Source: Thermotoga sp. SG1 (lineage in GTDB: Bacteria; Thermotogota; Thermotogae; Thermotogales; Thermotogaceae). Taken from it: 64,000 bases of DNA. The position numbers and the translations under genes are program-made. The stretch lies in the NCBI RefSeq assembly GCF_002865985.1, contig NZ_LNDD01000003.1:124001-188000 (forward strand), written 5' to 3'. The notes beneath the pieces were generated by a model. The model saw only the letters and a program-made list of their open reading frames with translations, searched no databases and was not told the DNA's origin. Shown one piece after another: positions 1 through 64,000 of the stretch; positions within the stretch are counted from its first letter, which is position 1, and every line of letters starts with the position of its first letter.

Positions 1-880
1 ACCCTCCTGCTCCCCGTCCCTTCAGAAGGAAGTCTCCGGCCAGATCGGTGGACACTTCTATTGCGTTGTCCACACCATCGACGTTGAAAAATGGATCTTC
101 CGGTGTGACTTCCCTCAGGCGTACTTCATAGGTGTTCGACAAAAAGTCGAGTTCTCCGATCAACTTGAGCTTTTTCCCGGAGCGAACAATTTCTTTCAGA
201 TACTCAGGATCTATACCCGTTATTCCTTCGAATTGGACGCTGTGTATCCCTGGAAATCTTCCCGTTACCACACCTGCCAAAACTGAAACCTTGTATGCAA
301 CGTCGTATCCTTCGATGTCGTTTGTGGGGTCTGCCTCTGCGTATCCAAGTTCTTGTGCTTCTTTTAAGACCTCCTCGAAGGGCCTTCCTTTGCTCATCTC
401 CGTGAGTATGTAGTTTGTCGTTCCGTTCATGATACCACGTATTCTTGTTACCTTCTGAAAGATCAGATAATCCTGAAGGAGGGAGATGATCGGGATGCCC
501 CCTCCAACCGAAGCCTCAAAGAAGAGCTTTCTCTTTTTTATGTAATCCATGAATTCGTTTCCATACTCCGAGATGAGGTTTTTGTTTGGAGTTACAACGA
601 TTCTTCCAAGTTCCAGAGCACGCCGGACAAGGTCCACAGCCACATCTGTTCCACCGATGGCTTCTATAACCACATCACTGTTCAGTATGAGGTCATCGAA
701 ATCGAACGCTATTTCCTCTGGAGGTACACCATAGACTTCGTACTTTTTTGGGGAGCGATTTATGACCTTTGATACGATGAACCTCTCACCGACTCTTTTT
801 TCTATCTCATCTCCCCTTTCCTTCAGTATCCTGTATATACTTCCCCCAACGGTTCCAAGACCCGCGATTCCCACCCTCAC
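1..880 (-). CDS. hom: Homoserine dehydrogenase (N-terminal part, runs off left edge)
   Basis: Catalyses NAD(P)H reduction of aspartate semialdehyde to homoserine, the branch toward threonine and methionine. I translated it from the minus strand: it opens VRVGIAGLGTVGG, a GxGxxG nucleotide-binding loop, followed by TPNKNLIS, SVGGGIPII and GIMNGTTNYIL, which are homoserine dehydrogenase motifs. The GTG start at 878-880 follows GAGGAG at eight bases. About 293 codons are in the window and the gene continues to the left. In T. maritima the homoserine dehydrogenase is known to be the N-terminal half of a fusion with aspartate kinase; the fused part, if present here, lies outside the window. It is divergent from the ilv-leu operon, which also draws on amino-acid precursors. 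Confidence 0.93.
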   Translation of the reverse strand, partial: MRVGIAGLGTVGGSIYRILKERGDEIEKRVGERFIVSKVINRSPKKYEVYGVPPEEIAFDFDDLILNSDVVIEAIGGTDVAVDLVRRALELGRIVVTPNKNLISEYGNEFMDYIKKRKLFFEASVGGGIPIISLLQDYLIFQKVTRIRGIMNGTTNYILTEMSKGRPFEEVLKEAQELGYAEADPTNDIEGYDVAYKVSVLAGVVTGRFPGIHSVQFEGITGIDPEYLKEIVRSGKKLKLIGELDFLSNTYEVRLREVTPEDPFFNVDGVDNAIEVSTDLAGDFLLKGRGAGG

Positions 881-953
881 CTTTCTCACTCCTCAATAGA
901 ATTTGTGAACATTTTAAACGATCGATATGTTCCCCTCTTATCTTAAATTTTAC

Positions 954-970
954 ATTTTCATGATGAAAAT
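954..970. promoter_or_regulatory. 17-base perfect palindrome in the hom/ilvB intergenic region
   Basis: ATTTTCAT and ATGAAAAT form 8-base arms around a single central G. It lies between the divergent hom and ilvB genes, 73 bases from the hom start and about 30 bases upstream of a TTGACA box, so it is a plausible operator for either or both genes. A second inverted pair, GAACAT (907-912) and ATGTTC (927-932), lies in the hom leader with centres 20 bases apart. No binding protein can be named from sequence. Confidence 0.45.
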
Positions 971-1002
971 GCTACCGCTACTAAAAAATTCGACTCGATA
1001 AC

Positions 1003-1079
1003 TTGACATTGTAAAGCACATGATGATACTATTCCTAAAAAACCCCCCATGATTCGTTATTCCAAGATTCTGGTATAAT
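1003..1079 (+). promoter_or_regulatory. Promoter region of the ilv-leu operon
   Basis: The clearest element is the extended -10 TGGTATAAT at 1071-1079, a perfect TATAAT with TGn. It would start transcription about 20 bases before the GTG of ilvB, leaving room for little more than the ribosome-binding site. No good -35 accompanies it. Upstream, TTGACA (1003-1008) with TACTAT at 1027-1032 (18-base spacing, TGA before it) could be a second promoter. The short leader leaves no room for a T-box or peptide attenuator downstream of the first promoter. Confidence 0.65.
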
Positions 1080-1107
1080 CATTCAATACCCGAGAGGAGT
1101 GATCCAC

Positions 1108-2849
1108 GTGAAGATGAAAGGTTCAAAGATGTTGTTCGAGGCGTTTCTAAAAGAAGGTGTGGATACGATCTTTGGTATCCCTGGAGGCGCCATCATCAAC
1201 GTCTACGACGAACTTTGCAATTACGAAGACAAAATAAATTTCTACCTCTTCAGACACGAACAGGGAGCCACGCATGCAGCAGACGGCTATGCGAGGGTCA
1301 CCGGAAAACCTGGCGTGGTCATAGTCACCTCTGGTCCTGGAGCCACCAATACGGTGACAGGAATTGCCACCGCTTACATGGATTCCATACCACTTGTTGT
1401 GATCACGGGTCAGGTTCCAACCTCCTTCATTGGAACGGACGCCTTCCAGGAAGTCGACGTCACCGGTATCACGATGCCCATCACAAAACACAATCACCTC
1501 GTCACGAGCATAGAAGAACTTCCTTATGCCATAAAAGAGGCGTTCTATGTTGCCACAACGGGAAGACCAGGTCCCGTTGTTCTGGACTTTCCGAAAGACG
1601 TTCAGACGGCAGAAGGAGAATTCAACTATCCCGATGAAATAGAGATTCTGGGATACAAACCCACCGTGAAGGGTCACCCAAAACAGATAAAGAAGGCAAT
1701 GGAACTTTTGAAAGAATCGAAGCGCCCTATCGTCATCGTTGGTGGGGGAGCAAACCTCTCCAGTGCTATGGACTTGGTGAACAGATTCATCGACAAATTC
1801 GGTGTACCAGCCGTCAGTACCCTGATGGGACGTGGAGTGAATCCATCCGATGAAAGACTCTATTACGACGGGATAGGAATGCACGGTACGTACTATGGAA
1901 ATTATGCCGTAGCCAACGCTGATCTCATCATCGCACTCGGTGTAAGGTTCAGTGACAGAATCCTCGGCAATCCGAGGACCTTCGCAAAGAACGCAAAGAT
2001 CGTCCACGTTGACATAGATCCTGCTGAGATAGGAAAGAACGTCTCCGTGGATGTACCCATCGTTGGAGACCTGAAAAACGTTCTTGAGGAGTTCTTGAAG
2101 TATGATCTAGACACAGATTTTTCCGAGTGGATCGAAGAACTCCAAGAAGTGAAGAAGAAGTACCCGTTGACCTACAAAAGGGATGGAAAGCTCATAAAAC
2201 CTCAGTACATTGTAGAGAAGGTGAACGAGGTCTTTCCCGACGATACGATTGTCGTGGCAGACGTGGGACAGAACCAGATGTGGGTTGCACAGTACTACAA
2301 GTTCAAACATCAAAGATCTTTCCTGTGTTCCGGTGGGCTTGGAACGATGGGTTATGCCCTTCCAGCGGGGATAGGAGCAAAGATAGGGGCTCCGAACAGA
2401 GAAGTTGTGATCTTTGCCGGTGATGGTGGTTTTCAGATGAACATCCAAGAACTCATGACGGTGAAAAGATACAACCTTCCGGTGAAGATCATTGTTATGG
2501 ACAACAAGGCTCTGGGAATGGTGAGGCAGTGGCAGCAGCTCTTTTTCAACTGCAGGTACTCCGCCACCATCCTTGCCGACAACCCGGACTTTGCAAAGAT
2601 AGCAGAGGCTGTCGGGATAAAGGCAATGAGAATAGAAAAGCCCGATCAAGTGGACAAAGCAATAGAGGAACTCGCAAAATCGAAGGAACCCATGCTCATA
2701 CACGCGGTTGTTGATCCTGCCGAGAACGTTCTTCCAATGGTTCCACCGGGAGGAGATGTGGGAACACCCCTTGTCGAAGCACCCTACGATGAAAGTTTTG
2801 TCGAAAGGGTCCTGAAAGTTATCGAGGAGAGCAGGAGAGGTGATGAAAG

Positions 2850-2853
<4 letters not shown>
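1108..2853 (+). CDS. ilvB: Acetolactate synthase, catalytic (large) subunit
   Basis: Thiamine-diphosphate enzyme that joins two pyruvates to acetolactate (valine, leucine) or pyruvate and 2-oxobutyrate to acetohydroxybutyrate (isoleucine). With the GTG at 1108 the protein is 581 residues, normal for the family. Visible motifs are the catalytic glutamate E51 in RHEQGATHAADGY, the diphosphate/Mg motif GDGGFQMN (about 438-445) and MDNKALGMVRQWQ. I prefer GTG 1108 to GTG 1099 because AGGAG lies eight bases upstream of 1108 and overlaps 1099. It is the first gene of a nine-gene operon and overlaps ilvN by four bases (ATGA). FAD binding is expected from the family but not checked residue by residue. 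Confidence 0.97.
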
Positions 2854-6029
<3,176 letters not shown>

Positions 6030-6041
6030 GGAGGTGATCTC

Positions 6042-7658
6042 TTGAGTATCAAGATCTACGATACAACTCTCAGGGACGGGGCTCAGGCCTTTGGAGTTTC
6101 TTTTTCTCTGGAGGACAAGATCAGAATCGCCGAGGCATTGGATGACCTCGGCGTTCATTACCTCGAAGGGGGATGGCCTGGTTCAAATCCAAAAGATATC
6201 GCGTTCTTCGAGGCTGTCAAAAACGTGCACTTCAAGAGTTTGAAGGTGGCCGCTTTCAGTTCTACAAGAAGACCAAACACGAGGATAGAGGAAGATCCAA
6301 ACATACAGACGCTCATAAAAGCCGAAACACCGGTCTACACGATATTCGGTAAAAGCTGGGATCTACATGTGGAAAAGGCCCTTCGAACAACTCTTGAGGA
6401 GAACCTCAAGATGATATACGACACGATCACTTATCTGAAGAGGTTCGCCGACGAGGTAATATACGACGCCGAGCATTTCTTCGACGGTTACAAGGCAAAC
6501 AAAGATTATGCCCTTAAAACCCTAAAGGTGGCAGAGGAGGCGGGGGCGGACTGTCTTGTTCTTGCCGACACGAACGGTGGCACACTCCCTCATGAGATCG
6601 AGGAGATCGTAGAAGAGGTGAAAAAACATGTGAAGGCTCCCATAGGAATACACGCCCACAACGACTCCGATGTGGCCGTAGCCAACACACTCGCTGCCGT
6701 GAGAAAGGGAGCGGTACACGTTCAAGGGACCATAAACGGTCTTGGCGAAAGATGTGGCAACGCGAATCTCTGTTCTGTGATTCCGAACCTCGTTCTCAAG
6801 ATGGGCCTCGAGGTCATACCGAAGGAGAATCTGAAAAAACTCTTCGATGTTGCACACCTTGTGGCCGAACTTTCTGGAAGACCGCACATTGAGAATATAC
6901 CCTATGTGGGAGATTATGCCTTTGCCCACAAAGGAGGAGTGCACGTTTCTGCTATAAAGAGAGATCCCAGAACCTACGAGCACATTCCTCCAGAACTCGT
7001 GGGAAACAGAAGGATCATCTCCATCTCCGAACTCTCTGGAAGAAGCAATGTGCTTGAGAAAATAAAAGAGATGGGATTTGAAATAGACGAAACCTCGTCC
7101 AAGGTCAGGGAGATACTCAAGAAGATAAAGGAACTCGAAGCGCAGGGATATCATTTCGAGGGGGCAGAGGCATCCTTTGAACTCCTCGTCAGAGAGATGC
7201 TCGGAATAAGGAAGAAGTACTTCGAATTTCTTGGTTTCACCGTCATGACCGTGAAAAACAGGGACGAAAAGAGTTTCTCGGAAGCGACCGTGAAGGTCAG
7301 GGTACCCGATGAAGTGGCAGAGAAGTTGGGGCACGATGAACCCTTCGAACACACCGCAGCAGAGGGTGAAGGACCCGTCGAAGCACTGGACAGAGCGGTG
7401 AGAAAGGCACTTGAGAAGTTCTACCCTTCCCTGAAAAACACAAAACTCACCGATTACAAGGTCAGGATTCTCAACGAGCAGGCGGGTACCAGAGCGACCA
7501 CGAGAGTTCTCATAGAGTCCAGCGATGGAAAGAGAAGATGGGGAACTGTGGGTGTTTCCCCGAACATCATAGAGGCTTCCTGGACGGCACTGCTTGAATC
7601 CCTGGAGTACAAACTCCACAAGGATGAAGAGGAGATGAGAGAAGATGAGAAGGATTAA
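6042..7658 (+). CDS. cimA: Probable (R)-citramalate synthase
   Basis: Member of the DRE-TIM metallolyase family (LeuA-like). It probably condenses pyruvate and acetyl-CoA to citramalate, giving 2-oxobutyrate for isoleucine after LeuCDB action. The 538-residue protein shows TTLRDGAQ (8-15), HAHND (H204, H206) for metal, [11 protein letters not shown] and [10 protein letters not shown], then a C-terminal LeuA-type allosteric domain. The TTG start is set by AGGAGGTGATC just upstream, nearly a full anti-Shine-Dalgarno match. It sits next to a true leuA, which argues against a second isopropylmalate synthase. A homocitrate or isopropylmalate synthase role cannot be excluded from sequence. Confidence 0.87.
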
Positions 7659-9186
7659 GATCTTTGATACAACGCTGAGGGATGGAGAGCAATCGCCTGG
7701 AGCCTCCATGTCCGTTGAAGAAAAGGTAGAAATGGCCCTCATGCTTGAAGACCTAGGTGTTGATCTCATCGAAGCGGGTTTTCCCGTCTCCTCGCCCGTT
7801 CAGTTCGAAGCCGTAAAGAAAGTGGCAGGAACCGTTCAGAGACCCATCGTGGTGGGGCTTGCAAGGTGTGTGGAAAAGGATATCGATGCAGCGTACGAAG
7901 CACTCAAAGATCGCCCGAAAGACAAAAGGATGATACACGTTTTCATAGCAACGTCTCCCATACACAGAAAGTACAAACTGAGAATGGAAAAAGAAGAGAT
8001 TCTTGAAAGGGTGAGAAAGTACGTCACCTACGCCAGACAGTTCTTCGATCTTGTGGAGTTTTCCGCAGAAGATGCTTCCAGAACGGAAGTGCCCTTTTTG
8101 ATAGAAGTTTACAGAACGGCCATAGAGTCCGGTGCAACAACGATAAACGTTCCAGACACCGTGGGATACGCCCTTCCCGATGAATTCGGAGAACTCATAA
8201 GAACCCTGAAGGAAGGTATTCCTGGAATAGAAAACGTCGATCTTTCCGTTCACTGCCACAACGATCTTGGCCTTGCTGTGGCAAATTCCATCGCTGCAGT
8301 TCAAAACGGTGCGACCCAAGTGGAGGTGACACTGAACGGAATAGGAGAAAGGGCCGGTAATTGTGCACTGGAAGAGTTCGTAATGACTCTCAAAGTGAGA
8401 AAAGACAGACTCCCGTACGAAACGGGTATAAGGACAGAGTTGATATATCCTGCTTCCAGACTCCTCACCCACATAACGGGGCTCATCCCGTCAAGAAACA
8501 AGCCCATAGTGGGAGAGAACGTCTTCTTGCACGAGTCGGGCATACACCAAGATGGCGTTCTGAAGCACAGAGAGACATATGAAATCATGAAGCCTTCGGA
8601 CATAGGAAGGTCTTCTGAAACGCTCGTCCTTGGAAGGCACTCGGGGAAACACGCCTTGAGAAAGAAACTGGAGAGTTACGGCATAAAACTGGACGACGAG
8701 ACCTTCCAGAAGGTGTTCGAGAAATTCACAGAACTTGCCGATAGAAAGAAAGAAGTCTACGATGACGATCTCTTTTCCATCGTCTCTGAAGTTTTGAAAG
8801 AACCCCTGAACGGCTACAAACTCATCCATTTCCACGTGCACACGGGAAACACACTGCTTCCAACAGCCGCTGTTGTCCTTCAGGTTGGAAATGAAAAGAG
8901 AGAAGCAGCGGAAGCAGGAAACGGTCCCGTGGATGCTATCTTCAAGGCCATAGATAAAGCACTCGGACTTCAGCCAAAACTTGAAGAATACATAATCCAG
9001 GCGGTTGGAACGGGAAAGAACGCTCAGGGAGAGGTGAAACTGACCCTGAAGATAGACGGAGAGCTCTACAGTGGAAGGGGCGTTTCCACGGACATCGTTG
9101 AGGCTTCCGCCATCGCTTACATAAACGCTATAAACAAATATCTCATAGCAAAGGGGCTTTTGAGAAAAAACGGAGGTGTTGAGTGA
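7645..9186 (+). CDS. leuA: 2-isopropylmalate synthase
   Basis: First committed enzyme of leucine synthesis: 2-ketoisovalerate plus acetyl-CoA gives 2-isopropylmalate. The 513-residue protein has [14 protein letters not shown] (catalytic R12, metal D13), the metal motif HCHND (H203, H205) and [14 protein letters not shown], then the C-terminal regulatory domain after about residue 390 that normally binds leucine. ATG 7645 overlaps the end of cimA by 14 bases and follows GAGGAG. Its length and motifs match the classical bacterial LeuA1 class. Confidence 0.96.
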
Positions 9187-10440
9187 ATGACACTTGCGGA
9201 AAAGATCCTCTCGAAAAAGGCTGGAAGGAAGGTCGAACCCGGTGAATTCCTTCTTCTGGAACCAGATGTTGCCCTCGCCAACGACATAACAGCCCCTCTT
9301 GCCATAAAAAAGTTCAAAGAGTACGGTGGAAAAAGGGTTAAATATCCTGACAGGGTGGTTCTCGTACCAGATCACTTCACACCGAACAAGGACATAAAGT
9401 CCGCCATGCAGGTGAAGATGATGAGGGAGTTCGCCAGAGATCAGGGAATAGAAAAGTTCTTCGAAATAGGAAGAATGGGGATCGAGCACGTTCTACTTCC
9501 CGAGGAAGGGATCGTGAAGTCTGGTGACCTCGTTGTGGGGGCAGATTCTCACACGTGTACCTACGGGGCGCTGGGAGCCTTTGCTACAGGCGTTGGTTCC
9601 ACGGACATAGCGGGTTTCTATCTCATCGGGAAAGTGTGGCTCAGGGTTCCAGAGAGCATAAAAGTGACGCTCTATGGAAAGTTCAACGAAATGGTGACCG
9701 CCAAGGACCTTGTTTTGAAACTCATATCCATCCTCGGGGTGGACGGTGCGAACTACAAGGCCATAGAGTTTTCTGGCCCAGGTGTGAAGGAGATCTCCAT
9801 GGACGGCAGATTCACCATCTCGAACATGGCGATCGAGGCAGGAGGGAAAACGGGTCTCTTTCCCGTGGACGAGACGACAATAGCTTACGAGAAAGAAAGA
9901 GGCATAGAGGTGGAAGAGATGTATCCGGATGAGGACGCAAAGTACGTGAAAGAAGTGGAGATGAACCTCTCTAAACTCGAGCCTCAGGTCGCCTATCCCT
10001 TCCTACCGTCCAACACAAAAGATATCTCTGAGGCTGAAAAGGAGAGGATCAAAATAGATCAGGTGGTGATAGGAAGCTGCACCAACGGGAGGATAGAAGA
10101 CCTCAGACTCGCAGCTCAGATTTTCAAGGGAAGAACCGTTGCTCCGAATGTGCGATGCATTATCATACCTGGCTCTCAGAAAGTTTACAAACAGGCCTTG
10201 AAGGAAGGTCTCATCGATATCTTCCTCGATGCTGGATGTGCCGTTTCCACCCCAACGTGTGGTCCTTGCCTTGGAGGGCACATGGGAGTCCTCGCAGAGG
10301 GAGAGATCGCCGTTTCTACGACCAATAGGAACTTTGTAGGAAGAATGGGACATCCAAACAGCAAGGTCTTTCTTGCGTCTCCCGCTGTTGCCGCAGCCAG
10401 TGCGGTGAAAGGATACATAGCAGATCCCAGGAAATTGTGA
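9187..10440 (+). CDS. leuC: 3-isopropylmalate dehydratase, large subunit
   Basis: Aconitase-family subunit that carries the [4Fe-4S] cluster. With LeuD it isomerises isopropylmalate; the same pair probably also handles citramalate from CimA. Cluster ligands are C298 (GSCTNGR) and C358/C361 (TPTCGPCLGG). At 417 residues it belongs to the shorter, archaeal-type LeuC/HacA group rather than the 466-residue E. coli type. The ATG follows directly on the leuA stop codon, with GGAGGTG ten bases upstream. Confidence 0.96.
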   Translation: MTLAEKILSKKAGRKVEPGEFLLLEPDVALANDITAPLAIKKFKEYGGKRVKYPDRVVLVPDHFTPNKDIKSAMQVKMMREFARDQGIEKFFEIGRMGIEHVLLPEEGIVKSGDLVVGADSHTCTYGALGAFATGVGSTDIAGFYLIGKVWLRVPESIKVTLYGKFNEMVTAKDLVLKLISILGVDGANYKAIEFSGPGVKEISMDGRFTISNMAIEAGGKTGLFPVDETTIAYEKERGIEVEEMYPDEDAKYVKEVEMNLSKLEPQVAYPFLPSNTKDISEAEKERIKIDQVVIGSCTNGRIEDLRLAAQIFKGRTVAPNVRCIIIPGSQKVYKQALKEGLIDIFLDAGCAVSTPTCGPCLGGHMGVLAEGEIAVSTTNRNFVGRMGHPNSKVFLASPAVAAASAVKGYIADPRKL

Positions 10441-10450
10441 GGTGATGAAG

Positions 10451-10945
10451 ATGAAGATAAGGGGAAAGGTATTCGTTTTTGGAGACAACGTGAACACAGA
10501 CGAGATCATACCCGCAAGATATCTGAACACCTCGGATCCTCAGGAACTCGCAAAGTACTGCATGGAGGATGCAAGACCCGGTTTTGGAAGGCGGGACGAC
10601 ATAAAGGGGAGTATCATCGTTGCCGGTGAGAACTTTGGATGTGGTTCTTCAAGAGAACACGCCCCCGTTGCCATAAAGGCTGCGGGCATCTCGTGTGTCA
10701 TCGCCAAGTCCTTTGCCAGGATCTTCTTCAGGAACGCTATAAACATAGGCCTTCCCATTGTTGAACTGAAGGAAGCAGACGAATTCGAAGAAGGAGACAT
10801 TGCCGAAGTGGATCTTGAAAACGGTGTTGTGAGGAATTTTTCGAAAGCAAAAGAATACAGAATAAGACCCTATCCTGAATTTCTCATGAAGATCATGAAC
10901 GCCGGTGGATGGCTTGAATACTGTCTCAAAGAGATGGGGGAGTGA
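10451..10945 (+). CDS. leuD: 3-isopropylmalate dehydratase, small subunit
   Basis: Swivelling subunit of the LeuCD dehydratase. NTDEIIPARYL near the N-terminus and GENFGCGSSREHAP contribute to the active site; about 164 residues is normal for the archaeal-type small subunit. The start is ambiguous: GTG 10442, ATG 10445 and ATG 10451 are all in frame. I chose 10451 because TGAGGTGAT (10438-10446) overlaps the other two and gives a spacing of about six bases only to 10451. Confidence 0.94.
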   Translation: MKIRGKVFVFGDNVNTDEIIPARYLNTSDPQELAKYCMEDARPGFGRRDDIKGSIIVAGENFGCGSSREHAPVAIKAAGISCVIAKSFARIFFRNAINIGLPIVELKEADEFEEGDIAEVDLENGVVRNFSKAKEYRIRPYPEFLMKIMNAGGWLEYCLKEMGE

Positions 10946-10948
10946 AAG

Positions 10949-12013
10949 ATGAAGATAGCGATTCTGCCGGGAGATGGTATAGGTCCTGAAGTTGTGAGAG
11001 AGGCTCTAAAAGTCCTCGAGGTCGTTGAAAGAAAAACGGGCAGGACTTTCGAGAAGGTCTTTGGCCACATTGGAGGGGACGCCATCGACAAGTTCGGAGA
11101 ACCCCTTCCAGAAGAGACCAGAAAGATCTGCATGGAGGCCGATGCCATCTTTTTAGGAAGTGTCGGGGGGCCAAAATGGGACGATCTTCCACCCGAAAAA
11201 AGACCGGAGATCGGAGGATTACTGGCTCTCAGAAAGATGCTCAATCTCTACGCAAACATCAGACCGATAAAGGTTTACAGGTCACTTGTGTCCATTTCTC
11301 CTCTGAAAGAAAAGGTGATCGAGGCTGATGTTGATCTTGTTATCGTGAGAGAACTCTCCTATGGGGTCTACTACGGCCAGCCGAGAGGTATCGACGAGGA
11401 GAAGGGCTTTGACACCATGATCTACGACAGAAAAACCGTGGAACGGATAGCAAGAACCGCCTTCGAAATTGCAAGAAACAGAAGGAAAAAGGTTACCTCC
11501 GTGGATAAGGCGAACGTTCTCTACAGTTCGATGCTCTGGAGGAAGGTTGTGAGCGAGGTTGCGAAGGATTATCCAGACGTGGAACTCAATCACATGTACG
11601 TGGACAACGCTGCAATGCAACTCATATTGAAACCATCACAGTTCGACGTGATACTCACAACGAACATGTTTGGAGACATACTCTCGGACGAGAGCGCTGC
11701 ACTTCCAGGATCTCTTGGTCTTCTTCCATCTGCTTCCTTCGGCGACAAAAACCTATACGAACCGGCGGGAGGATCGGCACCCGACATAGCGGGGAAAAAC
11801 ATCGCCAATCCCATCGCTCAGATCCTCTCCCTTGCCATGATGCTCGAGTACTCTTTCGGCATGATGGAAGAGGCAAGAAAGATAGAGAAAGCGGTTGAGA
11901 CGGTCATCGAAGAAGGGTACAGAACAAAAGATATAGCAGAAGATCCGGAAAAAGCTGTCTCCACTTCTCAGATGGGAGATGTCATATGTAAAAAACTGGA
12001 AGAAATATGGTGA
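10949..12013 (+). CDS. leuB: 3-isopropylmalate dehydrogenase
   Basis: Oxidatively decarboxylates 3-isopropylmalate with NAD+ and Mg2+, the third leucine-specific step; it can also be expected to process methylmalate from the citramalate route. The 354-residue protein has [10 protein letters not shown] at the N-terminus, TSVDKANVL with the catalytic lysine, and [10 protein letters not shown] with the metal-binding aspartates. GGGGGAG precedes the ATG. It is the last gene of the operon; its TGA lies in the hairpin shared with carB. Confidence 0.96.
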
Positions 12014-12033
12014 AGGGCCGAAGGGCCCTTCAC
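12010..12033. terminator. Hairpin shared by convergent leuB and carB
   Basis: GTGAAGGGCC (12010-12019) pairs perfectly with GGCCCTTCAC (12024-12033) around a GAAG loop. The TGA of leuB (12011-12013) and the TGA of carB (12030-12032 on the minus strand) are both inside the 10-bp stem. T-rich tracts follow in both directions (ATTTTCC on the plus side, CATATTTCTT on the minus side) but they are short, so it may work bidirectionally with moderate strength. Confidence 0.7.
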
Positions 12034-15000
12034 ATTTTCCATGTGTCGGTGAGTTTTCTCACCTTCACGATCGAACCCTTCTTCATCTTTCTGATCGCCG
12101 CCACCGCCGCCCTGAGTGCCTCCACCGTTGTCAGGTAAGGTATCTTTCTCTTCAGCGCTGTGGTTCTTATCATGTATCCCACCGTTCTTCTTCCCTCTAC
12201 CTTGAAGGGATCTTTCCCGTGTGAGACCGCAACGAGTGAGGGTTCATCGCTGGACTGGGTGATCACTACAAGAGAGATCTTCCCCTGCTCCAGAAGATCG
12301 ATTACATCCGGCCTTCCTTCACCCACTTTGGGAACAACCCTGACATCCACTCCATGGGACTGAAGTGCCTTTGCCGTTCCTCTGGTTGCGTAGATCTCGA
12401 ATCCCATGTCCGCAAGGTGTGCAAGAAGCGGGATGGCGTCTCTTTTGTCTCTGTCTGCAATCGTTGCAAGGATGGCACCTTCCGTTGGAAGTGGATTTCC
12501 CGCAGCGATCTGTGCCTTCGCAAAAGCCTCTACAAAATCCTCCCCTATTCCCATGACCTCTCCTGTGGAGCGCATCTCAGGGCCCAGAAGAACGTCTGTG
12601 CCGGGGAACTTGTGAAACGGTATCACCACTTCCTTCACAGAGAACATTCTCGGCCACGGTGTGGGAAGGATCTCGCTGTCTCCCAGTTTGTTCACCTTTG
12701 TTCCCGGCCTCGTCGGATAGGGGAAGTACTCGGAAAGAAGTTCTGGAAGAGACCTTCCCACCATGATCTTGGCAGCGATCTTTGCCACAGGAATTCCGAT
12801 CGCTTTGCTCACGAACGGAACGGTTCTTGATGCTCGTGGATTTGCCTCTATTATGTAAATTTCGTCGTCCTTTACCGCCATCTGTATGTTCGCGATTCCT
12901 ACTATTTTCAATGCCTTTATCAGTCTGTGAACGGTTTTCTCTATTTCTTCAACGAGTTTTTCCGAAAGACTCACCGGTGGAAGAACACAAGCCGAATCTC
13001 CGGAGTGAACTCCCGCTTCCTCGATCTGTTCCATCAAACCCGCTATCCACACGTACTTTCCATCCGACACAACATCCACATCGAGCTCTATCGCATCCTC
13101 TAAGAACTTGTCTATCAGTATGGGATATCCCGGGGAAACGATCGCCGCTTCCCTGACGTATCTTTCCAGTTCCTCCGGTGTGTCGACAATCGCCATGGCC
13201 CTTCCTCCAAGAACGTAACTTGGCCTTACAAGAACCGGATATCCAAGATCTTCTGCCACTTTCATTGCTTCTTCCACGGAAGATGCCGTCCCGAACGGGG
13301 GACACCTGAGTCCGATTCTTTTGAGAAGCATTGCGAACTTTTCTCTGTCCTCGGCGATCTCTATAGATTCAAAGCTCGTTCCTATGATGTTCACACCTTC
13401 TTCCACAAGGTGTCTAGCGATCCTCAAAGGAGTCTGACCACCGAATGCCACCACAACACCCTTTGGCTTTTCGTTTCTCACGATCTCGAGGACATCTTCA
13501 ACCGTGAGGGGCTCAAAGTAAAGTCTGTCGGAGGTGTCGTAATCTGTTGAAACGGTCTCCGGGTTGGAGTTGACCATGATCACCTCGTACCCTTCTTCCT
13601 GAAAAGCCCACACGCCGTGAACGTTCGTGTAATCGAACTCTATACCTTGACCTATCCTGTTTGGACCGGAGCCAAGGATCATGATCTTCTCTTTGTCTGT
13701 GGGTATTGCTTCATTTTCCACCCCGTTGTACGTTGAGTAGTAGTACGGAGTCTGGGCTTCGAACTCTGCCGCACAGGTGTCTACCATCTTGTAAACCGGG
13801 AATATCTTGTTTTTCTCTCTCATCTTCCTCACTTCTTTTTCGGAGACCTGCCAGATCTCAGCTATTTCTCTGTCGGAATATCCCCACTGCTTTGCTTTCT
13901 TGAGGACCTCGACGTCAAGCCTTTTTTCCTTCAGTTCTTCCTCGAGGTCTATACAGGCTTTCATTTCTCCGAGGAACCACTTGTCAATCTTTGTGAGTTC
14001 GTGTACTTCTTCCACGTCCATTCCGTTCCTGAAGGCGGCGAAGATGTAAGAAATCCTCTCAGGTGTTGGATTTGCAAGGTGTTCTCTTATGTGATCGTAG
14101 TCGAGTTTCGGTGTAGAATCGAGTTCGAGAGATCTTAAAGCTTTTCCCAATGCCTCCTTGAAGGTTCTTCCTATTGCCATCACTTCTCCGACGGATTTCA
14201 TCTGGGTGTTGAGCCTTGGATCGGCTCCGGGGAATTTTTCGAGCTGGAACCTCGGTATCTTCACCACGACGTAGTCTATGGAAGGTTCAAAGGCCGCCAA
14301 TGTCTTTCCCGTGATGTAATTCGGTATCTCATCGAGAGTGAATCCAACGGCAAGTAGTGCGGCTATCTTCGCAATGGGGTATCCCGTTGCCTTCGATGCC
14401 AGAGCGGACGATCTTGAAACCCTCGGGTTCATCTCAATGACGACCATTCTTCCGGTCCTCGGATCCACGGCAAACTGGATGTTCGAACCACCCGTTTCTA
14501 TTCCTATCGCATCGATGACCTTGTACGCCGCATCCCTCATTCTCTGGTACTCAACGTCGGTGAGTGTCTGAGAGGGAGCCACAGTGATGGAATCTCCCGT
14601 ATGTATTCCCATCGGATCGAGGTTCTCTATCGAACAGACGACGATGAAATTTCCCGCTCCATCTCTCACCACCTCGAGTTCGTATTCCTTCCAACCGATG
14701 ACGGACTCTTCTATGAGAACGGTGTGTACGGGACTTTCTATGAGTCCCTTTGTGACGATCTCCCTCAATTCCTCCTCGTTGAAGGCAATTCCTCCACCCG
14801 TTCCTCCCAGTGTGAAACTGGGTCTTATAATGACGGGATAGCCGAATTCCCTTGCCGTCTCCAGCGCATCTGTGAGGTTGTTCACCAGCCTGCTTCTCAG
14901 AACTTCAAGGCCAGCTTCTTGCATGGTCTTTTTGAAGAGTTCTCTGTCTTCAGCCTTCTTGATCGACTCGAGTTTGGCACCGATCAACTGAACCCCGTAC

Positions 15001-15329
15001 CTGTCGAGAACACCGCTTTCGGCAAGTTCCACGACAAGGTTCAGAGCGGTCTGTCCTCCGAGGGTGGGAAGAAGGGCGTCTGGTCTTTCTTTTTTTATGA
15101 TCTCTTCCAGAAATTCAACTGTCAGAGGTTCTATGTAAACGGCGTCCGAAAATTCCGGATCGGTCATTATGGTTGCAGAGTTGGAGTTTACAATGATCAC
15201 TTCGTATCCAACGCTTTTGAGAGCTTTGAGGGCCTGTGTTCCTGAGTAGTCGAACTCGGCAGCCTGACCGATTGTGATCGGGCCGGATCCTATGACGAGG
15301 ATCTTCTTTATGTCTTCTCTTTTCGGCAT
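12030..15329 (-). CDS. carB: Carbamoyl-phosphate synthase, large subunit
   Basis: Makes carbamoyl phosphate from bicarbonate, ammonia and two ATP, for arginine and pyrimidine synthesis. The 1099-residue protein shows the duplicated ATP-grasp layout: [20 protein letters not shown] in the first half and [20 protein letters not shown] in the second, each followed by [10 protein letters not shown] or [12 protein letters not shown]-terminal MGS-like domain (after about residue 940) is the usual allosteric site. It follows carA with a one-base overlap (TAATG) and an AAAGGAGGT site. No other pyrimidine or arginine gene is beside it. Confidence 0.97.
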
Positions 15330-16501
15330 TACCTTACCTCCTTTATGAGGCGTTTGAACTCTTCAAAGAAGTACTTCGCATCGTGAGGTCCGGGAGAGGC
15401 CTCGGGGTGATATTGAACAGAAAAGGCTGGATAATCAACCAGCCTCATTCCTTCCATCGTACCATCGTTGAGAGAGATGTGGGTTACCTCAACTTTTATT
15501 CCCTGCGGACTGGTTCCCTCAAGAACGGATATCTTCTGAAGGTTGCTGGTGAGAACGTTCGCATCCTGATCTTCGCTTCCAAGTTCTGGAAGGCCAAAAC
15601 TCTTTGGATCCACCGCAAAGCCGTGGTTGTGGGTGGTGATCAGAACACGTCCACTTCTCAGATCTTTCACCGGATGGTTGATCCCTCTGTGTCCGAACTT
15701 CATCTTGTAGGTTCTGGCACCTATCGCAAGGCCGAGGAGTTGATGTCCAAGACAGATCCCCGCAAGGGGTATTTCCTCCTTCAGAAGGTCTCTTATCAGA
15801 CGGACAGTCTTCAGCAGGACGGCAGGGTCTCCGGGACCATTGGAGATGAGAACGCCGTCCGGGTTGAGCTTTTTGATGTCATCTATGTCCACACCATAGG
15901 GAACCCTTATCACCCGTGCTCCTACCCTCTTCAGATCTCTGAGGATACCCCACTTTACTCCAGAGTCCAGTACAACGACCGAAAATTCTCCCTCTTCGTT
16001 TTCCACAGTGATCTCTTTTGGAGAGACAAGACCGACCAGATCTCTTCCCACTATTCCTGGACTTTCTTTCACGCGTCTGATCAAAGACTTCGGGTCCAGA
16101 TCTACAGTGGATATAGCGCCTTTCATAGCTCCTTTCACACGGATCTTTCTTGTTAGGGCCCTCGTGTCCACGCCTTCGATGGCGACTATGTTGTGTTTTT
16201 TCAGATAATCCGGAAAGGACATGGTGGCTCTCCAGTTGGAAGGAACGGACACGCCTCTGTAGACCACGAATCCCGCAACCTTTATCCCGTCTGACTCTAC
16301 ATCCTCTTCGTTCACTCCGTAGATTCCTATCTCAGGGTAGGTCATCACAACGATCTGGCCTGTGTAGGAGGGATCCGTGAGAACTTCCTGATAGCCGGTC
16401 ATTCCCGTGTTGAAGACCAGTTCACCGAAGGTTTCTCCCTCGACACCCAAACTCTGTCCAAAAAAAAACGATCCGTCTTCCAGAGCAAGAAGCGCTTTCA
16501 T
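15329..16501 (-). CDS. carA: Carbamoyl-phosphate synthase, small (glutaminase) subunit
   Basis: Class I glutamine amidotransferase that supplies ammonia to CarB. The 390-residue protein has the N-terminal small-subunit domain (1-150) and a C-terminal glutaminase domain with the nucleophile C250 in [10 protein letters not shown] and H365/E367 in [11 protein letters not shown]. The ATG is preceded by AGGAGGTG. It is first in the carAB operon, with a TATAAT box about 25 bases upstream. Confidence 0.97.
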
Positions 16502-16526
16502 GTTGCACCTCCTTCCTTTCTCAGAG

Positions 16527-16532
16527 ATTATA
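16527..16532 (-). promoter_or_regulatory. -10 box of carAB
   Basis: TATAAT on the minus strand, 25 bases before the carA start, so the leader is very short. No convincing -35 lies 16-18 bases upstream. A short inverted pair, CTTTA and TAAAG, sits at about 16559-16576 and might be an operator, but it is too short to claim. The rest of the 16502-16765 gap is AT-rich; I see no promoter I would trust for the plus-strand PHP gene. Confidence 0.55.
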
Positions 16533-16765
16533 ACTGCAGGCAGGGGTTCAGTCTGTTTTCTTTACTTTGAATTAAAGGAAAGTCACAGGGTATTAATTTG
16601 GAATAAACATTTACAATTTGAACATTCATATGCAAAAATGATGGAGAGTTTCCTCCGAGAAAATGCCGAAGATCGAATATGAAAGGGTCTGGAATACATT
16701 ATCTTCACAGAACCGAACACAGATTTAAAGGATTCTTCCTAGCATGTGAACGGAGGTGGGAATCT

Positions 16766-17473
16766 ATGAAGGATTCTGTGGAATGGCTTCTGTGCGATTT
16801 TCATGTGCACACGAACATGAGCGATGGGCACCTTTCTCTGGAAGAGGTGGTGGATCTGTTCGGAAGGCATGGAGTGGATGTGATTGCAATAACAGACCAC
16901 GTTCTGGACAGAGAGACACTCGAAAGGAGAAAGAAAAACAACGAACCACTTGGAACCATCACCGAGGACAGATTCCAGGATTATTTAAAAAAACTCTGGA
17001 AGGAGCAGAAGAGAGCCTGGGAAGAGTACAGGATGATTCTGATTCCAGGTGTTGAGATCACGAACAACACGGGTCTTTATCACATTCTTGCCATAGATGT
17101 GAAGGAGTACGTGGATCCTTCTCTTCCGGTTGAGGAGATCGTGGAAAGGCTGAAAGAGCAGAACGCACTGGTTATAGCGGCACATCCAGATAGAAAAAAA
17201 CAGGACGAAGAACACCTCTCCTGGTATCTCTGGGTGAACATGGAGCGTTTCAAAGACATGTTCGATGCCTGGGAGGTGGCGAATCGAGATGATCTTTTCA
17301 ACTCGATCGGTGTGAAAAAATACCGGTACGTGGCAAACTCCGATTTCCATGAGATGTGGCATGTGTATTCCTGGAAGACCTTGATCAGATCGGAAAGAAA
17401 TGTGGAGGCGATCAAGGAAGCGATAAGGAAGAACACGGATGTGGCGATCTATCTGATGAGAGAAAAGACTTGA
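16766..17473 (+). CDS. PHP-domain metal-dependent phosphoesterase
   Basis: A 235-residue cytoplasmic protein of the PHP superfamily. Metal-site motifs are FHVHTNMSDG (H13, H15, D20), ITDH, AAHPDRK and SDFH near the C-terminus. The family hydrolyses phosphate esters such as histidinol phosphate, nucleoside bisphosphates or DNA ends; the substrate here is unknown. The start is set by GGAGGTGG nine to ten bases before ATG 16766; an upstream in-frame ATG at 16679 would add 29 poorly coding residues. I believe a structure of the T. maritima homologue TM0559 exists. It is a single gene, with the next promoter overlapping its stop codon. Confidence 0.88.
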   Translation: MKDSVEWLLCDFHVHTNMSDGHLSLEEVVDLFGRHGVDVIAITDHVLDRETLERRKKNNEPLGTITEDRFQDYLKKLWKEQKRAWEEYRMILIPGVEITNNTGLYHILAIDVKEYVDPSLPVEEIVERLKEQNALVIAAHPDRKKQDEEHLSWYLWVNMERFKDMFDAWEVANRDDLFNSIGVKKYRYVANSDFHEMWHVYSWKTLIRSERNVEAIKEAIRKNTDVAIYLMREKT

Positions 17474-17499
17474 CTTTCTCCTTAGAGAAATGGTATTAT
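17470..17499 (+). promoter_or_regulatory. Promoter of the Dps-like gene
   Basis: TTGACT (17470-17475), an 18-base spacer and TATTAT (17494-17499) with TGG before the -10. The -35 overlaps the stop codon of the PHP gene. The resulting leader is about 80 bases and has no obvious structure. Its spacer resembles that of the ruvC promoter at 33955-33983. Confidence 0.7.
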
Positions 17500-17586
17500 G
17501 AACTAATCCAACATTTCAATTGTAACAATTCGTTTCTTTTATGAAAGTGCTAAACGATTTTCAGGAAAATCGAAGGAAGTGTCAAC

Positions 17587-18135
17587 ATGGCGAGAGTGGC
17601 GAGGGAAATGGTCGAAAAGGCAGGGGTCGATGTGGATCGTTTGCTGGAGCTTTTGATAAAGAACGCAGCGGCAGAACTCACAACTTATTACTATTACACC
17701 ATTCTGAGGGCAAATCTCATTGGGCTTGAAGGAGAGACTCTCAAAGAGATCACAGAAGTAGCCAGAATTGAAGACAGAAACCACTTTGAGGCGCTCGTTC
17801 CCAGAATCTACGAACTCGGAGGCAAGCTTCCAGATTGCATGAAAGAGTTCCACGACCTTTCTGCGTGTCCTCCTGCAAGACTTCCAGACAATCCAACCGT
17901 TCAGGAGATATTGAAGGTACTCGTTGCCGCTGAAAGGTGTGCAGTGAGAGGTTACACAGAAATATGCAACATGACGGCAGGAAAAGACCACAGAACCTAT
18001 GAACTTTCTCTTGCAATTTTGAACGAAGAGATCGAGCACGAGTCCTGGTTCTCCGAGTTCTTGGGAGAAGGCCCTTCCGGGCACTTCATGAGACATGGGG
18101 AAACCTCGCCATTCGTCTCGAAATTTCTCAAGTGA
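17587..18135 (+). CDS. Dps-like ferritin (DPSL / thioferritin family)
   Basis: Ferritin-like protein that probably oxidises and stores iron and consumes peroxide. The 182-residue sequence is a four-helix bundle type with carboxylate/histidine positions E30, E62 and H66 (IEDRNHF), E116 and E147-H151 (NEEIEHESW). It has two cysteines, C118 and C127, near the third helix ligand, in AAERCAVRGYTEICN; a paired cysteine next to a bacterioferritin-type diiron site is the mark of the DPSL group. C84 and C94 are further cysteines. ATG 17587 follows AAGGAAG. It is monocistronic, with its own promoter and strong terminator. The exact metal site is inferred from the family. Confidence 0.8.
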   Translation: MARVAREMVEKAGVDVDRLLELLIKNAAAELTTYYYYTILRANLIGLEGETLKEITEVARIEDRNHFEALVPRIYELGGKLPDCMKEFHDLSACPPARLPDNPTVQEILKVLVAAERCAVRGYTEICNMTAGKDHRTYELSLAILNEEIEHESWFSEFLGEGPSGHFMRHGETSPFVSKFLK

Positions 18136-18151
18136 GGGCTTCCGTGATCAA

Positions 18152-18184
18152 AAAGGCGCACCCGAGGGTGCGCCTTTCGTTTTA
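18152..18184 (+). terminator. Rho-independent terminator of the Dps-like gene
   Basis: AAAGGCGCACC pairs with GGTGCGCCTTT around a CGAG loop (18152-18177) and is followed by CGTTTT. It separates the Dps-like gene from corA. Confidence 0.88.
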
Positions 18185-18219
18185 AAATCAGGATGAACGA
18201 AGAAAAGGGAGGGATTGTG

Positions 18220-19275
18220 ATGGAAGATCGTGTTTTGCCCATCAAGAAAGGTCTTCCTCCGGGGACGCTCGTTTATACAGGAAAGCACAGAGAAGACTTT
18301 GAGATCGAAGTGATGAGTTACTCCCCTGAGGAATTCAGAGAGTTCAGGACGGCAAACGTTGAAGATGTTCTTTCTTTCAAAGATTCTATGGCAACTACCT
18401 GGATAAACATCGTTGGTGTTCACAGAACAGACGTTGTAGAAAGAATAGGAGAACACTTTGGGATACACCCCCTTGTTCTGGAGGATATCCTCAACGTTAA
18501 CCAGAGACCGAAGATCGAATTCTTCGATGAGTACGTGTTTCTCGTACTGAAAATGATCACCTACGATGAGAATTCCTCCGAACTTATCTCAGAGCAGGTC
18601 AGTCTGATCCTCACGAAAAACTGTGTTCTCACGTTCCAGGAAAAGAAGGGAGACGTATTCGAGCCTGTGAGAGAAAGGATAAGGCACAACAAAGGAGTTA
18701 TAAGAAAGAGAAAATCAGACTATCTTCTTTACTCTCTGGTGGACGCGCTGGTGGACAACTACTTCGTCCTACTGGAGAGGATCGACGACGAGACCGAGAT
18801 ACTGGAAAAAGAAGTTCTGGAAATGTCCGCAGAGGACACAGTCCAGAAAATATATCTGTTGAAGAGAAACCTCATAGAACTGAGGAAGACGATCTGGCCT
18901 TTGAGGGAGATTCTGAACGCAATAACTAAAGGCGAATCTTCTCTCATCAAAGAGGAAACGCTTCCTTATTTCAAAGACGTCTATGATCACACCATCCGGA
19001 TCGCAGACACCGTGGAAACATTCAGGGATATCGTGAGTGGCCTTCTGGACGTGTACCTTTCGAACATGAGCAACAAGACGAACGAGGTGATGAAGGTTCT
19101 CACCATAATAGCAACGATCTTCATGCCCCTCACCTTCATAGCGGGCATCTACGGTATGAACTTCGAGTACATGCCAGAACTCGGGTGGAAATGGGGTTAT
19201 CCAGTGGTTCTCATTGTGATGGGTGTAATAGCGTTCTGGATGGTGGTCTATTTCAAGAAAAAGAAGTGGTTATGA
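18220..19275 (+). CDS. corA: CorA-type magnesium/cobalt channel
   Basis: Pentameric inner-membrane Mg2+ channel. From ATG 18220 the protein is 351 residues, identical in length to the structurally studied T. maritima CorA. It has a large acidic N-terminal cytoplasmic domain, the long stalk helix, then two transmembrane segments near the C-terminus. The signature YGMNF puts G312-M313-N314 at the mouth of the pore, and the tail ends in basic FKKKKWL. I rejected the upstream ATG at 18193 because GGGAGGG lies within that extension, well placed for 18220. Confidence 0.97.
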   Translation: MEDRVLPIKKGLPPGTLVYTGKHREDFEIEVMSYSPEEFREFRTANVEDVLSFKDSMATTWINIVGVHRTDVVERIGEHFGIHPLVLEDILNVNQRPKIEFFDEYVFLVLKMITYDENSSELISEQVSLILTKNCVLTFQEKKGDVFEPVRERIRHNKGVIRKRKSDYLLYSLVDALVDNYFVLLERIDDETEILEKEVLEMSAEDTVQKIYLLKRNLIELRKTIWPLREILNAITKGESSLIKEETLPYFKDVYDHTIRIADTVETFRDIVSGLLDVYLSNMSNKTNEVMKVLTIIATIFMPLTFIAGIYGMNFEYMPELGWKWGYPVVLIVMGVIAFWMVVYFKKKKWL

Positions 19276-19391
19276 AATGAGAATTTTGACTTTTCCTTAA
19301 TGATTAATTAATGAATCTAGCAGTTGAGTTGTAATGATGATGGGAGTAGTTTTTCTGTGAAGAAAATCGTTCAGGTAGAGGGGGTTGGAAA

Positions 19392-21305
19392 ATGAAAAGC
19401 AACGGATCTTCCCAGAAAAAGAACCAGAAAAGATTCAGAAAATTCCTTGGACCCGTCACCAACCTGGAAGAACATGTGGAACCTGACTGGTGGAGTCGCA
19501 TCTTCAACTCGCTTTATCTGAAAACGGACGCGGACGTTGTGGACGATATCAGCATCACCAGAGAGGAAGTGGATCTGTTCTCACACATCCTGAAACTCTC
19601 CCTTGAGGATCACATCCTCGATCTCTGTTGTGGTCATGGGAGACACTCTCTGGAACTTGCAAGGAGGGGTTTTCAGAAGGTCGAAGGGCTCGATCGATCT
19701 CACTATCTGATCCAGAAAGCGAAGGCTCAGGCAAAGAAAGAAGGTCTAAACGTTAAATTCAGGGAGGGAGATGCCAGAAAACTGCCCTATCCTCCAGACA
19801 CTTTCGATGTAGTGCTCATTCTCGGAAACAGTTTTGGCTACTTTGAAAGTGTAGAAGATGATCTGAAGGTTCTCAAGGAAGTCTTCAGAGTCCTGAAACC
19901 ATGGGGAAGGATTCTCATTGACGTGGCAAACGGAGAGTACCTGAAAAACAACTTCCAGCCAAGATCCTGGGAGTGGATCGACAGAAAACACTTTGTCTGT
20001 AGGGAGCGTTCTCTTTCGGTTGATGGAAAAAGACTCATCTCACGCGAAGTGGTTGTGAACGCTGAAAAGGGTGTCATAGCGGATCAATTCTATGCAGAGC
20101 GGCTCTACACACCTGAGGAATTGGAGAATCTTCTGAAAGCGGCGGGATTCAGTGATGTGAAGTTCCATGGGGAACTCTCTCCATCCTCACAGAGAAATCA
20201 AGATCTTGGAATGATGGAAAGAAGACTCATAGTAACTGCCGTCGCAAAGAAAGAATGGACTCCTATCAAAAAGAAATCTGAGAAGGCCACAAAAAATGTT
20301 GTGGTCGTTCTTGGAGATCTGAGGAAACCAGATCCTCTGAAACCGAATTCGGTTTTCGATGAAGACGATATCTACACCATCGATCAGATGAAGGCGGCCT
20401 TGAAGAGTCTGAAAGGTTACCATTTCTCCTATCTGGACAACCATGACACACTAATCGCTGACCTCATGAAACTCAGAGGAAAGATAGACTACGTTTTCAA
20501 CCTGTGCGATGAAGGATTCAACAACGATCCCAGGAAAGAGGCACACATTCCTGCGTTGCTGGAGATGCTGGGAATTCCTTACACGGGTTCGGGACCTCAA
20601 ACACTCATCCTGTGTTATGATAAGTCCCTCATCAGGGGAATCGCACGGGAAATGGGGATTCCCGTTCCAAGAGGTGTTTTCATAAAGCCAGAAGACACTT
20701 CTTTCGAAATACCATTTCCCTTCCCTGCCATCGTTAAACCTAACTTTGGAGACTCCAGTTTCGGAATCACTCAAAGAAGCGTTGTTCACTCTCCTGAAGA
20801 ATTGATAAATGTTGTTTCGGAGATAAGAAGCAGATTCGGATATGACAAACCGATCCTGATAGAGGAATTCCTGACGGGGAAGGATCTGAGTGTGGGCATC
20901 ATAGGAAACCCACCCGAATCCTACGTCGTACTTCCCATAATAGAAGAGGACTATTCTGCACTTCCTCCAGAACTTCCAAGAATATGTGGGTACGAGGCAA
21001 AATGGTTGCCCGATTCTCCATACTGGAACATAAGGTCTGTCCCAGCACAACTTCCTGAGGAAACCGAAAAATTCATCATCGATTGCTGTTTGAAACTTTT
21101 TGAAAGGCTGGAGATCAGAGATTACTGCAGGTTCGATTGGAGGTTGGATGCTGAGGGAAATCCCAAACTTCTCGAGGTGAATCCAAATCCCGGATGGTGC
21201 TGGGATGGTCATCTTGCAAAGATGGCAAAGATAGCGGGAATGTCCTACGCAGAAATGCTGGAAGCGATACTCAAAGCGGCGGAGGAGAGGTTGAACATCA
21301 GGTAA
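19392..21305 (+). CDS. Fusion of SAM methyltransferase and D-Ala-D-Ala ligase-like ATP-grasp enzyme
   Basis: A 637-residue two-domain protein. Residues about 60-285 form a class I methyltransferase with motif I LDLCCGHGRHS (76-86) and D101 for the ribose, and FDVVLILGNSFGY as motif IV. Residues about 305-637 form an ATP-grasp ligase resembling D-alanine-D-alanine ligase: VFNLCDEGFNNDPRKEAHIP, VKPNFGDSSFGIT and the Mg-binding RFDWRLD...KLLEVNPNPGW (about 579-602). The pair suggests amide or peptide-bond formation plus methylation on one small molecule, but the product is unknown. It is not the cell-wall Ddl, which lacks the methyltransferase. AGAGGGGG precedes the ATG; the gene is alone between corA and a convergent gene. 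Confidence 0.8.
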   Translation: MKSNGSSQKKNQKRFRKFLGPVTNLEEHVEPDWWSRIFNSLYLKTDADVVDDISITREEVDLFSHILKLSLEDHILDLCCGHGRHSLELARRGFQKVEGLDRSHYLIQKAKAQAKKEGLNVKFREGDARKLPYPPDTFDVVLILGNSFGYFESVEDDLKVLKEVFRVLKPWGRILIDVANGEYLKNNFQPRSWEWIDRKHFVCRERSLSVDGKRLISREVVVNAEKGVIADQFYAERLYTPEELENLLKAAGFSDVKFHGELSPSSQRNQDLGMMERRLIVTAVAKKEWTPIKKKSEKATKNVVVVLGDLRKPDPLKPNSVFDEDDIYTIDQMKAALKSLKGYHFSYLDNHDTLIADLMKLRGKIDYVFNLCDEGFNNDPRKEAHIPALLEMLGIPYTGSGPQTLILCYDKSLIRGIAREMGIPVPRGVFIKPEDTSFEIPFPFPAIVKPNFGDSSFGITQRSVVHSPEELINVVSEIRSRFGYDKPILIEEFLTGKDLSVGIIGNPPESYVVLPIIEEDYSALPPELPRICGYEAKWLPDSPYWNIRSVPAQLPEETEKFIIDCCLKLFERLEIRDYCRFDWRLDAEGNPKLLEVNPNPGWCWDGHLAKMAKIAGMSYAEMLEAILKAAEERLNIR

Positions 21306-21310
21306 AGCAC

Positions 21311-21333
21311 GGGGGCCTGACCCCCTTTCAATG
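21311..21333. terminator. Weak hairpin between convergent genes
   Basis: GGGGG and CCCCC flank a CCTGA loop (21311-21325), followed on the plus side by TTTCAATGTTTTT. The stem is only five G-C pairs. It lies in the 22-base gap between the ligase fusion and the DedA-type gene. Confidence 0.4.
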
Positions 21334-21861
21334 TTTTTCAATGAACTTTCTCATCTTCCTCTTCCAGATTAAGTAGACAATCATCACCACTGCAAAAAGA
21401 ACGATTCCCAGAATTTTTGAAAACTCCAGAAAGACTCTGCCAGCCGTCAGTGTGGTGAAGAAGAACACACTTTCGTATATTAGATCTCCGGTCCATATCA
21501 CGGGAAGCGTTCTAAGTGGTCTTTCCATGTATCCTGCAAGAAACGGTGTGGCCTTTCCCACCCACGGAACGAACTTGCAGAACAAAATCAGGATCTTTTC
21601 CGAAGAGATGTAAACGTTCGAAAACTCCCTGAGGATTTTCTGAAAAACCTTCCAGTTGAGTCTGGAAAAGAGAGGTTTCAACATCTTTCCCGCAAAGAAG
21701 GTGAGAGAATCCCAGCTCAAAAGTCCCAGGTATATCTCAAAGAAAGCCAGACCTGTCTGCATCCTTCCTGCAGAAATCAATGTGGACGCTGCTAGAATAG
21801 GAAGGGGTGTTCCAGAGTTGTCGAAAAGAAACGTTGTCAGAAAGAGTAACAGATACTTCAA
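21328..21861 (-). CDS. DedA / VTT-domain membrane protein
   Basis: A 177-residue integral membrane protein with about four to five hydrophobic segments. It looks like the DedA (SNARE-associated, VTT) family: an N-terminal re-entrant-like region (LLLFLTTFLFDNSGTPLPIL) followed later by FCKFVPWVGKATPFLAGYM, which corresponds to the conserved F.R..P..R....AG motif of DedA proteins. Some DedA proteins flip undecaprenyl phosphate or phosphatidylethanolamine; which lipid applies here is unknown. The start is TTG with GAGGGAG upstream. It is divergent from the next operon. Confidence 0.65.
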   Translation of the reverse strand: MKYLLLFLTTFLFDNSGTPLPILAASTLISAGRMQTGLAFFEIYLGLLSWDSLTFFAGKMLKPLFSRLNWKVFQKILREFSNVYISSEKILILFCKFVPWVGKATPFLAGYMERPLRTLPVIWTGDLIYESVFFFTTLTAGRVFLEFSKILGIVLFAVVMIVYLIWKRKMRKFIEKH

Positions 21862-21883
21862 GTTTTCTCACTCCCTCTGAGAA

Positions 21884-21890
21884 TATAATA
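21884..21890. promoter_or_regulatory. Overlapping divergent -10 boxes
   Basis: The sequence TATAATA gives TATAAT on the plus strand (21884-21889) and TATTAT on the minus strand (21885-21890). It lies 23 bases from the DedA start on one side and only seven bases from GGAGGTGA on the other, so the plus-strand transcript would begin almost at its ribosome-binding site. No clear -35 on either strand. Confidence 0.5.
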
Positions 21891-21911
21891 GCGCACGGAG
21901 GTGACGGGGAA

Positions 21912-22499
21912 ATAATCGATACGGTCGAGAAAACCGGTGAAAGGGTTCTGAACAAAATATTGATACTTTCTCTGGGAATTCCTGTCGTTTTTTCTCTGAT
22001 CCGTGCCAAAATCGTTGAGACGGTGGGTTATTTCATATTCTGGCTGGGAGGTTTTTCTCCGTACGTGTATGAAAAGGTTGTGCACCAAGAAGTGCCTGAA
22101 AAGACAAAACTGATGCTCTCTTCGTCCATATTTCTTCACTCCGTTCTGGGGCAGTTCATGAACTTCTACGGGAAAATTCCTTTCTGGGACAAGTGCCTTC
22201 ATTTCTATGGATCTTTCGTTGTCACGTACTTTTTCTATCAAATTCTGACAAGAAAGTCCAGGTACTGGGACGAGGTTCCAGGAGCGATACTGATGGCCTT
22301 TCTTCTTAGTACCCTCTCTGGCCTTCTCTGGGAGATCGCTGAATTTGTCACAGACAAGGTGGTTCCGGGGTACAACACTCAAAAGGGTCTGGACGACACG
22401 ATGCTGGATCTCATCTTCGACCTTCTTGGAAGTTATGTGATGGCCAAAATCCTCTACAAAAAGAAGACAGGGCACGTGTTCTGGAGACCGCGTCCATGA
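21912..22499 (+). CDS. DUF2238/YjdF-like membrane protein, probable non-canonical start
   Basis: A membrane protein of about 195 residues with four or so hydrophobic segments. The pattern WDKCLHFYGSF, then GLLWEIAEF, then GLDDTMLDLIFDLLG matches what I recall of the DUF2238 (YjdF) family, whose function is unknown. The start is unusual. GGAGGTGA (21897-21904) is perfectly placed for ATA at 21912 (or ATC 21915), and there is no ATG, GTG or TTG in frame near it. The next ordinary start is TTG 21960, which lacks a ribosome-binding site. It is the first gene of an operon and overlaps the MFS gene by ATGA. Confidence 0.6.
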   Translation: MIDTVEKTGERVLNKILILSLGIPVVFSLIRAKIVETVGYFIFWLGGFSPYVYEKVVHQEVPEKTKLMLSSSIFLHSVLGQFMNFYGKIPFWDKCLHFYGSFVVTYFFYQILTRKSRYWDEVPGAILMAFLLSTLSGLLWEIAEFVTDKVVPGYNTQKGLDDTMLDLIFDLLGSYVMAKILYKKKTGHVFWRPRP

Positions 22500-23875
22500 A
22501 AAAAACCTATCTTTTTCTCACACTTGAAGGTATCTTTTCACTGTTCTATTCTCTGCTCGTTCAAGGTCCCGTTTTCACGGGACTTGCGATGCTTTTCAAC
22601 CTGGATGAATTCCTTCTGAGCATCGCCGCTGCCGTACCACCCATGATGCAGTTCTTTCAACTTTTCGCTTCTTTCTTCGTACGAAAGTACAGAAAGAGAC
22701 GCTTCCTCGTCAACGTGTTCAACGCCCTGAGCAGATTCAGCTTTGCAGCGCTCGTTGTGTTTGTTTTCCTTGGAAAAACAGATCCGACTACCTTCATCGG
22801 CGCTTTGATGATCTCGCAGATCTTCGCAGCCCTTTCGAGCAGCACCTGGAACTCCTGGATGAGAGATCTCATTCCTCCTGAAGAAAGGGGGAGGGTATTT
22901 GGAAACAGAAACATGTTCCTTTCCATAGGCAACGCCTTCATAATATACCTCTACTCCTTCCTAATCGATCGTTTCTCTATAGGTTTTGTCCTTGTGCTTC
23001 TTATCTCCATGGTGGGAACAGTTCTTTCCATCCTCTCGATGAACAAAATCCCAGACGTCCCAGTAAAGGCATCGGGAAGTGGTGTTCCTCTGAAGGCCGT
23101 CTTCAAGGACGACAACTTCATGAGATTTGTTCTCTTCACGTTCTACTGGAACATGGCGGTTACGTTCTCTTCTGCGTTCTACCATTACCACCTTCTGAAG
23201 AACCTGAATGTGAGTTACACCTACATCGCCTATATGATGATACTGAACAACTTCGTGGCGATGCTTGCCTACAGGATTTTAGGGAAGATCTCTGACAGCG
23301 TCGGACACAAAACAATAGCAGAATTTGGAATAGTGCTCGCCTCCTTTGTTTCTGGAATGTGGCTTTTTATGAACACCGAAACGTACAGAACACTGATGCT
23401 TTCAGACGCGGTGATCTCCTCTGTGGCCTGGTCTGCCATAAACCTGTCGCTTGCCATTCTCCCCATGGAGGTTGCCTTCGAATCAGACCCAATCTTTTTC
23501 GGTCTGAACGCTTCTTTTGCCAGTGTGGGAAGTCTGGCAGGCTCTTTCCTGGGAGGTATCGTTGCAAAGTTTCTTTCTGACATCTACATGAACATAAGCG
23601 GTTTTGAGATCTACGGTCTACAGTTACTCTTTTTAATGGCTGGATTCTTCAGATTCTCTGCTATATTCCTGTTGAGGAGAGTCAAGGTAAGGCAGTACAT
23701 TCCGTTCAGGGCGTTCATGTTGAGCACCCTCTTTGTCACCTTCAGAAGACCCGTGTACAGACTGATGGATGTGTACCTTATTCTGAAAAGGAGTGGTGAG
23801 CGTGTACGAAAGACTGCTGGAAGACTTAAGAAAAGGAAGGGTGATTCTGACAAGCAAGATGAAAGACAGAGTTAA
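22496..23875 (+). CDS. Major facilitator superfamily transporter
   Basis: A 459-residue polytopic protein with about twelve hydrophobic segments. Charged loops of MFS type occur after segment 2 (FFVRKYRKRRFLV) and after segment 8 (YRILGKISDSVGHK). RDLIPPEERGRVFGNR precedes segment 5, as in drug-efflux-like MFS proteins. The C-terminal tail is long and basic (KKRKGDSDKQDERQS). The substrate cannot be told. It overlaps the upstream gene by four bases and the downstream gene by 74. Confidence 0.82.
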   Translation: MKKTYLFLTLEGIFSLFYSLLVQGPVFTGLAMLFNLDEFLLSIAAAVPPMMQFFQLFASFFVRKYRKRRFLVNVFNALSRFSFAALVVFVFLGKTDPTTFIGALMISQIFAALSSSTWNSWMRDLIPPEERGRVFGNRNMFLSIGNAFIIYLYSFLIDRFSIGFVLVLLISMVGTVLSILSMNKIPDVPVKASGSGVPLKAVFKDDNFMRFVLFTFYWNMAVTFSSAFYHYHLLKNLNVSYTYIAYMMILNNFVAMLAYRILGKISDSVGHKTIAEFGIVLASFVSGMWLFMNTETYRTLMLSDAVISSVAWSAINLSLAILPMEVAFESDPIFFGLNASFASVGSLAGSFLGGIVAKFLSDIYMNISGFEIYGLQLLFLMAGFFRFSAIFLLRRVKVRQYIPFRAFMLSTLFVTFRRPVYRLMDVYLILKRSGERVRKTAGRLKKRKGDSDKQDERQS

Positions 23876-24275
23876 CGGCATGACGATAGGGTGGGGATTC
23901 TTCGGTATCATGTGGGAAGAAGAGTACTTCATTACCGCTGTGAGGCCTCAGAGATTCACCTGGCGTCTCATCAAAGAGAGCAGAAGATTCACTCTGAACT
24001 TTCTGAGCGAAGAACACAGAGAGGCGCTTAATTACTTTGGGCGTGTGAGTGGGTACCAGGAAGAGAAGTTCAAGAAGGGACTCCTTCACCTGGATGAACT
24101 GGAAGGCTTCACTGCTCCCATAAAAGAAGCACACACACTGATTGAGTGCTCTGTGACGTTCGCAAACAACGTAGAGCCTTTCGTTCTTCCTCAGGGGATC
24201 ATCGACAGGTTCTACAAAGATCACGGTTTCCACACGTTGTTTTTTGGAAAGATCGAGAAGGTGCTTCAGAGATGA
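23802..24275 (+). CDS. Flavin reductase-like (FMN-binding split barrel) protein
   Basis: A protein of about 157 residues resembling the flavin reductase / DIM6 family, which binds FMN and reduces it or acts as a flavoprotein oxidoreductase. Family-like stretches are MTIGWGFFGIMWEEEYFITAVRP trimmed at GWGFFG, RRFTLNFLS and GRVSGYQEEKFKKG. The start is chosen as GTG 23802 because AAGGAG lies eight bases upstream; GTG 23793 and 23796 overlap that site. It lies inside the end of the MFS gene and overlaps sfsA by four bases, so the three are co-transcribed. Confidence 0.75.
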   Translation: MYERLLEDLRKGRVILTSKMKDRVNGMTIGWGFFGIMWEEEYFITAVRPQRFTWRLIKESRRFTLNFLSEEHREALNYFGRVSGYQEEKFKKGLLHLDELEGFTAPIKEAHTLIECSVTFANNVEPFVLPQGIIDRFYKDHGFHTLFFGKIEKVLQR

Positions 24276-24940
24276 AACTCGAGATACCGTTCGACGAAGA
24301 AGGGATCTTTCTTGAAAGAAAGAACAGATTCACGGGTATCGTCTCTGTTGGAAAAGAGAGAACACAGGTTCACATCCACAACACGGGCCGTCTTCCACTA
24401 CTATCGCCTGGGAAAAGGGTTCTTCTGAAGCGGGCAAAATCCGAAAAGAGAAAGACAAAATGGGATCTTCTTGCGGTCGAGCACAGGGAAGAATACGTCT
24501 TTGTCCACTCTGGATACCACAGCCTCATAGCAGAAAGACTTCTCGAGGGAATGTTCCCGGGTGCCAGAATAGAAAGAGAAAAAACCTTTGGAAACAGCGT
24601 GCTGGATTTTCTGATAGACGGGAAAACCTTTGTGGAAGTGAAGGGATGCACGTTCGAAGAAAACGGTGTTGCCATGTTTCCGGATGCTCCAACAACGAGG
24701 GGAAGAAGACACGTGGAAGAACTGATCCAATGTGTTGAAAGTGGCTTCAGAGCGCTTCTTTTGATACTGGTTTTTCTTGAGAGCAGGTGCTTTTTTCCAA
24801 ACAAAAAGGTCGATCCTTTCTTTTCCGAGATCTTCTGGCGCGCTCTGAGCAAAGGGGTCGATGTTTGTGTGTTCAGGTTAAAATATGATGGAGAGTATCT
24901 TTACTCGATGGGGAATCTATCGATCTGTGAGGAGGTGTAG
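24272..24940 (+). CDS. sfsA: SfsA family protein
   Basis: A 222-residue member of the SfsA family, named for an E. coli gene that stimulates maltose metabolism when overexpressed. It combines an N-terminal OB-like region (KNRFTGIVSVG, HIHNTGR) with a nuclease-like C-terminal fold containing SVLDFLIDGKTFVEVKGCT and FPDAPTTRGRRHVEEL. The conserved D...EVKG acids suggest a nuclease-type metal site, but the biochemical role of the family is unresolved. The start ATG 24272 overlaps the preceding stop; GAAGGTG lies ten bases upstream. Confidence 0.88.
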   Translation: MKLEIPFDEEGIFLERKNRFTGIVSVGKERTQVHIHNTGRLPLLSPGKRVLLKRAKSEKRKTKWDLLAVEHREEYVFVHSGYHSLIAERLLEGMFPGARIEREKTFGNSVLDFLIDGKTFVEVKGCTFEENGVAMFPDAPTTRGRRHVEELIQCVESGFRALLLILVFLESRCFFPNKKVDPFFSEIFWRALSKGVDVCVFRLKYDGEYLYSMGNLSICEEV

Positions 24941-24943
24941 AAA

Positions 24944-25138
24944 ATGGAGAACCCAACCATCGAGCAGCTTGTGAGAAGGTACGTGGAGATAAAAGATCTC
25001 ATGAAGGAACTCAGAGCAGAGAAGAAGGAAATCGAGGAGGTTTTGAGGGAATACGCTCAGAGAACCGGAATCAGAGAATTCGAGGTGGATGGGAAAAAGG
25101 TCTTCTTCGAGGAAAAACTCAGCTTGAAGGTAAAATGA
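24944..25138 (+). CDS. Small coiled-coil protein of unknown function
   Basis: A 64-residue highly charged protein. Residues 5-40 look like a single amphipathic helix or coiled coil (IEQLVRRYVEIKDLMKELRA), followed by a short beta-like tail with IREFEVDGKKVFFEEKL. It is very likely real: GAGGAGGTG is eight bases from the ATG, the gene is four bases after sfsA, and a hairpin follows its stop. No family is recognised. The helix-plus-strand shape recalls small phage recombination accessory proteins, but nothing around supports that. Confidence 0.75.
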   Translation: MENPTIEQLVRRYVEIKDLMKELRAEKKEIEEVLREYAQRTGIREFEVDGKKVFFEEKLSLKVK

Positions 25139-25156
25139 GCCCGCACGAGGCGGGCT
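25138..25156. terminator. Hairpin shared by convergent small protein and Rrf2 genes
   Basis: AGCCCGC pairs with GCGGGCT around ACGAG. It lies exactly between the TGA of the small gene and the TGA of the Rrf2 gene. There is no real T-tract on either side, so termination may be weak. Confidence 0.55.
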
Positions 25157-25573
25157 TCACATCTGTTTCAACTTCTCTTCCTGTTCCTTCACAAGGTCTT
25201 CCAGGGTGACACTACCGAGTACCTTCTCTATTTCTTCTTCTACCCTCTTCCAAAGAGATCTGATGACACAATCCAGTTCATCGGGACAACCCGGCATGTC
25301 GAAGAACACCCTGGCCTTTCTGTCCAAAAGAAAGATGATATCGGACACTCTTATCTCCCTTGGTGGTCGTGCGAGTCTGTATCCCCCAGTCTTTCCTCTT
25401 TTTGTTTCCACGATACCTGGCTTCCTGAGGGTGTAGAGTATCTTCTCTGCGAACTCCCTGGGAACGGAGTTTTTTGCCTTTTCCAGTATCTCCGTCATCG
25501 AGAGGTATCTGTCGTACTCTTTTGCCATCACGATCATGAGCCTGAGGGCGTACTCGCTTCGCATCGTGAACAT
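25157..25573 (-). CDS. Rrf2/IscR-family transcription regulator
   Basis: A 138-residue DNA-binding protein. The winged helix is at residues 5-70, with RSEYALRLMIVMA, the recognition-helix region FAEKILYTLRK and the wing KRGKTGGYRLARPP. IscR, NsrR and relatives bind an iron-sulfur cluster through C-x5-C-x5-C. Here C96 and C102 keep that spacing but the third position is W108. The protein could therefore bind a cluster with another ligand, bind a different metal, or act as a thiol switch. It is the last gene in a run with the LysM lipoprotein, one base after its stop; GGAGGG precedes its ATG. Confidence 0.87.
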   Translation of the reverse strand: MFTMRSEYALRLMIVMAKEYDRYLSMTEILEKAKNSVPREFAEKILYTLRKPGIVETKRGKTGGYRLARPPREIRVSDIIFLLDRKARVFFDMPGCPDELDCVIRSLWKRVEEEIEKVLGSVTLEDLVKEQEEKLKQM

Positions 25574-25574
25574 G

Positions 25575-27233
25575 TCAATCCCTCCAGACGAAAACTCTGG
25601 ACACGATCTTTCGATTGTGAAGGGCCTCTCTTATACTGTCCAGGTATATGTCGATCTTTCTTCCCTTAATGACTCCTCCAATGTCCTCTACGACAAAAAC
25701 ACCACCGCTTGGTGTGTCTCTGAGTTCAGGAATGTACAGAACGGATCCGATGGGAAAGACAGATGTGTCAGCCGCGGCCGTTTGCCACTCCTTCGGTATT
25801 TTCCCGGATTTTGTGAGTCTGAAAGCAGGGTGTTCAGGAAGTTTTCCATCCTCCCACTCTGTATAGAAGCTGATTTCGAACTCTCCCATGTTCGAAAAGA
25901 ACAGAAACATGGGATCCTTCGGTTCTCCCTCCACGTAGAGTTCGAACTCCACGTTACTTCCTCCGTATCCGATCGTCTCTCCCGCACCAACCCAGTCACC
26001 GACGTTGACTCTCACAACGGAGAGATTCCTGTACACGGTCTCCACATCGTTTCCATGGTACACGACGACCGTTCCATTTTTTACGCTCTTCACCCTTCCT
26101 GGAAGAGCGGCTTTCACTTTTTGGCCGGAACTTTCAAGCACAACTCCCGAAGAGAACGAGCCATCCGATTTCAAGCCAAATCCAGCGACCACGATCTTTG
26201 GATCGGGTTTTTCTCCCACCGGAAAACTCGCAGAAAGATTCGTCACGGGCACTTTTATGATCTGTCCCGCTATTAGTCTTCTGGGGTCTTCTATTCCGTT
26301 GAGTTTCATGATCTTCTCCACCCCGTCAGGTCCCAGATCAAAGGCTTCACTGATCTTTGCAAGGGTGTCTCCACGTTCCACCCTGATGAAAACGTATCCT
26401 TCTTCGATTCCAAGAATTCGGGCTATTTCGTAGCTTCTCACCAGTCTTCTGAATTCATCAAGATACTTTCTCAGTTGCTCGGTGTACGCATTCACGTCCA
26501 CAAGCTGTGGATTATCAGTGTTTCTTATTTCCTGTACTATCTGTTCAAGATTCTTCTGGTTGTTTTCCAGCTGTGAGAGTCTGTTCTCTATCTGAACGAT
26601 TCGGTCTTCGATCTCATCGTTTGTGGTGTACACGACCGTTTCTCTGGTCTCGCTCTGTGATAACACACGCAGAGCCACTTTGGAGAGAAGTTTTTCTGAA
26701 CTTTCCAGTCTTTTTTCTATTTCATCCACACGCGAAGAGTTCCTCTCCAGACGAGAAACCCTCTCTTCCAGATCAAGGAGGATATGTTTGAGATCATCAG
26801 AAGGTGATGGGGTACTTCCAAGATTGACTATGCTCATCTTCCTTTCGAGTTCTGAAACTTTCGTTTTCAGATCTTCAAGATCAGACATCACAGAGACTGC
26901 TTTTTCCACAGCAGGAATCTTCATGGAAATGGTGTAGTAGCTGCTTTCGATCTCATCCAGTCTTGTGCGGAACTCTTCCTGAAGAGAAGAAAGGTCCTTT
27001 TTCAGGTACTCCATTTCTCTCTTCAATGACTCTATCTCCCTTTGAGAAGAGTTTTGAGAGTCTACCCTTTTTTGAAGATCGTCGATCTTTTTTTCCAGAA
27101 GGTCCATATGAGAGTTGATCTGTCTGATCTGTTCTTCCATTTTATCAAGTTTTTCTTTCCACTCAGAGGGTACACACGCTCCAAGAAATACCAGTAACAG
27201 GAGAAAGATCAAGATTTTCTTAAGTCTTGCCAT
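25575..27233 (-). CDS. Envelope lipoprotein: coiled coil, LysM, LytM-like and 3D domains
   Basis: A 552-residue exported lipoprotein. The signal ends in the lipobox LGAC (C20). Residues about 24-265 are a long coiled coil. LysM (about 280-328) contains VERGDTLAKISEAF and RLIAGQIIKVP, which bind peptidoglycan. A LytM/M23-like barrel (about 370-435, KNGTVVVYHGNDVETVYRNL, VGDWVGAGETIGYGG) lacks the HxH zinc motif, so it is probably inactive, like EnvC or NlpD. The C-terminal 3D domain (about 450-552, FPIGSVLYIPE, VEDIGGVIKGRKIDIYLDS) is the fold of lytic transglycosylases with a catalytic Asp. Likely role: cutting or guiding cutting of peptidoglycan. ATG 27233 follows GGGGAG and overlaps the DUF2225 gene. 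Confidence 0.82.
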   Translation of the reverse strand: MARLKKILIFLLLLVFLGACVPSEWKEKLDKMEEQIRQINSHMDLLEKKIDDLQKRVDSQNSSQREIESLKREMEYLKKDLSSLQEEFRTRLDEIESSYYTISMKIPAVEKAVSVMSDLEDLKTKVSELERKMSIVNLGSTPSPSDDLKHILLDLEERVSRLERNSSRVDEIEKRLESSEKLLSKVALRVLSQSETRETVVYTTNDEIEDRIVQIENRLSQLENNQKNLEQIVQEIRNTDNPQLVDVNAYTEQLRKYLDEFRRLVRSYEIARILGIEEGYVFIRVERGDTLAKISEAFDLGPDGVEKIMKLNGIEDPRRLIAGQIIKVPVTNLSASFPVGEKPDPKIVVAGFGLKSDGSFSSGVVLESSGQKVKAALPGRVKSVKNGTVVVYHGNDVETVYRNLSVVRVNVGDWVGAGETIGYGGSNVEFELYVEGEPKDPMFLFFSNMGEFEISFYTEWEDGKLPEHPAFRLTKSGKIPKEWQTAAADTSVFPIGSVLYIPELRDTPSGGVFVVEDIGGVIKGRKIDIYLDSIREALHNRKIVSRVFVWRD

Positions 27234-27862
27234 CTTTCTCTCCCCACTTTCGCGTACAGGGAATCTCTGTGCTTTCCGAGGAGACGCTCGTACCACCTTG
27301 CAGCTTCTTTCCTTTTTCCAAGGAGTTGATTCAACACTCCAAGATAAAAGAGTATCATGGGTTCATCCGATTCTTCGTAGCTATCGTATTTGAAGTGATT
27401 TTCGAATTCTTTCAGAGCACGCTCGATGTATCGCTTTTCGTCTTCTGGCCTTCCCATCTCTCTGAAGAGCCAGGCGATCTTGAGATAGGAAATCGCCACT
27501 TTCTTCCTCTGATTCAAAACGGAGTACACGATTCCACTCAGGGCGTACCGCTTTATCGCTTCTGCATGTGTTTCTTCATTCTTCAGTTTGATCTTCTTTT
27601 TGGCCTCTTCGAGCAGTTCTTTGAGCCTTTTCTCTGTTTCCTCACCTTTTATTTTGATGGTTTCAAAATCCTTGTCGAACGCAGAAAAGTAGCAGTTTGG
27701 GCACGTTACTACCTCGTAGAGCAAGGGATTCACATCCTCAAAAACTGGTTTCAGATCGATGTCTCTTGACTTGATCTTTACCGCATCGTAAAAGACCATC
27801 TTTTTCCTGAACCTGTGTTCACAGAAAGGGCACGTGAACTCTTTTTCCCAGAAGGTTCTCAT
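27209..27862 (-). CDS. DUF2225 family zinc-binding protein
   Basis: A 217-residue protein that fits the DUF2225 family as I recall it: an N-terminal pair of CxxC motifs (CPFCEHRF and CPNCYFSAF) that probably bind zinc, then TPR-like helices (VYSVLNQRKKVAISYLKIAW, RYIERALKEF, GVLNQLLGKRKEAARW). The function of the family is unknown. The gene overlaps ftsY by ATGA and the lipoprotein gene by 25 bases, so it is in the ftsY operon. Confidence 0.82.
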   Translation of the reverse strand: MRTFWEKEFTCPFCEHRFRKKMVFYDAVKIKSRDIDLKPVFEDVNPLLYEVVTCPNCYFSAFDKDFETIKIKGEETEKRLKELLEEAKKKIKLKNEETHAEAIKRYALSGIVYSVLNQRKKVAISYLKIAWLFREMGRPEDEKRYIERALKEFENHFKYDSYEESDEPMILFYLGVLNQLLGKRKEAARWYERLLGKHRDSLYAKVGRERWQDLRKS

Positions 27863-28743
27863 TCGGAAAGGAGCACCTCCACGAACGCATGGGGAGCGAA
27901 CGGTTTCAGATCATCTTCTTTTTCACCAACCCCCACGAATTTTATAGGAATTCCCAGTTCCTTTGCTATGGCAAGGGCAATTCCACCCTTTGCGGTGCCG
28001 TCGAGCTTTGTCAGGATGATTCCTGTGACGTCCACCGCATCTTTAAACACCTTAGCCTGAACAAGTCCGTTCTGCCCTGTGGTGGCGTCTATCACAAGGA
28101 GCACCTCGTGTGGAGCCTCCGGAATCTTTTTCTTTATCACCCTGTGAACCTTTCTCAGTTCTTCCATGAGGTTCTTCTTCGTGTGAAGTCTTCCAGCGGT
28201 GTCTATTATCACCACATCCTTGTTTCTGGCAAGAGCGTGGGAGACGGCGTCGAACGCAACGGCAGCGGGATCTGCTCCTTCCGAATGGGCTATCACGGTG
28301 GCGCCGATGCGATCTCCCCAGAGTTTGAGCTGTTCTATGGCTGCGGCTCTGAAGGTGTCGGCGGCCGCCAGTACAACGCTTTTTCCTCTATCAGCGAACA
28401 TCTTTGCGAGTTTGCCGCAGGATGTGGTTTTCCCCGTTCCGTTCACACCGACCACGGTTATCACGAAGGGTGGGCTATCCGGTTCGTTCAGTTCTGTTTC
28501 GAAGTTTAGAATTTCAAGAAGAGTTTCCCTCAGTGCTTCCAGGGCATCTCCATCTTTTTCCTCAATCCTTTCCAAAATGTACTCTGTTGTTTCAATACCA
28601 ACGTCTGCCTGAATGAGAAGTTCTTCGAGTTTCTCGCGAGTTTCATCGTCCAGTTTTTTTCCTTTGAGAAGGTTCACCACTTTTCCAAAGAACGCGTCTT
28701 TTGTTTTCTGAAGGCCCTTTTTCAGAAAGTCAAAGAGTCCCAT
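27859..28743 (-). CDS. ftsY: Signal recognition particle receptor FtsY
   Basis: SRP GTPase that docks ribosome-SRP complexes at the membrane for co-translational insertion. The 294-residue protein has the NG domain only, with a short amphipathic N-terminus ([19 protein letters not shown]) for membrane contact and no long acidic A domain. GTPase motifs are [33 protein letters not shown] and [17 protein letters not shown] precedes the ATG. It heads the minus-strand group ftsY, DUF2225, lipoprotein and Rrf2. Confidence 0.97.
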
Positions 28744-28769
28744 CTTTTCTACCTCCCGATTTTTCCATC

Positions 28770-28799
28770 AATATAAGCATACCACATGTGTTTTTTGAA
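28770..28799 (-). promoter_or_regulatory. Candidate ftsY promoter
   Basis: On the minus strand TTCAAA (28799-28794), an 18-base spacer and TATATT (28775-28770). The match is moderate. I did not find a convincing promoter for the divergent htrA gene in the same 115-base gap; TTGAAC at 28795-28800 has no good -10 downstream. Confidence 0.4.
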
Positions 28800-28858
28800 C
28801 TGTCTGGAGAAGATGTGTGTCTAAGAAACCGGAAACCTCACCGAAGGAGGGATGAAAG

Positions 28859-30241
28859 ATGAAGAAATTTCTCGTAGTCATCTTAACTGTAGTTGTTCTC
28901 TCCAGCGTTTTTCCATACGTCAATCCCGACTACGAAAGTCCCATCGTGAAAGTTGTGGAGGCATGTGCGCCCGCCGTTGTGAAGATAGATGTGACGAAGA
29001 CGGTGAAAACCACTTTCTTCGATCCTTACTTCGAAGAGTTCTTCAAGAAATGGTTTGGAGAACTCCCTCCAGGTTTTGAAAGACAGGTTTCCAGCCTTGG
29101 ATCTGGTTTCATTTTCGATCCTGAAGGCTACATTCTCACCAACTACCACGTGGTCGGAGGTGCTGATAACATCACTGTGACCCTGCTGGACGGGAGCAAA
29201 TACGATGCAGAGTACATAGGTGGTGACGAAGAACTCGACATCGCTGTTATAAAGATCAGGACCTCTGGCAAAGAATTTCCATACCTTGAATTCGGTGATT
29301 CAGACAAGGTGAAAATTGGTGAGTGGGCAATAGCCATAGGAAATCCCCTTGGATTCCAGCATACAGTGACCGTGGGTGTAGTCAGTGCCACAAACAGGAG
29401 GATACCAAAACCTGATGGTAGCGGATATTACGTGGGACTCATCCAGACAGACGCGGCGATAAACCCTGGAAACAGCGGAGGTCCCCTTCTGAACATCCAT
29501 GGTGAGGTGATCGGAATAAACACCGCAATAGTCAATCCTCAAGAAGCGGTGAACCTTGGATTTGCCATACCCATAAACACGGTGAAGAAATTCCTGGACA
29601 CCATCCTCACCAAAAAGAAGGTTGAGAAAGCCTACCTTGGTGTGACCGTCATGACCCTCACAGAAGAAACGGCCAAGGCCCTGGGACTCAAATCCACAAG
29701 CGGTGCCCTCATAACGAGCGTACAGAAGGACTCTCCTGCAGAAAGAGCAGGCCTCAAAGAAGGTGACGTGATCCTCAAGGTCGATGATCAGGATGTGAGG
29801 AGTCACGAAGAACTCGTCTCCATCATCCACACTTACAAACCGGAAGACACTGCAACTCTCACCATAGAGAGGAAAGGAAAGATCATGAAGGTTCAGGTAA
29901 CGTTCGGATCTTCCTCTGAAGAGGAAACTGCAGTATCGGAAGGAGAAAAAACGATAGACGTTCTCGGTATCACGGTGGCCAACATCACACCAGCGGACAG
30001 AGAGACTTACTCGATCACAGAAGAGATCCAGGGAGTCATAGTAAGAGAGAGCAGCGGAAGGTTTAGAATCCAGAAAGGAGACATCATCGTTGCAGTTTAC
30101 ATAAACGGAAGAAGATATGATATAAATTCAGTGGAGGACCTCGAAAAAGTTGCCTCGAAAATAAAACAAGGAGACTACATAGCCCTGTACATCTACAGAA
30201 ACGGTGCGAGGGTGTTTGTGAGTTTCATATATCAGAGATAG
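28859..30241 (+). CDS. htrA: HtrA/DegP-family periplasmic serine protease
   Basis: ATP-independent protease and chaperone for misfolded envelope proteins. The 460-residue protein has an N-terminal signal or anchor (MKKFLVVILTVVVLSSVF), a trypsin-like domain with the triad H97 (NYHVV), D127 (ELDIAV) and S206 (GNSGGPL), then two PDZ domains (about 270-360 and 370-458, the first with SPAERAGLKEGDVILKVD). T. maritima HtrA is well studied and has the same length. AAGGAGGG precedes the ATG; the gene stands alone with a strong terminator. Confidence 0.96.
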   Translation: MKKFLVVILTVVVLSSVFPYVNPDYESPIVKVVEACAPAVVKIDVTKTVKTTFFDPYFEEFFKKWFGELPPGFERQVSSLGSGFIFDPEGYILTNYHVVGGADNITVTLLDGSKYDAEYIGGDEELDIAVIKIRTSGKEFPYLEFGDSDKVKIGEWAIAIGNPLGFQHTVTVGVVSATNRRIPKPDGSGYYVGLIQTDAAINPGNSGGPLLNIHGEVIGINTAIVNPQEAVNLGFAIPINTVKKFLDTILTKKKVEKAYLGVTVMTLTEETAKALGLKSTSGALITSVQKDSPAERAGLKEGDVILKVDDQDVRSHEELVSIIHTYKPEDTATLTIERKGKIMKVQVTFGSSSEEETAVSEGEKTIDVLGITVANITPADRETYSITEEIQGVIVRESSGRFRIQKGDIIVAVYINGRRYDINSVEDLEKVASKIKQGDYIALYIYRNGARVFVSFIYQR

Positions 30242-30283
30242 AGAAGCCTCCCCTCAATGTTAATAGAGCCCCCTGCGGTGATT

Positions 30284-30310
30284 CCCCCTCCAGTGGAGGG
30301 GGATTTTTTT
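30284..30310 (+). terminator. Strong terminator of htrA
   Basis: CCCCCTCC pairs with GGAGGGGG around AGT (30284-30302) and runs into ATTTTTTT. This is the clearest rho-independent terminator in the window. Confidence 0.93.
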
Positions 30311-30336
30311 GATATCATAAAAGCGAGGTGAGAAGG

Positions 30337-31488
30337 ATGATACCGCTTTCCAGACCAGATATAACAGAAGAGGACATAGAAAAAGTTGTGAAAGTTCTGA
30401 AAAGTGGCAGACTGAGTCTGGGAGATCACACCAGAAAGTTCGGCGAAGTCGTGGCTCAGTACGTGGGAGCAAGGTACGGCTGGCCCGTCAGCAGCGGAAC
30501 CGCAGCCCTCCATCTCATACTGGAGAGCTTGGACGTCAAAGAAGGAGCTCTTGTTCTTGTTCCCTCCTTCACCTTCATCGCTTCTGTGAACGTCATCCTC
30601 ATGAAAAGAGCAGTTCCTGTCTTTGTAGATGTGGATAGGAGAACTTTGAACGTCTCTTCTGAGACGCTCGAGCACGCCATCGAAAGGTGTCTGAAAGGAT
30701 TCAAACAGGGAGATGTTCACATAAAAGGTGTTCCCAGGTTCTTCATGGCGGTGGATGTGTTCGGACATCCCCTCGACTGGGACGGTGTTCTGGAAGTTTG
30801 CAGCAGGTACGGGATCACCGTGATAGAGGATTCATGCGAGGCGCTCGGTTCAGAATACAAAGGAAAGAAGACAGGAACCTTCGGTGTAGCGGGTGCCTTT
30901 GCTTTCTACCCGAACAAACAGATCACCACCGGAGAAGGTGGTGTTGTTGTGACAGACAGTGAGCAGATCTTTAAACTCGTAAAGAGCATGAGCAACCAGG
31001 GAAGGGGAGAAGACGAGAAGTGGCTTTATCATGTGAGGTTTGGTTACAACTACAGAATCGATGAGATGTCCGCCGCACTCGGTTTGTCGCAGATGAGAAG
31101 GATCGACAGGATACTAGAGAAGCGTTCAGAGGCGGCAGACAGATACTCGAAGATGCTGAAGGACCTTCCATGGGTTCAAGTTCCCGTTGTCGAAGAATAC
31201 GTGACCAGAATGAGCTGGTTCGTTTACGTGATAAGACTGAACGGACCGGACAGAGATCGTGTCATGAAATACATGGAAGAAAAAGGCGCTCAGGTGAGAA
31301 ATTACTTCCATCCCGTTCATCTTCAGCCCTTTTATGAGAAGACGTTTGGAAATATGAAAGGGCTTCTGCCCGTAACGGAGGAAGAATCTGAAAGGACGCT
31401 CGCTCTTCCCTTCTTCACGAACATATCCCCGAAGGAACAGGAACGCGTGGTGGAAGTTCTCAAGGAGGCGGTGGAGAGGGTTGGCTAG
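30337..31488 (+). CDS. DegT/DnrJ/EryC1/StrS-family aminotransferase
   Basis: PLP enzyme that transfers an amino group to a nucleotide-bound keto sugar, as in surface polysaccharide synthesis. From ATG 30337 it is 383 residues. The PLP lysine is K194 in FYPNKQITTGEGG; GWPVSSGTAALHL and EDSCEALGSEYKGK are further cofactor-contact motifs. The start is set by GAGGTG six bases upstream; a GTG at 30328 overlaps it. It is co-transcribed with lnt, which it overlaps by eight bases. The sugar substrate is not identifiable; a nucleotide-sugar dehydrogenase lies at 45.2-46.5 kb. Confidence 0.9.
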   Translation: MIPLSRPDITEEDIEKVVKVLKSGRLSLGDHTRKFGEVVAQYVGARYGWPVSSGTAALHLILESLDVKEGALVLVPSFTFIASVNVILMKRAVPVFVDVDRRTLNVSSETLEHAIERCLKGFKQGDVHIKGVPRFFMAVDVFGHPLDWDGVLEVCSRYGITVIEDSCEALGSEYKGKKTGTFGVAGAFAFYPNKQITTGEGGVVVTDSEQIFKLVKSMSNQGRGEDEKWLYHVRFGYNYRIDEMSAALGLSQMRRIDRILEKRSEAADRYSKMLKDLPWVQVPVVEEYVTRMSWFVYVIRLNGPDRDRVMKYMEEKGAQVRNYFHPVHLQPFYEKTFGNMKGLLPVTEEESERTLALPFFTNISPKEQERVVEVLKEAVERVG

Positions 31489-32917
31489 TTTTTTGTTCAG
31501 TGTTTTATCTGGTGTTCTCACGGCCTTTTCGATGCCCGGCTTTTTATCCGGGGCTTTGATCTGGTTTTCCCTGATACCTCTTTTTTTCGCCATGGAGCGG
31601 ACTGGAATCTGGAAGAAGGCGCTCTTTTCGTTTTTTTACTTCTTCACGCACATTATGATCACCTTCTTCTGGGTTCTTCCAACACTGACGGAGAATCTCC
31701 CTTTTGTTTTTGGAAGGTATCCATCGTGGCTCGGTGTTGTGGTGTATCTTTTGATGGGGGTCATAGAGGCTGCTCCGTTCTTTGGTTTTGGGTTCTTTTC
31801 TCACTTTGCGCCGCGTAGGACTTTCCTGAGGCCACTTTATCTTGCTTCTACCTACACGATATTTGAGTATATCCGCGGAATTGGGGAACTGGGGTTCACG
31901 GGAGGAAGGATCTCTGAAGCTCTGTTCAGGCACACTGGTCTTTTGCAACTTGTCTCTGTCACAGGAACACTGGGTCTTGTGTTTCTGATAGTCTTTCTGA
32001 ACGCCTTCTTCTACGAACTTCTGAAGAAAAGAAAGGCTGTTTTCATCTTCGTGCTGATCGCTCTTGTGTATCTCCTAAACACGACAGTGGAGCATCTTCT
32101 TCCACTGCCGGAGAGTGGAACGTTCGAAGTGATGGCTCTTCAGCCCAACGTTTCCACCTCTTTGAAGTACTTCGCATCGAGCGAGGATATGCTCAACATC
32201 CTTGAAGGGATGCTGAAGGGAAAGGGAGGCCACGTTGTGATGACACCCGAGGCGTTTTTCCTGGAAGATGTCAGGCATTCATCTGTTTCGAACAGTCTGA
32301 AGGAACTCTCAAGAAAAAACTCGATCATTCTCGGCTTTCCGGCCAGTGGAAGAAACAGTGTTTTTCTGCTGGAAAACGGTGAGTTCAAAAGGGTCTACTC
32401 AAAGGTGAAACTCTTTCCCTTCGTCGAAACGCTCCCGTACCCTAAAATCTTTGGTGTCTTCGGTTTTTTGAAAGGACTTTCCTACTATGAACCGGGTGAA
32501 GAGTTTTCTGTTTTCAACGTGAGGGAAAGTCCTCCATTTTCCGTTCAGATATGCTTTGAGAGTTACTTTCCGGAGGTGTCCCGAAACTTCGTGAAAAACG
32601 GAAGTGAATTCCTCGTGACCGTGACGAACGACGGATGGTTTCACTACAAAGTGGCACTGATCAACCACTTCGTTCAGGGAGTCTTCAGGGCCGCTGAAAC
32701 AAGGAGACAGTTTCTTCAGGTTGCAAACACGGGCATCACCGGGCTGATAGACGAGTACGGTAGAATTCTCAGGGTGCTTCCACCGGAAGAAAGACTTCTG
32801 GGACTGTTTCGTGTGAAACCGAAGAAGGAAGAGACCATTTACGTGAAGTTAGGAGACTGGTTCTTCTACCTTTCGATCCTTCTAGGAGGACTTACATGGA
32901 CACTGTCGAAGTTGTGA
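31481..32917 (+). CDS. lnt: Apolipoprotein N-acyltransferase
   Basis: Inner-membrane enzyme that adds the third acyl chain to lipoproteins. The 478-residue protein has six or so N-terminal membrane segments (to about residue 200) and a nitrilase-like domain with the expected Glu-Lys-Cys triad: E257 (MTPEAFF), K308 (YSKVKLFPF) and C358 (QICFESYFP). A final membrane segment ends the protein. The start is TTG 31481, inside the aminotransferase end. An Lnt implies triacylated lipoproteins and an outer membrane-like layer, consistent with the lipoprotein at 25.6-27.2 kb. Confidence 0.92.
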   Translation: MASFLFSVLSGVLTAFSMPGFLSGALIWFSLIPLFFAMERTGIWKKALFSFFYFFTHIMITFFWVLPTLTENLPFVFGRYPSWLGVVVYLLMGVIEAAPFFGFGFFSHFAPRRTFLRPLYLASTYTIFEYIRGIGELGFTGGRISEALFRHTGLLQLVSVTGTLGLVFLIVFLNAFFYELLKKRKAVFIFVLIALVYLLNTTVEHLLPLPESGTFEVMALQPNVSTSLKYFASSEDMLNILEGMLKGKGGHVVMTPEAFFLEDVRHSSVSNSLKELSRKNSIILGFPASGRNSVFLLENGEFKRVYSKVKLFPFVETLPYPKIFGVFGFLKGLSYYEPGEEFSVFNVRESPPFSVQICFESYFPEVSRNFVKNGSEFLVTVTNDGWFHYKVALINHFVQGVFRAAETRRQFLQVANTGITGLIDEYGRILRVLPPEERLLGLFRVKPKKEETIYVKLGDWFFYLSILLGGLTWTLSKL

Positions 32918-32933
32918 GGTGATGATGATGATG

Positions 32934-33941
32934 ATGAAGGTTTCAGAGTTTGACTATGAACTTCCACCAGAACTCATTGCACAGGAACCGGCAGAACCGC
33001 GTGACTCTTCGCGGCTTATGGTTCTTCACAGAAAGATGAAAAAAATAGAGCATCGCATCTTTCGCGAAATAGTGGAATATCTGGAACCTGGAGATCTTCT
33101 TGTTCTGAACGTTTCAAGGGTGATACCCGCTCGTCTTTACGCAAAAAAGAAAACGGGTGCACACATAGAGATACTTCTCCTTGAGCGTCTGGAGGAAGGC
33201 ATCTGGTGCTGTCTTGTAAAGCCTGGCCAGAAGGTGAAGAAGGGAACCGAACTGTTGATCGATGACGACCTTTCGGCCGTCTGCCTCGACAGAAGCGAGG
33301 ATGGAACAAGGATACTGGAGTTTCAACCGAAAAACGACGACCTCATCCTCAAAAAAGGAAAAGCCCCGCTTCCTCCTTACATAAAGAAGGAAGTTCCGCT
33401 GGATAGGTACCAGACTGTCTATGCAAAAGAAAACGGGTCTGTTGCAGCACCGACTGCCGGACTTCATTTTACACCTGAGTTGATAGAGAAGTTGAAAGAA
33501 AAGGGAGTAGAATTCGCTGAGATCGTTCTTCATGTTGGAATAGGAACCTTCAGACCGGTGAAGGTGGAAGAGGTGGAAAAACACAAAATGCACGAGGAAT
33601 ACTACCGGGTACCCAGAGAAACTGTCAGAAAGATCAGAGAAACGAAAGAGAAGGGAAAGAAAGTTGTGGCGGTTGGGACCACAACTGTGAGAACTCTGGA
33701 GACGATAGCCCGGCTTCCCGAGCGGGAAGAGTACGCGGGAAAGACGGATCTTTTCATATACCCTCCTTTCGAGTTCAAGATGGTCGATGCACTGGTCACA
33801 AACTTTCATCTTCCCAGATCAACCCTTCTCATGCTGGTTGCGGCATTCGCCGGGAAGGACTTCATCATGGAAGCCTACAGGGAGGCTGTGAAGAGAAGGT
33901 ACAGGTTCTTCTCTTTCGGTGATGCGATGCTGATTCTGTAG
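32934..33941 (+). CDS. queA: S-adenosylmethionine:tRNA ribosyltransferase-isomerase
   Basis: Makes epoxyqueuosine in tRNA by transferring and isomerising the ribosyl part of SAM. The 335-residue form from ATG 32934 fits the family: FDYELPPELIAQEP at the N-terminus, RDSSRLMVL, APTAGLHFT and the C-terminal NFHLPRSTLLMLVAAFAG. Five ATG codons in a row (32922-32936) precede the coding part; GAGGTGAT (32916-32923) suits the later ones best. It is 16 bases after lnt, in the same transcript. Confidence 0.95.
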   Translation: MKVSEFDYELPPELIAQEPAEPRDSSRLMVLHRKMKKIEHRIFREIVEYLEPGDLLVLNVSRVIPARLYAKKKTGAHIEILLLERLEEGIWCCLVKPGQKVKKGTELLIDDDLSAVCLDRSEDGTRILEFQPKNDDLILKKGKAPLPPYIKKEVPLDRYQTVYAKENGSVAAPTAGLHFTPELIEKLKEKGVEFAEIVLHVGIGTFRPVKVEEVEKHKMHEEYYRVPRETVRKIRETKEKGKKVVAVGTTTVRTLETIARLPEREEYAGKTDLFIYPPFEFKMVDALVTNFHLPRSTLLMLVAAFAGKDFIMEAYREAVKRRYRFFSFGDAMLIL

Positions 33942-33954
33942 CGGTTTGGAAAAC

Positions 33955-33983
33955 ACGACTTTCTCTTAAACAGATGGTATAAA
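33955..33983 (+). promoter_or_regulatory. Promoter of ruvC-polC
   Basis: ACGACT (33955-33960), a 17-base spacer and TATAAA (33978-33983) with TGG before the -10. A second TATAAT at 34004-34009 lies just before the ruvC ribosome-binding site and could be an additional -10 giving a nearly leaderless message. Confidence 0.6.
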
Positions 33984-34022
33984 AACCGAAAATATGTGAA
34001 CAGTATAATGGAGGTCGGACGG

Positions 34023-34520
34023 TTGAGAGTCCTCGGTGTTGATCCCGGGTATGGAATAGTAGGAATAGGCATCATTGAGATCTCTGGAAACAGGATATCC
34101 CATGTCTTCCATGGGGCGATAGAAACCTCCAAAGATCTTCCCAAGGGGAAAAGATTGAAGCAGATATACGAAGAATTTTTGAAGATCCTGGAGAAATTCT
34201 CTCCTGATGAGTGTGCCATGGAGACGCTGTTTTTCGTCAAGAACGTTACCACCGCCATAGGTGTTGGAGAGGCACGCGGCGTGATCCTTCTTGCCCTAGA
34301 GGAAAAGGGCGTTCCTGTTTTCGAATACGCTCCAAACGAAGTGAAGATTTCTCTTACGGGGTACGGAAGAGCGAGCAAAAGACAGGTTCAGGAGAACGTG
34401 AAGCGTTTTCTTGGTCTTTCCGAGATTCCCAGGCCCGATGATGCTGCGGATGCCCTTGCTATAGCGTGGTGTCACGCCCTTCAGAGCAGAATGAGGAGGG
34501 TAACACATGGAAAAGATTGA
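34023..34520 (+). CDS. ruvC: Holliday junction resolvase RuvC
   Basis: Endonuclease that cuts Holliday junctions. From TTG 34023 it is 165 residues with the RNase H-like acids: D7 (GVDPGYG), a glutamate in CAMETLFF, and the C-terminal [16 protein letters not shown] 34023 is chosen because GGAGGTC lies eight bases upstream; the upstream GTG at 33996 precedes a -10-like TATAAT and adds no family-like sequence. It overlaps polC by 14 bases. Confidence 0.95.
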
Positions 34521-37500
34521 AAACTTGAGATGGAAAAACATCACCCTGAAGAGTCTGGTAATCGATCCTGGTACCGGTGTCGTGACCATATCCGTTGAAA
34601 ACTACTCCGAGGAAATTGAAGATCTCGTTCGGTCTCTGGAGAAGGAGACGAGGTTTCGTGTTGTGGTGAACGGCCACCGAAACGGTAGTAGTGATCTGAA
34701 GGGGAAAATATTTTCCATTCTGAACGGAAACGTTCCCTACATAAAGGATGTTGTGCTTGAGGGGAACAGGCTCGTACTGAAAGTTCTGGGAGATTTTGCC
34801 CGAGAAAGGATCGCATCAAAACTCAGAAACATGAAAAGGGAATTGGATAGCATTCTACCCCCCGGTGTGGAGATCATGTTGGAAGTTATAGAACCTTCCG
34901 ATGATCTTCTGAAGAAAATCATCCCACAGGCAGAGCCAGAAGATGAGAAAAAGTCTGAAGGTGAAGAAGTGAAGGTCGAAGACAGCAACCACGTGTTCGG
35001 CCAGAAACCAAGAAAGATTGTCTTTACCCCCTCGAAGGTGTTCGAATACAACAAAAAGACCTCTGTAAAGGGAAAGGTCTTCAAGATCGAGAAAGTAGAA
35101 GGAAAAAAGACGCTTCTTCTACTCTATCTCACAGACGGTGAAGACTCTCTCATCTGCAAGGCCTTCAACGGCATAGAAGAGATAGAAAAGGGAGTATCGG
35201 TAGGTGACATCGTTGTTGTGACAGGGGATCTGGCTCAGGAAAATGGAGAGCCGGTTCTTTACGTGAAGGGTGTGACCAAACTTCCCGAAGAGAAAAGAGT
35301 GGACAACTCTCCCGTTAAAAGGGTGGAACTTCATGCCCATACCAAGTTCAGTGATCTCGATGCAATAATGGACATTGAAACGTACGTCAATCGTGCAAAA
35401 GAGTGGGGATTTCCGGCTGTGGCAATCACAGACCACGGAAACGTTCAGGCGATCCCTTACTTCTACGACGCGGCGAAGAGTGCTGGTATAAAGCCCATAT
35501 TCGGGATAGAAGCTTACCTTGTGAGCGATGTAGAACCTATTCTGAAGAATTTCTCAGGTAATGCAACTTTCGAAGATGTTACCTTCGTTGTTTTCGATTT
35601 TGAGACGACAGGCCTCGATCCTCAGGTGGATGAAATCATCGAGATAGGAGCGGTGAAGATAAAAGAAGGGCGCATCATCGATGAATACCACACACTCATA
35701 AAACCTTCCGGAGTCATTTCCAGGAAGAGTGTTGAGATCACAGGTATCACCCAGGAGATGCTCGAAAGGGAGAGAGCCATCGAAGAAGTTCTGCCGGAGT
35801 TTCTCGCGTTTCTTGAAGATTCCATCCTGGTAGCACACAACGCAAACTTCGACTACAGGTTCTTGAGACTTTGGATCAAAAAGGTACTCGGAAAAGACTG
35901 GGAAAAACCTTACGTTGACACCCTCGCACTTGCCAAATCCCTTCTGAGACTGAAGAGTTATTCACTTGATTCCGTTGTGAAAAAACTGGGTCTTGGTTCT
36001 TTCCGACATCACCGGGCACTGGACGATGCAAGGGTCACCGCACAGGTCTTTCTCAGATTCATCGAAATGCTGAAAAAGATCGGGATCACGAAACTTTCAG
36101 AGATGGAAAAACTGAAGGACTCCGTGGATTTCACCGCGCAGAAACCCTATCACTGTACGATACTCGTTCAGAACAAAGCGGGGTTGAAAAACCTCTACAG
36201 GCTGGTATCCGACTCCTACACGAAGTACTTCCACAGTGTACCAAGGATTTTGAAGAGCGAACTGATAGAAAAACGAGAGGGTTTGATTGTAGGAAGTGCT
36301 TGCATCTCAGGTGAACTTGCGCGTGCAGCGCTTGAGGGAGCCAGTGACTCTGAACTCGAAGAGATAGCAAAATTCTACGATTACATAGAGATCATGCCCC
36401 TGGATGTAATAGAAGAGGGCGAAGAGATCGACAGGGAAAGGCTCAAAGAGGTCTACAGAAAACTCTACAGAATCGCAAAGAAATTGAACAAACCGGTTGT
36501 CATGACAGGGGACGTTCATTTCCTGGATCCAGAGGACGCAAAGGGGCGCTCCGCACTCCTTGCTCCTCAAAGCAGGAACTTTGAAAGGCAGCCCTCCCTC
36601 TACCTCAGAACAACGGAAGAAATGCTGGAAAAGGCGATGGAGATATTCGAAGACGAAGAAATAGCAAGGGAAGTGGTTGTAGAAAATCCAAACAGAATAG
36701 CCGAAATGATAGAGGAAGTTCAGCCCCTTGAGAAAAAACTCCATCCGCCAGTCATAGAGAACGCAGACGAGATCGTGAGAAATCTCACCATGGAAAGGGC
36801 ACACGAACTCTACGGTGACCCACTTCCCGAGATTGTTGAAAAGAGAATAAAAAAGGAGCTCGATGCGATAATAAACCACGGTTACGCCGTTTTGTATCTC
36901 ATAGCGAAGGAACTCGTTCAGAAATCCATGAGCGATGGTTACGTTGTTGGTTCAAGGGGTTCTGTTGGATCTTCGCTGGTTGCCCACCTTCTTGGAATCA
37001 CCGAGGTGAACCCACTTCCTCCCCATTATCGCTGCCCCAGGTGCAAGTACTTCGAAATAGTAGAAGACAACAGATACGGTGCGGGTTACGATCTTCCAAA
37101 CAAGAACTGCCCAAAATGTGAAACTCCACTGAAAAAAGACGGGCACGATATACCCTTTGAAACGTTCATGGGATTCGAGGGGGACAAAGTACCCGATATA
37201 GACCTGAACTTCTCCGGAGAGTATCAGGAGCGGGCACATCGGTTCGTTGAAGAACTCTTCGGCAAGGACCATGTCTACAGGGCAGGAACGATAAACACCA
37301 TAGCGGAAAAGAGCGCCGTTGGTTACGTGAAAAGTTACGAAGAAAAGACGGGCAAAAAACTGAGAAGGGCGGAGATGGAAAGACTCGTCTCCATGATCGC
37401 CGGCGTGAAAAGGACAACGGGACAGCACCCCGGCGGTCTCATGATCATACCGAAAGACAAAGAAGTCTACGATTTCACTCCGATACAGTATCCTGCAAAC

Positions 37501-38610
37501 GACAGAGAGGCGGGAGTGTTCACCACACACTTTGCCTACGAAACGATACACGACGACCTTGTGAAAATAGATGCGCTTGGTCACGACGATCCTACCTTCA
37601 TCAAGATGCTCAAAGATCTTACCGGGATCGATCCTATGACCGTTCCCATGGATGACCCCGATACCCTCGCCATATTCAGTTCGGTGAAGCCTCTTGGTGT
37701 GGATCCCGTGGAACTGGGAAGCGATGTGGGAACGTACGGCATCCCAGAGTTTGGAACAGAGTTTGTGAGAGGAATGCTCGTTGAAACGAGACCGAAGAGT
37801 TTTGCAGAACTCGTGAGGATCTCTGGACTTTCACACGGAACGGATGTGTGGTTGAACAACGCAAGAGACTGGATAAACCTGGGCTATGCCAAACTCTCCG
37901 AGGTGATATCCTGTAGGGACGACATCATGAACTTTCTCATCCATAAGGGAATGGAACCATCCCTTGCGTTCAAGATCATGGAGAGCGTGAGAAAGGGAAA
38001 GGGCATCACAGAAGAGATGGAAAAAGAGATGAGGAGACTGAAGGTTCCAGAGTGGTTCATAGAGTCGTGTAAAAGAATAAAGTACCTCTTCCCCAAAGCC
38101 CACGCTGTGGCGTATGTGAGCATGGCTTTCAGGATTGCCTATTTCAAGGTTCACTATCCGCTTCAGTTTTATGCAGCCTACTTTACGATAAAGGGTGATC
38201 AATTCGATCCCACTCTCGTTCTGAAGGGCAAAGAGGCCATCAAAGCTCGTCTCAGGGAACTGAAGATGATGACAGGAAAGGACGCTCAGAAGAAAAACGA
38301 AGAGAGTGTCCTGGAAGTTGCCCTGGAAATGATACTGAGGGGATTTTCGTTCCTTCCACCGGATATATTCAAGTCGGATGCGAAAAGGTTTCTGATAGAA
38401 GGAAACGCTCTCAGAATCCCCTTCAACAAACTTCCAGGCCTCGGTGACAGCGTTGCGGAATCGATCGTTCGAGCACGTGAGGAAAAACCGTTCACCTCGA
38501 TAGAGGATCTTGTTCGAAGAACGAAGGTGAACAAGAACCACGTCGAACTGATGAAGAGTCTGGGTGTTCTGAGAGACCTTCCAGAGACGGAGCAGTTCAC
38601 GCTCTTTTAA
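34507..38610 (+). CDS. polC: DNA polymerase III alpha subunit, PolC type
   Basis: Replicative polymerase with built-in proofreading. The 1367-residue protein shows the PolC order: an N-terminal domain and OB fold (to about 270), a PHP domain starting with [10 protein letters not shown] (near 275), a DnaQ-like 3'-5' exonuclease inserted in the PHP domain (FDFETTGLD near 362, [25 protein letters not shown]), a zinc module with two CPxC motifs (from about 843), and the catalytic core with [12 protein letters not shown] near 895. PolC is typical of Firmicutes but is also known in Thermotoga. GAGGAGGG precedes the ATG; it is co-transcribed with ruvC. Confidence 0.97.
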
Positions 38611-39146
38611 TCGAAAAAAAGTGCCATGATGAGTACGTCTTCATAGGAGCCGTCGTCTTTTCTGACGGCTCTTTTCTTCACACCTTCCACCTCGAAACCG
38701 AGTTTTCTGTAGAGGCCTATCGCTCTTTCGTTTGATTTCAAAACCTCCAGTTGAATCCTTTTAAAGCCATTCTCTCTTGCCCATTCGATAGCGCATGTCA
38801 TCATCGCCGTTCCTATACCAAGGCCCCAGTACCTTCTTTTAACACTTATTCCAAGTTCACCAACGTGCCTTGTTCTTTTTCTTCCAAATCCCGTGAAGGT
38901 CAGCATGGAAACGATCTCTTTGTTGATCTCTCCTAAGAGCATGAGTTTCCTGGGATCGTTCCGGTACATTTTTATGTAACTCCTCTCGGTGGAAACATCG
39001 TACACCTCATCGGGACGCGTTATGAGAAAGTCCGTCTCAGAAGTGACTTCTTTCATGTACTCAACGATCTTTTTTGCGTCCCAGATGTTTGCTTCACGTA
39101 TCATGAGAACAGAACTGTCTTTGAGCAGAACTCTTTTTGGAAACAC
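38607..39146 (-). CDS. GNAT-family N-acetyltransferase
   Basis: A 179-residue acetyl-CoA-dependent acetyltransferase. The acetyl-CoA loop RRYWGLGIGTAMM and the C-terminal NERAIGLYRKLGF are characteristic of GNAT. It resembles RimI or phosphinothricin-type acetyltransferases; the acceptor is unknown. The start is a GTG immediately after the proC stop (TGAGTG), with GGAGGG seven bases upstream inside the proC end, so the two are translationally linked. Its TAA overlaps the polC TAA on the other strand at TTAA. Confidence 0.85.
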   Translation of the reverse strand: MFPKRVLLKDSSVLMIREANIWDAKKIVEYMKEVTSETDFLITRPDEVYDVSTERSYIKMYRNDPRKLMLLGEINKEIVSMLTFTGFGRKRTRHVGELGISVKRRYWGLGIGTAMMTCAIEWARENGFKRIQLEVLKSNERAIGLYRKLGFEVEGVKKRAVRKDDGSYEDVLIMALFFD

Positions 39147-39914
39147 TCATTTTCCCTCCAGTTCCAGGGCCCTTCTGTACGATGAAAAGAGAGATTCTAT
39201 GATTCCACCTCTCACAGCGGATTTTTCCATTGTAACTATCCCTTCGATGGTTGTACCCGCTGGTGAAGTGACCCTGTGTTTCCATACGGCAGGGTGTTCT
39301 TTCGTCTCAAGAAGAAGCCTTGCAGAACCTTCAAAGAGTTTGTAAACAAGATCCCTGGCCACTTCAAAGGAAAGTCCCATCTTCAGTGCGGCATCGAGGA
39401 AAGCCTCTGTCATCACAAAGATGAAAGCCGGTCCGCTTCCTGTGAGGGCAGTTATCGCGGGAAAGTGTTTTTCCTCTATTTCAACAACAAGACCAAGGCT
39501 TTCAAGGAGTGATTTTACTCTTTCCTTCTCTTCAGAGCTAACCTTTTCGCTGTAACTTACAGCAAGAACACCTTCTTCGACCCTCACACCGACATTTGGC
39601 ATGACACGTGCCACCTTTGGAATGTTGTATTCTTCGATCTTTGATATCTTCAACCCAGCGACTATGGATATGAGAACACCACTGTATCCTTTCAGCTTTT
39701 CCAAAACGCTGAAAGCGTCCTGAGGTTTCACAGCAAGAACGATGTAGTCGGAAAATTTGGCCGCTTCAACATCGACTATCTCGAATGGTTCTCTTTTGAA
39801 ACGAGCAAGTTTTTCCGGCACCTTTTCAACAAGAATCACCTTTTCTGCCTTCTCAGACAGTTTCTCAGCAAAGATAGAGCCCATATTCCCAACACCGATG
39901 ATGGATATCTTCAT
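39147..39914 (-). CDS. proC: Pyrroline-5-carboxylate reductase
   Basis: Last step of proline synthesis, NAD(P)H-dependent. From ATG 39914 the protein is 255 residues: ISIIGVGNMGSIF for the dinucleotide, AVKPQD, and the C-terminal TGSGPAFIF and RVTSPAGTT of the substrate site. GGGGGGAAG precedes this ATG; an upstream ATG at 39962 would span the -10 box and is rejected. It is followed directly by the acetyltransferase. Confidence 0.95.
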   Translation of the reverse strand: MKISIIGVGNMGSIFAEKLSEKAEKVILVEKVPEKLARFKREPFEIVDVEAAKFSDYIVLAVKPQDAFSVLEKLKGYSGVLISIVAGLKISKIEEYNIPKVARVMPNVGVRVEEGVLAVSYSEKVSSEEKERVKSLLESLGLVVEIEEKHFPAITALTGSGPAFIFVMTEAFLDAALKMGLSFEVARDLVYKLFEGSARLLLETKEHPAVWKHRVTSPAGTTIEGIVTMEKSAVRGGIIESLFSSYRRALELEGK

Positions 39915-39935
39915 ATTCTTCCCCCCAGCTGTGTG

Positions 39936-39965
39936 TTTGTGAATATTATACAATTCATTCACAAA
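39936..39965. promoter_or_regulatory. proC promoter -10 enclosed in a 9-base inverted repeat
   Basis: TTTGTGAAT (39936-39944) and ATTCACAAA (39957-39965) are a perfect inverted repeat with a 12-base gap. The minus-strand -10 TATAAT (39950-39945) lies in the gap, so a protein bound here would block RNA polymerase. Repeat centres are 21 bases apart, about two helical turns. No known regulator is assigned. Confidence 0.5.
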
Positions 39966-40070
39966 GTGGGCGTGAAAGGTTGTTTTTTTCCAAAGAGTAC
40001 CTGACTGGTTTGGGTGTCAGAATCACTTATGATGAAGAAGTTTGGTGAGAAATTCTTCAACTAACCGATC

Positions 40071-40098
40071 TTGAAATTCTTCCATCTACTGGTAAAAT
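40071..40098 (+). promoter_or_regulatory. Promoter of tRNA-Thr
   Basis: TTGAAA (40071-40076), a 16-base spacer and TAAAAT (40093-40098) with TGG in front. It lies 15 bases before the tRNA. Confidence 0.75.
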
Positions 40099-40113
40099 AG
40101 AACCTGGAGGGAG

Positions 40114-40189
40114 GCCAGCGTAGCTCAACCGGCAGAGCGGCGCATTCGTAATGCGCAGGTTGTGGGTTCGAGTCCCACCGCTGGCTCCA
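40114..40189 (+). tRNA. tRNA-Thr, anticodon CGT
   Basis: A 76-base cloverleaf with CCA encoded. The acceptor arms GCCAGCG and CGCTGGC pair over seven bases, the D arm has GCTC/GAGC, the anticodon stem GCGCA/TGCGC surrounds CGT at 40147-40149, and the T arm is GTGGG-TTCGAGT-CCCAC. It reads the ACG codon. The tilS gene begins 26 bases downstream with no terminator between, so the tRNA and tilS may share a primary transcript. Confidence 0.96.
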
Positions 40190-40215
40190 TTTCTTTTCAT
40201 AGAGGGGTGTGAAAC

Positions 40216-41511
40216 ATTACCGAAGAATTCGAGGAAAGGTTCCTGGAATTCGTGAAGGAAAACCGCTTGATCAATGAAGGTGACCGTGTTCTCGTTGCCG
40301 TCTCCGGTGGAATAGATTCAATGACCCTCCTGTACATCCTGAAGAAACTCTCCCCCCTTTTGAAGATCGAAGTTCTAGGTGCTCATCTTGATCACAGGAT
40401 AAGAGAAAGTTCAGAAAAGGACAGAAGATTCGTGGAAAACATTTGCCGTCAGTGGGATGTTCCTGTGGAAACTGCCGTTGTAGATGTTCCTGCCCTGTGG
40501 AAGAACTCTGGAAAGACCCTGGAAGAAGTGGCTAGAGAGGTGAGATACAGTTTTCTTGAGAAGACGGCAGAAAAGTTCAAAGCAACAAAGATCGCTCTTG
40601 CTCATCACAAGAACGATCTTTTGGAGACAGTCCTTCACAGACTGGTTAGAGGTACCGGCCCTCTGGGAATTGCCTGTATCCCGGTGAAAAGGGGAAAATA
40701 CATAAGGCCCTTTCTTGTGTTCAAAAGATCCGAGATAGAAGATTACGCTCAAAAGCAGAAGATCCCGTTTGTTGTGGATGAAACAAACTACGACATCAAA
40801 TACACCAGAAACTTCATAAGACACGAAGTTGTTCCCCTCCTCAAGAAACTGAACCCGAACGTAGAGGATGCTGTCTACAGACTGGTTTCGATCAGTTTCA
40901 TGTTGAGAGAATTCGTTGAGGAGACTGTTCAGAACTTCGTGAAAGAAAAGGTTCATTTTTACAAAGATTTTGCCGTCTTCGAAGAGCCGAAGAACCAGTT
41001 TCTGTTTCTTGAAGTCACAAGATGGGTATTGAAAACCATCTACGGGAAAATCCCGGATTACGAAAAATTAATGGAATCGCTAAAATCAAAAAGGGTTGAA
41101 CTCTGGAAAGATGTGTTCGTTGAAAGATCGTTTGGATACGGGGCGGTGGGGAAAACCCTGTTCAAAAAGAAGTACAAACTGGAGGTGAAAGATGGCATTT
41201 TCGACATCGAAGGGTTTAAAATAAAGGTGAACCTCCACGGAACTGAACGTGCGTTCTGGCTCAGAAATAGAAGAAAAGGTGATAGAATTATAATCAACGG
41301 CTCGGAAGAAAAACTGAAGGACATTCTCATTGAAAAGAAAGTGCCAGTGTTTTACCGGGACAGGGTGCCCCTGCTCGTTGACGAACATGACAGGGTTCTC
41401 TGGATACCCAAAATAGCAGTTTCGGATCTCTTTCCACCGGAAGTGAACGTGGAACTTTTGGAATTTCCGATCGGTTATGTGAAAGGAGGTACGAGTTTTG
41501 AACAGGTCTAG
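40216..41511 (+). CDS. tilS: tRNA(Ile)-lysidine synthetase, probable ATT start
   Basis: Converts the wobble C of the tRNA-Ile CAU anticodon to lysidine. The PP-loop SGGIDSM, HLDHRIRESS and the C-terminal domain near residues 325-420 fit the family. No ordinary start sits where it should: a stop codon (40210-40212) is just upstream, AGAGGGG (40201-40207) is placed eight bases before ATT 40216, and the 12 codons from there encode a charged helix (TEEFEERFLEF) as TilS proteins normally have. The first GTG (40252) would remove this helix and has no well-spaced ribosome-binding site. I therefore give ATT 40216. The gene overlaps ftsH by 14 bases. Confidence 0.85.
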   Translation: MTEEFEERFLEFVKENRLINEGDRVLVAVSGGIDSMTLLYILKKLSPLLKIEVLGAHLDHRIRESSEKDRRFVENICRQWDVPVETAVVDVPALWKNSGKTLEEVAREVRYSFLEKTAEKFKATKIALAHHKNDLLETVLHRLVRGTGPLGIACIPVKRGKYIRPFLVFKRSEIEDYAQKQKIPFVVDETNYDIKYTRNFIRHEVVPLLKKLNPNVEDAVYRLVSISFMLREFVEETVQNFVKEKVHFYKDFAVFEEPKNQFLFLEVTRWVLKTIYGKIPDYEKLMESLKSKRVELWKDVFVERSFGYGAVGKTLFKKKYKLEVKDGIFDIEGFKIKVNLHGTERAFWLRNRRKGDRIIINGSEEKLKDILIEKKVPVFYRDRVPLLVDEHDRVLWIPKIAVSDLFPPEVNVELLEFPIGYVKGGTSFEQV

Positions 41512-43330
41512 TATCTGGAATCTCCTGTTCACGATTCTCATAATAGTCTCTCTGTTCTGGCTTGCAAGGTTCTTCTACATCGAAAGTTCTCCCGTTTCCA
41601 AGTTGAGTTACACGAGTTTTGTTCAGATGGTGGAGGATGATAGAGGACTGGTATCCGAAGTGGTCATCAGGGACGATGGAGTGTTGAGGGTTTACACCAA
41701 AGACGGAAGGGTGTATGAAGTCGATGCTCCATGGGTGGTGAATGATTCACAGTTCATTGAAAGGCTCGTTTCGAAAGGAATAAAGGTTTCCGGTGAAAGA
41801 AGCGGAGGCAGTTCTTTCTGGATAAACGTTCTGGGAACTCTCATACCAACGATTCTCTTCATAGTCGTCTGGCTCTTCATAATGAGGAGCCTTTCAGGCA
41901 GGAACAGTCAGGCTTTCACCTTTACAAAGAGCAGAGCAACAATGTACAAACCTTCTGGAAGCAAGAGAATCACCTTCAAGGATGTAGGAGGAGCAGACGA
42001 GGCAATAGAAGAACTCAGAGAAGTGGTTGAATTTCTGAAGGATCCATCGAAGTTCAACAGGATCGGAGCTAGAATGCCAAAGGGTATCTTGCTTGTTGGG
42101 CCTCCGGGTACTGGAAAGACACTTCTTGCCAGGGCTGTTGCGGGTGAGGCGAACGTTCCATTTTTCCACATCAGTGGATCCGATTTTGTGGAGCTCTTCG
42201 TTGGAGTTGGAGCTGCGAGGGTAAGAGACCTTTTTGCACAGGCTAAGGCCCACGCTCCTTGTATCGTCTTCATCGACGAGATCGATGCGGTAGGAAGACA
42301 CAGAGGCGCAGGGCTCGGTGGGGGGCACGATGAGAGAGAACAAACGCTGAACCAGTTGCTCGTGGAGATGGACGGATTTGACTCGAAAGAGGGAATCATA
42401 GTCATGGCCGCCACGAACAGACCGGACATTCTCGACCCGGCCCTTTTGAGACCCGGAAGGTTCGACAAAAAGATCGTGGTGGATCCACCCGACATGCTTG
42501 GAAGGAAAAAGATACTGGAGATACACACGAGGAACAAACCCCTCGCCGAGGATGTCGACCTGGAGATCCTTGCAAAGAGGACTCCTGGTTTTGTGGGAGC
42601 CGATTTGGAAAATCTTGTCAACGAAGCGGCGCTTCTTGCAGCAAGAGATGGAAGAGAAAAGATCACGATGAAAGATTTTGAAGAGGCGATAGACAGGGTG
42701 ATAGCCGGTCCTGCAAGAAAATCCAGGCTCATCAGTCCAAAAGAAAAGCGCATCATCGCATACCACGAGGCAGGACATGCTATCGTTTCAACTGTTGTTC
42801 CCAACGGAGAACTCGTTCACAGAATTTCTATCATCCCAAGAGGGTACAAAGCACTCGGATACACCCTTCATCTCCCAGAGGAAGACAAGTATCTTGTCAC
42901 GAAAAACGAGCTCCTCGACAAGCTCACCGCCTTGCTCGGAGGGAGAGCAGCAGAAGAGGTAGTTTTCGGAGACGTGACGAGCGGGGCAGCCAACGACATA
43001 GAGAGGGCAACCGAGATCGCCAGAAACATGGTGTGTCAGCTTGGAATGAGTGAGGAGCTCGGGCCTCTCGCCTGGGGCAAGGAAGAGCAGGAGGTCTTCC
43101 TCGGAAAAGAGATCACACGTCTGAGAAACTACAGTGAAGAGGTGGCAAGCAAAATCGATGAAGAAGTGAAAAAAATCGTGATGAACTGTTACGAACGTGC
43201 TAAAGAGATCATAAGAAAGTACAGAAAACAACTCGATAACATCGTAGAGATTCTTCTGGAAAAAGAAACCCTCGAGGGGGAAGAACTCAGAAAGATCCTT
43301 TCTGAGGAGTTCGAAAAGGTGGTGGAATGA
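41498..43330 (+). CDS. ftsH: ATP-dependent zinc metalloprotease FtsH
   Basis: Membrane-anchored hexameric AAA+ protease for quality control of membrane and regulatory proteins. The 610-residue protein has membrane segments at about 7-27 and 108-129, Walker A GPPGTGKT (201-208, K207), Walker [13 protein letters not shown], the second region of homology [19 protein letters not shown] and the zinc motif HEAGH (about 423-427). K207 matches the number used for the T. maritima structure. The TTG start follows AAAGGAGGT by seven bases. tilS-ftsH pairing is common in bacteria. Confidence 0.97.
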
Positions 43331-43752
43331 TGCAATTTGACTTTCTTGAAGGAAAGAGGCTTACAGAAGACGTGGCACTCGATGAAACAATGGCCTGGAA
43401 CGAGGACGTGGCGATGCTTGATCTTCACCTCGTTTCCACCTCAGCACTCATGGGGGTAGTTCACAGAGTATCCTACGATCTTCTGAACAGATACCTTCCC
43501 GACGACTACACGGCCGTTGTGGTGGAAAGTTGTGTGAGGCACGTAAGGGCTGTTCCCACAGGAACAAGAGTGGCTGTTGGTGTGAGGGTGATCGGAGTTA
43601 CAGGAAACCGGGTGAAGTTCAGGGGGATCGTGATGAGTGGTGATGAAAAGATTCTAGAGGCAGAATTTGTGAGGGTTATCGTTTCCAGGAATTACCTGCG
43701 GAGGGTAACGCTTGAGAAAACCGAGAAGACCTCAGGATTTTTTGGAATATGA
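43327..43752 (+). CDS. Hotdog-fold thioesterase-like protein
   Basis: A 141-residue single hotdog domain, probably acting on an acyl-CoA. The central helix region ([18 protein letters not shown]) and the strand [24 protein letters not shown] resemble fluoroacetyl-CoA thioesterase-like (FlK) proteins. I recall a structure of the T. maritima homologue TM0581. Substrate unknown. It overlaps ftsH by ATGA and extends 41 bases into the radical SAM gene, so it is part of this operon. Confidence 0.78.
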
Positions 43753-45169
43753 GAAGGTCCTGGGTCTTAGAAACAAAGAAAGACAGGTTGAAAATCTGAA
43801 ACTCGAGGGCGACGTTCGTGTCGCCCTCATTATTCCCAACGATTACACCGTTGCAAGTTCAGGACTTGCCTTCTATTACGTTCAAAAGCTTCTCAATCAA
43901 CACCCCCGTATCAGATGTGAAAGGTTCTTCTACGACGAATCCTTTTCAAAATACTATTCTCTTGAGACCCAGACCCCTCTCGATGAATTCCCTATCTGGC
44001 TTTTCTCTGTGAGTTTTGAAAACGACTTTCTGAACCTGCTTGATCTTCTCAAAAAGAAGGGAATTCCCATTTTCTGGAAGGAAAGAAAAGAGCATCACCC
44101 GATCATTGTGGCAGGTGGTGCCGCGACCTATCTGAACACCGAGTTTCTCATCCCTGTTGCCGATGCGGTCTACTACGGTGAGCTGGAAAAGTACCTTGAG
44201 AAGTTTTCAGAAGCTCTTACAAAAGAGAAAAAGGAAGATATTCTGAAGATGCTTGCTGAAATACCTTCGGTGAACGTTCCTTCTCTGGGAAAGGAGCATT
44301 CGGAGATAGCAACCGGTGTTATCATAGACGAGTTTCTTCCACACGCGCACATCGTTTCGAATGTTGGTGTCTTTCCTGGAAAGCTCCTGGTAGAGCTTGG
44401 AAGAGGCTGTATAAGAAGGTGTTCTTTCTGTATATTTGGAAAGAACCTGAAGCCCGCTCGGTTTGTAAGGCCAGAGAAATTCGAAAGTCTTGTGGAGAAA
44501 ATGCCCTGGAAGGAATACGGACTCGTAAGTGCCACCATAACCGATTATCCATGGCTCAACGAACTCCTCGGCGTTGTCGAAAGACATCAACTGAAGATCT
44601 CGGTCTCTTCCCTGAGGCTCGATCGTCTTTCTGAAAGGCTACTGAAGGTACTGAAGGAATCGGGACAGAGATCCTTCACAATAGCTCCAGAGGCAGGCTC
44701 TCAGAGGATCAGAGACATTTTGAAGAAGGACATAACGGATTATCAGATCGAAATTGCTCTGAAAATGGCAAGAAACGTCGGCTTTGATAGAATAAAGATG
44801 TACTTCATATACGGTCTTGAAGAGGAAACGGAAGGAGATCTCATGGCCTTCAGAAAGATAGGAGAGATCGCCCTAAAGATGGGCTACAGAGAGGTTCACA
44901 TGAGCTTCAACCCTCTCATTCCAAAACCGGGAACGGATTTTGAAGAAAGAAAGATGGAGTCTGTAGATGTTCTGAGAGAAAAAGAAAAGTTTCTGAGGGA
45001 GTCTCTCAAAGGTTTCAGGGTTGATTTTGAGAGCATCAGAGAATCTGTGATACAGTACACGATAGCCCGTGCTTCCAGAGAAGAAATGGCGGAGTGGTTG
45101 AGATCTTTCGAAGATAAAAAGCGTTTCAGGAAGACGATCTTCAACGAGGGGAGGAAGAAACTGTGTTGA
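43712..45169 (+). CDS. Radical SAM protein with B12-binding-like N-terminal domain
   Basis: A 485-residue protein. The cluster motif CIRRCSFC gives C233, C237 and C240. Residues about 30-160 resemble a B12-binding fold ([31 protein letters not shown]), and the TIM-barrel part shows [26 protein letters not shown] and [11 protein letters not shown]. It is close to the uncharacterised radical SAM proteins that are often fused to or beside TIGR03960-type genes. No His that would mark base-on B12 binding was identified. The TTG start has GGAGGG nine bases upstream. Function unknown. Confidence 0.82.
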
Positions 45170-46467
45170 AGGAAAAACTTCTGAACAGGACGGCTGTGAT
45201 AGGAGTTATCGGTCTTGGATACGTAGGCCTTCCCCTGGCGGTGGAGAAGGCAAAAGCGGGATACAGAGTGGTCGGTTTCGACATCCAGAAGAAGAGAGTC
45301 GACATGGTGAACGCGGGAATAAACTACATAGGAGACGTGGTAGATGAAGAGCTCAAAGATCTTGTTAAAAAGGGCATGATCAGAGCCACAATAGATTTTT
45401 CTGAGCTGAAAAACTGCGATGTTGCAACGATCTGCGTTCCAACTCCTCTTGGAAAGTACAAAGAACCAGATCTGACTTACGTGATAAACACAGCCAAAGA
45501 GATAGCAAAACATCTTCACAGGGAAATGCTCGTTGTCCTCGAAAGCACTACCTATCCCGGCACCACAGAAGAAGTCGTTCTTCCCATATTGGAATCCACC
45601 GGCCTGAAAGTTGGGGAAGACTTCTATCTTGCTTTCAGTCCGGAAAGGGTGGATCCCGGAAACAAGATCTACAAGACAAAAAACACGCCGAAGGTGGTTG
45701 GTGGAGTCACAGAAAAGTGCACTGAGCTTGCAAAAATTCTCTACGAGAACGTGCTCGAAGCACCGGTACACACTGTTTCTTCTCCAAGAGTGGCGGAGAT
45801 GTCCAAGGTACTTGAAAACACCTTCAGACTCGTGAACATCTCCCTCATAAACGAGGTGGCCATTCTTGCAAGAAGAATGGGAATCAACATATGGGAAGTG
45901 ATAGAAGCTGCCGCAACAAAGCCCTTTGGTTTCATGCCCTTCTATCCCGGGCCTGGAGCGGGGGGTCACTGTATACCGATAGATCCGTTCTACCTTGCCT
46001 ACAAGGCAAAGGAGTACGACGTGAGGCTCGATCTTGTGGAGATAGCAGGAGAGATAAACGATTTCATGCCCGAGTACGTTGTGATGAGAGTCCAGGACAT
46101 ACTCAACGAGAGAAGCAAACCTTTGAATGGTTCGAAGGTTCTTCTCCTCGGTGTTGCTTACAAAGGTGATATAGACGACGTGAGGGAATCACCCGCTCTC
46201 AAGGTGTGGTATTATCTTGAAAAGAAAAAAGCGATTGTTGAATTCTTCGATCCTTACGTTCCTGAAGTGAAAAGAGGAGAGAAAATCCACAAAAGGGTTG
46301 AACTCACAGAGGAGTACCTGAAGAGTGTGGACATCGTTGTGATAACCACCGCTCACAAAAACGGAGTGGATTACAACTTCGTTGTAAGGCACGCACCCGT
46401 TGTCTTCGACACCAAAAACATCACAAAGGATGTGAAAGAAAACAGAGAAAAGATCATCTTGCTCTGA
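45163..46467 (+). CDS. Nucleotide-sugar dehydrogenase (UDP-glucose/UDP-HexNAc type)
   Basis: Oxidises the C6 alcohol of a UDP-sugar to a uronate using NAD+. The 434-residue protein has GVIGLGYVGLPLA for NAD+, ESTTYPGTTEE, the conserved FSPERVDPGN, and the catalytic C270 in GAGGHCIPIDPFYL. The 'HCIPIDP' form is usual in UDP-GlcNAc or UDP-ManNAc dehydrogenases (WbpA/WecC) more than in plain UDP-glucose dehydrogenases, so an amino-sugar substrate is more likely. The TTG start overlaps the radical SAM stop. It converges with the rhomboid gene, overlapping it by 14 bases. Confidence 0.9.
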   Translation: MLKEKLLNRTAVIGVIGLGYVGLPLAVEKAKAGYRVVGFDIQKKRVDMVNAGINYIGDVVDEELKDLVKKGMIRATIDFSELKNCDVATICVPTPLGKYKEPDLTYVINTAKEIAKHLHREMLVVLESTTYPGTTEEVVLPILESTGLKVGEDFYLAFSPERVDPGNKIYKTKNTPKVVGGVTEKCTELAKILYENVLEAPVHTVSSPRVAEMSKVLENTFRLVNISLINEVAILARRMGINIWEVIEAAATKPFGFMPFYPGPGAGGHCIPIDPFYLAYKAKEYDVRLDLVEIAGEINDFMPEYVVMRVQDILNERSKPLNGSKVLLLGVAYKGDIDDVRESPALKVWYYLEKKKAIVEFFDPYVPEVKRGEKIHKRVELTEEYLKSVDIVVITTAHKNGVDYNFVVRHAPVVFDTKNITKDVKENREKIILL

Positions 46468-47161
46468 ACCTTCTGATCGCCTCATCGATCTCCGGGATCT
46501 GTCTGATCAGGAACACATAAGAGAGAACCACAAGTGAGACGGTGAGAATGGCAATGGCTTTCCAGAGAGCCCTTCTCTTCCACGAGAAGGGCTTCATTGT
46601 GTATCCAAGGAGCATTCCAGACAGAAATCCTCCGAGGTGCGCTGCGTTGTTGATGTTCGTTCCAGGAAGAAAACCGTACACCACGTTTATCAGGATGATG
46701 GGAAGGAGTGAAACACCGGTTACCGGCTTCATGAAGAAGGGTGTGTCCTTTCTGAAGCCCGCCGCAAAGAGCATTCCTATGAGGCCAAAGATCGCACCAC
46801 TTGCACCAACGGAGATCGTGTCGTGATAGAAAACGTGTGTTGCGATGTTTCCAACTACTCCCGTGAAAAAGTAACTGAACAGGAACTTCTCCGAACCGTA
46901 TATGTCCTCCACGATCAGTCCGAAGTAGTAGAGGGCATAGGAGTTGAAGAGGATGTGAAGGATTCCTCCGTGGACAAAGAGGGCCGTGATCAACCTGAAC
47001 CAGTCTCCTGCGTCGACTCTAGGACCGTACTGGGCACCGTATCTGAGAAGAAGAAGCATTTGAAGTATGGGTTCCCTTGTGGAGAAAACTCCAGAAAGAC
47101 TCATCAACACGAATATGAACGCGTTGAACAGCAAAATGAAAAAAACGGTCCTCTTTCTCAT
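46454..47161 (-). CDS. Rhomboid-family intramembrane serine protease
   Basis: A 235-residue membrane protease that cleaves substrates within the bilayer. Active-site residues are the serine in GASGAIFG (about S121) and the histidine in NNAAHLGG (about H175); HGGILHILFNSYAL supplies the oxyanion-hole region. Six membrane segments are visible. The start is ATG 47161, which shares a base with the upstream stop (TGATG); GTG 47164 is an alternative one codon earlier. Targets are unknown. Confidence 0.92.
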   Translation of the reverse strand: MRKRTVFFILLFNAFIFVLMSLSGVFSTREPILQMLLLLRYGAQYGPRVDAGDWFRLITALFVHGGILHILFNSYALYYFGLIVEDIYGSEKFLFSYFFTGVVGNIATHVFYHDTISVGASGAIFGLIGMLFAAGFRKDTPFFMKPVTGVSLLPIILINVVYGFLPGTNINNAAHLGGFLSGMLLGYTMKPFSWKRRALWKAIAILTVSLVVLSYVFLIRQIPEIDEAIRRFRAR

Positions 47162-48240
47162 CACAGTTTTACTCCTTTCATTTCCTCCGTGGAAAAATCG
47201 AACGGATACTTCACGGGTCTTCCCTCCAGGAAGGACTTGTATATCCCAAGGACTATCTCCACCGCCTTCTTTCCATCTTCTCCTGAGATGTAAGGTTTTC
47301 TGTCTTTGAGGACCGCTTCGTAGAAGTCTCTGTACACGTACTTGTGGCTGTCTCCATACACTGTGTCTGGATCTGGCAGGTTCATGAACGGATGGGACTC
47401 TTCTTTTTCAAACCTCCAGGTGAGGATCCTGTTGACCGCAAGACCTCCAACGACGACGGTTCCTTTTTCTCCAAAGATGGCGAGTGTCTCTTCGAGATTT
47501 CTTGGGAACACATTACTCGTTGCTTCTATCAGACCCGTTTTTCCTCCTTTGAACTTCACGATGGCAAAACCGGTGTCTTCCGCCTCTATGTAAGGATGGT
47601 TCGTGTTCGCTATGTAACCGTATATCTCCTCGATCTCTCCACCGAGAAACCACTGAAGAAGGTCTATGGCGTGGGTGGACTGGTTCATCAACACTCCTCC
47701 GTCCATCTCCCACGTTCCTCTCCATTTTGCCTGTTTGTAGTACGCTTCGTTTCTGTTCCACCTTACCGCCACGGACGCGTAGAACACCTTCCCGAAGGCT
47801 CCTGAATCCAGCTTCTTTCTCACTTCTTGAATAGGCGGGTTGAACCTGTTTTGAAAGAACACGGCGAGTTTCAGTTTCTTTCTCTCCGAAAGCTCCACCA
47901 TCTCGTTCATATGCCGTGTTGAGAGTGCCATGGGTTTTTCCACAAGAACGTGCTTTCCACTCTCCAGTGCCTCCATCGTCATCTGGTAGTGTTTTCCGCT
48001 TTCTGTTGCGATGGATACCACGTCTATGTCGTCTCTTTTGAGAATTTCTCTGTAATCTTTCACCGTCTCAGGTCTTTTGAGACCTGCCTTTTCGAATTGA
48101 TCGGCGGCCATATCCATCCTTTCCTCCACCAAATCACAAACGGCCACCGTGTCGAAAAGATCACCCGTTTCAATCAGAGCGGGAACGTGCTTTTTCTGAC
48201 CGATCCTTCCACATCCTATCAGTGCCACTCTCAGTTTCAT
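47161..48240 (-). CDS. Gfo/Idh/MocA-family NAD(P)-dependent oxidoreductase
   Basis: A 359-residue dehydrogenase of sugars, sugar derivatives or inositols. The N-terminal Rossmann fold has ALIGCGRIGQKKHVPAL and the signature VLVEKPMALS; the C-terminal part contains GGVLMNQSTHAIDLLQWFLG, with the conserved histidine that acts in catalysis. The substrate cannot be told. GGGAGGTAG precedes the ATG. The gene overlaps the EamA gene by 71 bases, and the rhomboid follows in a TGATG overlap, so the three are one transcript. Confidence 0.9.
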   Translation of the reverse strand: MKLRVALIGCGRIGQKKHVPALIETGDLFDTVAVCDLVEERMDMAADQFEKAGLKRPETVKDYREILKRDDIDVVSIATESGKHYQMTMEALESGKHVLVEKPMALSTRHMNEMVELSERKKLKLAVFFQNRFNPPIQEVRKKLDSGAFGKVFYASVAVRWNRNEAYYKQAKWRGTWEMDGGVLMNQSTHAIDLLQWFLGGEIEEIYGYIANTNHPYIEAEDTGFAIVKFKGGKTGLIEATSNVFPRNLEETLAIFGEKGTVVVGGLAVNRILTWRFEKEESHPFMNLPDPDTVYGDSHKYVYRDFYEAVLKDRKPYISGEDGKKAVEIVLGIYKSFLEGRPVKYPFDFSTEEMKGVKL

Positions 48241-49066
48241 GTTCTACCTCCCTTTCGAAGATAGAAAGTCCCAGAACAACGAGCACAACCCCTCCAATCA
48301 AAAGAGCGGATGGTAGCTTCATCTTCACGGTGTGTTCAACCACGGCCGTCACAACTGGTATGTAGTATATCATGTTCGTTGTTCTCCTGCTTCCGAGCTT
48401 TTCGATTGCCTTATTCCAGAGAAAATATGCAAGACCAGAGCATAGGAGTCCAAGATAGAGCAAAGACACGATCACAGAAGCGTTCATGTTCAGAAGCTGA
48501 TGAAACCTTCCAGCAGAGAAGGGAAGAAAAAGAACCATCCCCCAGAACATGATACCGGCGTTCTCTTTGAGGGTGAGACTTCCAAGCTTTTCCACGTGGT
48601 GTGTGTAAAAGACCCAGGACAGAGCGGCTCCGAATGCAAGAAGATCTCCAATCGGATTCAGTTTGAGAACGAATCGTCCGTTCAGTATGACGAGGGCAAC
48701 TCCAAGAAATGAAAGCATCACACCGAGGTACATGCCCGCTGTTGTCCTCTTTTTCTGAACGATGTGTGAGAAGAGAAGAAAAAAGATGGGAGCGGACGAG
48801 ACGATGATCGCAGCGTTGGTCGGCTCTGTGAACATGAGTGCAGAGTTCTCGAAAGCAAAATAACCAAAGACTCCCCAAAAGCCCGCCATGAAAATGTCTC
48901 TGTTGAACAGTTTCGGTCTTCCTGAAACCAGACTCAGAAAGAGGAAGGCGAGCAAAAACCTCAAAAAACCTGCAAGGAAAGGATTCAGAACCTGAACGAC
49001 CACCTTTGTTGCGAGAAAAGAAACACCCCAGAGTACTATCACAAACCATGCGAAAAATCTTTCCAA
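48170..49066 (-). CDS. EamA/DMT-family transporter
   Basis: A 298-residue membrane protein with ten hydrophobic segments in two EamA repeats (the first starts AWFVIVLWGVSFLATK, the second GDLLAFGAALSWVFYT). The family exports metabolites such as amino acids. The C-terminal tail (EHETESGTDRMWKDRSEK) is charged and overlaps the oxidoreductase gene. The TTG start has GGGAG about nine bases upstream and is four bases after the pyrophosphatase stop. Confidence 0.88.
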   Translation of the reverse strand: MERFFAWFVIVLWGVSFLATKVVVQVLNPFLAGFLRFLLAFLFLSLVSGRPKLFNRDIFMAGFWGVFGYFAFENSALMFTEPTNAAIIVSSAPIFFLLFSHIVQKKRTTAGMYLGVMLSFLGVALVILNGRFVLKLNPIGDLLAFGAALSWVFYTHHVEKLGSLTLKENAGIMFWGMVLFLPFSAGRFHQLLNMNASVIVSLLYLGLLCSGLAYFLWNKAIEKLGSRRTTNMIYYIPVVTAVVEHTVKMKLPSALLIGGVVLVVLGLSIFEREVEHETESGTDRMWKDRSEKARSRSD

Positions 49067-49070
49067 GGGT

Positions 49071-50711
49071 TCATCTCTCCCTTCTCAGAACCTCTCCGAT
49101 TCTTGGGACAAAATCCTTCTTTCTGGACATGACACCCTTCAATAGGAAAAGACCATCTTTCTTTTCCGCACCATCGAAAGCTTTCTCAAGTATCTTCTGG
49201 TCTCCTTCCACCATCACAAGGCTTGTCTCTTCTATCGGATTGGTGAATAGAACAAAGCAGTGTGTTACGCCAAGCTCTCCCCTGAGATTTTTCAGGGCAC
49301 TGATGAATTTTTCTTTTTCCTTCAGCAAGACAGAAAAATCCGAAGTCATGATCTGAGAGACCGCAAAGGACTCTTCACCCATTTCGTACACCTTCACGTC
49401 TCTCTTCAGTAGCTCAAAGGGATCGACATTCTTCGGGATCTTCATTCCTTCCCTCAACAACCTTCTTGCGAAGTTTTCCAGATCGAGCTTTGTGATTTTG
49501 GCAAGGAAACTTGCCATCGCTCTGTCTTTCTCTGTCGTTGTGGAAAGCTTGAAGAAAAGAGTATCAGATATGATCCCTGCAAGAAGAACGCCGGCGATCT
49601 CTCTTTCTATCTTCACATCGTCCCTGAGGAAGAACTCTGTGACGATCGTTGAAGTACTACCCACGGGTTCGTTGTAAAAGAAGATCGGGTTCAAGGTGCT
49701 CAGACCACCGAGTCTGTGATGATCGATGATTTCAAGGATCTCTGCCTTTTCCACACCTTCCGGTGCCTGTGTGATCTCGTTGTGATCCACCAGGATGACT
49801 TTTTTTCTCACATCTTTCATCAAGTCTGTTCTCGTTATCACACCAAGAAGCTTTTCTTTCTCGTCTTCCACGAACGCTGCCCTCAGTTTGGATGTGAATA
49901 CGATGTTCCTAACATCTTCGAGTGTGTCCTTCTTCGTAACCGTTGGAAACTTCTTACTCATCACCAGAGTCACGGGAAGAGCAAGGTTTATGAGCTTTGC
50001 CGCACCGAAGGCGTCGAACTTCACTCTCAGAACAGCTGCGTTTTTCTCCTTTGCGATCTCCAAAACCCTGCCGGAAACGGGTGCATTATTTACGACTATC
50101 ATGAGTTTTGCTCCCTTTTCAAGAAGGGCAATCTGAGCGGGTTCGTTGTCACCAACTATGACCACGTCACCTATTTCGATTTTTCCAAGGAGCACGTGGA
50201 GTGCGTCAACGGCGATATGAACTTTTCCAGATATCGTTTTTTCTTTCAGGTGATCACACACAACTTCTGCCTTCAACACCCTGACAAGCTGTTCAAGAGG
50301 AACGGGATGTATGACGAGTGGCTCTATCTTCAGTCTTCTCACGTAAACCCGCGCAAGATTGCTTTCTGTGACCACTCCTATCATCTTCCCTTTGGACACC
50401 ACAGGAACGTTCTTTATTCCTTTTCCTTCCATCAACATGGCGACATCGTAAACGGGTGTGTCCGGAGAGACGAAGATCGGATCTTTCAACTCGAGGTCTT
50501 CAACGATGGGTTCCAGTGTTTCAAGAAGAACTGGAGGCTTCACTTTGAAATAATCGAGAACAAAAAGGGCTTCACTCGTCAATTCCCCGCATCGTGCCGG
50601 GATGAATAGTTTTTTCTTCTCTACTACACCTTTGTAATGGGCGTACCCTATTGCAGAGCACACACTGTCCGTGTCTGGATTTCTGTGCCCCATCACGTAC
50701 ACTCTCTCCAA
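49071..50711 (-). CDS. Family II inorganic pyrophosphatase with CBS and DRTGG insert
   Basis: Hydrolyses pyrophosphate with a Mn2+ or Co2+ centre. From TTG 50711 it is 546 residues. The DHH motif MGHRNPDTDS gives H9, D13 and D15, the same numbers as in Bacillus PpaC; VDHNE and DHHRLGG complete the site. Between them (about 60-290) lies an insert of a CBS domain, a DRTGG domain and a second CBS domain, typical of nucleotide-regulated CBS pyrophosphatases. The start is set by GGAGGTG seven bases upstream of the TTG; an upstream in-frame start at 50765 would cross the promoter. It heads a minus-strand operon. Confidence 0.9.
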   Translation of the reverse strand: MERVYVMGHRNPDTDSVCSAIGYAHYKGVVEKKKLFIPARCGELTSEALFVLDYFKVKPPVLLETLEPIVEDLELKDPIFVSPDTPVYDVAMLMEGKGIKNVPVVSKGKMIGVVTESNLARVYVRRLKIEPLVIHPVPLEQLVRVLKAEVVCDHLKEKTISGKVHIAVDALHVLLGKIEIGDVVIVGDNEPAQIALLEKGAKLMIVVNNAPVSGRVLEIAKEKNAAVLRVKFDAFGAAKLINLALPVTLVMSKKFPTVTKKDTLEDVRNIVFTSKLRAAFVEDEKEKLLGVITRTDLMKDVRKKVILVDHNEITQAPEGVEKAEILEIIDHHRLGGLSTLNPIFFYNEPVGSTSTIVTEFFLRDDVKIEREIAGVLLAGIISDTLFFKLSTTTEKDRAMASFLAKITKLDLENFARRLLREGMKIPKNVDPFELLKRDVKVYEMGEESFAVSQIMTSDFSVLLKEKEKFISALKNLRGELGVTHCFVLFTNPIEETSLVMVEGDQKILEKAFDGAEKKDGLFLLKGVMSRKKDFVPRIGEVLRRER

Positions 50712-50733
50712 AGTTTTCACCTCCGTACTAGAA

Positions 50734-50753
50734 ATTCTATCAGATGGTATAAT
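50734..50753. promoter_or_regulatory. Overlapping divergent promoters of mreB and the pyrophosphatase
   Basis: On the plus strand TATAAT (50748-50753) preceded by TGG serves mreB. On the minus strand TAGAAT (50739-50734) preceded by TGA serves the pyrophosphatase gene. The two -10 boxes are eight bases apart, so the polymerases should compete. Neither has a clear -35. The whole intergenic space is 78 bases. Confidence 0.6.
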
Positions 50754-50759
50754 CCTTAA

Positions 50760-52419
<1,660 letters not shown>

Positions 52420-52423
<4 letters not shown>

Positions 52424-52758
52424 TTTACATTTTTGCCGTCCTGAGCGTTCTTTGGGATTTTGTCTTCAAAGACGTTCTGATGTTTTTCCCCGCCTTTCTT
52501 GGACTGGCTCTCTACAGGAGGAAAACCGTTCTTTTTTTTCTTGTTCTTCTGATCAGGTTTCTTGCCATGCCCAACTACTGGTACATAATCATCCTCTTTG
52601 CGTTTTTGATTCTTGACGTGCTGAGAAGTCACTTTTCCTCGATGATCCTGCCTGCTTCTGTTTTGATCGTTATAGGATGCGTTCCTTCTGGTTTTGTTTC
52701 TTTTGCTTTGTCTGCCCTTTTTGGGGTATTCCTACTTCTGTGGGTGAGGCGGCGGTGA
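52420..52758 (+). CDS. mreD: MreD-like membrane protein
   Basis: A 112-residue protein that is almost entirely hydrophobic, with about four membrane segments (IYIFAVLSVLWDFVF, VLFFLVLLIRFLAMP, YWYIIILFAFLILDVL, ILPASVLIVIGCV). It fits MreD by size class and by operon position, though shorter than the usual 160 residues, and no motif proves it. Start ATG 52420 is in an ATGA overlap with mreC and follows GGTGGTAG; a longer upstream reading frame has no support. Confidence 0.7.
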
Positions 52759-54428
52759 AGAACAGATTGATTCTGCTTTTCATGGCGCTTTCGTTCGTTT
52801 TGATCATCATCAAGGCCTTTCAGATTCAGATCCTCGAACACGAGGAACACAAAAGGTACCTGGAACTTCTTCAAACAAGGATCGTGAAGTTGCTTGCTCC
52901 AAGAGGGAAGATTCTCACCAGTGATGGGAAGGTCCTTGCCAGAGATGAAGAGGTGTACATTCTCGATCCGTGGTTGAACAACATCGACGAACTGAAAAAA
53001 ACTGGCCTTCTCACTTCAGAAGAGGTTCTTCGTCTTATCAGGGGTGAAAAGATCGTTCTCGACAAAGCCCGAGCGGACGTCCTCTCAAAAAAAGGAGCAC
53101 GTATCAGTCTGGATTACAGGAGAAGATACGTTCCTATTGCTCCTCACGTTGTGGGGTACGTGAACGTGGATAGAGAAGGCATGTACGGTGTTGAACGTGT
53201 TTACGATGAGTTTCTGACGGGAGTCGAGGGAGTAAAGATGGTGTTCGTAGAGTCTTCCGGGAAAGTCACCTCGGAGGTTATGAAAAGCCCTCCAAAACCG
53301 GGAGAGGACATAACGCTCACCATCGACTCCAGAATACAGAAAGTTGCGGAAAAATCCATGGAAGAAGTTGGAAAGCCAGGCGCTGTGATTCTCTCCAGTG
53401 TGAAGACGGGAGAAATCCTTGCCCTGGCTTCTTTCCCCGAGTACAACCCCCAGGATTTCTATGAAGGGTTCACAAAAAGAGAGTGGGAAAGACTTCTGAG
53501 GGAATCACCTTCTCCTCTCATCAACAGGATGATCTCTTCCACTTACAACCCCGGCTCTGCCATCAAAATACTCTGGACTTTGGCTGCTCTTTTGAGCGGC
53601 ATCGATCCAAATGAGAAGATCAACTGCCACGGTGTGTTCGAGTACAGAAACAGTAAAGGAGAAGTCGTTGCAAAATACAGAGACTGGAAAAAAGAAGGAC
53701 ACGGGCCAACGGATCTTGCAAAGGCGATCAGGGTTTCCTGTAACATCTACTTCTACCAGCTTGGATTGAAACTCGGTGTTGAAAAGATGACAGAAATTGC
53801 AAGAAAGTTTGGAATTTTCGAAAAGACAGGAATAGACCTTCCCGGAGAAAAAGAAGGCCTTCTTCCATCGCCCGAGTGGAAGATTACAAAGATCGGAGAG
53901 CCCTGGTATCCCGGTGATACCATCTTGATGTCCATCGGTCAGGGATACCTCGAAATTACTCCCATAGAGCTTTTGAGACTCGTCTCACTTGTGGCAAATA
54001 AAGGTGTGTTCTACAAGCCGCACGTGGTTAAAAAGATCGGATCAAAAGTGGTGAAACCGGAGATCGAAACACAGGTTCAGATCGACGAAAAAGTTTGGTC
54101 CTTCCTCAAAGATGCCATGGTCGATGTGACATCCTTTCGGGGAAATGAAAAAGAAGATCCCGGAACCGCGTACCACGTTTTCAGAGATTTTCCTTACAGA
54201 GTGGCTGGAAAAACGGGAACGGCAGAAACCTCAAACGGTGAACCACACTCGTGGTTTATAGGTTTTTCTCCTGCCGAGAATCCTGAAGTTGCGATCGTTG
54301 TGATGGTAGAACACGGAGGCTACGGTTCTGGTGCAGCTTCTCAGATTGCAAAAGAGGTCCTTTCTGAGTACTTCAAACTGAAAGAAAGTGCCCAAGAAAC
54401 TCCCTCGTCCTCTCGTTCTCCGGATTAG
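52755..54428 (+). CDS. mrdA: Penicillin-binding protein 2 (elongation transpeptidase)
   Basis: Cross-links side-wall peptidoglycan in the elongasome. The 557-residue class B PBP has an N-terminal anchor ([20 protein letters not shown]), a pedestal domain with [16 protein letters not shown], and a transpeptidase domain with the SxxK serine S268 and K271 (NPGSAIK), SCN (S328) and KTGT (K486). The GTG start overlaps the mreD stop (GTGA) and follows GAGG. Its 3' end overlaps the convergent ABC ATPase gene by 56 bases. Confidence 0.95.
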
Positions 54429-55107
54429 AGAAGATCTTCTCGGGTGTACCGCTTTCAACGATCTTTCCTTCGTCCATGAATATCACTCTGTCGGAAACGT
54501 CCCGTGCGAACCTCATCTCGTGTGTTACGATCAGCATGGTTATGCCTGTTTGTGCAAGATCCTTTATGACGTCGAGAACTTCTTTAACGAGCTCTGGATC
54601 GAGGGCGGAGGTGGGCTCGTCGAAGAGCATGAGCTCGGGGTCCATCATGAGGGCCCTTGCTATCGCCACCCTCTGCTGCTGACCACCGGAGAGGTTCCCC
54701 GGCCTTTCGTTTATCTTGTCGATGAGGTCAACCCTCTCAAGCAGTTTTCTTGCTTTCTCAATGGCTTCTTCCTTCGACATGTTCTTCACTTTCACCGGTG
54801 CCAGTATGAGGTTGTCCAGAACGGAAAGGTGTGGAAAGAGGTTGAACTGTTGAAAGACCATTCCAATAGAACTTCTTATCCGGTTTATGTTTCTGTGGGT
54901 TATGAGTTCTCCTCTGAAATAGATCCTTCCCTCCTGGTACTCCTCAAGCAGGTTTATACAGCGAAGGAGGGTGCTCTTTCCACTTCCACTCGGACCTATT
55001 ATCGATATCACTTCAGCCTTTTTCACTTCGAGGTCGATACCTTTGAGCACGTGAAGTTTTCCAAAGAACTTGTGGAGTCCCTCGATCTTCAATACGACGT
55101 CTCTCAT
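54373..55107 (-). CDS. Amino-acid ABC transporter, ATP-binding protein
   Basis: A 244-residue GlnQ-type ATPase that powers the adjoining importer. Motifs are Walker [10 protein letters not shown], the Q-loop [17 protein letters not shown], signature [15 protein letters not shown] and Walker [13 protein letters not shown] followed by the H-loop VTHEM. It starts in an ATGA overlap with the permease gene. The last 56 bases are also the end of the PBP2 gene on the opposite strand. Confidence 0.96.
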
Positions 55108-55754
55108 ATTTTCAACCTGCCTTCCACGAACTTCACCAGTCTGGAAACAGAAAAAGTAATGGCGAAATAAATCAGTGCCACCCCACCGTATATGGGAAAA
55201 CTCATGAAGGTTCTGCTGACGATGTACTGGGCACTCCTCATGAGCTCGACTGTTCCTATCACCATCGCAAGGGAACTGTCCTTTGCGAGGGCGATGAACT
55301 CGTTTCCGAGTGCTGGAAGAATGTGCCTGAACGCCTGTGGAAGAATCACATGGACCATAGCCTGAAAGTGTGACATCCCAAGGGATCTTGCCGCCTCGTA
55401 CTGTCCCTTTGGAACGGACTGTATCCCCGCTCTGACAATTTCTGCAACGTACGCTCCGCTGTTTATCCCGAGGGCAACGACAGCAGCCGTGAACCTGTCG
55501 AACTCAAGACCAAGTTCGGGAAGCCCGAAGTACACCAAAAAGAGCTGAACCATCAACGGAGTTCCTCTGATGAACTCCACGTAAACGGAGGATGGGTACC
55601 TTATGATCCGGTACTTCGAAAGCCTTCCCATACCGACGAAGATCCCTATGGCAAGTCCCATCGAAACCGAAAGAGAAGTAAGCTGAAGGGTGCGCAGGGC
55701 ACCCTTCAGAAGAAGAGGCAGATTGTCTACGATCACTTTCAACCATTCTGGCAT
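55104..55754 (-). CDS. Amino-acid ABC transporter, permease
   Basis: A 216-residue HisM/GlnP-type inner-membrane permease with five hydrophobic segments. The ATPase-contact loop is [22 protein letters not shown], given here only by its key EAA...G pattern (EAARSLG). The [15 protein letters not shown] motif of the polar amino-acid family is present. As the only permease gene it would form a homodimer. GGAGG precedes the ATG. Confidence 0.95.
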
Positions 55755-55768
55755 TCTTCATTCCTCCA

Positions 55769-56509
55769 TCACTCTGAGAACCATTTTTCTATGAGCACGT
55801 CGTAGGGGCTCTTTTTCAGCTCCCTCAAAACACCGTTGATGAACTCGAGTAGATCCGTATCCTCTTTCCTCACGGCGATGCCGTACTGCTCGCTGGAGAG
55901 AACATCGCTCGAAATGAAAAGGTCAGGATTTTTCGCAACGAAAGCCTTCGCGGTCGCAGAGTCCAGCACCACAGCGTCCGCTCTTCCTCTCTTCAGTTCC
56001 AGGAAGGCATCGGTGAACTTGTCGAACCTGACGACGTTGATCCCATCGTATTTCGAAACCTCTATATCTCCCGTGGTTCCTATCTGAACCGCCACGGTCT
56101 TTCCCACAAGATCCTCGTAGGTCTTTGGTTGAAAGTTGCTGTCTTTTCTCACCACGATGACCTGCCCCGCATCGAAGTACGGGTCGGAGAAAGCCACCAC
56201 TTTCTTTCTCTCTTCTGTGATCGTCATACCAGAGATGATCACATCGATCTTTTTCGTCAGAAGACTCGGAATGAGCCCATCGAAAGTCATGTCGACGATT
56301 CTGAGTTCCACACCTAGCTTTCTTGCTATCTCTTTTGCAAGATCTACATCGAATCCCACGATGTTTCCGTTTTCATCGACGAACTCAAAGGGTGGAAAGT
56401 CCGCAGAGAGTCCAACAAGAAGGTAACCTCTGCTTTTGATCTCGCCAATCGCACCTGCGAAGATCACCAGTGAGACGACGAGAAATCCTATGACAACCAG
56501 TTTCTTCAT
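55769..56509 (-). CDS. Periplasmic arginine-type amino-acid-binding protein
   Basis: A 246-residue solute-binding protein of the polar amino-acid family. The signal peptide (MKKLVVIGFLVVSLVIFAGA) is cleaved near residue 19-20; the mature protein has FPPFEFVDENGNIVGFDVDL and GMTITEERKKVVAFSDPYFD. A T. maritima protein of the same length and gene order (TM0593) is a known arginine-binding protein, so arginine is the likely ligand. It is the first gene of the importer operon, with an extended -10 box close by. Confidence 0.93.
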   Translation of the reverse strand: MKKLVVIGFLVVSLVIFAGAIGEIKSRGYLLVGLSADFPPFEFVDENGNIVGFDVDLAKEIARKLGVELRIVDMTFDGLIPSLLTKKIDVIISGMTITEERKKVVAFSDPYFDAGQVIVVRKDSNFQPKTYEDLVGKTVAVQIGTTGDIEVSKYDGINVVRFDKFTDAFLELKRGRADAVVLDSATAKAFVAKNPDLFISSDVLSSEQYGIAVRKEDTDLLEFINGVLRELKKSPYDVLIEKWFSE

Positions 56510-56526
56510 TCTATCACCCCTGATTC

Positions 56527-56535
56527 ATTATACCA
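56527..56535 (-). promoter_or_regulatory. Extended -10 of the arginine importer operon
   Basis: TGGTATAAT on the minus strand, 18 bases before the start codon. No good -35 is seen. It lies in the 38-base gap after the purine permease gene, where I see no terminator, so some readthrough from the permease gene is possible. Confidence 0.7.
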
Positions 56536-56547
56536 CTTTTTTGCATA

Positions 56548-57864
56548 TCAATGCTTTATGAAGAGAAGCCACAGTGCGAAGGCAAGCGCCAGGATCCATG
56601 TGAACCAATGCACTTCTTTGGTTTTTCCAGAAAAGAGCTTCACCAGAGCGTAAGAGATGATACCAAGAGCAATACCGTTTGCTATGGAGTACGTGAGAGG
56701 CATCGTTATGACTGTGATGAACGCGGGGATTGCCTCTGTTATATCGTCCCATCTAACCTTTCCGAGGTTTCCTATCATGAGGGCCCCAACGAAGATCAAT
56801 GCGGGGGCGGTGGCATATCCGGGAACTGTCTGAGCAAGCGGAGCAAAGAAGAGCATGGCAAGCATACAGAGTGCCACAACGAGAGCGGTGAGCCCCGTTC
56901 TTCCACCCTCTGCGATCCCTGCACCGCTCTCTATGTAGGTGGTCACCGTGGAAGTTCCAAAGAGTGCTCCCACGGAAGTTCCTATGGCGTCTGAAAGAAA
57001 CGCCCTGTTTGCCCTTGGAAGTTCTCCATTCTTCATGAAACCGGCACTCTGCGCAAGTCCTGTGATGGTGCCGAGCGTGTCGAAGAAGTCAACGAAGAAG
57101 AAGGTGAGAACGACGATCCAGAAATCAAGGCTCAAAAATCCAGAAAAATCGAGTTTCATGAACGTCGGGGAGATGTTTGGGATAGGTCCAACTATTCCCT
57201 GGTACTTTGTGACACCTATCCCTGGAATGGCACCAACAAGAGTCGCCACAAGAATTCCGATCATCACAGCACCCGGGACCTTTCTGTGGTAGAGCGCTAC
57301 GATCACAAGAAGCCCGACAACCGTCACTAGAACCCCGGGATTTGTAAGATCTCCTAGAGAAACGGAAGTAGCGGGATTTGACACGACGATTTCCGCGCTT
57401 CTAAGTCCTATGAACGCGATGAAGAATCCGATCCCAGCCGAGATTGCGATCTTTATGGATTCAGGGATGATACCGGCCACGAACTTTCTAAACCCAACGA
57501 GAGTCAGACCTATGAAGATGAGCCCTTCTATGAAGACTGCTGCGAGTGCCACCCTCCAGTCGATTCCCATCCCAAGGCACACAGTGTAGGTGAAGTACGC
57601 GTTCAGTCCCATACCGGGGGCGAGTGCGAAGGGGTAGTTGGCAAAGAAAGCCATCACGAGTGTCGCTGTGGCAGACCCCAGGATCGTCGCGACCATGAAG
57701 GCTCCGAAGAACTGTTGATACAGGGGACTTCCCGCATCCACTCCAACCGCCTGAACGAGGATGGAGGGGTTCACGAAGACGATGTAAGCCATGGTGAGGA
57801 AGGTCGCAATACCGGCAAAGATCTCTGTCTTCACGTTCGTTCCGTTCTCTTTGAGATGAAACAC
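56548..57864 (-). CDS. AzgA-type purine permease (adenine/guanine/hypoxanthine)
   Basis: A 438-residue proton-coupled nucleobase transporter of the NCS2/AzgA family, with about 12-14 membrane segments. Family motifs are LAPGMGLNAYFTYTV, FFVDFFDTLGTITG and TTYIESGAGIAEGGRTGLTA. AzgA proteins carry purines rather than uracil or xanthine. The start is chosen as GTG 57864, five bases after GGAGGTGA; GTG 57873 overlaps that site. Its leader contains a hairpin followed by a T-rich stretch. Confidence 0.9.
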   Translation of the reverse strand: MFHLKENGTNVKTEIFAGIATFLTMAYIVFVNPSILVQAVGVDAGSPLYQQFFGAFMVATILGSATATLVMAFFANYPFALAPGMGLNAYFTYTVCLGMGIDWRVALAAVFIEGLIFIGLTLVGFRKFVAGIIPESIKIAISAGIGFFIAFIGLRSAEIVVSNPATSVSLGDLTNPGVLVTVVGLLVIVALYHRKVPGAVMIGILVATLVGAIPGIGVTKYQGIVGPIPNISPTFMKLDFSGFLSLDFWIVVLTFFFVDFFDTLGTITGLAQSAGFMKNGELPRANRAFLSDAIGTSVGALFGTSTVTTYIESGAGIAEGGRTGLTALVVALCMLAMLFFAPLAQTVPGYATAPALIFVGALMIGNLGKVRWDDITEAIPAFITVITMPLTYSIANGIALGIISYALVKLFSGKTKEVHWFTWILALAFALWLLFIKH

Positions 57865-57879
57865 ACACCTCACCTCCGG

Positions 57880-57911
57880 TATAAAAAATTTAAAGGGGAT
57901 CGAAAGATCCC
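57880..57911 (-). promoter_or_regulatory. Hairpin plus T-rich tract in the purine permease leader
   Basis: On the minus strand GGGATC-TTTC-GATCCC (57911-57896) is followed by CCTTTAAATTTTTT, the shape of a small intrinsic terminator placed about 30 bases before the start codon. It could be an attenuator, or a leftover terminator. I looked for a purine riboswitch core and did not find one. Confidence 0.4.
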
Positions 57912-57954
57912 GAGCTTTGTTTTGATTCTCTCATGTTTTCTTTAAGAGCACTTT

Positions 57955-57989
57955 AAACAAAAGAAAAGCGGGAGGAACACCCTCCCGCT
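57955..57989 (-). terminator. Terminator of the carbohydrate-binding-protein gene
   Basis: On the minus strand AGCGGGAGG pairs with CCTCCCGCT around GTGTT (57989-57967) and is followed by TTTCTTTTGTTT. The stem touches the stop codon. It is a strong rho-independent terminator for the gene at 57989-59248. Confidence 0.9.
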
Positions 57990-59248
57990 CACTCACCGTA
58001 CTCTTCCTTGAGGTACTCTTTTATCTTTTGATCAGCCGTCTTTATCGCTGTTTCCATATCGACTTTTCCGTTTATGAAGTCGGAAAACATGTTGCCAACC
58101 ACCGTTCTGATCTCGTACCAGACGCCGATCTGTGGATCGAACACAGCGTTGTCTATCTGAGAAAGGGGTATTTCAAGCAGAGGATCGGACTTTGCTGCCT
58201 CCTTCCAGATGGAGGTCTCAAGAGCACTTCTTCTCACAGGGATGTAACCCGTGTTTATCGCCCAGTAGGCGGTCACCTCAGGGGAGATGAGGTACTTCAT
58301 GAACTCCCAGGCTGCTCTTTTTTCCTCTTCACTTGCCGTGTTGAACATGATGATGTCCGTTCCTGCAAACGGCACCTTGTTCGTCACCCAGGTGGGAACG
58401 GGTGCCCAGCTCCAGGTGAACTTACCCTTCGTGGACTGCTCAACGTAGGGTCTTCCTGCTATCGTGCTTATGTACATCATGATCTTTCCCTGACCAAAAA
58501 TCCCGTCGAGATATCCTCCCTGGAAGTACGCGATCCCATCGTCGACCATTTTCTTTACGAAGGAAAGAACGTCTCTTGTTTCCTGGCTGTCGATGTTGGA
58601 TACCCACTTTCCATCGACCTTTTTCAGGATGGATCCACCGCGCAGTGTGAGAAGAATCTGGAAGAAGTCAACGGTCGTTCTGAATCCATATCCATACTGG
58701 TCGATCTTTCCGTCTCCGTCCAGATCTTCTGTCATGATACGTGCTGCCTCGTAAAGCTCATCGATCGTTTTGGGAACATCGACACCGTACATTGCGAAGG
58801 CATCTGCGTTGTAGTAGAGTATGTAGAGGCTCTTGTTGAACGGAACAGCGTATATGGTGTCTCCCCACATACAGTTATCTCTCAAAGGTTTGAAGATGTC
58901 TTCCCACTCTTCTTTCGTGAGGCCTATCTTTGGATCGTTCACGAACTCGTTCAGAGGCTGCACGACTCCACTCTGTATGAGTTTTGCCGTCCAGTTAGAG
59001 TACGCCTGTGCGATGGTGGGAAGCTCTCCTGCCTGTGCGGCGGCGAGGAGTTTCTGGGAAAGAGCTCCATAGTTTCCAACGTAGACCGCTTCCACCTCGA
59101 TATCGGGATGGAGTTCGTTGAAGGTGTTCACTATCTCCTGAAGGGTCTTTCCGTGCCCACCACCCATGGCGTGCCAGAACGTGACCTTCACCTTCGAAAG
59201 GGCCAGAACACTCAAAGCTACCATCAAAAGAACAAGAACCTTCTTCAC
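57989..59248 (-). CDS. Carbohydrate-type ABC transporter, substrate-binding protein
   Basis: A 419-residue family 1 extracellular solute-binding protein. The signal peptide (MKKVLVLLMVALSVLALS) is followed by KVTFWHAMGGGHGKTL and IVNTFNELHPDIEVEAVY, the typical opening of sugar or glycerol-phosphate binding proteins (MalE/UgpB). The opening 'FWHAMGGGHG' is close to the UgpB type, which hints at glycerophosphodiester-like ligands but does not prove it. The GTG start follows GGGAGG. It is divergent from its two presumed permeases, and no ATPase gene is nearby, so a shared ATPase must serve it. Confidence 0.9.
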   Translation of the reverse strand: MKKVLVLLMVALSVLALSKVKVTFWHAMGGGHGKTLQEIVNTFNELHPDIEVEAVYVGNYGALSQKLLAAAQAGELPTIAQAYSNWTAKLIQSGVVQPLNEFVNDPKIGLTKEEWEDIFKPLRDNCMWGDTIYAVPFNKSLYILYYNADAFAMYGVDVPKTIDELYEAARIMTEDLDGDGKIDQYGYGFRTTVDFFQILLTLRGGSILKKVDGKWVSNIDSQETRDVLSFVKKMVDDGIAYFQGGYLDGIFGQGKIMMYISTIAGRPYVEQSTKGKFTWSWAPVPTWVTNKVPFAGTDIIMFNTASEEEKRAAWEFMKYLISPEVTAYWAINTGYIPVRRSALETSIWKEAAKSDPLLEIPLSQIDNAVFDPQIGVWYEIRTVVGNMFSDFINGKVDMETAIKTADQKIKEYLKEEYGE

Positions 59249-59284
59249 AAAAATCCCTCCCTTTTTGGAATTTCACCACACTGA

Positions 59285-59312
59285 ATTATACCGCATAGGT
59301 TATAATTTGAAT
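59285..59312. promoter_or_regulatory. Divergent promoters of the carbohydrate ABC system
   Basis: On the minus strand TTCAAA (59312-59307), a 16-base spacer and TATAAT (59290-59285) serve the binding protein. On the plus strand TATAAT at 59301-59306 serves the permeases. The plus -10 lies in the spacer of the minus promoter, so the two promoters must be regulated together or compete. Confidence 0.65.
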
Positions 59313-59344
59313 GTGAAGAAAACACAAGGAAGTGAGGGCTGAAG

Positions 59345-60607
59345 ATGAAGGCATCGAAAAAACTCAAAGAGACGGTTCTTGCGTATCTTTTTCTGCTTCC
59401 CTCGCTTGCGGTCCTTGGTATGTTCGTCTTCTGGCCAGTTGGTTTTTCCTTCGTTCTGAGTTTCTTCAAGTGGGACTTCAGAAACATGAAGAATCCCTAC
59501 TTCACAGGGCTCGACAACTACATCGAGATCTTTCGATTCGACTATCCTCCAAAGTACTCTTTCATTTTCACCGTTCTGAACAGCTTCTTTCATCTTGCTG
59601 TTGCCGGTGCTGTTGTGCTCCTTGTGGTTCATCTGCTGAGGAAGAGATCACTCTCCGGTGTTCTTCCTAACGCCATGATTGTGCTACTATACATTGCTTT
59701 GAATCTCTTCAGCCTGAAAAATCCCATCCTTTCCTTTTTTGCAGCGGCCATCTCCTGGTCGTGGCTCGTGTACGATTTCAAGAAAGTGGAGATGAAAAAC
59801 ACCTGGCTTTGGTTCATTCTGTTTCTTGTGGTCTTCACTTTTGTGGAACTTCGTTCATCTCTTCCCGGGATGGTGAACTTCCTACTAGACGCAAAGGACA
59901 AAAATCTCTTTCTCAAAGCCCTCACGAACACCCTCTACTACGTGATACTCAGTGTTCCCTCTCAGATCTTTCTGTCTCTTGTGATAGCCCTTCTTCTGAA
60001 CAGCAACGTCAGGTTCAGGGTCTTCTTCAGAACGGCCTACTTCATTCCTTTCGTCACCTCCGTTGTTGCCATATCTCTCGTCTGGAAGTGGATATTCAAC
60101 GACGAGTTCGGTCTTCTGAACTACATCCTTTCACTGTTCAACATAGATCCCATCTCCTGGCTGAAGGATGAAAGGTGGACGATTCCCACGATCGCTATAG
60201 TGTCTGTTTGGAAAACCGTTGGGTACGATGCGGTGATATTTCTTGCAGGTCTTCAAAACATTGACAGGTCCTACTACGAAGCGGCAGAGGTCGACGGTGC
60301 AAATTCCCTTCAGAAGTTCTTCTACATCACCTGGCCCCTTCTGTCTCCGACGACGTTCTTTCTGCTCATCGTCTCCCTAATAGGTGCCTTCAAGGTCTTT
60401 GCAGAGATTTACATACTCTACGATGGACTTCCAGGGCCGTACAACAACAGTGGAATGACCCTCGTGTACTACGTGTTCGATCTGTTCTACAGACAACAGA
60501 GGATGGGAATCGCTTCAGCGGCGGCGTACATCCTTTTTGCCATCATCCTCATCTTCACCTTCATACAGTACAGGGTTGGAAGAAGAGCGGTCGAGTACGT
60601 ATCGTGA
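59345..60607 (+). CDS. Carbohydrate-type ABC permease, MalF-like, with membrane insertion
   Basis: A 420-residue inner-membrane permease. The N-terminal segment (LAYLFLLPSLAVLGMFVFWP) and the stretch from residue 186 (NLFLKALTNTLYYVILSVP) onward match ordinary 290-300-residue sugar permeases, including the coupling loop YYEAAEVDGANSLQKFF. Between them, at about residues 66-185, lies an extra region with about four hydrophobic segments (near 74-97, 107-122, 128-143 and 154-168). The insertion differs from the single periplasmic P2 loop of MalF. GTGAGGG precedes the ATG. Confidence 0.9.
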   Translation: MKASKKLKETVLAYLFLLPSLAVLGMFVFWPVGFSFVLSFFKWDFRNMKNPYFTGLDNYIEIFRFDYPPKYSFIFTVLNSFFHLAVAGAVVLLVVHLLRKRSLSGVLPNAMIVLLYIALNLFSLKNPILSFFAAAISWSWLVYDFKKVEMKNTWLWFILFLVVFTFVELRSSLPGMVNFLLDAKDKNLFLKALTNTLYYVILSVPSQIFLSLVIALLLNSNVRFRVFFRTAYFIPFVTSVVAISLVWKWIFNDEFGLLNYILSLFNIDPISWLKDERWTIPTIAIVSVWKTVGYDAVIFLAGLQNIDRSYYEAAEVDGANSLQKFFYITWPLLSPTTFFLLIVSLIGAFKVFAEIYILYDGLPGPYNNSGMTLVYYVFDLFYRQQRMGIASAAAYILFAIILIFTFIQYRVGRRAVEYVS

Positions 60608-60616
60608 GGTGGTAGT

Positions 60617-62722
60617 GTGAAGAAACTGATCGTTTATCTTCTTCTCATATTTGGAGCCGTGGTGATGCTTGGACCATTTGTCTGGATGGTGCTCACTTCC
60701 TTTAAGGCACCCTCTGAGGTCCAGCAGTGGCCTCCGAAGTTCTACACCAAGAACTTCTCATTCTCCCGCAATGTGAAGGTGATTATGAAACCGGGTGTTC
60801 AGAGGGTGCCCAGGGGAGTCAGTCTGAGGGAAGCCTACTCGTTGAGAATGGGGGAGGAAAACCTCCTTGCCATCGTCGTGAACGACGATCCGTTCTACAG
60901 AGGAACGGTGACGATCCCTCTGAAGGGAGCAAGATACACAACGAAGGTGAACGACGAGAAGGTTAGAGAGATTGCCTCGAAATCTCCTGTTGAGTTCTCA
61001 TGGAACACACCGGAGGAGTTCTTCGAGCAGTTCTTCATTCACTACAAAAGTGGTGCAAGTCCTTACTTTCAGAGGGCAACTTTGATAAACGAGATTTCGG
61101 CTGCGATAGAGAGTTCGCTGAGAACGATCTCTCAACTTGAAAGGTTCACAGAACTGAGAATAAAAGACGACGCAGAAAGAGAAAGGTTCCATCTATTTCT
61201 TGAAACCAAAAAGAAAGAACTCTCCACACTCCGAGAGAACGTAGAGAAGATGAAAGCAGGAAGCACACTCGTTCTCTCCGACGACGAAATAAGAGATCTC
61301 CATGCATTACTGAAAGGTGTAAGCCTCGAGTATTCTGGAAGCAACCCCCTCGTTTCCGTGTACGAAAAGAGGGTAGCCTTTCCCATTGAAGAGATAAAAG
61401 AGAACATCTCCTACTACCTTGAAGTCAGTGAGTTCTTCCAGAACGCACAGAACCTCACGGTCGAAAAAAACATCGTTGCAAGGGCGATGAGTGAAAAAGA
61501 AAGAAAAGAGCTCTTTTTGAAGAAGATAGAAAACTTCTCCGACAAGGAACTCGTCGAAAAACTCCTTGAAGAATCGAAAAATCCAGTGGAAGAGTACGTG
61601 GCTTTGAAGGAACAGGAAATCTCAAAAAAATACAACGTGGATCTTCTCACTATCGCTTCAGTGAAACCCGTTGTTTCTTCTCTCATCACGCTCGCCCAAG
61701 AAAGCGGCATTGAAGCGGAGAGTTTCTCTCAGATGCTTGAAGAAATGAACACCAGACTCTCCGAAAGCAGCACCTACAAGATCTTGAAATCAAAGCTCTC
61801 TCAGCTCAACCTGAGCGAAGATTTGCTCAACGCGGTTGCACAATATCTCAAAGATGTTGCCCTTCTCAGAAAAGCCTACGAGGATGCGATGAGTTCCTGG
61901 AAGATCGTGGAAGCTCCAGATTTCGTGAAAGAAGTTCGGGTGAAAAACGGCGAAGTCGTAGAGATTCTTCTTGATAGTGTTCCCGCAATATTTTTGAGCG
62001 ACGAGTCCGTGAACTCTGTGAAACTCAGGTTTTCCTTCCGTGAAGTTTTGGCGAACATCTTTCAGAACTACGTGGATGCCTGGAACGCTGCTCCTTTTCC
62101 GAGGTACTACTTCAACACCTTCTTCGTTGCCTCTTCAACGACCATCCTTGAAGTGATCACCGCTTCCCTTGCCGCATATGCCTTTTCCTGGATGGTCTTT
62201 CCAGGAAGGGATTTCATCTTCGGACTCTTTCTTGCCACGATGATGATCCCAGGGGAAGTCCTTCTTGTTCCCAACTTCATCACTATATCAAAACTTGGTT
62301 GGATCGACACCTACTACGCTCTGATCGTTCCTTGGATCGTCAGTGTTTTCGCCATATTTCTCTTAAGACAGCACTTTCTGACCATTCCAAAGGAACTTTT
62401 CGATGCTGCGAAGATAGATGGCTGTTCTCACTGGAGGTTTCTCTGGCAGATAGTTGTGCCGCTGAGCAGACCCGCCGTGATCACATCGGCGCTTTTGAAG
62501 TTCGTTGGAAGCTGGAACGCTTTTTTGTGGGTTCTGATCGTGACAAACAGCGAAAACTACAGAACACTTCCCGTGGGGCTTCAGGCGTTCAGTTCCGATG
62601 TGGGAACACAGTACAACCTCCTCATGGCGGCAGCAACGTTCTCCATTCTTCCTGTGGTGATCCTGTTCATCTTCACACAGAAGTACTTCATACAGGGAAT
62701 CGCAAGAACCGGATTGAAATGA
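60617..62722 (+). CDS. Carbohydrate-type ABC permease, MalG-like, with 430-residue insertion
   Basis: A 701-residue permease, more than twice the usual length. The first membrane segment (LIVYLLLIFGAVVMLGPFVWMV, residues about 4-25) and the PPKFYTKNFSF start of the family are normal. Residues about 50-470 are an insert with no family I recognise; much of it is charged helix, probably coiled coil, lying outside the membrane. From FREVLANIFQNYVDAW (474) the ordinary MalG-like permease resumes, with the coupling loop LFDAAKIDGCSHWRFLWQI and four more membrane segments. The GTG start follows GAGGTGG; the gene is nine bases after the MalF-like gene. Confidence 0.9.
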   Translation: MKKLIVYLLLIFGAVVMLGPFVWMVLTSFKAPSEVQQWPPKFYTKNFSFSRNVKVIMKPGVQRVPRGVSLREAYSLRMGEENLLAIVVNDDPFYRGTVTIPLKGARYTTKVNDEKVREIASKSPVEFSWNTPEEFFEQFFIHYKSGASPYFQRATLINEISAAIESSLRTISQLERFTELRIKDDAERERFHLFLETKKKELSTLRENVEKMKAGSTLVLSDDEIRDLHALLKGVSLEYSGSNPLVSVYEKRVAFPIEEIKENISYYLEVSEFFQNAQNLTVEKNIVARAMSEKERKELFLKKIENFSDKELVEKLLEESKNPVEEYVALKEQEISKKYNVDLLTIASVKPVVSSLITLAQESGIEAESFSQMLEEMNTRLSESSTYKILKSKLSQLNLSEDLLNAVAQYLKDVALLRKAYEDAMSSWKIVEAPDFVKEVRVKNGEVVEILLDSVPAIFLSDESVNSVKLRFSFREVLANIFQNYVDAWNAAPFPRYYFNTFFVASSTTILEVITASLAAYAFSWMVFPGRDFIFGLFLATMMIPGEVLLVPNFITISKLGWIDTYYALIVPWIVSVFAIFLLRQHFLTIPKELFDAAKIDGCSHWRFLWQIVVPLSRPAVITSALLKFVGSWNAFLWVLIVTNSENYRTLPVGLQAFSSDVGTQYNLLMAAATFSILPVVILFIFTQKYFIQGIARTGLK

Positions 62723-62735
62723 AGGAGGAGATAGA

Positions 62736-64000
62736 ATGAAGAAACTCACGGTTTTCCTTCTTGTTCTCTCTTGTGTCGTCTTCGGAGGGGTGTATTACGG
62801 AAACCTGCATTCTCACACGTCTTTCTCTGACGGCTCTGGAACGCCTGACCAGGCTTACGAGTATGCCAGAAAATACCTGGACGTTCTTGCGGTGACGGAC
62901 CATGCCTACTATTTTGCTCAAAAGATAGACGGAAAGACCAAACCGTACCTGACGAAACTCGCTGCAGAAAGATACACAGAAGATGGAAAGTTCGTTGCCC
63001 TTCAGGGATTCGAGTGGACATCGGGAATTGGCCACATAAACGTGTACGAGTCCCTCGAGTGGATCGACAGAAACCATGAAAGTTCCCTTGAAGGTTTCTA
63101 CAGGTGGCTCGTTGAACACAAAAAACTTGCCCAGTTCAACCATCCCATAAGCACCTTCGGTACTTTCGACTCGTTCAGGTACTTTCCGGAAGCAGACAAA
63201 TACGTGAACCTGATCGAGGTGGGAAACGGGAACTGGTCTTCGGGGGATGTGATAAATCCCGAGATGTACGGAAACTACATCCTCGCCCTCAACAGGGGAT
63301 GGCATCTTGGAGCCACCGTTGGACAGGACAACCACAAACCGAACTGGGGAAGCGCGAACGAGGCAAGAACAGGAATAGTAGCAGATGAGTTGACGTACGA
63401 TTCCATCATGGATGCCCTCTGGAAGAGACACACCTTCGGAAGTGAAGACAGAAACGTTCGAGCCCTTCTAAAAAGTGGCCAGCACCTCATGGGAGACGTT
63501 GTTTTCGTGGACGACTTTTCACCAAAGACCCTGACCATCGAGTATCAGGACACAGAAAAACTCCTATATCTTGCCGTCATCTCTCAGAGCGGAACCGTCC
63601 TAGAGCTCAGACCAAGCACAGAAAGACTGAACCTGACACTTTCAGTCACACCTTCTGACGGTTACGAATGGTACTTCGTCTACATGAAACAGATGGACGG
63701 TGACGAGATCGTCACCTCACCGATCTGGTTTCAGATACCATCTTCTGTTTACGTGAACAGCGTGAGAGTGTCTCCAGAGGAGATCCACGATGGTGAGACC
63801 GCAAAGATCTACTTCGAGATCTACAACGTAACAGATGAGGAAAAGAGGGTGACGCTTTCAATCCTTCTGGACGGTGAAGCGCTCAGGGAGGTTTCACAGA
63901 ATTTCTCCCCGTATCAGGTTAAAAGGTTCGTCGTTCCCACAGAAGCGCTGAAGAAAGGATACCACTGGGTTTCCTTCCTCGTTGATGGAAAGATCGTTCA
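62736..64000 (+). CDS. Secreted PHP/CehA-McbA-like metallohydrolase (runs off right edge)
   Basis: Not closed by a stop codon in the window; 421 codons are visible. The ATG follows AAGGAGGAG closely. A signal peptide (MKKLTVFLLVLSCVVFGG) leads to a PHP-type metal domain with NLHSHTSFSDG, AVTDHAYY, FEWTSGIGHINVY, AQFNHP and GQDNH. After about residue 250 come beta-rich repeats, the last resembling a CARDB or Ig-like fold. The CehA/McbA group hydrolyses esters or phosphoesters. Thirteen bases after the permease gene, it is surely in the same operon, so it probably frees or trims the transported compound outside the membrane. Substrate unknown. Confidence 0.85.
   Translation, partial: MKKLTVFLLVLSCVVFGGVYYGNLHSHTSFSDGSGTPDQAYEYARKYLDVLAVTDHAYYFAQKIDGKTKPYLTKLAAERYTEDGKFVALQGFEWTSGIGHINVYESLEWIDRNHESSLEGFYRWLVEHKKLAQFNHPISTFGTFDSFRYFPEADKYVNLIEVGNGNWSSGDVINPEMYGNYILALNRGWHLGATVGQDNHKPNWGSANEARTGIVADELTYDSIMDALWKRHTFGSEDRNVRALLKSGQHLMGDVVFVDDFSPKTLTIEYQDTEKLLYLAVISQSGTVLELRPSTERLNLTLSVTPSDGYEWYFVYMKQMDGDEIVTSPIWFQIPSSVYVNSVRVSPEEIHDGETAKIYFEIYNVTDEEKRVTLSILLDGEALREVSQNFSPYQVKRFVVPTEALKKGYHWVSFLVDGKIV

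Follow-up and report, generated by a model that had tools for sequence, protein, structure and literature searches.

The window, by which we mean the whole stretch of 64,000 nucleotides analyzed here, encodes a protein in which a methyltransferase is joined to an ATP-grasp domain resembling D-Ala-D-Ala ligase (Ddl), and its sequence indicates that it is very probably bifunctional, a ligase and a methyltransferase in one chain. Since some of its nearest relatives lie beside polyamine-making genes, the fusion probably makes a methylated amide, the product class that an earlier, sequence-only reading of this DNA had suggested and that our results support. We give a rough probability of 0.45 to the view that it is a self-contained small-molecule synthase whose product would be an amide with an N-methyl group, perhaps derived from a polyamine; both substrate and product are ones that we infer. 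The gene, its parts and the adjoining features are as follows.

18193..19275, + strand: gene for a CorA magnesium transporter, 116 bp before the start of the fusion (Pfam, comparison with genome G091).
19392..21305, + strand: methyltransferase/ATP-grasp fusion gene, ATG start, 637 amino acids (ORF list, Pfam, relatives).
19437..20261, + strand: methyltransferase half, residues 16-290 (Methyltransf_25, alignment A4, model, 3d2l).
19488..19538, + strand: N-terminal family-specific motif, residues 33-49 (alignment A4).
19614..19646, + strand: residues 75-85, which we take to be SAM-binding motif I; D77, G81 and G83 are invariant in the alignments.
19824..19844, + strand: GNSFGYF, residues 145-151, presumably near the SAM and substrate site; N146, S147 and G149 are invariant in the alignments.
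20262..20285, + strand: linker, residues 291-298, a low-confidence stretch in the AlphaFold model.
20286..21302, + strand: ATP-grasp half with the entire Ddl fold, residues 299-637 (structure matches).
20736..20765, + strand: KPNFGDSSFG, residues 449-458, presumably the lysine for ATP and the serine loop (alignment).
20991..21005, + strand: YEAKW, residues 534-538, with W538 (alignment).
21126..21143, + strand: CRFDWR, residues 579-584, with R580 and D582 as in Ddl (alignment).
21168..21212, + strand: LLEVNPNPGWCWDGH, residues 593-607, with E595 and N597 retained (alignment).
21311..21327, + strand: terminator-like hairpin directly after the fusion stop codon, by pattern only; the hairpin scan gave no more hits than shuffled sequence did.

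The sequence-only reading had placed both domains in one protein, and this was borne out by the exact open reading frame and by Pfam matches above the cut-offs for each (Methyltransf_25 at residues 75-172, E 3e-23; Dala_Dala_lig_C at residues 441-627, E 2e-26). A Shine-Dalgarno-like G-rich stretch lies upstream of the ATG. Two further species of this genus have the same architecture (89 and 90% identity), as do 80 loci of the genome collection, which rules out an artefact of assembly. Where the gene is intact, purifying selection on each half is strong: NG86 estimates for the window gene against L008 and against L009 gave dN of 0.054 and 0.055 with a saturated dS of about 2, and L008 against L009 gave dN 0.022 with dS 0.52. 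AlphaFold built two well-formed domains for the whole protein (pLDDT 86.5) at a pTM of 0.57, which makes their relative placement unreliable, while the methyltransferase half alone reached pLDDT 90.5 and pTM 0.87. Both cores had been described as intact, and this agrees with the core residues conserved in relatives; a check of sequence and models for lost SAM- or ATP-binding residues found them retained. Rfam at gathering scores returned one tRNA and nothing else in the 64-kb window. Downstream of the fusion, 21328-21861 (- strand) and 21807-22499 (+ strand) encode proteins of membrane-bound appearance with no Pfam family above cut-off, both of which are present in the fusion-less genome G091.

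At least 576 of 589 pattern matches in the genome collection encode relatives. The best 80 of these are all full-length or nearly full-length fusions, 68-79% identical and from both bacteria and archaea; being the top matches to a fused query, they are uninformative on the frequency of fusion among weaker relatives. Pairwise identity among 85 fusions has a minimum of 59% and a median of 67%, and identity to the window's fusion drops to near 51% in more remote members from archaea and planctomycetes. Full fusions occur in 5 of 103 genomes of the window's phylum, its own included (13 others have an ATP-grasp match at E 1e-40 without the fusion), and in 8 of 297 genomes of the Desulfonema phylum. 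Matches at E 1e-60 were found in 31 of 50 genomes from the phylum of an Atribacteria holder, 6 of 246 from that of a planctomycete, 20 of 200 from that of two archaeal holders (in one of which the halves are split) and 1 of 251 from that of a Dehalococcoidia holder, and two further phyla gave 3 of 132 at E 1e-100 and 2 of 17 at E 1e-60; each sampled phylum was centred on a holder, so that these counts are inflated by at least one. In a quick tree of 81 fusions the archaeal rows are mixed with the bacterial ones (5 changes among 14 archaeal and 62 bacterial labels; 25 phylum changes against a least possible 19). Repeated transfer would give such a pattern, but some of the titles reflect misbinning. 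The fusions of L030 (Methanophagales) and L034 (Nitrosotalea), for example, are near-identical, so one of the two is probably misbinned.

Among seven genomes of the window's genus, three carry an intact fusion. G092 retains only a C-terminal remnant, from about codon 456, and the fusion is absent from G091, where the next conserved gene begins within about 60 bases of corA; the gene is thus dispensable. In G095 corA is followed by another gene, and G096 has no corA match. The sequence-only reading had proposed a search for the two halves as separate neighbors, and they were found in one genome, G823 of an archaeal phylum, with the methyltransferase first; the homologous parts lie 23 bases apart and the longest ORFs of the two halves overlap by 14 bases. 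L129 is a lone methyltransferase, 55% identical; the tree places it within the fusions, and its surroundings show no leftover of an ATP-grasp. Apart from these two cases, the candidates scored included no unfused ATP-grasp above about 42% and no unfused methyltransferase above about 44% identity; only some candidates per genome were scored in the phylum scans, which makes the numbers of unfused halves minimum values. An unfused ATP-grasp matched in 35 genomes of the Desulfonema phylum, and the locus was examined in 26 of these, plus a few more. A mobile-element origin was rejected: phage records held no relatives, none was confirmed in IMG/VR contigs, and plasmids gave a single ATP-grasp-only match at 35%.

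We also rejected a conserved operon, as no neighbor family occurs in more than 9 of the 123 distinct fusion loci when five genes on either side are counted. This count used 187 loci, 184 of them with a fusion match, and ORFs of at least 70 amino acids; flanking sequence of 1 kb or more is available upstream at 105 of the distinct loci and downstream at 112. Fifty-four selected neighbors, mostly close and on the same strand, gave 64 Pfam families, each in three members at most. Neighboring genes were picked as longest ORFs, a procedure that missed the DHS-like gene of L048, which was found on the DNA; queries for polyamine genes, KamA, CorA and MgtE were searched on the DNA of the fusion loci. 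A gene for CorA (11) or MgtE (2) lies on the same strand within two genes of the fusion at 13 of 123 loci, directly upstream in 11 of the 13. These represent about four lineages (the window's genus 3, Atribacterota 6, Aminicenantes 2, other, mutually related bacteria 2), and corA occupies the same site in G091 without the fusion. We regard this post hoc pattern as a weak hint of a link with magnesium, or as chance.

The evidence for a polyamine or diamino-acid link comes from the ligase relatives. In a quick tree of 80 ATP-grasps, the 13 fusion ATP-grasps form one clade (support 100), which is sister to the second ligases of gene pairs (98 for the union); this grouping is provisional because branches are long and nearly all relatives belong to a single phylum. 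We sampled 32 ligase loci, representing 31 places as L198 repeats L288, and all but L188 are from the Desulfonema phylum. Genes for a pyruvoyl arginine decarboxylase (PvlArgDC), agmatinase or a DHS-like protein accompany the ligase at 11 of the 32 loci, a KamA-like gene accompanies it at 14, and 7, some of them on cut contigs, have neither; these ligase loci are nearly all of one phylum and not independent. Pfam agrees with these family assignments on the examples compared. In L141 the genes for the DHS-like protein, agmatinase, decarboxylase and two ligases share four bases at each junction, an arrangement typical of a tightly packed operon. DHS homologues of such type are described as homospermidine synthase, SpeY, in PMC10407285 and PMC9992855.

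Individual loci vary in content. Nine loci of Desulfobacterota (L141, L142, L144, L275 and L278-L282) hold two or three of the genes for DHS-like SpeY, agmatinase and pyruvoyl arginine decarboxylase together with two Ddl-like ligases, often with a GNAT gene and a methyltransferase; L279, on a short contig, has the decarboxylase alone of those three. A lysine-2,3-aminomutase-like gene with one or two such ligases is found in L188, L198 (= L288), L200, L201, L273, L283-L290 and L292. In the window's phylum, L189, L190 and L191 have a single Ddl-like ligase near octopine-dehydrogenase-like and B12-binding genes (Pfam for L191 only). The 24479-residue frame around the ATP-grasp match of G139:C6 (L197) enters masked N and is no evidence of a giant gene.

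One fusion is itself found in such a setting. In L048 (candidate division Zixibacteria by title) PvlArgDC, a DHS-like gene and agmatinase precede the fusion on one strand, and they match the Desulfobacterota operon genes at 59-63% (9 rows), 57-59% (4 rows, with 23-28% in 2 more) and 45-56% (8 rows) identity, respectively. This is the only case among the 123 distinct fusion loci, with none in 7 further, partly overlapping sequences and none in the window, and we read it as suggestive at most because about 0.1 such adjacency would be expected by chance (a rough estimate). The sequence-only reading had found no biosynthetic neighbors to explain the combination; this holds for the window and nearly all relatives, but not for L048, nor for the many nearest unfused ATP-grasp relatives that lie in polyamine or lysine-aminomutase clusters.

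Methylation accompanies ligation in several of these clusters. Unfused methyltransferases of two other subfamilies lie next to or shortly after the second ligase at 10 of the 32 loci (L142-L144 and L276-L282); they are not orthologues of the fused one. The nearest unfused relatives of the fused methyltransferase, from Desulfobacterota (39-43% identity), have a DUF885 gene and an ATP-grasp-like one as neighbors in 7 of 10 loci examined (L130, L132, L133, L134, L136, L137 and L138). The ATP-grasp-like neighbor in these seven is about 460 residues long and has no Pfam family above cut-off, its weak matches being to YheC/D (E 9e-4, under cut-off) and to a glutathionylspermidine-synthase-like chain (E 0.002). 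The pairing of different methyltransferases with amide ligases suggests that both reactions, methylation and ligation, may contribute to a single product.

Our computations show both folds with their cores, a conserved fusion and its kinship with polyamine- and aminomutase-linked ligases; beyond these we infer an order of steps, the substrates and a role for the product. Enzymes of the ATP-grasp fold form an acyl phosphate from a carboxylate and ATP, and the ATP-grasp half would do so with an amino-acid-like substrate. An amine would then attack the acyl phosphate to give an amide, and the methyltransferase half would use SAM to methylate a nitrogen. The likeliest amine would be a polyamine or a precursor (putrescine, agmatine, homospermidine) or a related diamino acid. 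We put the link with polyamines or diamino acids at somewhat under even odds, given the single polyamine locus described above, ligase-operon methyltransferases that are not orthologous to the fused one, C- and O-methyltransferases among the structural neighbors, a gene that the genus can do without, and a sister grouping drawn from a quick tree in which branches are long and phyla few. A bolder version, for which the odds are long, is that the product is an N-methylated aminoacyl-polyamine, a metabolite so far unrecognised and possibly cysteinyl (that is, a trypanothione-like thiol), made by a single gene that has spread through archaea and bacteria, of which many come from anoxic habitats; such a product would need no dedicated operon, so that the fusion could have moved as a single gene between the two domains.

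The methyltransferase half has a Rossmann-like class I fold with SAM motif I, as seen by Pfam, alignment and model, and its model superimposes on 3d2l with Z 24.9 and rmsd 2.5 over 226 aligned residues. Residues W33, W34, F38, Y42, T45 and D46 are invariant across the 52 sequences of alignment A4 (45 fusions and 7 unfused rows); alignment A2 holds 64 of the 81 representative fusions. The structural neighbors include CypM, YunM, TylM1, DesVI, GSMT and GNMT, which act on amines by their titles or known function. Many of the structure and sequence neighbors are amine N-methyltransferases (NmbA, CypM, YunM, TylM1, GSMT, GNMT); C- and O-methyltransferases also occur among the structural neighbors, and several top entries are of uncharacterised function. 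This half resembles small-molecule N-methyltransferases and would methylate nitrogen rather than carbon or oxygen.

The presence of GSMT, which makes betaine by N-methylation, among these neighbors (5h02, Z 22.1, rmsd 3.7, 233 aligned) brings up a compatible solute, an N-methylated dipeptide or amide without polyamine. The fusion would then be the methylated counterpart of NAGGN synthetase, an osmolyte enzyme in which an acetyltransferase is fused to an ATP-grasp. KamA-like and GNAT genes, which serve acetyl-beta-lysine synthesis, also lie beside some related ligases. The NCBIfam GSMT model NF051855 also hits the fusion, at 55.1 of the required 350 bits. On the other side, no osmotic gene was recognised in the neighbor clusters of the fusion, most of which are unannotated, and record titles trace some holders to groundwater or lakes. 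We consider this alternative unlikely, though with an appreciable chance of being right.

A second alternative is an N-methylated low-molecular-weight thiol, for which the ATP-grasp half would join cysteine to an amine or amino acid in a glutathione-type reaction. The best PDB sequence match of the methyltransferase half is 9RI2 (E 1e-27, query residues 55-281), which is NmbA, described in PMC12719100 as the N-methyltransferase of the cysteine of bacillithiol. The two superimpose with Z 22.4 and rmsd 3.3, and the identity of 27% over 204 aligned residues lies below the 35% or more used there for the NmbA network (PMC12719100). In the two structural-neighbor lists NmbA comes no higher than 12th and 28th, so the sequence match may mirror a general family likeness, and no thiol gene was recognised in the mostly unannotated neighbor clusters. 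We find a thiol product doubtful.

CypM and YunM, both peptide N-methyltransferases, and a daptide methyltransferase model that hits at 53 of the required 175 bits point to a protein or peptide modifier in which the ligase would add an amino acid and the methyltransferase would methylate the new terminus. This is improbable: no family of neighboring ORFs of at least 70 residues exceeds the 9 of 123 loci given above, a size limit that leaves room for a small precursor peptide, and the ATP-grasp relatives often lie beside small-molecule enzymes.

Turning to the ATP-grasp half, its model covers the complete Ddl fold (Foldseek 3r5x, E 3.8e-21), and aligns with 1ehi at Z 29.6 and rmsd 3.1 over 309 residues (VIA-align) and with 8evy at Z 29.5 and rmsd 2.6 over 294 (structural alignment). 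The catalytic core of D-Ala-D-Ala ligase (two Lys, Ser loop, Arg, Asp, Glu, Asn) is present: K411, K449, R580, D582, E595 and N597 occur in all 13 compared fusions and S456 in 12 of 13 (rows L194 and L199 were dropped from this motif count). W602, W604, D605 and G606 are likewise found in 13 of 13, and at column 606 both Ddl rows have the serine that presumably holds the second D-Ala. The alignment revealed no N-terminal signature of the GGxSxERE type, which we take to hold the first D-Ala in Ddl, whereas the Ddl-like gene L002 of the same genome has GGTSREREISL. The curated Ddl models give the fusion about half of their cut-offs (132 of 243 bits for NF002378, 123 of 245.65 for TIGR01205). Several residues align it instead with the other Ddl-like ligases, and none of these is present in the two Ddl rows: D577 and R584 are common to nearly all that were compared, W538 to the PA1, PA2 and KamA2 rows, and N599 to the PA2 and KamA2 rows. 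With both the signature and the second-substrate serine missing and the scores so low, we rejected D-Ala-D-Ala ligase identity; judged by its sequence, the fusion is not such an enzyme. The cell-wall variant that the earlier reading had offered, a D-Ala-D-X ligase with an attached methyltransferase, has the Ddl fold in its favor and is largely refuted by the archaeal holders, the missing D-alanine-handling residues, the Ddl scores far below cut-off and the separate Ddl-like gene L002.

Taken together, bacterial and archaeal holders share the fusion at about 51-90% identity, although its distribution is patchy and no operon is conserved around it. Such a pattern is unusual and points to a metabolite conferred by a single gene. 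Both folds are already known; what is new is a stable combination that we found named nowhere. A literature search whose scope left out most subscription journals returned no description of the fusion, and the accessible parts of PMC11237513, PMC9992855 and PMC10407285 do not mention it. If the polyamine link is true, methylated polyamine amides would join the small molecules of these organisms, and the link would help to explain the amide ligases of polyamine and lysine-aminomutase clusters, which profiles liken only to D-Ala-D-Ala ligase. That label is misleading for such proteins, above all in archaea.

The fusion can be set beside five known kinds of protein. It shares with Ddl/Van the full ATP-grasp fold, the core residues and the serine loop; the fusion differs in lacking a signature of the GGxSxERE type, in having G606 in WCWDGH in place of the second-substrate serine, in the additional residues W538 and R584, and in its fused methyltransferase. 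The often paired Ddl-like ligases of the SpeY-agmatinase-PvlArgDC and KamA clusters are its sister clade and have D577 and R584 in nearly all members, whereas they are 34-42% identical, are encoded by separate genes and have other methyltransferases or none. NmbA (9RI2) has the class I fold and is the closest solved sequence to the methyltransferase half, and differs in being a stand-alone protein of 266 residues. GSMT resembles this half in fold and by a weak profile match, with the fusion far under the GSMT cut-off, and has no fused ligase. NAGGN synthetase, likened by description only, also joins a group-transfer domain to an ATP-grasp amide ligase, the group transferred being acetyl rather than methyl.

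Follow-up and report, generated by a model that had tools for sequence, protein, structure and literature searches.

In the window, by which we mean the whole 64,000-nucleotide stretch of DNA that was analysed, two neighbouring genes on one strand, separated by a 9 bp gap, encode the permease subunits P0001 and P0002 of an ABC importer. The genes for a solute-binding protein (P0003) and a metallohydrolase (P0004) lie on either side of them. The features are as follows.

57989..59248, minus strand: P0003, a divergent gene for a UgpB-like solute-binding protein of 419 aa (SBP_bac_1, E 2.3e-47)
59345..60607, plus strand: P0001, a MalF/UgpA-type permease subunit of 420 aa (Pfam, NCBIfam, alignments)
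59534..59896, plus strand: insert of P0001, residues ~64-184, ~121 aa, with four membrane helices (alignment, model)
60617..62722, plus strand: P0002, a MalG/UgpE-type permease subunit of 701 aa with a GTG start (Pfam, NCBIfam, alignments)
60743..62059, plus strand: insert of P0002, residues ~43-481, net ~433 aa, periplasmic by topology (alignment)
60752..60952, plus strand: N-terminal part of the putative beta base of the P0002 insert, residues 46-112, with a DDPxYRG motif (strands 50-59, 83-88 and 97-100 in the model)
60953..61894, plus strand: helical part of the P0002 insert, residues 113-426 (model, block pLDDT ~79-93)
61895..62038, plus strand: C-terminal part of the putative beta base, residues 427-474 (strands 427-432, 437-443, 447-452 and 467-471 in the model)
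62736..63998, plus strand: P0004, a CehA/McbA-family metallohydrolase with a signal peptide, running off the window (NCBIfam CehA_McbA, 121.3 bits, cut-off 80)

The preliminary description had recognized an ABC importer permease pair here, and this assignment holds, as both open reading frames are in place and both carry BPD_transp_1 far above the Pfam cut-off, at residues 208-414 of P0001 (E 2.7e-18) and residues 515-695 of P0002 (E 3.2e-22). The EAA-type motifs, YEAAEVDGAN at residues 311-320 of P0001 and FDAAKIDGCS at residues 595-604 of P0002, are among the core residues that are invariant in the aligned Thermotogota sequences (37 for P0001 and 34 for P0002). Given these invariant core residues, which include the EAA-type motifs for coupling to an ATPase, both proteins look, by sequence, like working permeases.

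In P0001, the first core membrane helix is followed by four extra membrane helices and then by the BPD_transp_1 core. The extra stretch is missing from the Bacillota relatives and from E. coli UgpA in an alignment that also included E. coli MalF. The same description had counted about 120 extra residues with four hydrophobic segments in this subunit, in agreement with the four helices of the AlphaFold2 model (residues 73-98, 106-121, 127-147 and 153-170; block pLDDT 82-92), which was built from the 37-sequence alignment and in which the insert is predicted with higher confidence than much of the core. As the number of added helices is even, the topology of the core would be kept.

The insert of P0002 lies between the first membrane helix and the NYVDAWNAAPF core, and is missing from the Bacillota relatives, E. 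coli UgpE, and E. coli MalG. It is modelled with a pLDDT of about 79-93, the loop at residues 60-78 excepted, and two thirds of this confidence rests on the 34-sequence alignment from which the AlphaFold2 model was built. The earlier account of about 430 extra, largely helical and charged residues is right as to size and as to residues 113-426, which include long helices at 153-181, 185-211, 246-277, and 401-426, but the insert also has seven beta strands and is not a coiled coil only. From their order, the strands near both ends are predicted to come together as one base domain. R95 and G96 are invariant in the 34 sequences; when the inserts alone are aligned, no residues besides these two and P434 are invariant or nearly so, and all three lie within or beside the beta part. 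The helical part evolves fast and varies in length, the whole insert spanning 429-525 aa across the phylum and that of the P0001 type 118-142 aa, and few positions are invariant in either insert. The long insert has no Pfam family above cut-off and no PDB match by sequence or fold search. Fold searches with both models matched the permease cores alone, to SugAB, MalFG, and AlgM.

An alignment with E. coli UgpA, UgpE, MalF, and MalG and with the mal1 proteins of the window's genome places both inserts in the loop that follows core helix 1, that of P0001 at the position of MalF P2 and that of P0002 at the position of MalG P1, so that the proposed common structural place of the two is upheld. The placement in P0001 also agrees with the Thermotoga-type MalF1.

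Distribution of the inserts and relatives of the cores

Among 103 Thermotogota genomes, searches found the insert of P0002 in 99 and that of P0001 in 95 (with a query that included conserved flanks), each almost always in one copy, and the two are absent together in four genomes; permeases with the same inserts, proposed earlier as a check, thus do occur together. Although some of the weaker matches to the long insert in distant families rest chiefly on its conserved C-terminal flank, the full open reading frames, 700-846 aa in nearly all cases, indicate that the insert is present. No long insert was detected with a sensitive profile in the four genomes (G090, G002, G033, and G034), whose MalF-type cores are ordinary only and which have no full-length P0001-type protein; as G033 and G034 belong to one genus, these amount to about three independent absences. 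In a panel of 38 genomes, the P0002-type open reading frames are 638-805 aa and the P0001-type ones 415-459 aa in length, and the two permease genes are adjacent in all but three genera (g2, g3, and g5), which belong to the same family as the window and have kept both genes, each on a separate contig. Both inserts are kept where the genes have separate loci (L095/L096, L097/L098, and L127/L128). In most genera the neighbourhood of the pair consists of housekeeping genes (miaA, hflX, metK, rpsT, hslU, fliI, and pyrG). The recurrence of both inserts throughout the phylum is more than chance, and the pair is real, no artefact, and broader than had been suggested.

Outside the phylum, 84,980 species were scanned with two peptide patterns, a scope from which distant insert-bearing relatives could escape. 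Among the best 80 loci, the nearest outside relatives are mostly from Bacillota and match the core alone, being typically 292-299 aa (P0001-type) and 274-289 aa (P0002-type) long and lacking the inserts. The nearest of them belong to UgpC/UgpA/UgpE/UgpB-like operons, for example in Alkaliphilus sp. (L263) and Sporosarcina luteola (L266), with ~50-60% identity to the P0001 core, ~58-64% to the P0002 core, and 33-40% to the binding protein. In these bacteria all of the genes stand in one operon, in the order UgpC-like ATPase, permease, permease, UgpB-like protein, and many of the operons also encode an RNase J-like protein of the metallo-beta-lactamase fold. A search of 398 Bacillota with the P0002 insert profile gave nothing convincing, the one marginal match (E 4.4e-4) covering profile residues 329-440, and profile searches of the nine nearest outside genomes found neither insert. 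In the tree of the P0001 core, the outsiders form one branch with a support of 100/99, so that a single gain or a single loss of the insert suffices; the root of this tree is unreliable because E. coli UgpA is very long-branched.

Five loci from Mesoaciditogaceae contain a paralogous permease pair of ~427 and ~566 aa. The P0001-type paralog has the four extra helices (profile E 8.6e-7). In the P0002-type paralog the insert is shorter; it corresponds to the N-terminal part of the P0002 insert profile (E 5.6e-16) and includes a YRGT motif. This shorter form makes the beta part and the proximal helices look older and the distal helices look added.

The mean pairwise distance is ~0.8 for the inserts and ~0.3 for the cores. 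The P0001 and P0002 inserts may meet, as had been proposed, and their evolution seems correlated (partial r 0.30, permutation p 0.0005). However, the insert of MalG1, unrelated to either and used as a control, gave partial r values of 0.64 and 0.39 with these two inserts, where the pair itself gave 0.56; the correlation is thus not specific and is not taken as evidence of coevolution between the two. A correlation of insert lengths (r 0.56, 34 genomes) was set aside because it carries no correction for kinship.

Candidate partners and substrate

The UgpB-like protein P0003 has an N-terminal signal peptide and lacks the lipoprotein cysteine. Its relatives occur in 95 of the 103 genomes at E<=1e-70, mostly in single copy, and the four genomes that lack both inserts have no ortholog of it either. 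In the window's genus (g1) the gene adjoins the permease pair and is divergent from it; in 20 genomes of other genera it is unlinked to the permease genes and often follows apt-pgi-coaE. The insert-free Bacillota operons, in which an ATPase, two permeases, and a UgpB-like protein are encoded together, indicate that the trio belongs together, and the Mesoaciditogaceae pair with both inserts, which lies directly downstream of two UgpB-like binding-protein genes in L256-L258, points the same way. The complete genome G071, which keeps both permeases and has no recognizable P0003, counts against this role, while two genomes with only distant P0003-type proteins (G003 and G056) are 71% complete. On balance, P0003 is probably the partner of P0001 and P0002.

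No dedicated ATPase was found in the window's genome, where both UgpC-like ATPases that resemble the Bacillota one adjoin other permease genes. P0004, whose counterpart in L033 has 545 aa, was also considered as a component. Its relatives are present in 67 of the 103 genomes only, several genera with the permease pair have none, and its adjacency to the pair was seen in the window's genus alone; it is probably not a fixed part of the system.

The substrate was approached through the pocket of P0003. Of the seven glycerol-3-phosphate contacts of E. coli UgpB (positions as given in UniProt, confirmed only in so far as the E. coli sequence has the expected residues there), five are identical in P0003 (Y65, S144, G307, Y346, and R397) and two are changed (S270 to T and E89 to S). 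In addition, W192 and W195 of E. coli UgpB correspond to F and T in P0003. The comparison is not decisive for glycerol-3-phosphate as the substrate, since the top PDB match of P0003, a Thermus protein described as 'sugar-binding', aligns at the same pocket residues. A literature search on TM0595, TM0596, and TM0598, presumably the T. maritima locus tags for this locus, found nothing.

Possible roles of the inserts and comparison with known importers

The locus would supply the membrane subunits for a type I ABC importer of the CUT1/UgpAE kind, near-universal in Thermotogota, in which the soluble P0003 catches the substrate and the ATPase is borrowed, being encoded elsewhere. The two permeases may have acquired their inserts, behind core helix 1, in the last common ancestor of the phylum or earlier. 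These inserts may act like an enlarged MalF-P2 and MalG-P1, with the periplasmic domain of P0002 capturing P0003 and positioning it over the permease while the extra membrane helices of P0001 buttress the pair and anchor that domain. We give an even chance to this reading as a whole, namely that the phylum has its own form of UgpAE-type importer, with inserts that serve as a scaffold on which a soluble binding protein docks; that it is P0003 which the inserts dock is plausible, though we would put it somewhat below that. In favour of docking, the inserts occupy the P2 and P1 positions, the loops with which MalE interacts in E. coli and Salmonella according to the title of Daus et al. 2007 (listed among the references of PMC3150292). 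The binding protein is often a lipoprotein in Bacillota, mostly so in the Bacilli relatives, whereas it is soluble in Thermotogota, where an aid to docking would be useful. On the other hand, the inserts are fast-evolving and conserve few residues, which is not what a tight binding surface would show, and many other permeases in the window's genome are of ordinary length, so that soluble binding proteins do not require such inserts.

The same divergence, with the variable lengths and the scarcity of invariant positions, is what would be expected if the inserts were mainly structural, stabilizing or assembling the heterodimer and drifting with no role in binding or transport. We regard this as unlikely, because every occurrence of the pair keeps both inserts, even at separated loci and in mesophile-rich lineages, and because the beta base retains its invariant RG motif. 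It is less likely again that the long insert is an envelope tether, which would connect the importer to the toga, to peptidoglycan, or to a protein of the outer membrane and so keep it beneath a channel. The insert does lie in the periplasm, consists largely of helices, and is restricted to a phylum whose outer sheath is unusual, and in most genera the gene pair sits amid housekeeping genes, as that of a structural device might. However, its longest predicted helix has 32 residues (~48 A), alone too short for the usual periplasm, a length that also speaks against the coiled-coil extension spanning the periplasm that had been put forward earlier. No envelope gene is a constant neighbour of the pair in the 38-genome panel, and Pfam and PDB searches, by sequence and by fold, gave no match to a cell-wall-binding or outer-membrane domain.

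The least probable of these alternatives is that the pair is no longer an importer and has been repurposed, for example as a sensor or an envelope component that uses the ABC core for energy. The housekeeping surroundings, with no binding-protein or ATPase gene adjoining the pair in most genera, would fit such a change. Against it stand the full conservation of the EAA-type motifs and of the core residues, and a UgpB-like protein that is present phylum-wide, is missing from the same genomes, and adjoins the pair in the window's genus. A more far-reaching form of the importer reading, about as doubtful as the tether, is that of a housekeeping import machine with dispersed genes that defines the phylum, its extra helices and large periplasmic domain, neither known from elsewhere, linking the transporter to the binding protein or to the outer sheath and serving a universal need, such as the recovery of envelope components, instead of opportunistic sugar feeding.

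Oversized permeases of ABC importers are on record, but their extra parts have seldom been explained. Here, a membrane-embedded and a periplasmic addition, quite different in kind, have been kept together through the history of a phylum at the loops that recognize the binding protein, which offers a testable case of importer remodelling in cells whose periplasm is wide and covered by a sheath. It also suggests that Thermotogota share a conserved transport need, hidden behind the annotation 'sugar ABC transporter permease'.

Besides the Bacillota operons, three known systems bear comparison with this locus. The E. coli sn-glycerol-3-phosphate importer UgpBAEC accounts for the top NCBIfam matches of P0001 (UgpA, 109.5 bits), P0002 (UgpE, 147.5 bits), and P0003 (UgpB, 110.8 bits), all of them far below the equivalog cut-offs of 335, 297, and 411 bits, respectively, and E. 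coli UgpA and UgpE have neither insert. In MalFGK2-MalE of E. coli, extra polypeptide is found at the same loop positions, and the loops of MalFG contact the binding protein. In contrast to the long insert of ~433 aa in P0002, MalG-P1 is short. The insert of P0001 agrees with MalF-P2 in place and differs in character, MalF-P2 being a hydrophilic periplasmic domain and the insert four hydrophobic helices; membrane helices at the P2 position are a sort of insert that we have not found described.

A further parallel comes from the same phylum. A hydrophilic insert of ~500 aa between TM1 and TM2 of the Thermotogales MalG1 and MalG2, of unknown function, was described in 2008, together with a large P2-type loop in their MalF partners (PMC2246101). 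The preliminary description, which knew of no role for such paired insertions, has to be qualified in this respect, as enlarged pairs of MalG and MalF were already on record. The two systems share the phylum, the loop, a mostly helical hydrophilic insert in the MalG-type subunit, and an insert in the MalF-type partner as well; neither a beta base nor a membrane-helix insert is described for MalG1/2 and MalF1/2 in that paper. Relatives of the MalG1-type insert occur in 96 of the 103 genomes, some weak matches resting on flanks. Homology between the P0002 and MalG1/MalG2 inserts was undetectable by profile search and profile-profile comparison: in the window's genome, which has both MalG giants, the P0002 insert profile matched P0002 only, and the comparison of the profiles gave a coiled-coil-like match in several registers (54.9% probability, 11% identity). 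All three pairs with an oversized MalG-type subunit in this genome also have an insert in the MalF-type subunit, made of different sequences, which suggests that enlargement of this loop was favoured on more than one occasion within Thermotogota.

Conservation and neighbours of the permease pair

Within the genus, the UgpB-like solute-binding protein P0003 (window 57989-59248) is 94-97% identical, whereas the insert of the MalG/UgpE-type permease P0002 is only 69-81% identical, which argues that the binding protein is under much stronger constraint than the insert. Genes of both types show apparent frame breaks, which may be either sequencing errors or real lesions:

G091:C1:632055-633388, P0002-type gene, split
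G081:C1:1605706-1607103, P0002-type gene, internal TAG
G068:C1:2162945-2164191, P0003-type gene, split

Two further genes adjoin the transporter, and a paralogous second permease pair carrying both inserts is found in Mesoaciditogaceae:

window 62736-63998 (+) and L033:1737-3371, secreted CehA/McbA-type metallohydrolase
L124:6775-7551 and orthologs, protein of ~256 aa that matches SAM_MT methyltransferase (PF04445)
L255-L259, for example L258:3495-6475 in Athalassotoga saccharophila, second permease pair

The metallohydrolase gene lies downstream of the permease pair in the window's genus only; its relatives, with open reading frames of up to ~900 aa, occur in 67 of the 103 genomes and are unlinked to the pair outside that genus. 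The gene with the PF04445 match, usually followed by miaA, adjoins the P0002-type gene in 22 of the examined loci and stays beside it even where the permease genes sit apart. The second pair is preceded by two tandem UgpB-like binding-protein genes in L256-L258, and its long insert is shortened, lacking the distal helices.

Operons of insert-free relatives

In four Bacillota loci (L263, L266, L269, and L277), operons of insert-free relatives end with a gene for an RNase J-like metallo-beta-lactamase-fold protein, and one such operon has a 2',3'-cyclic-nucleotide phosphodiesterase/5'-nucleotidase-like gene upstream. These neighbours hint at an organophosphate substrate.

The MalG1/MalG2 insert

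An insert of ~500 aa has already been described in Thermotogales MalG1 and MalG2 (PMC2246101):

G000:C2:95500-103500 (L031), MalG1/MalG2 locus
G000:C4:251000-259500 (L032), MalG1/MalG2 locus

In some families, open reading frames with this type of insert reach ~940 aa. As its relatives occur in 96 of 103 Thermotogota genomes, the insert is spread far beyond the published sample.
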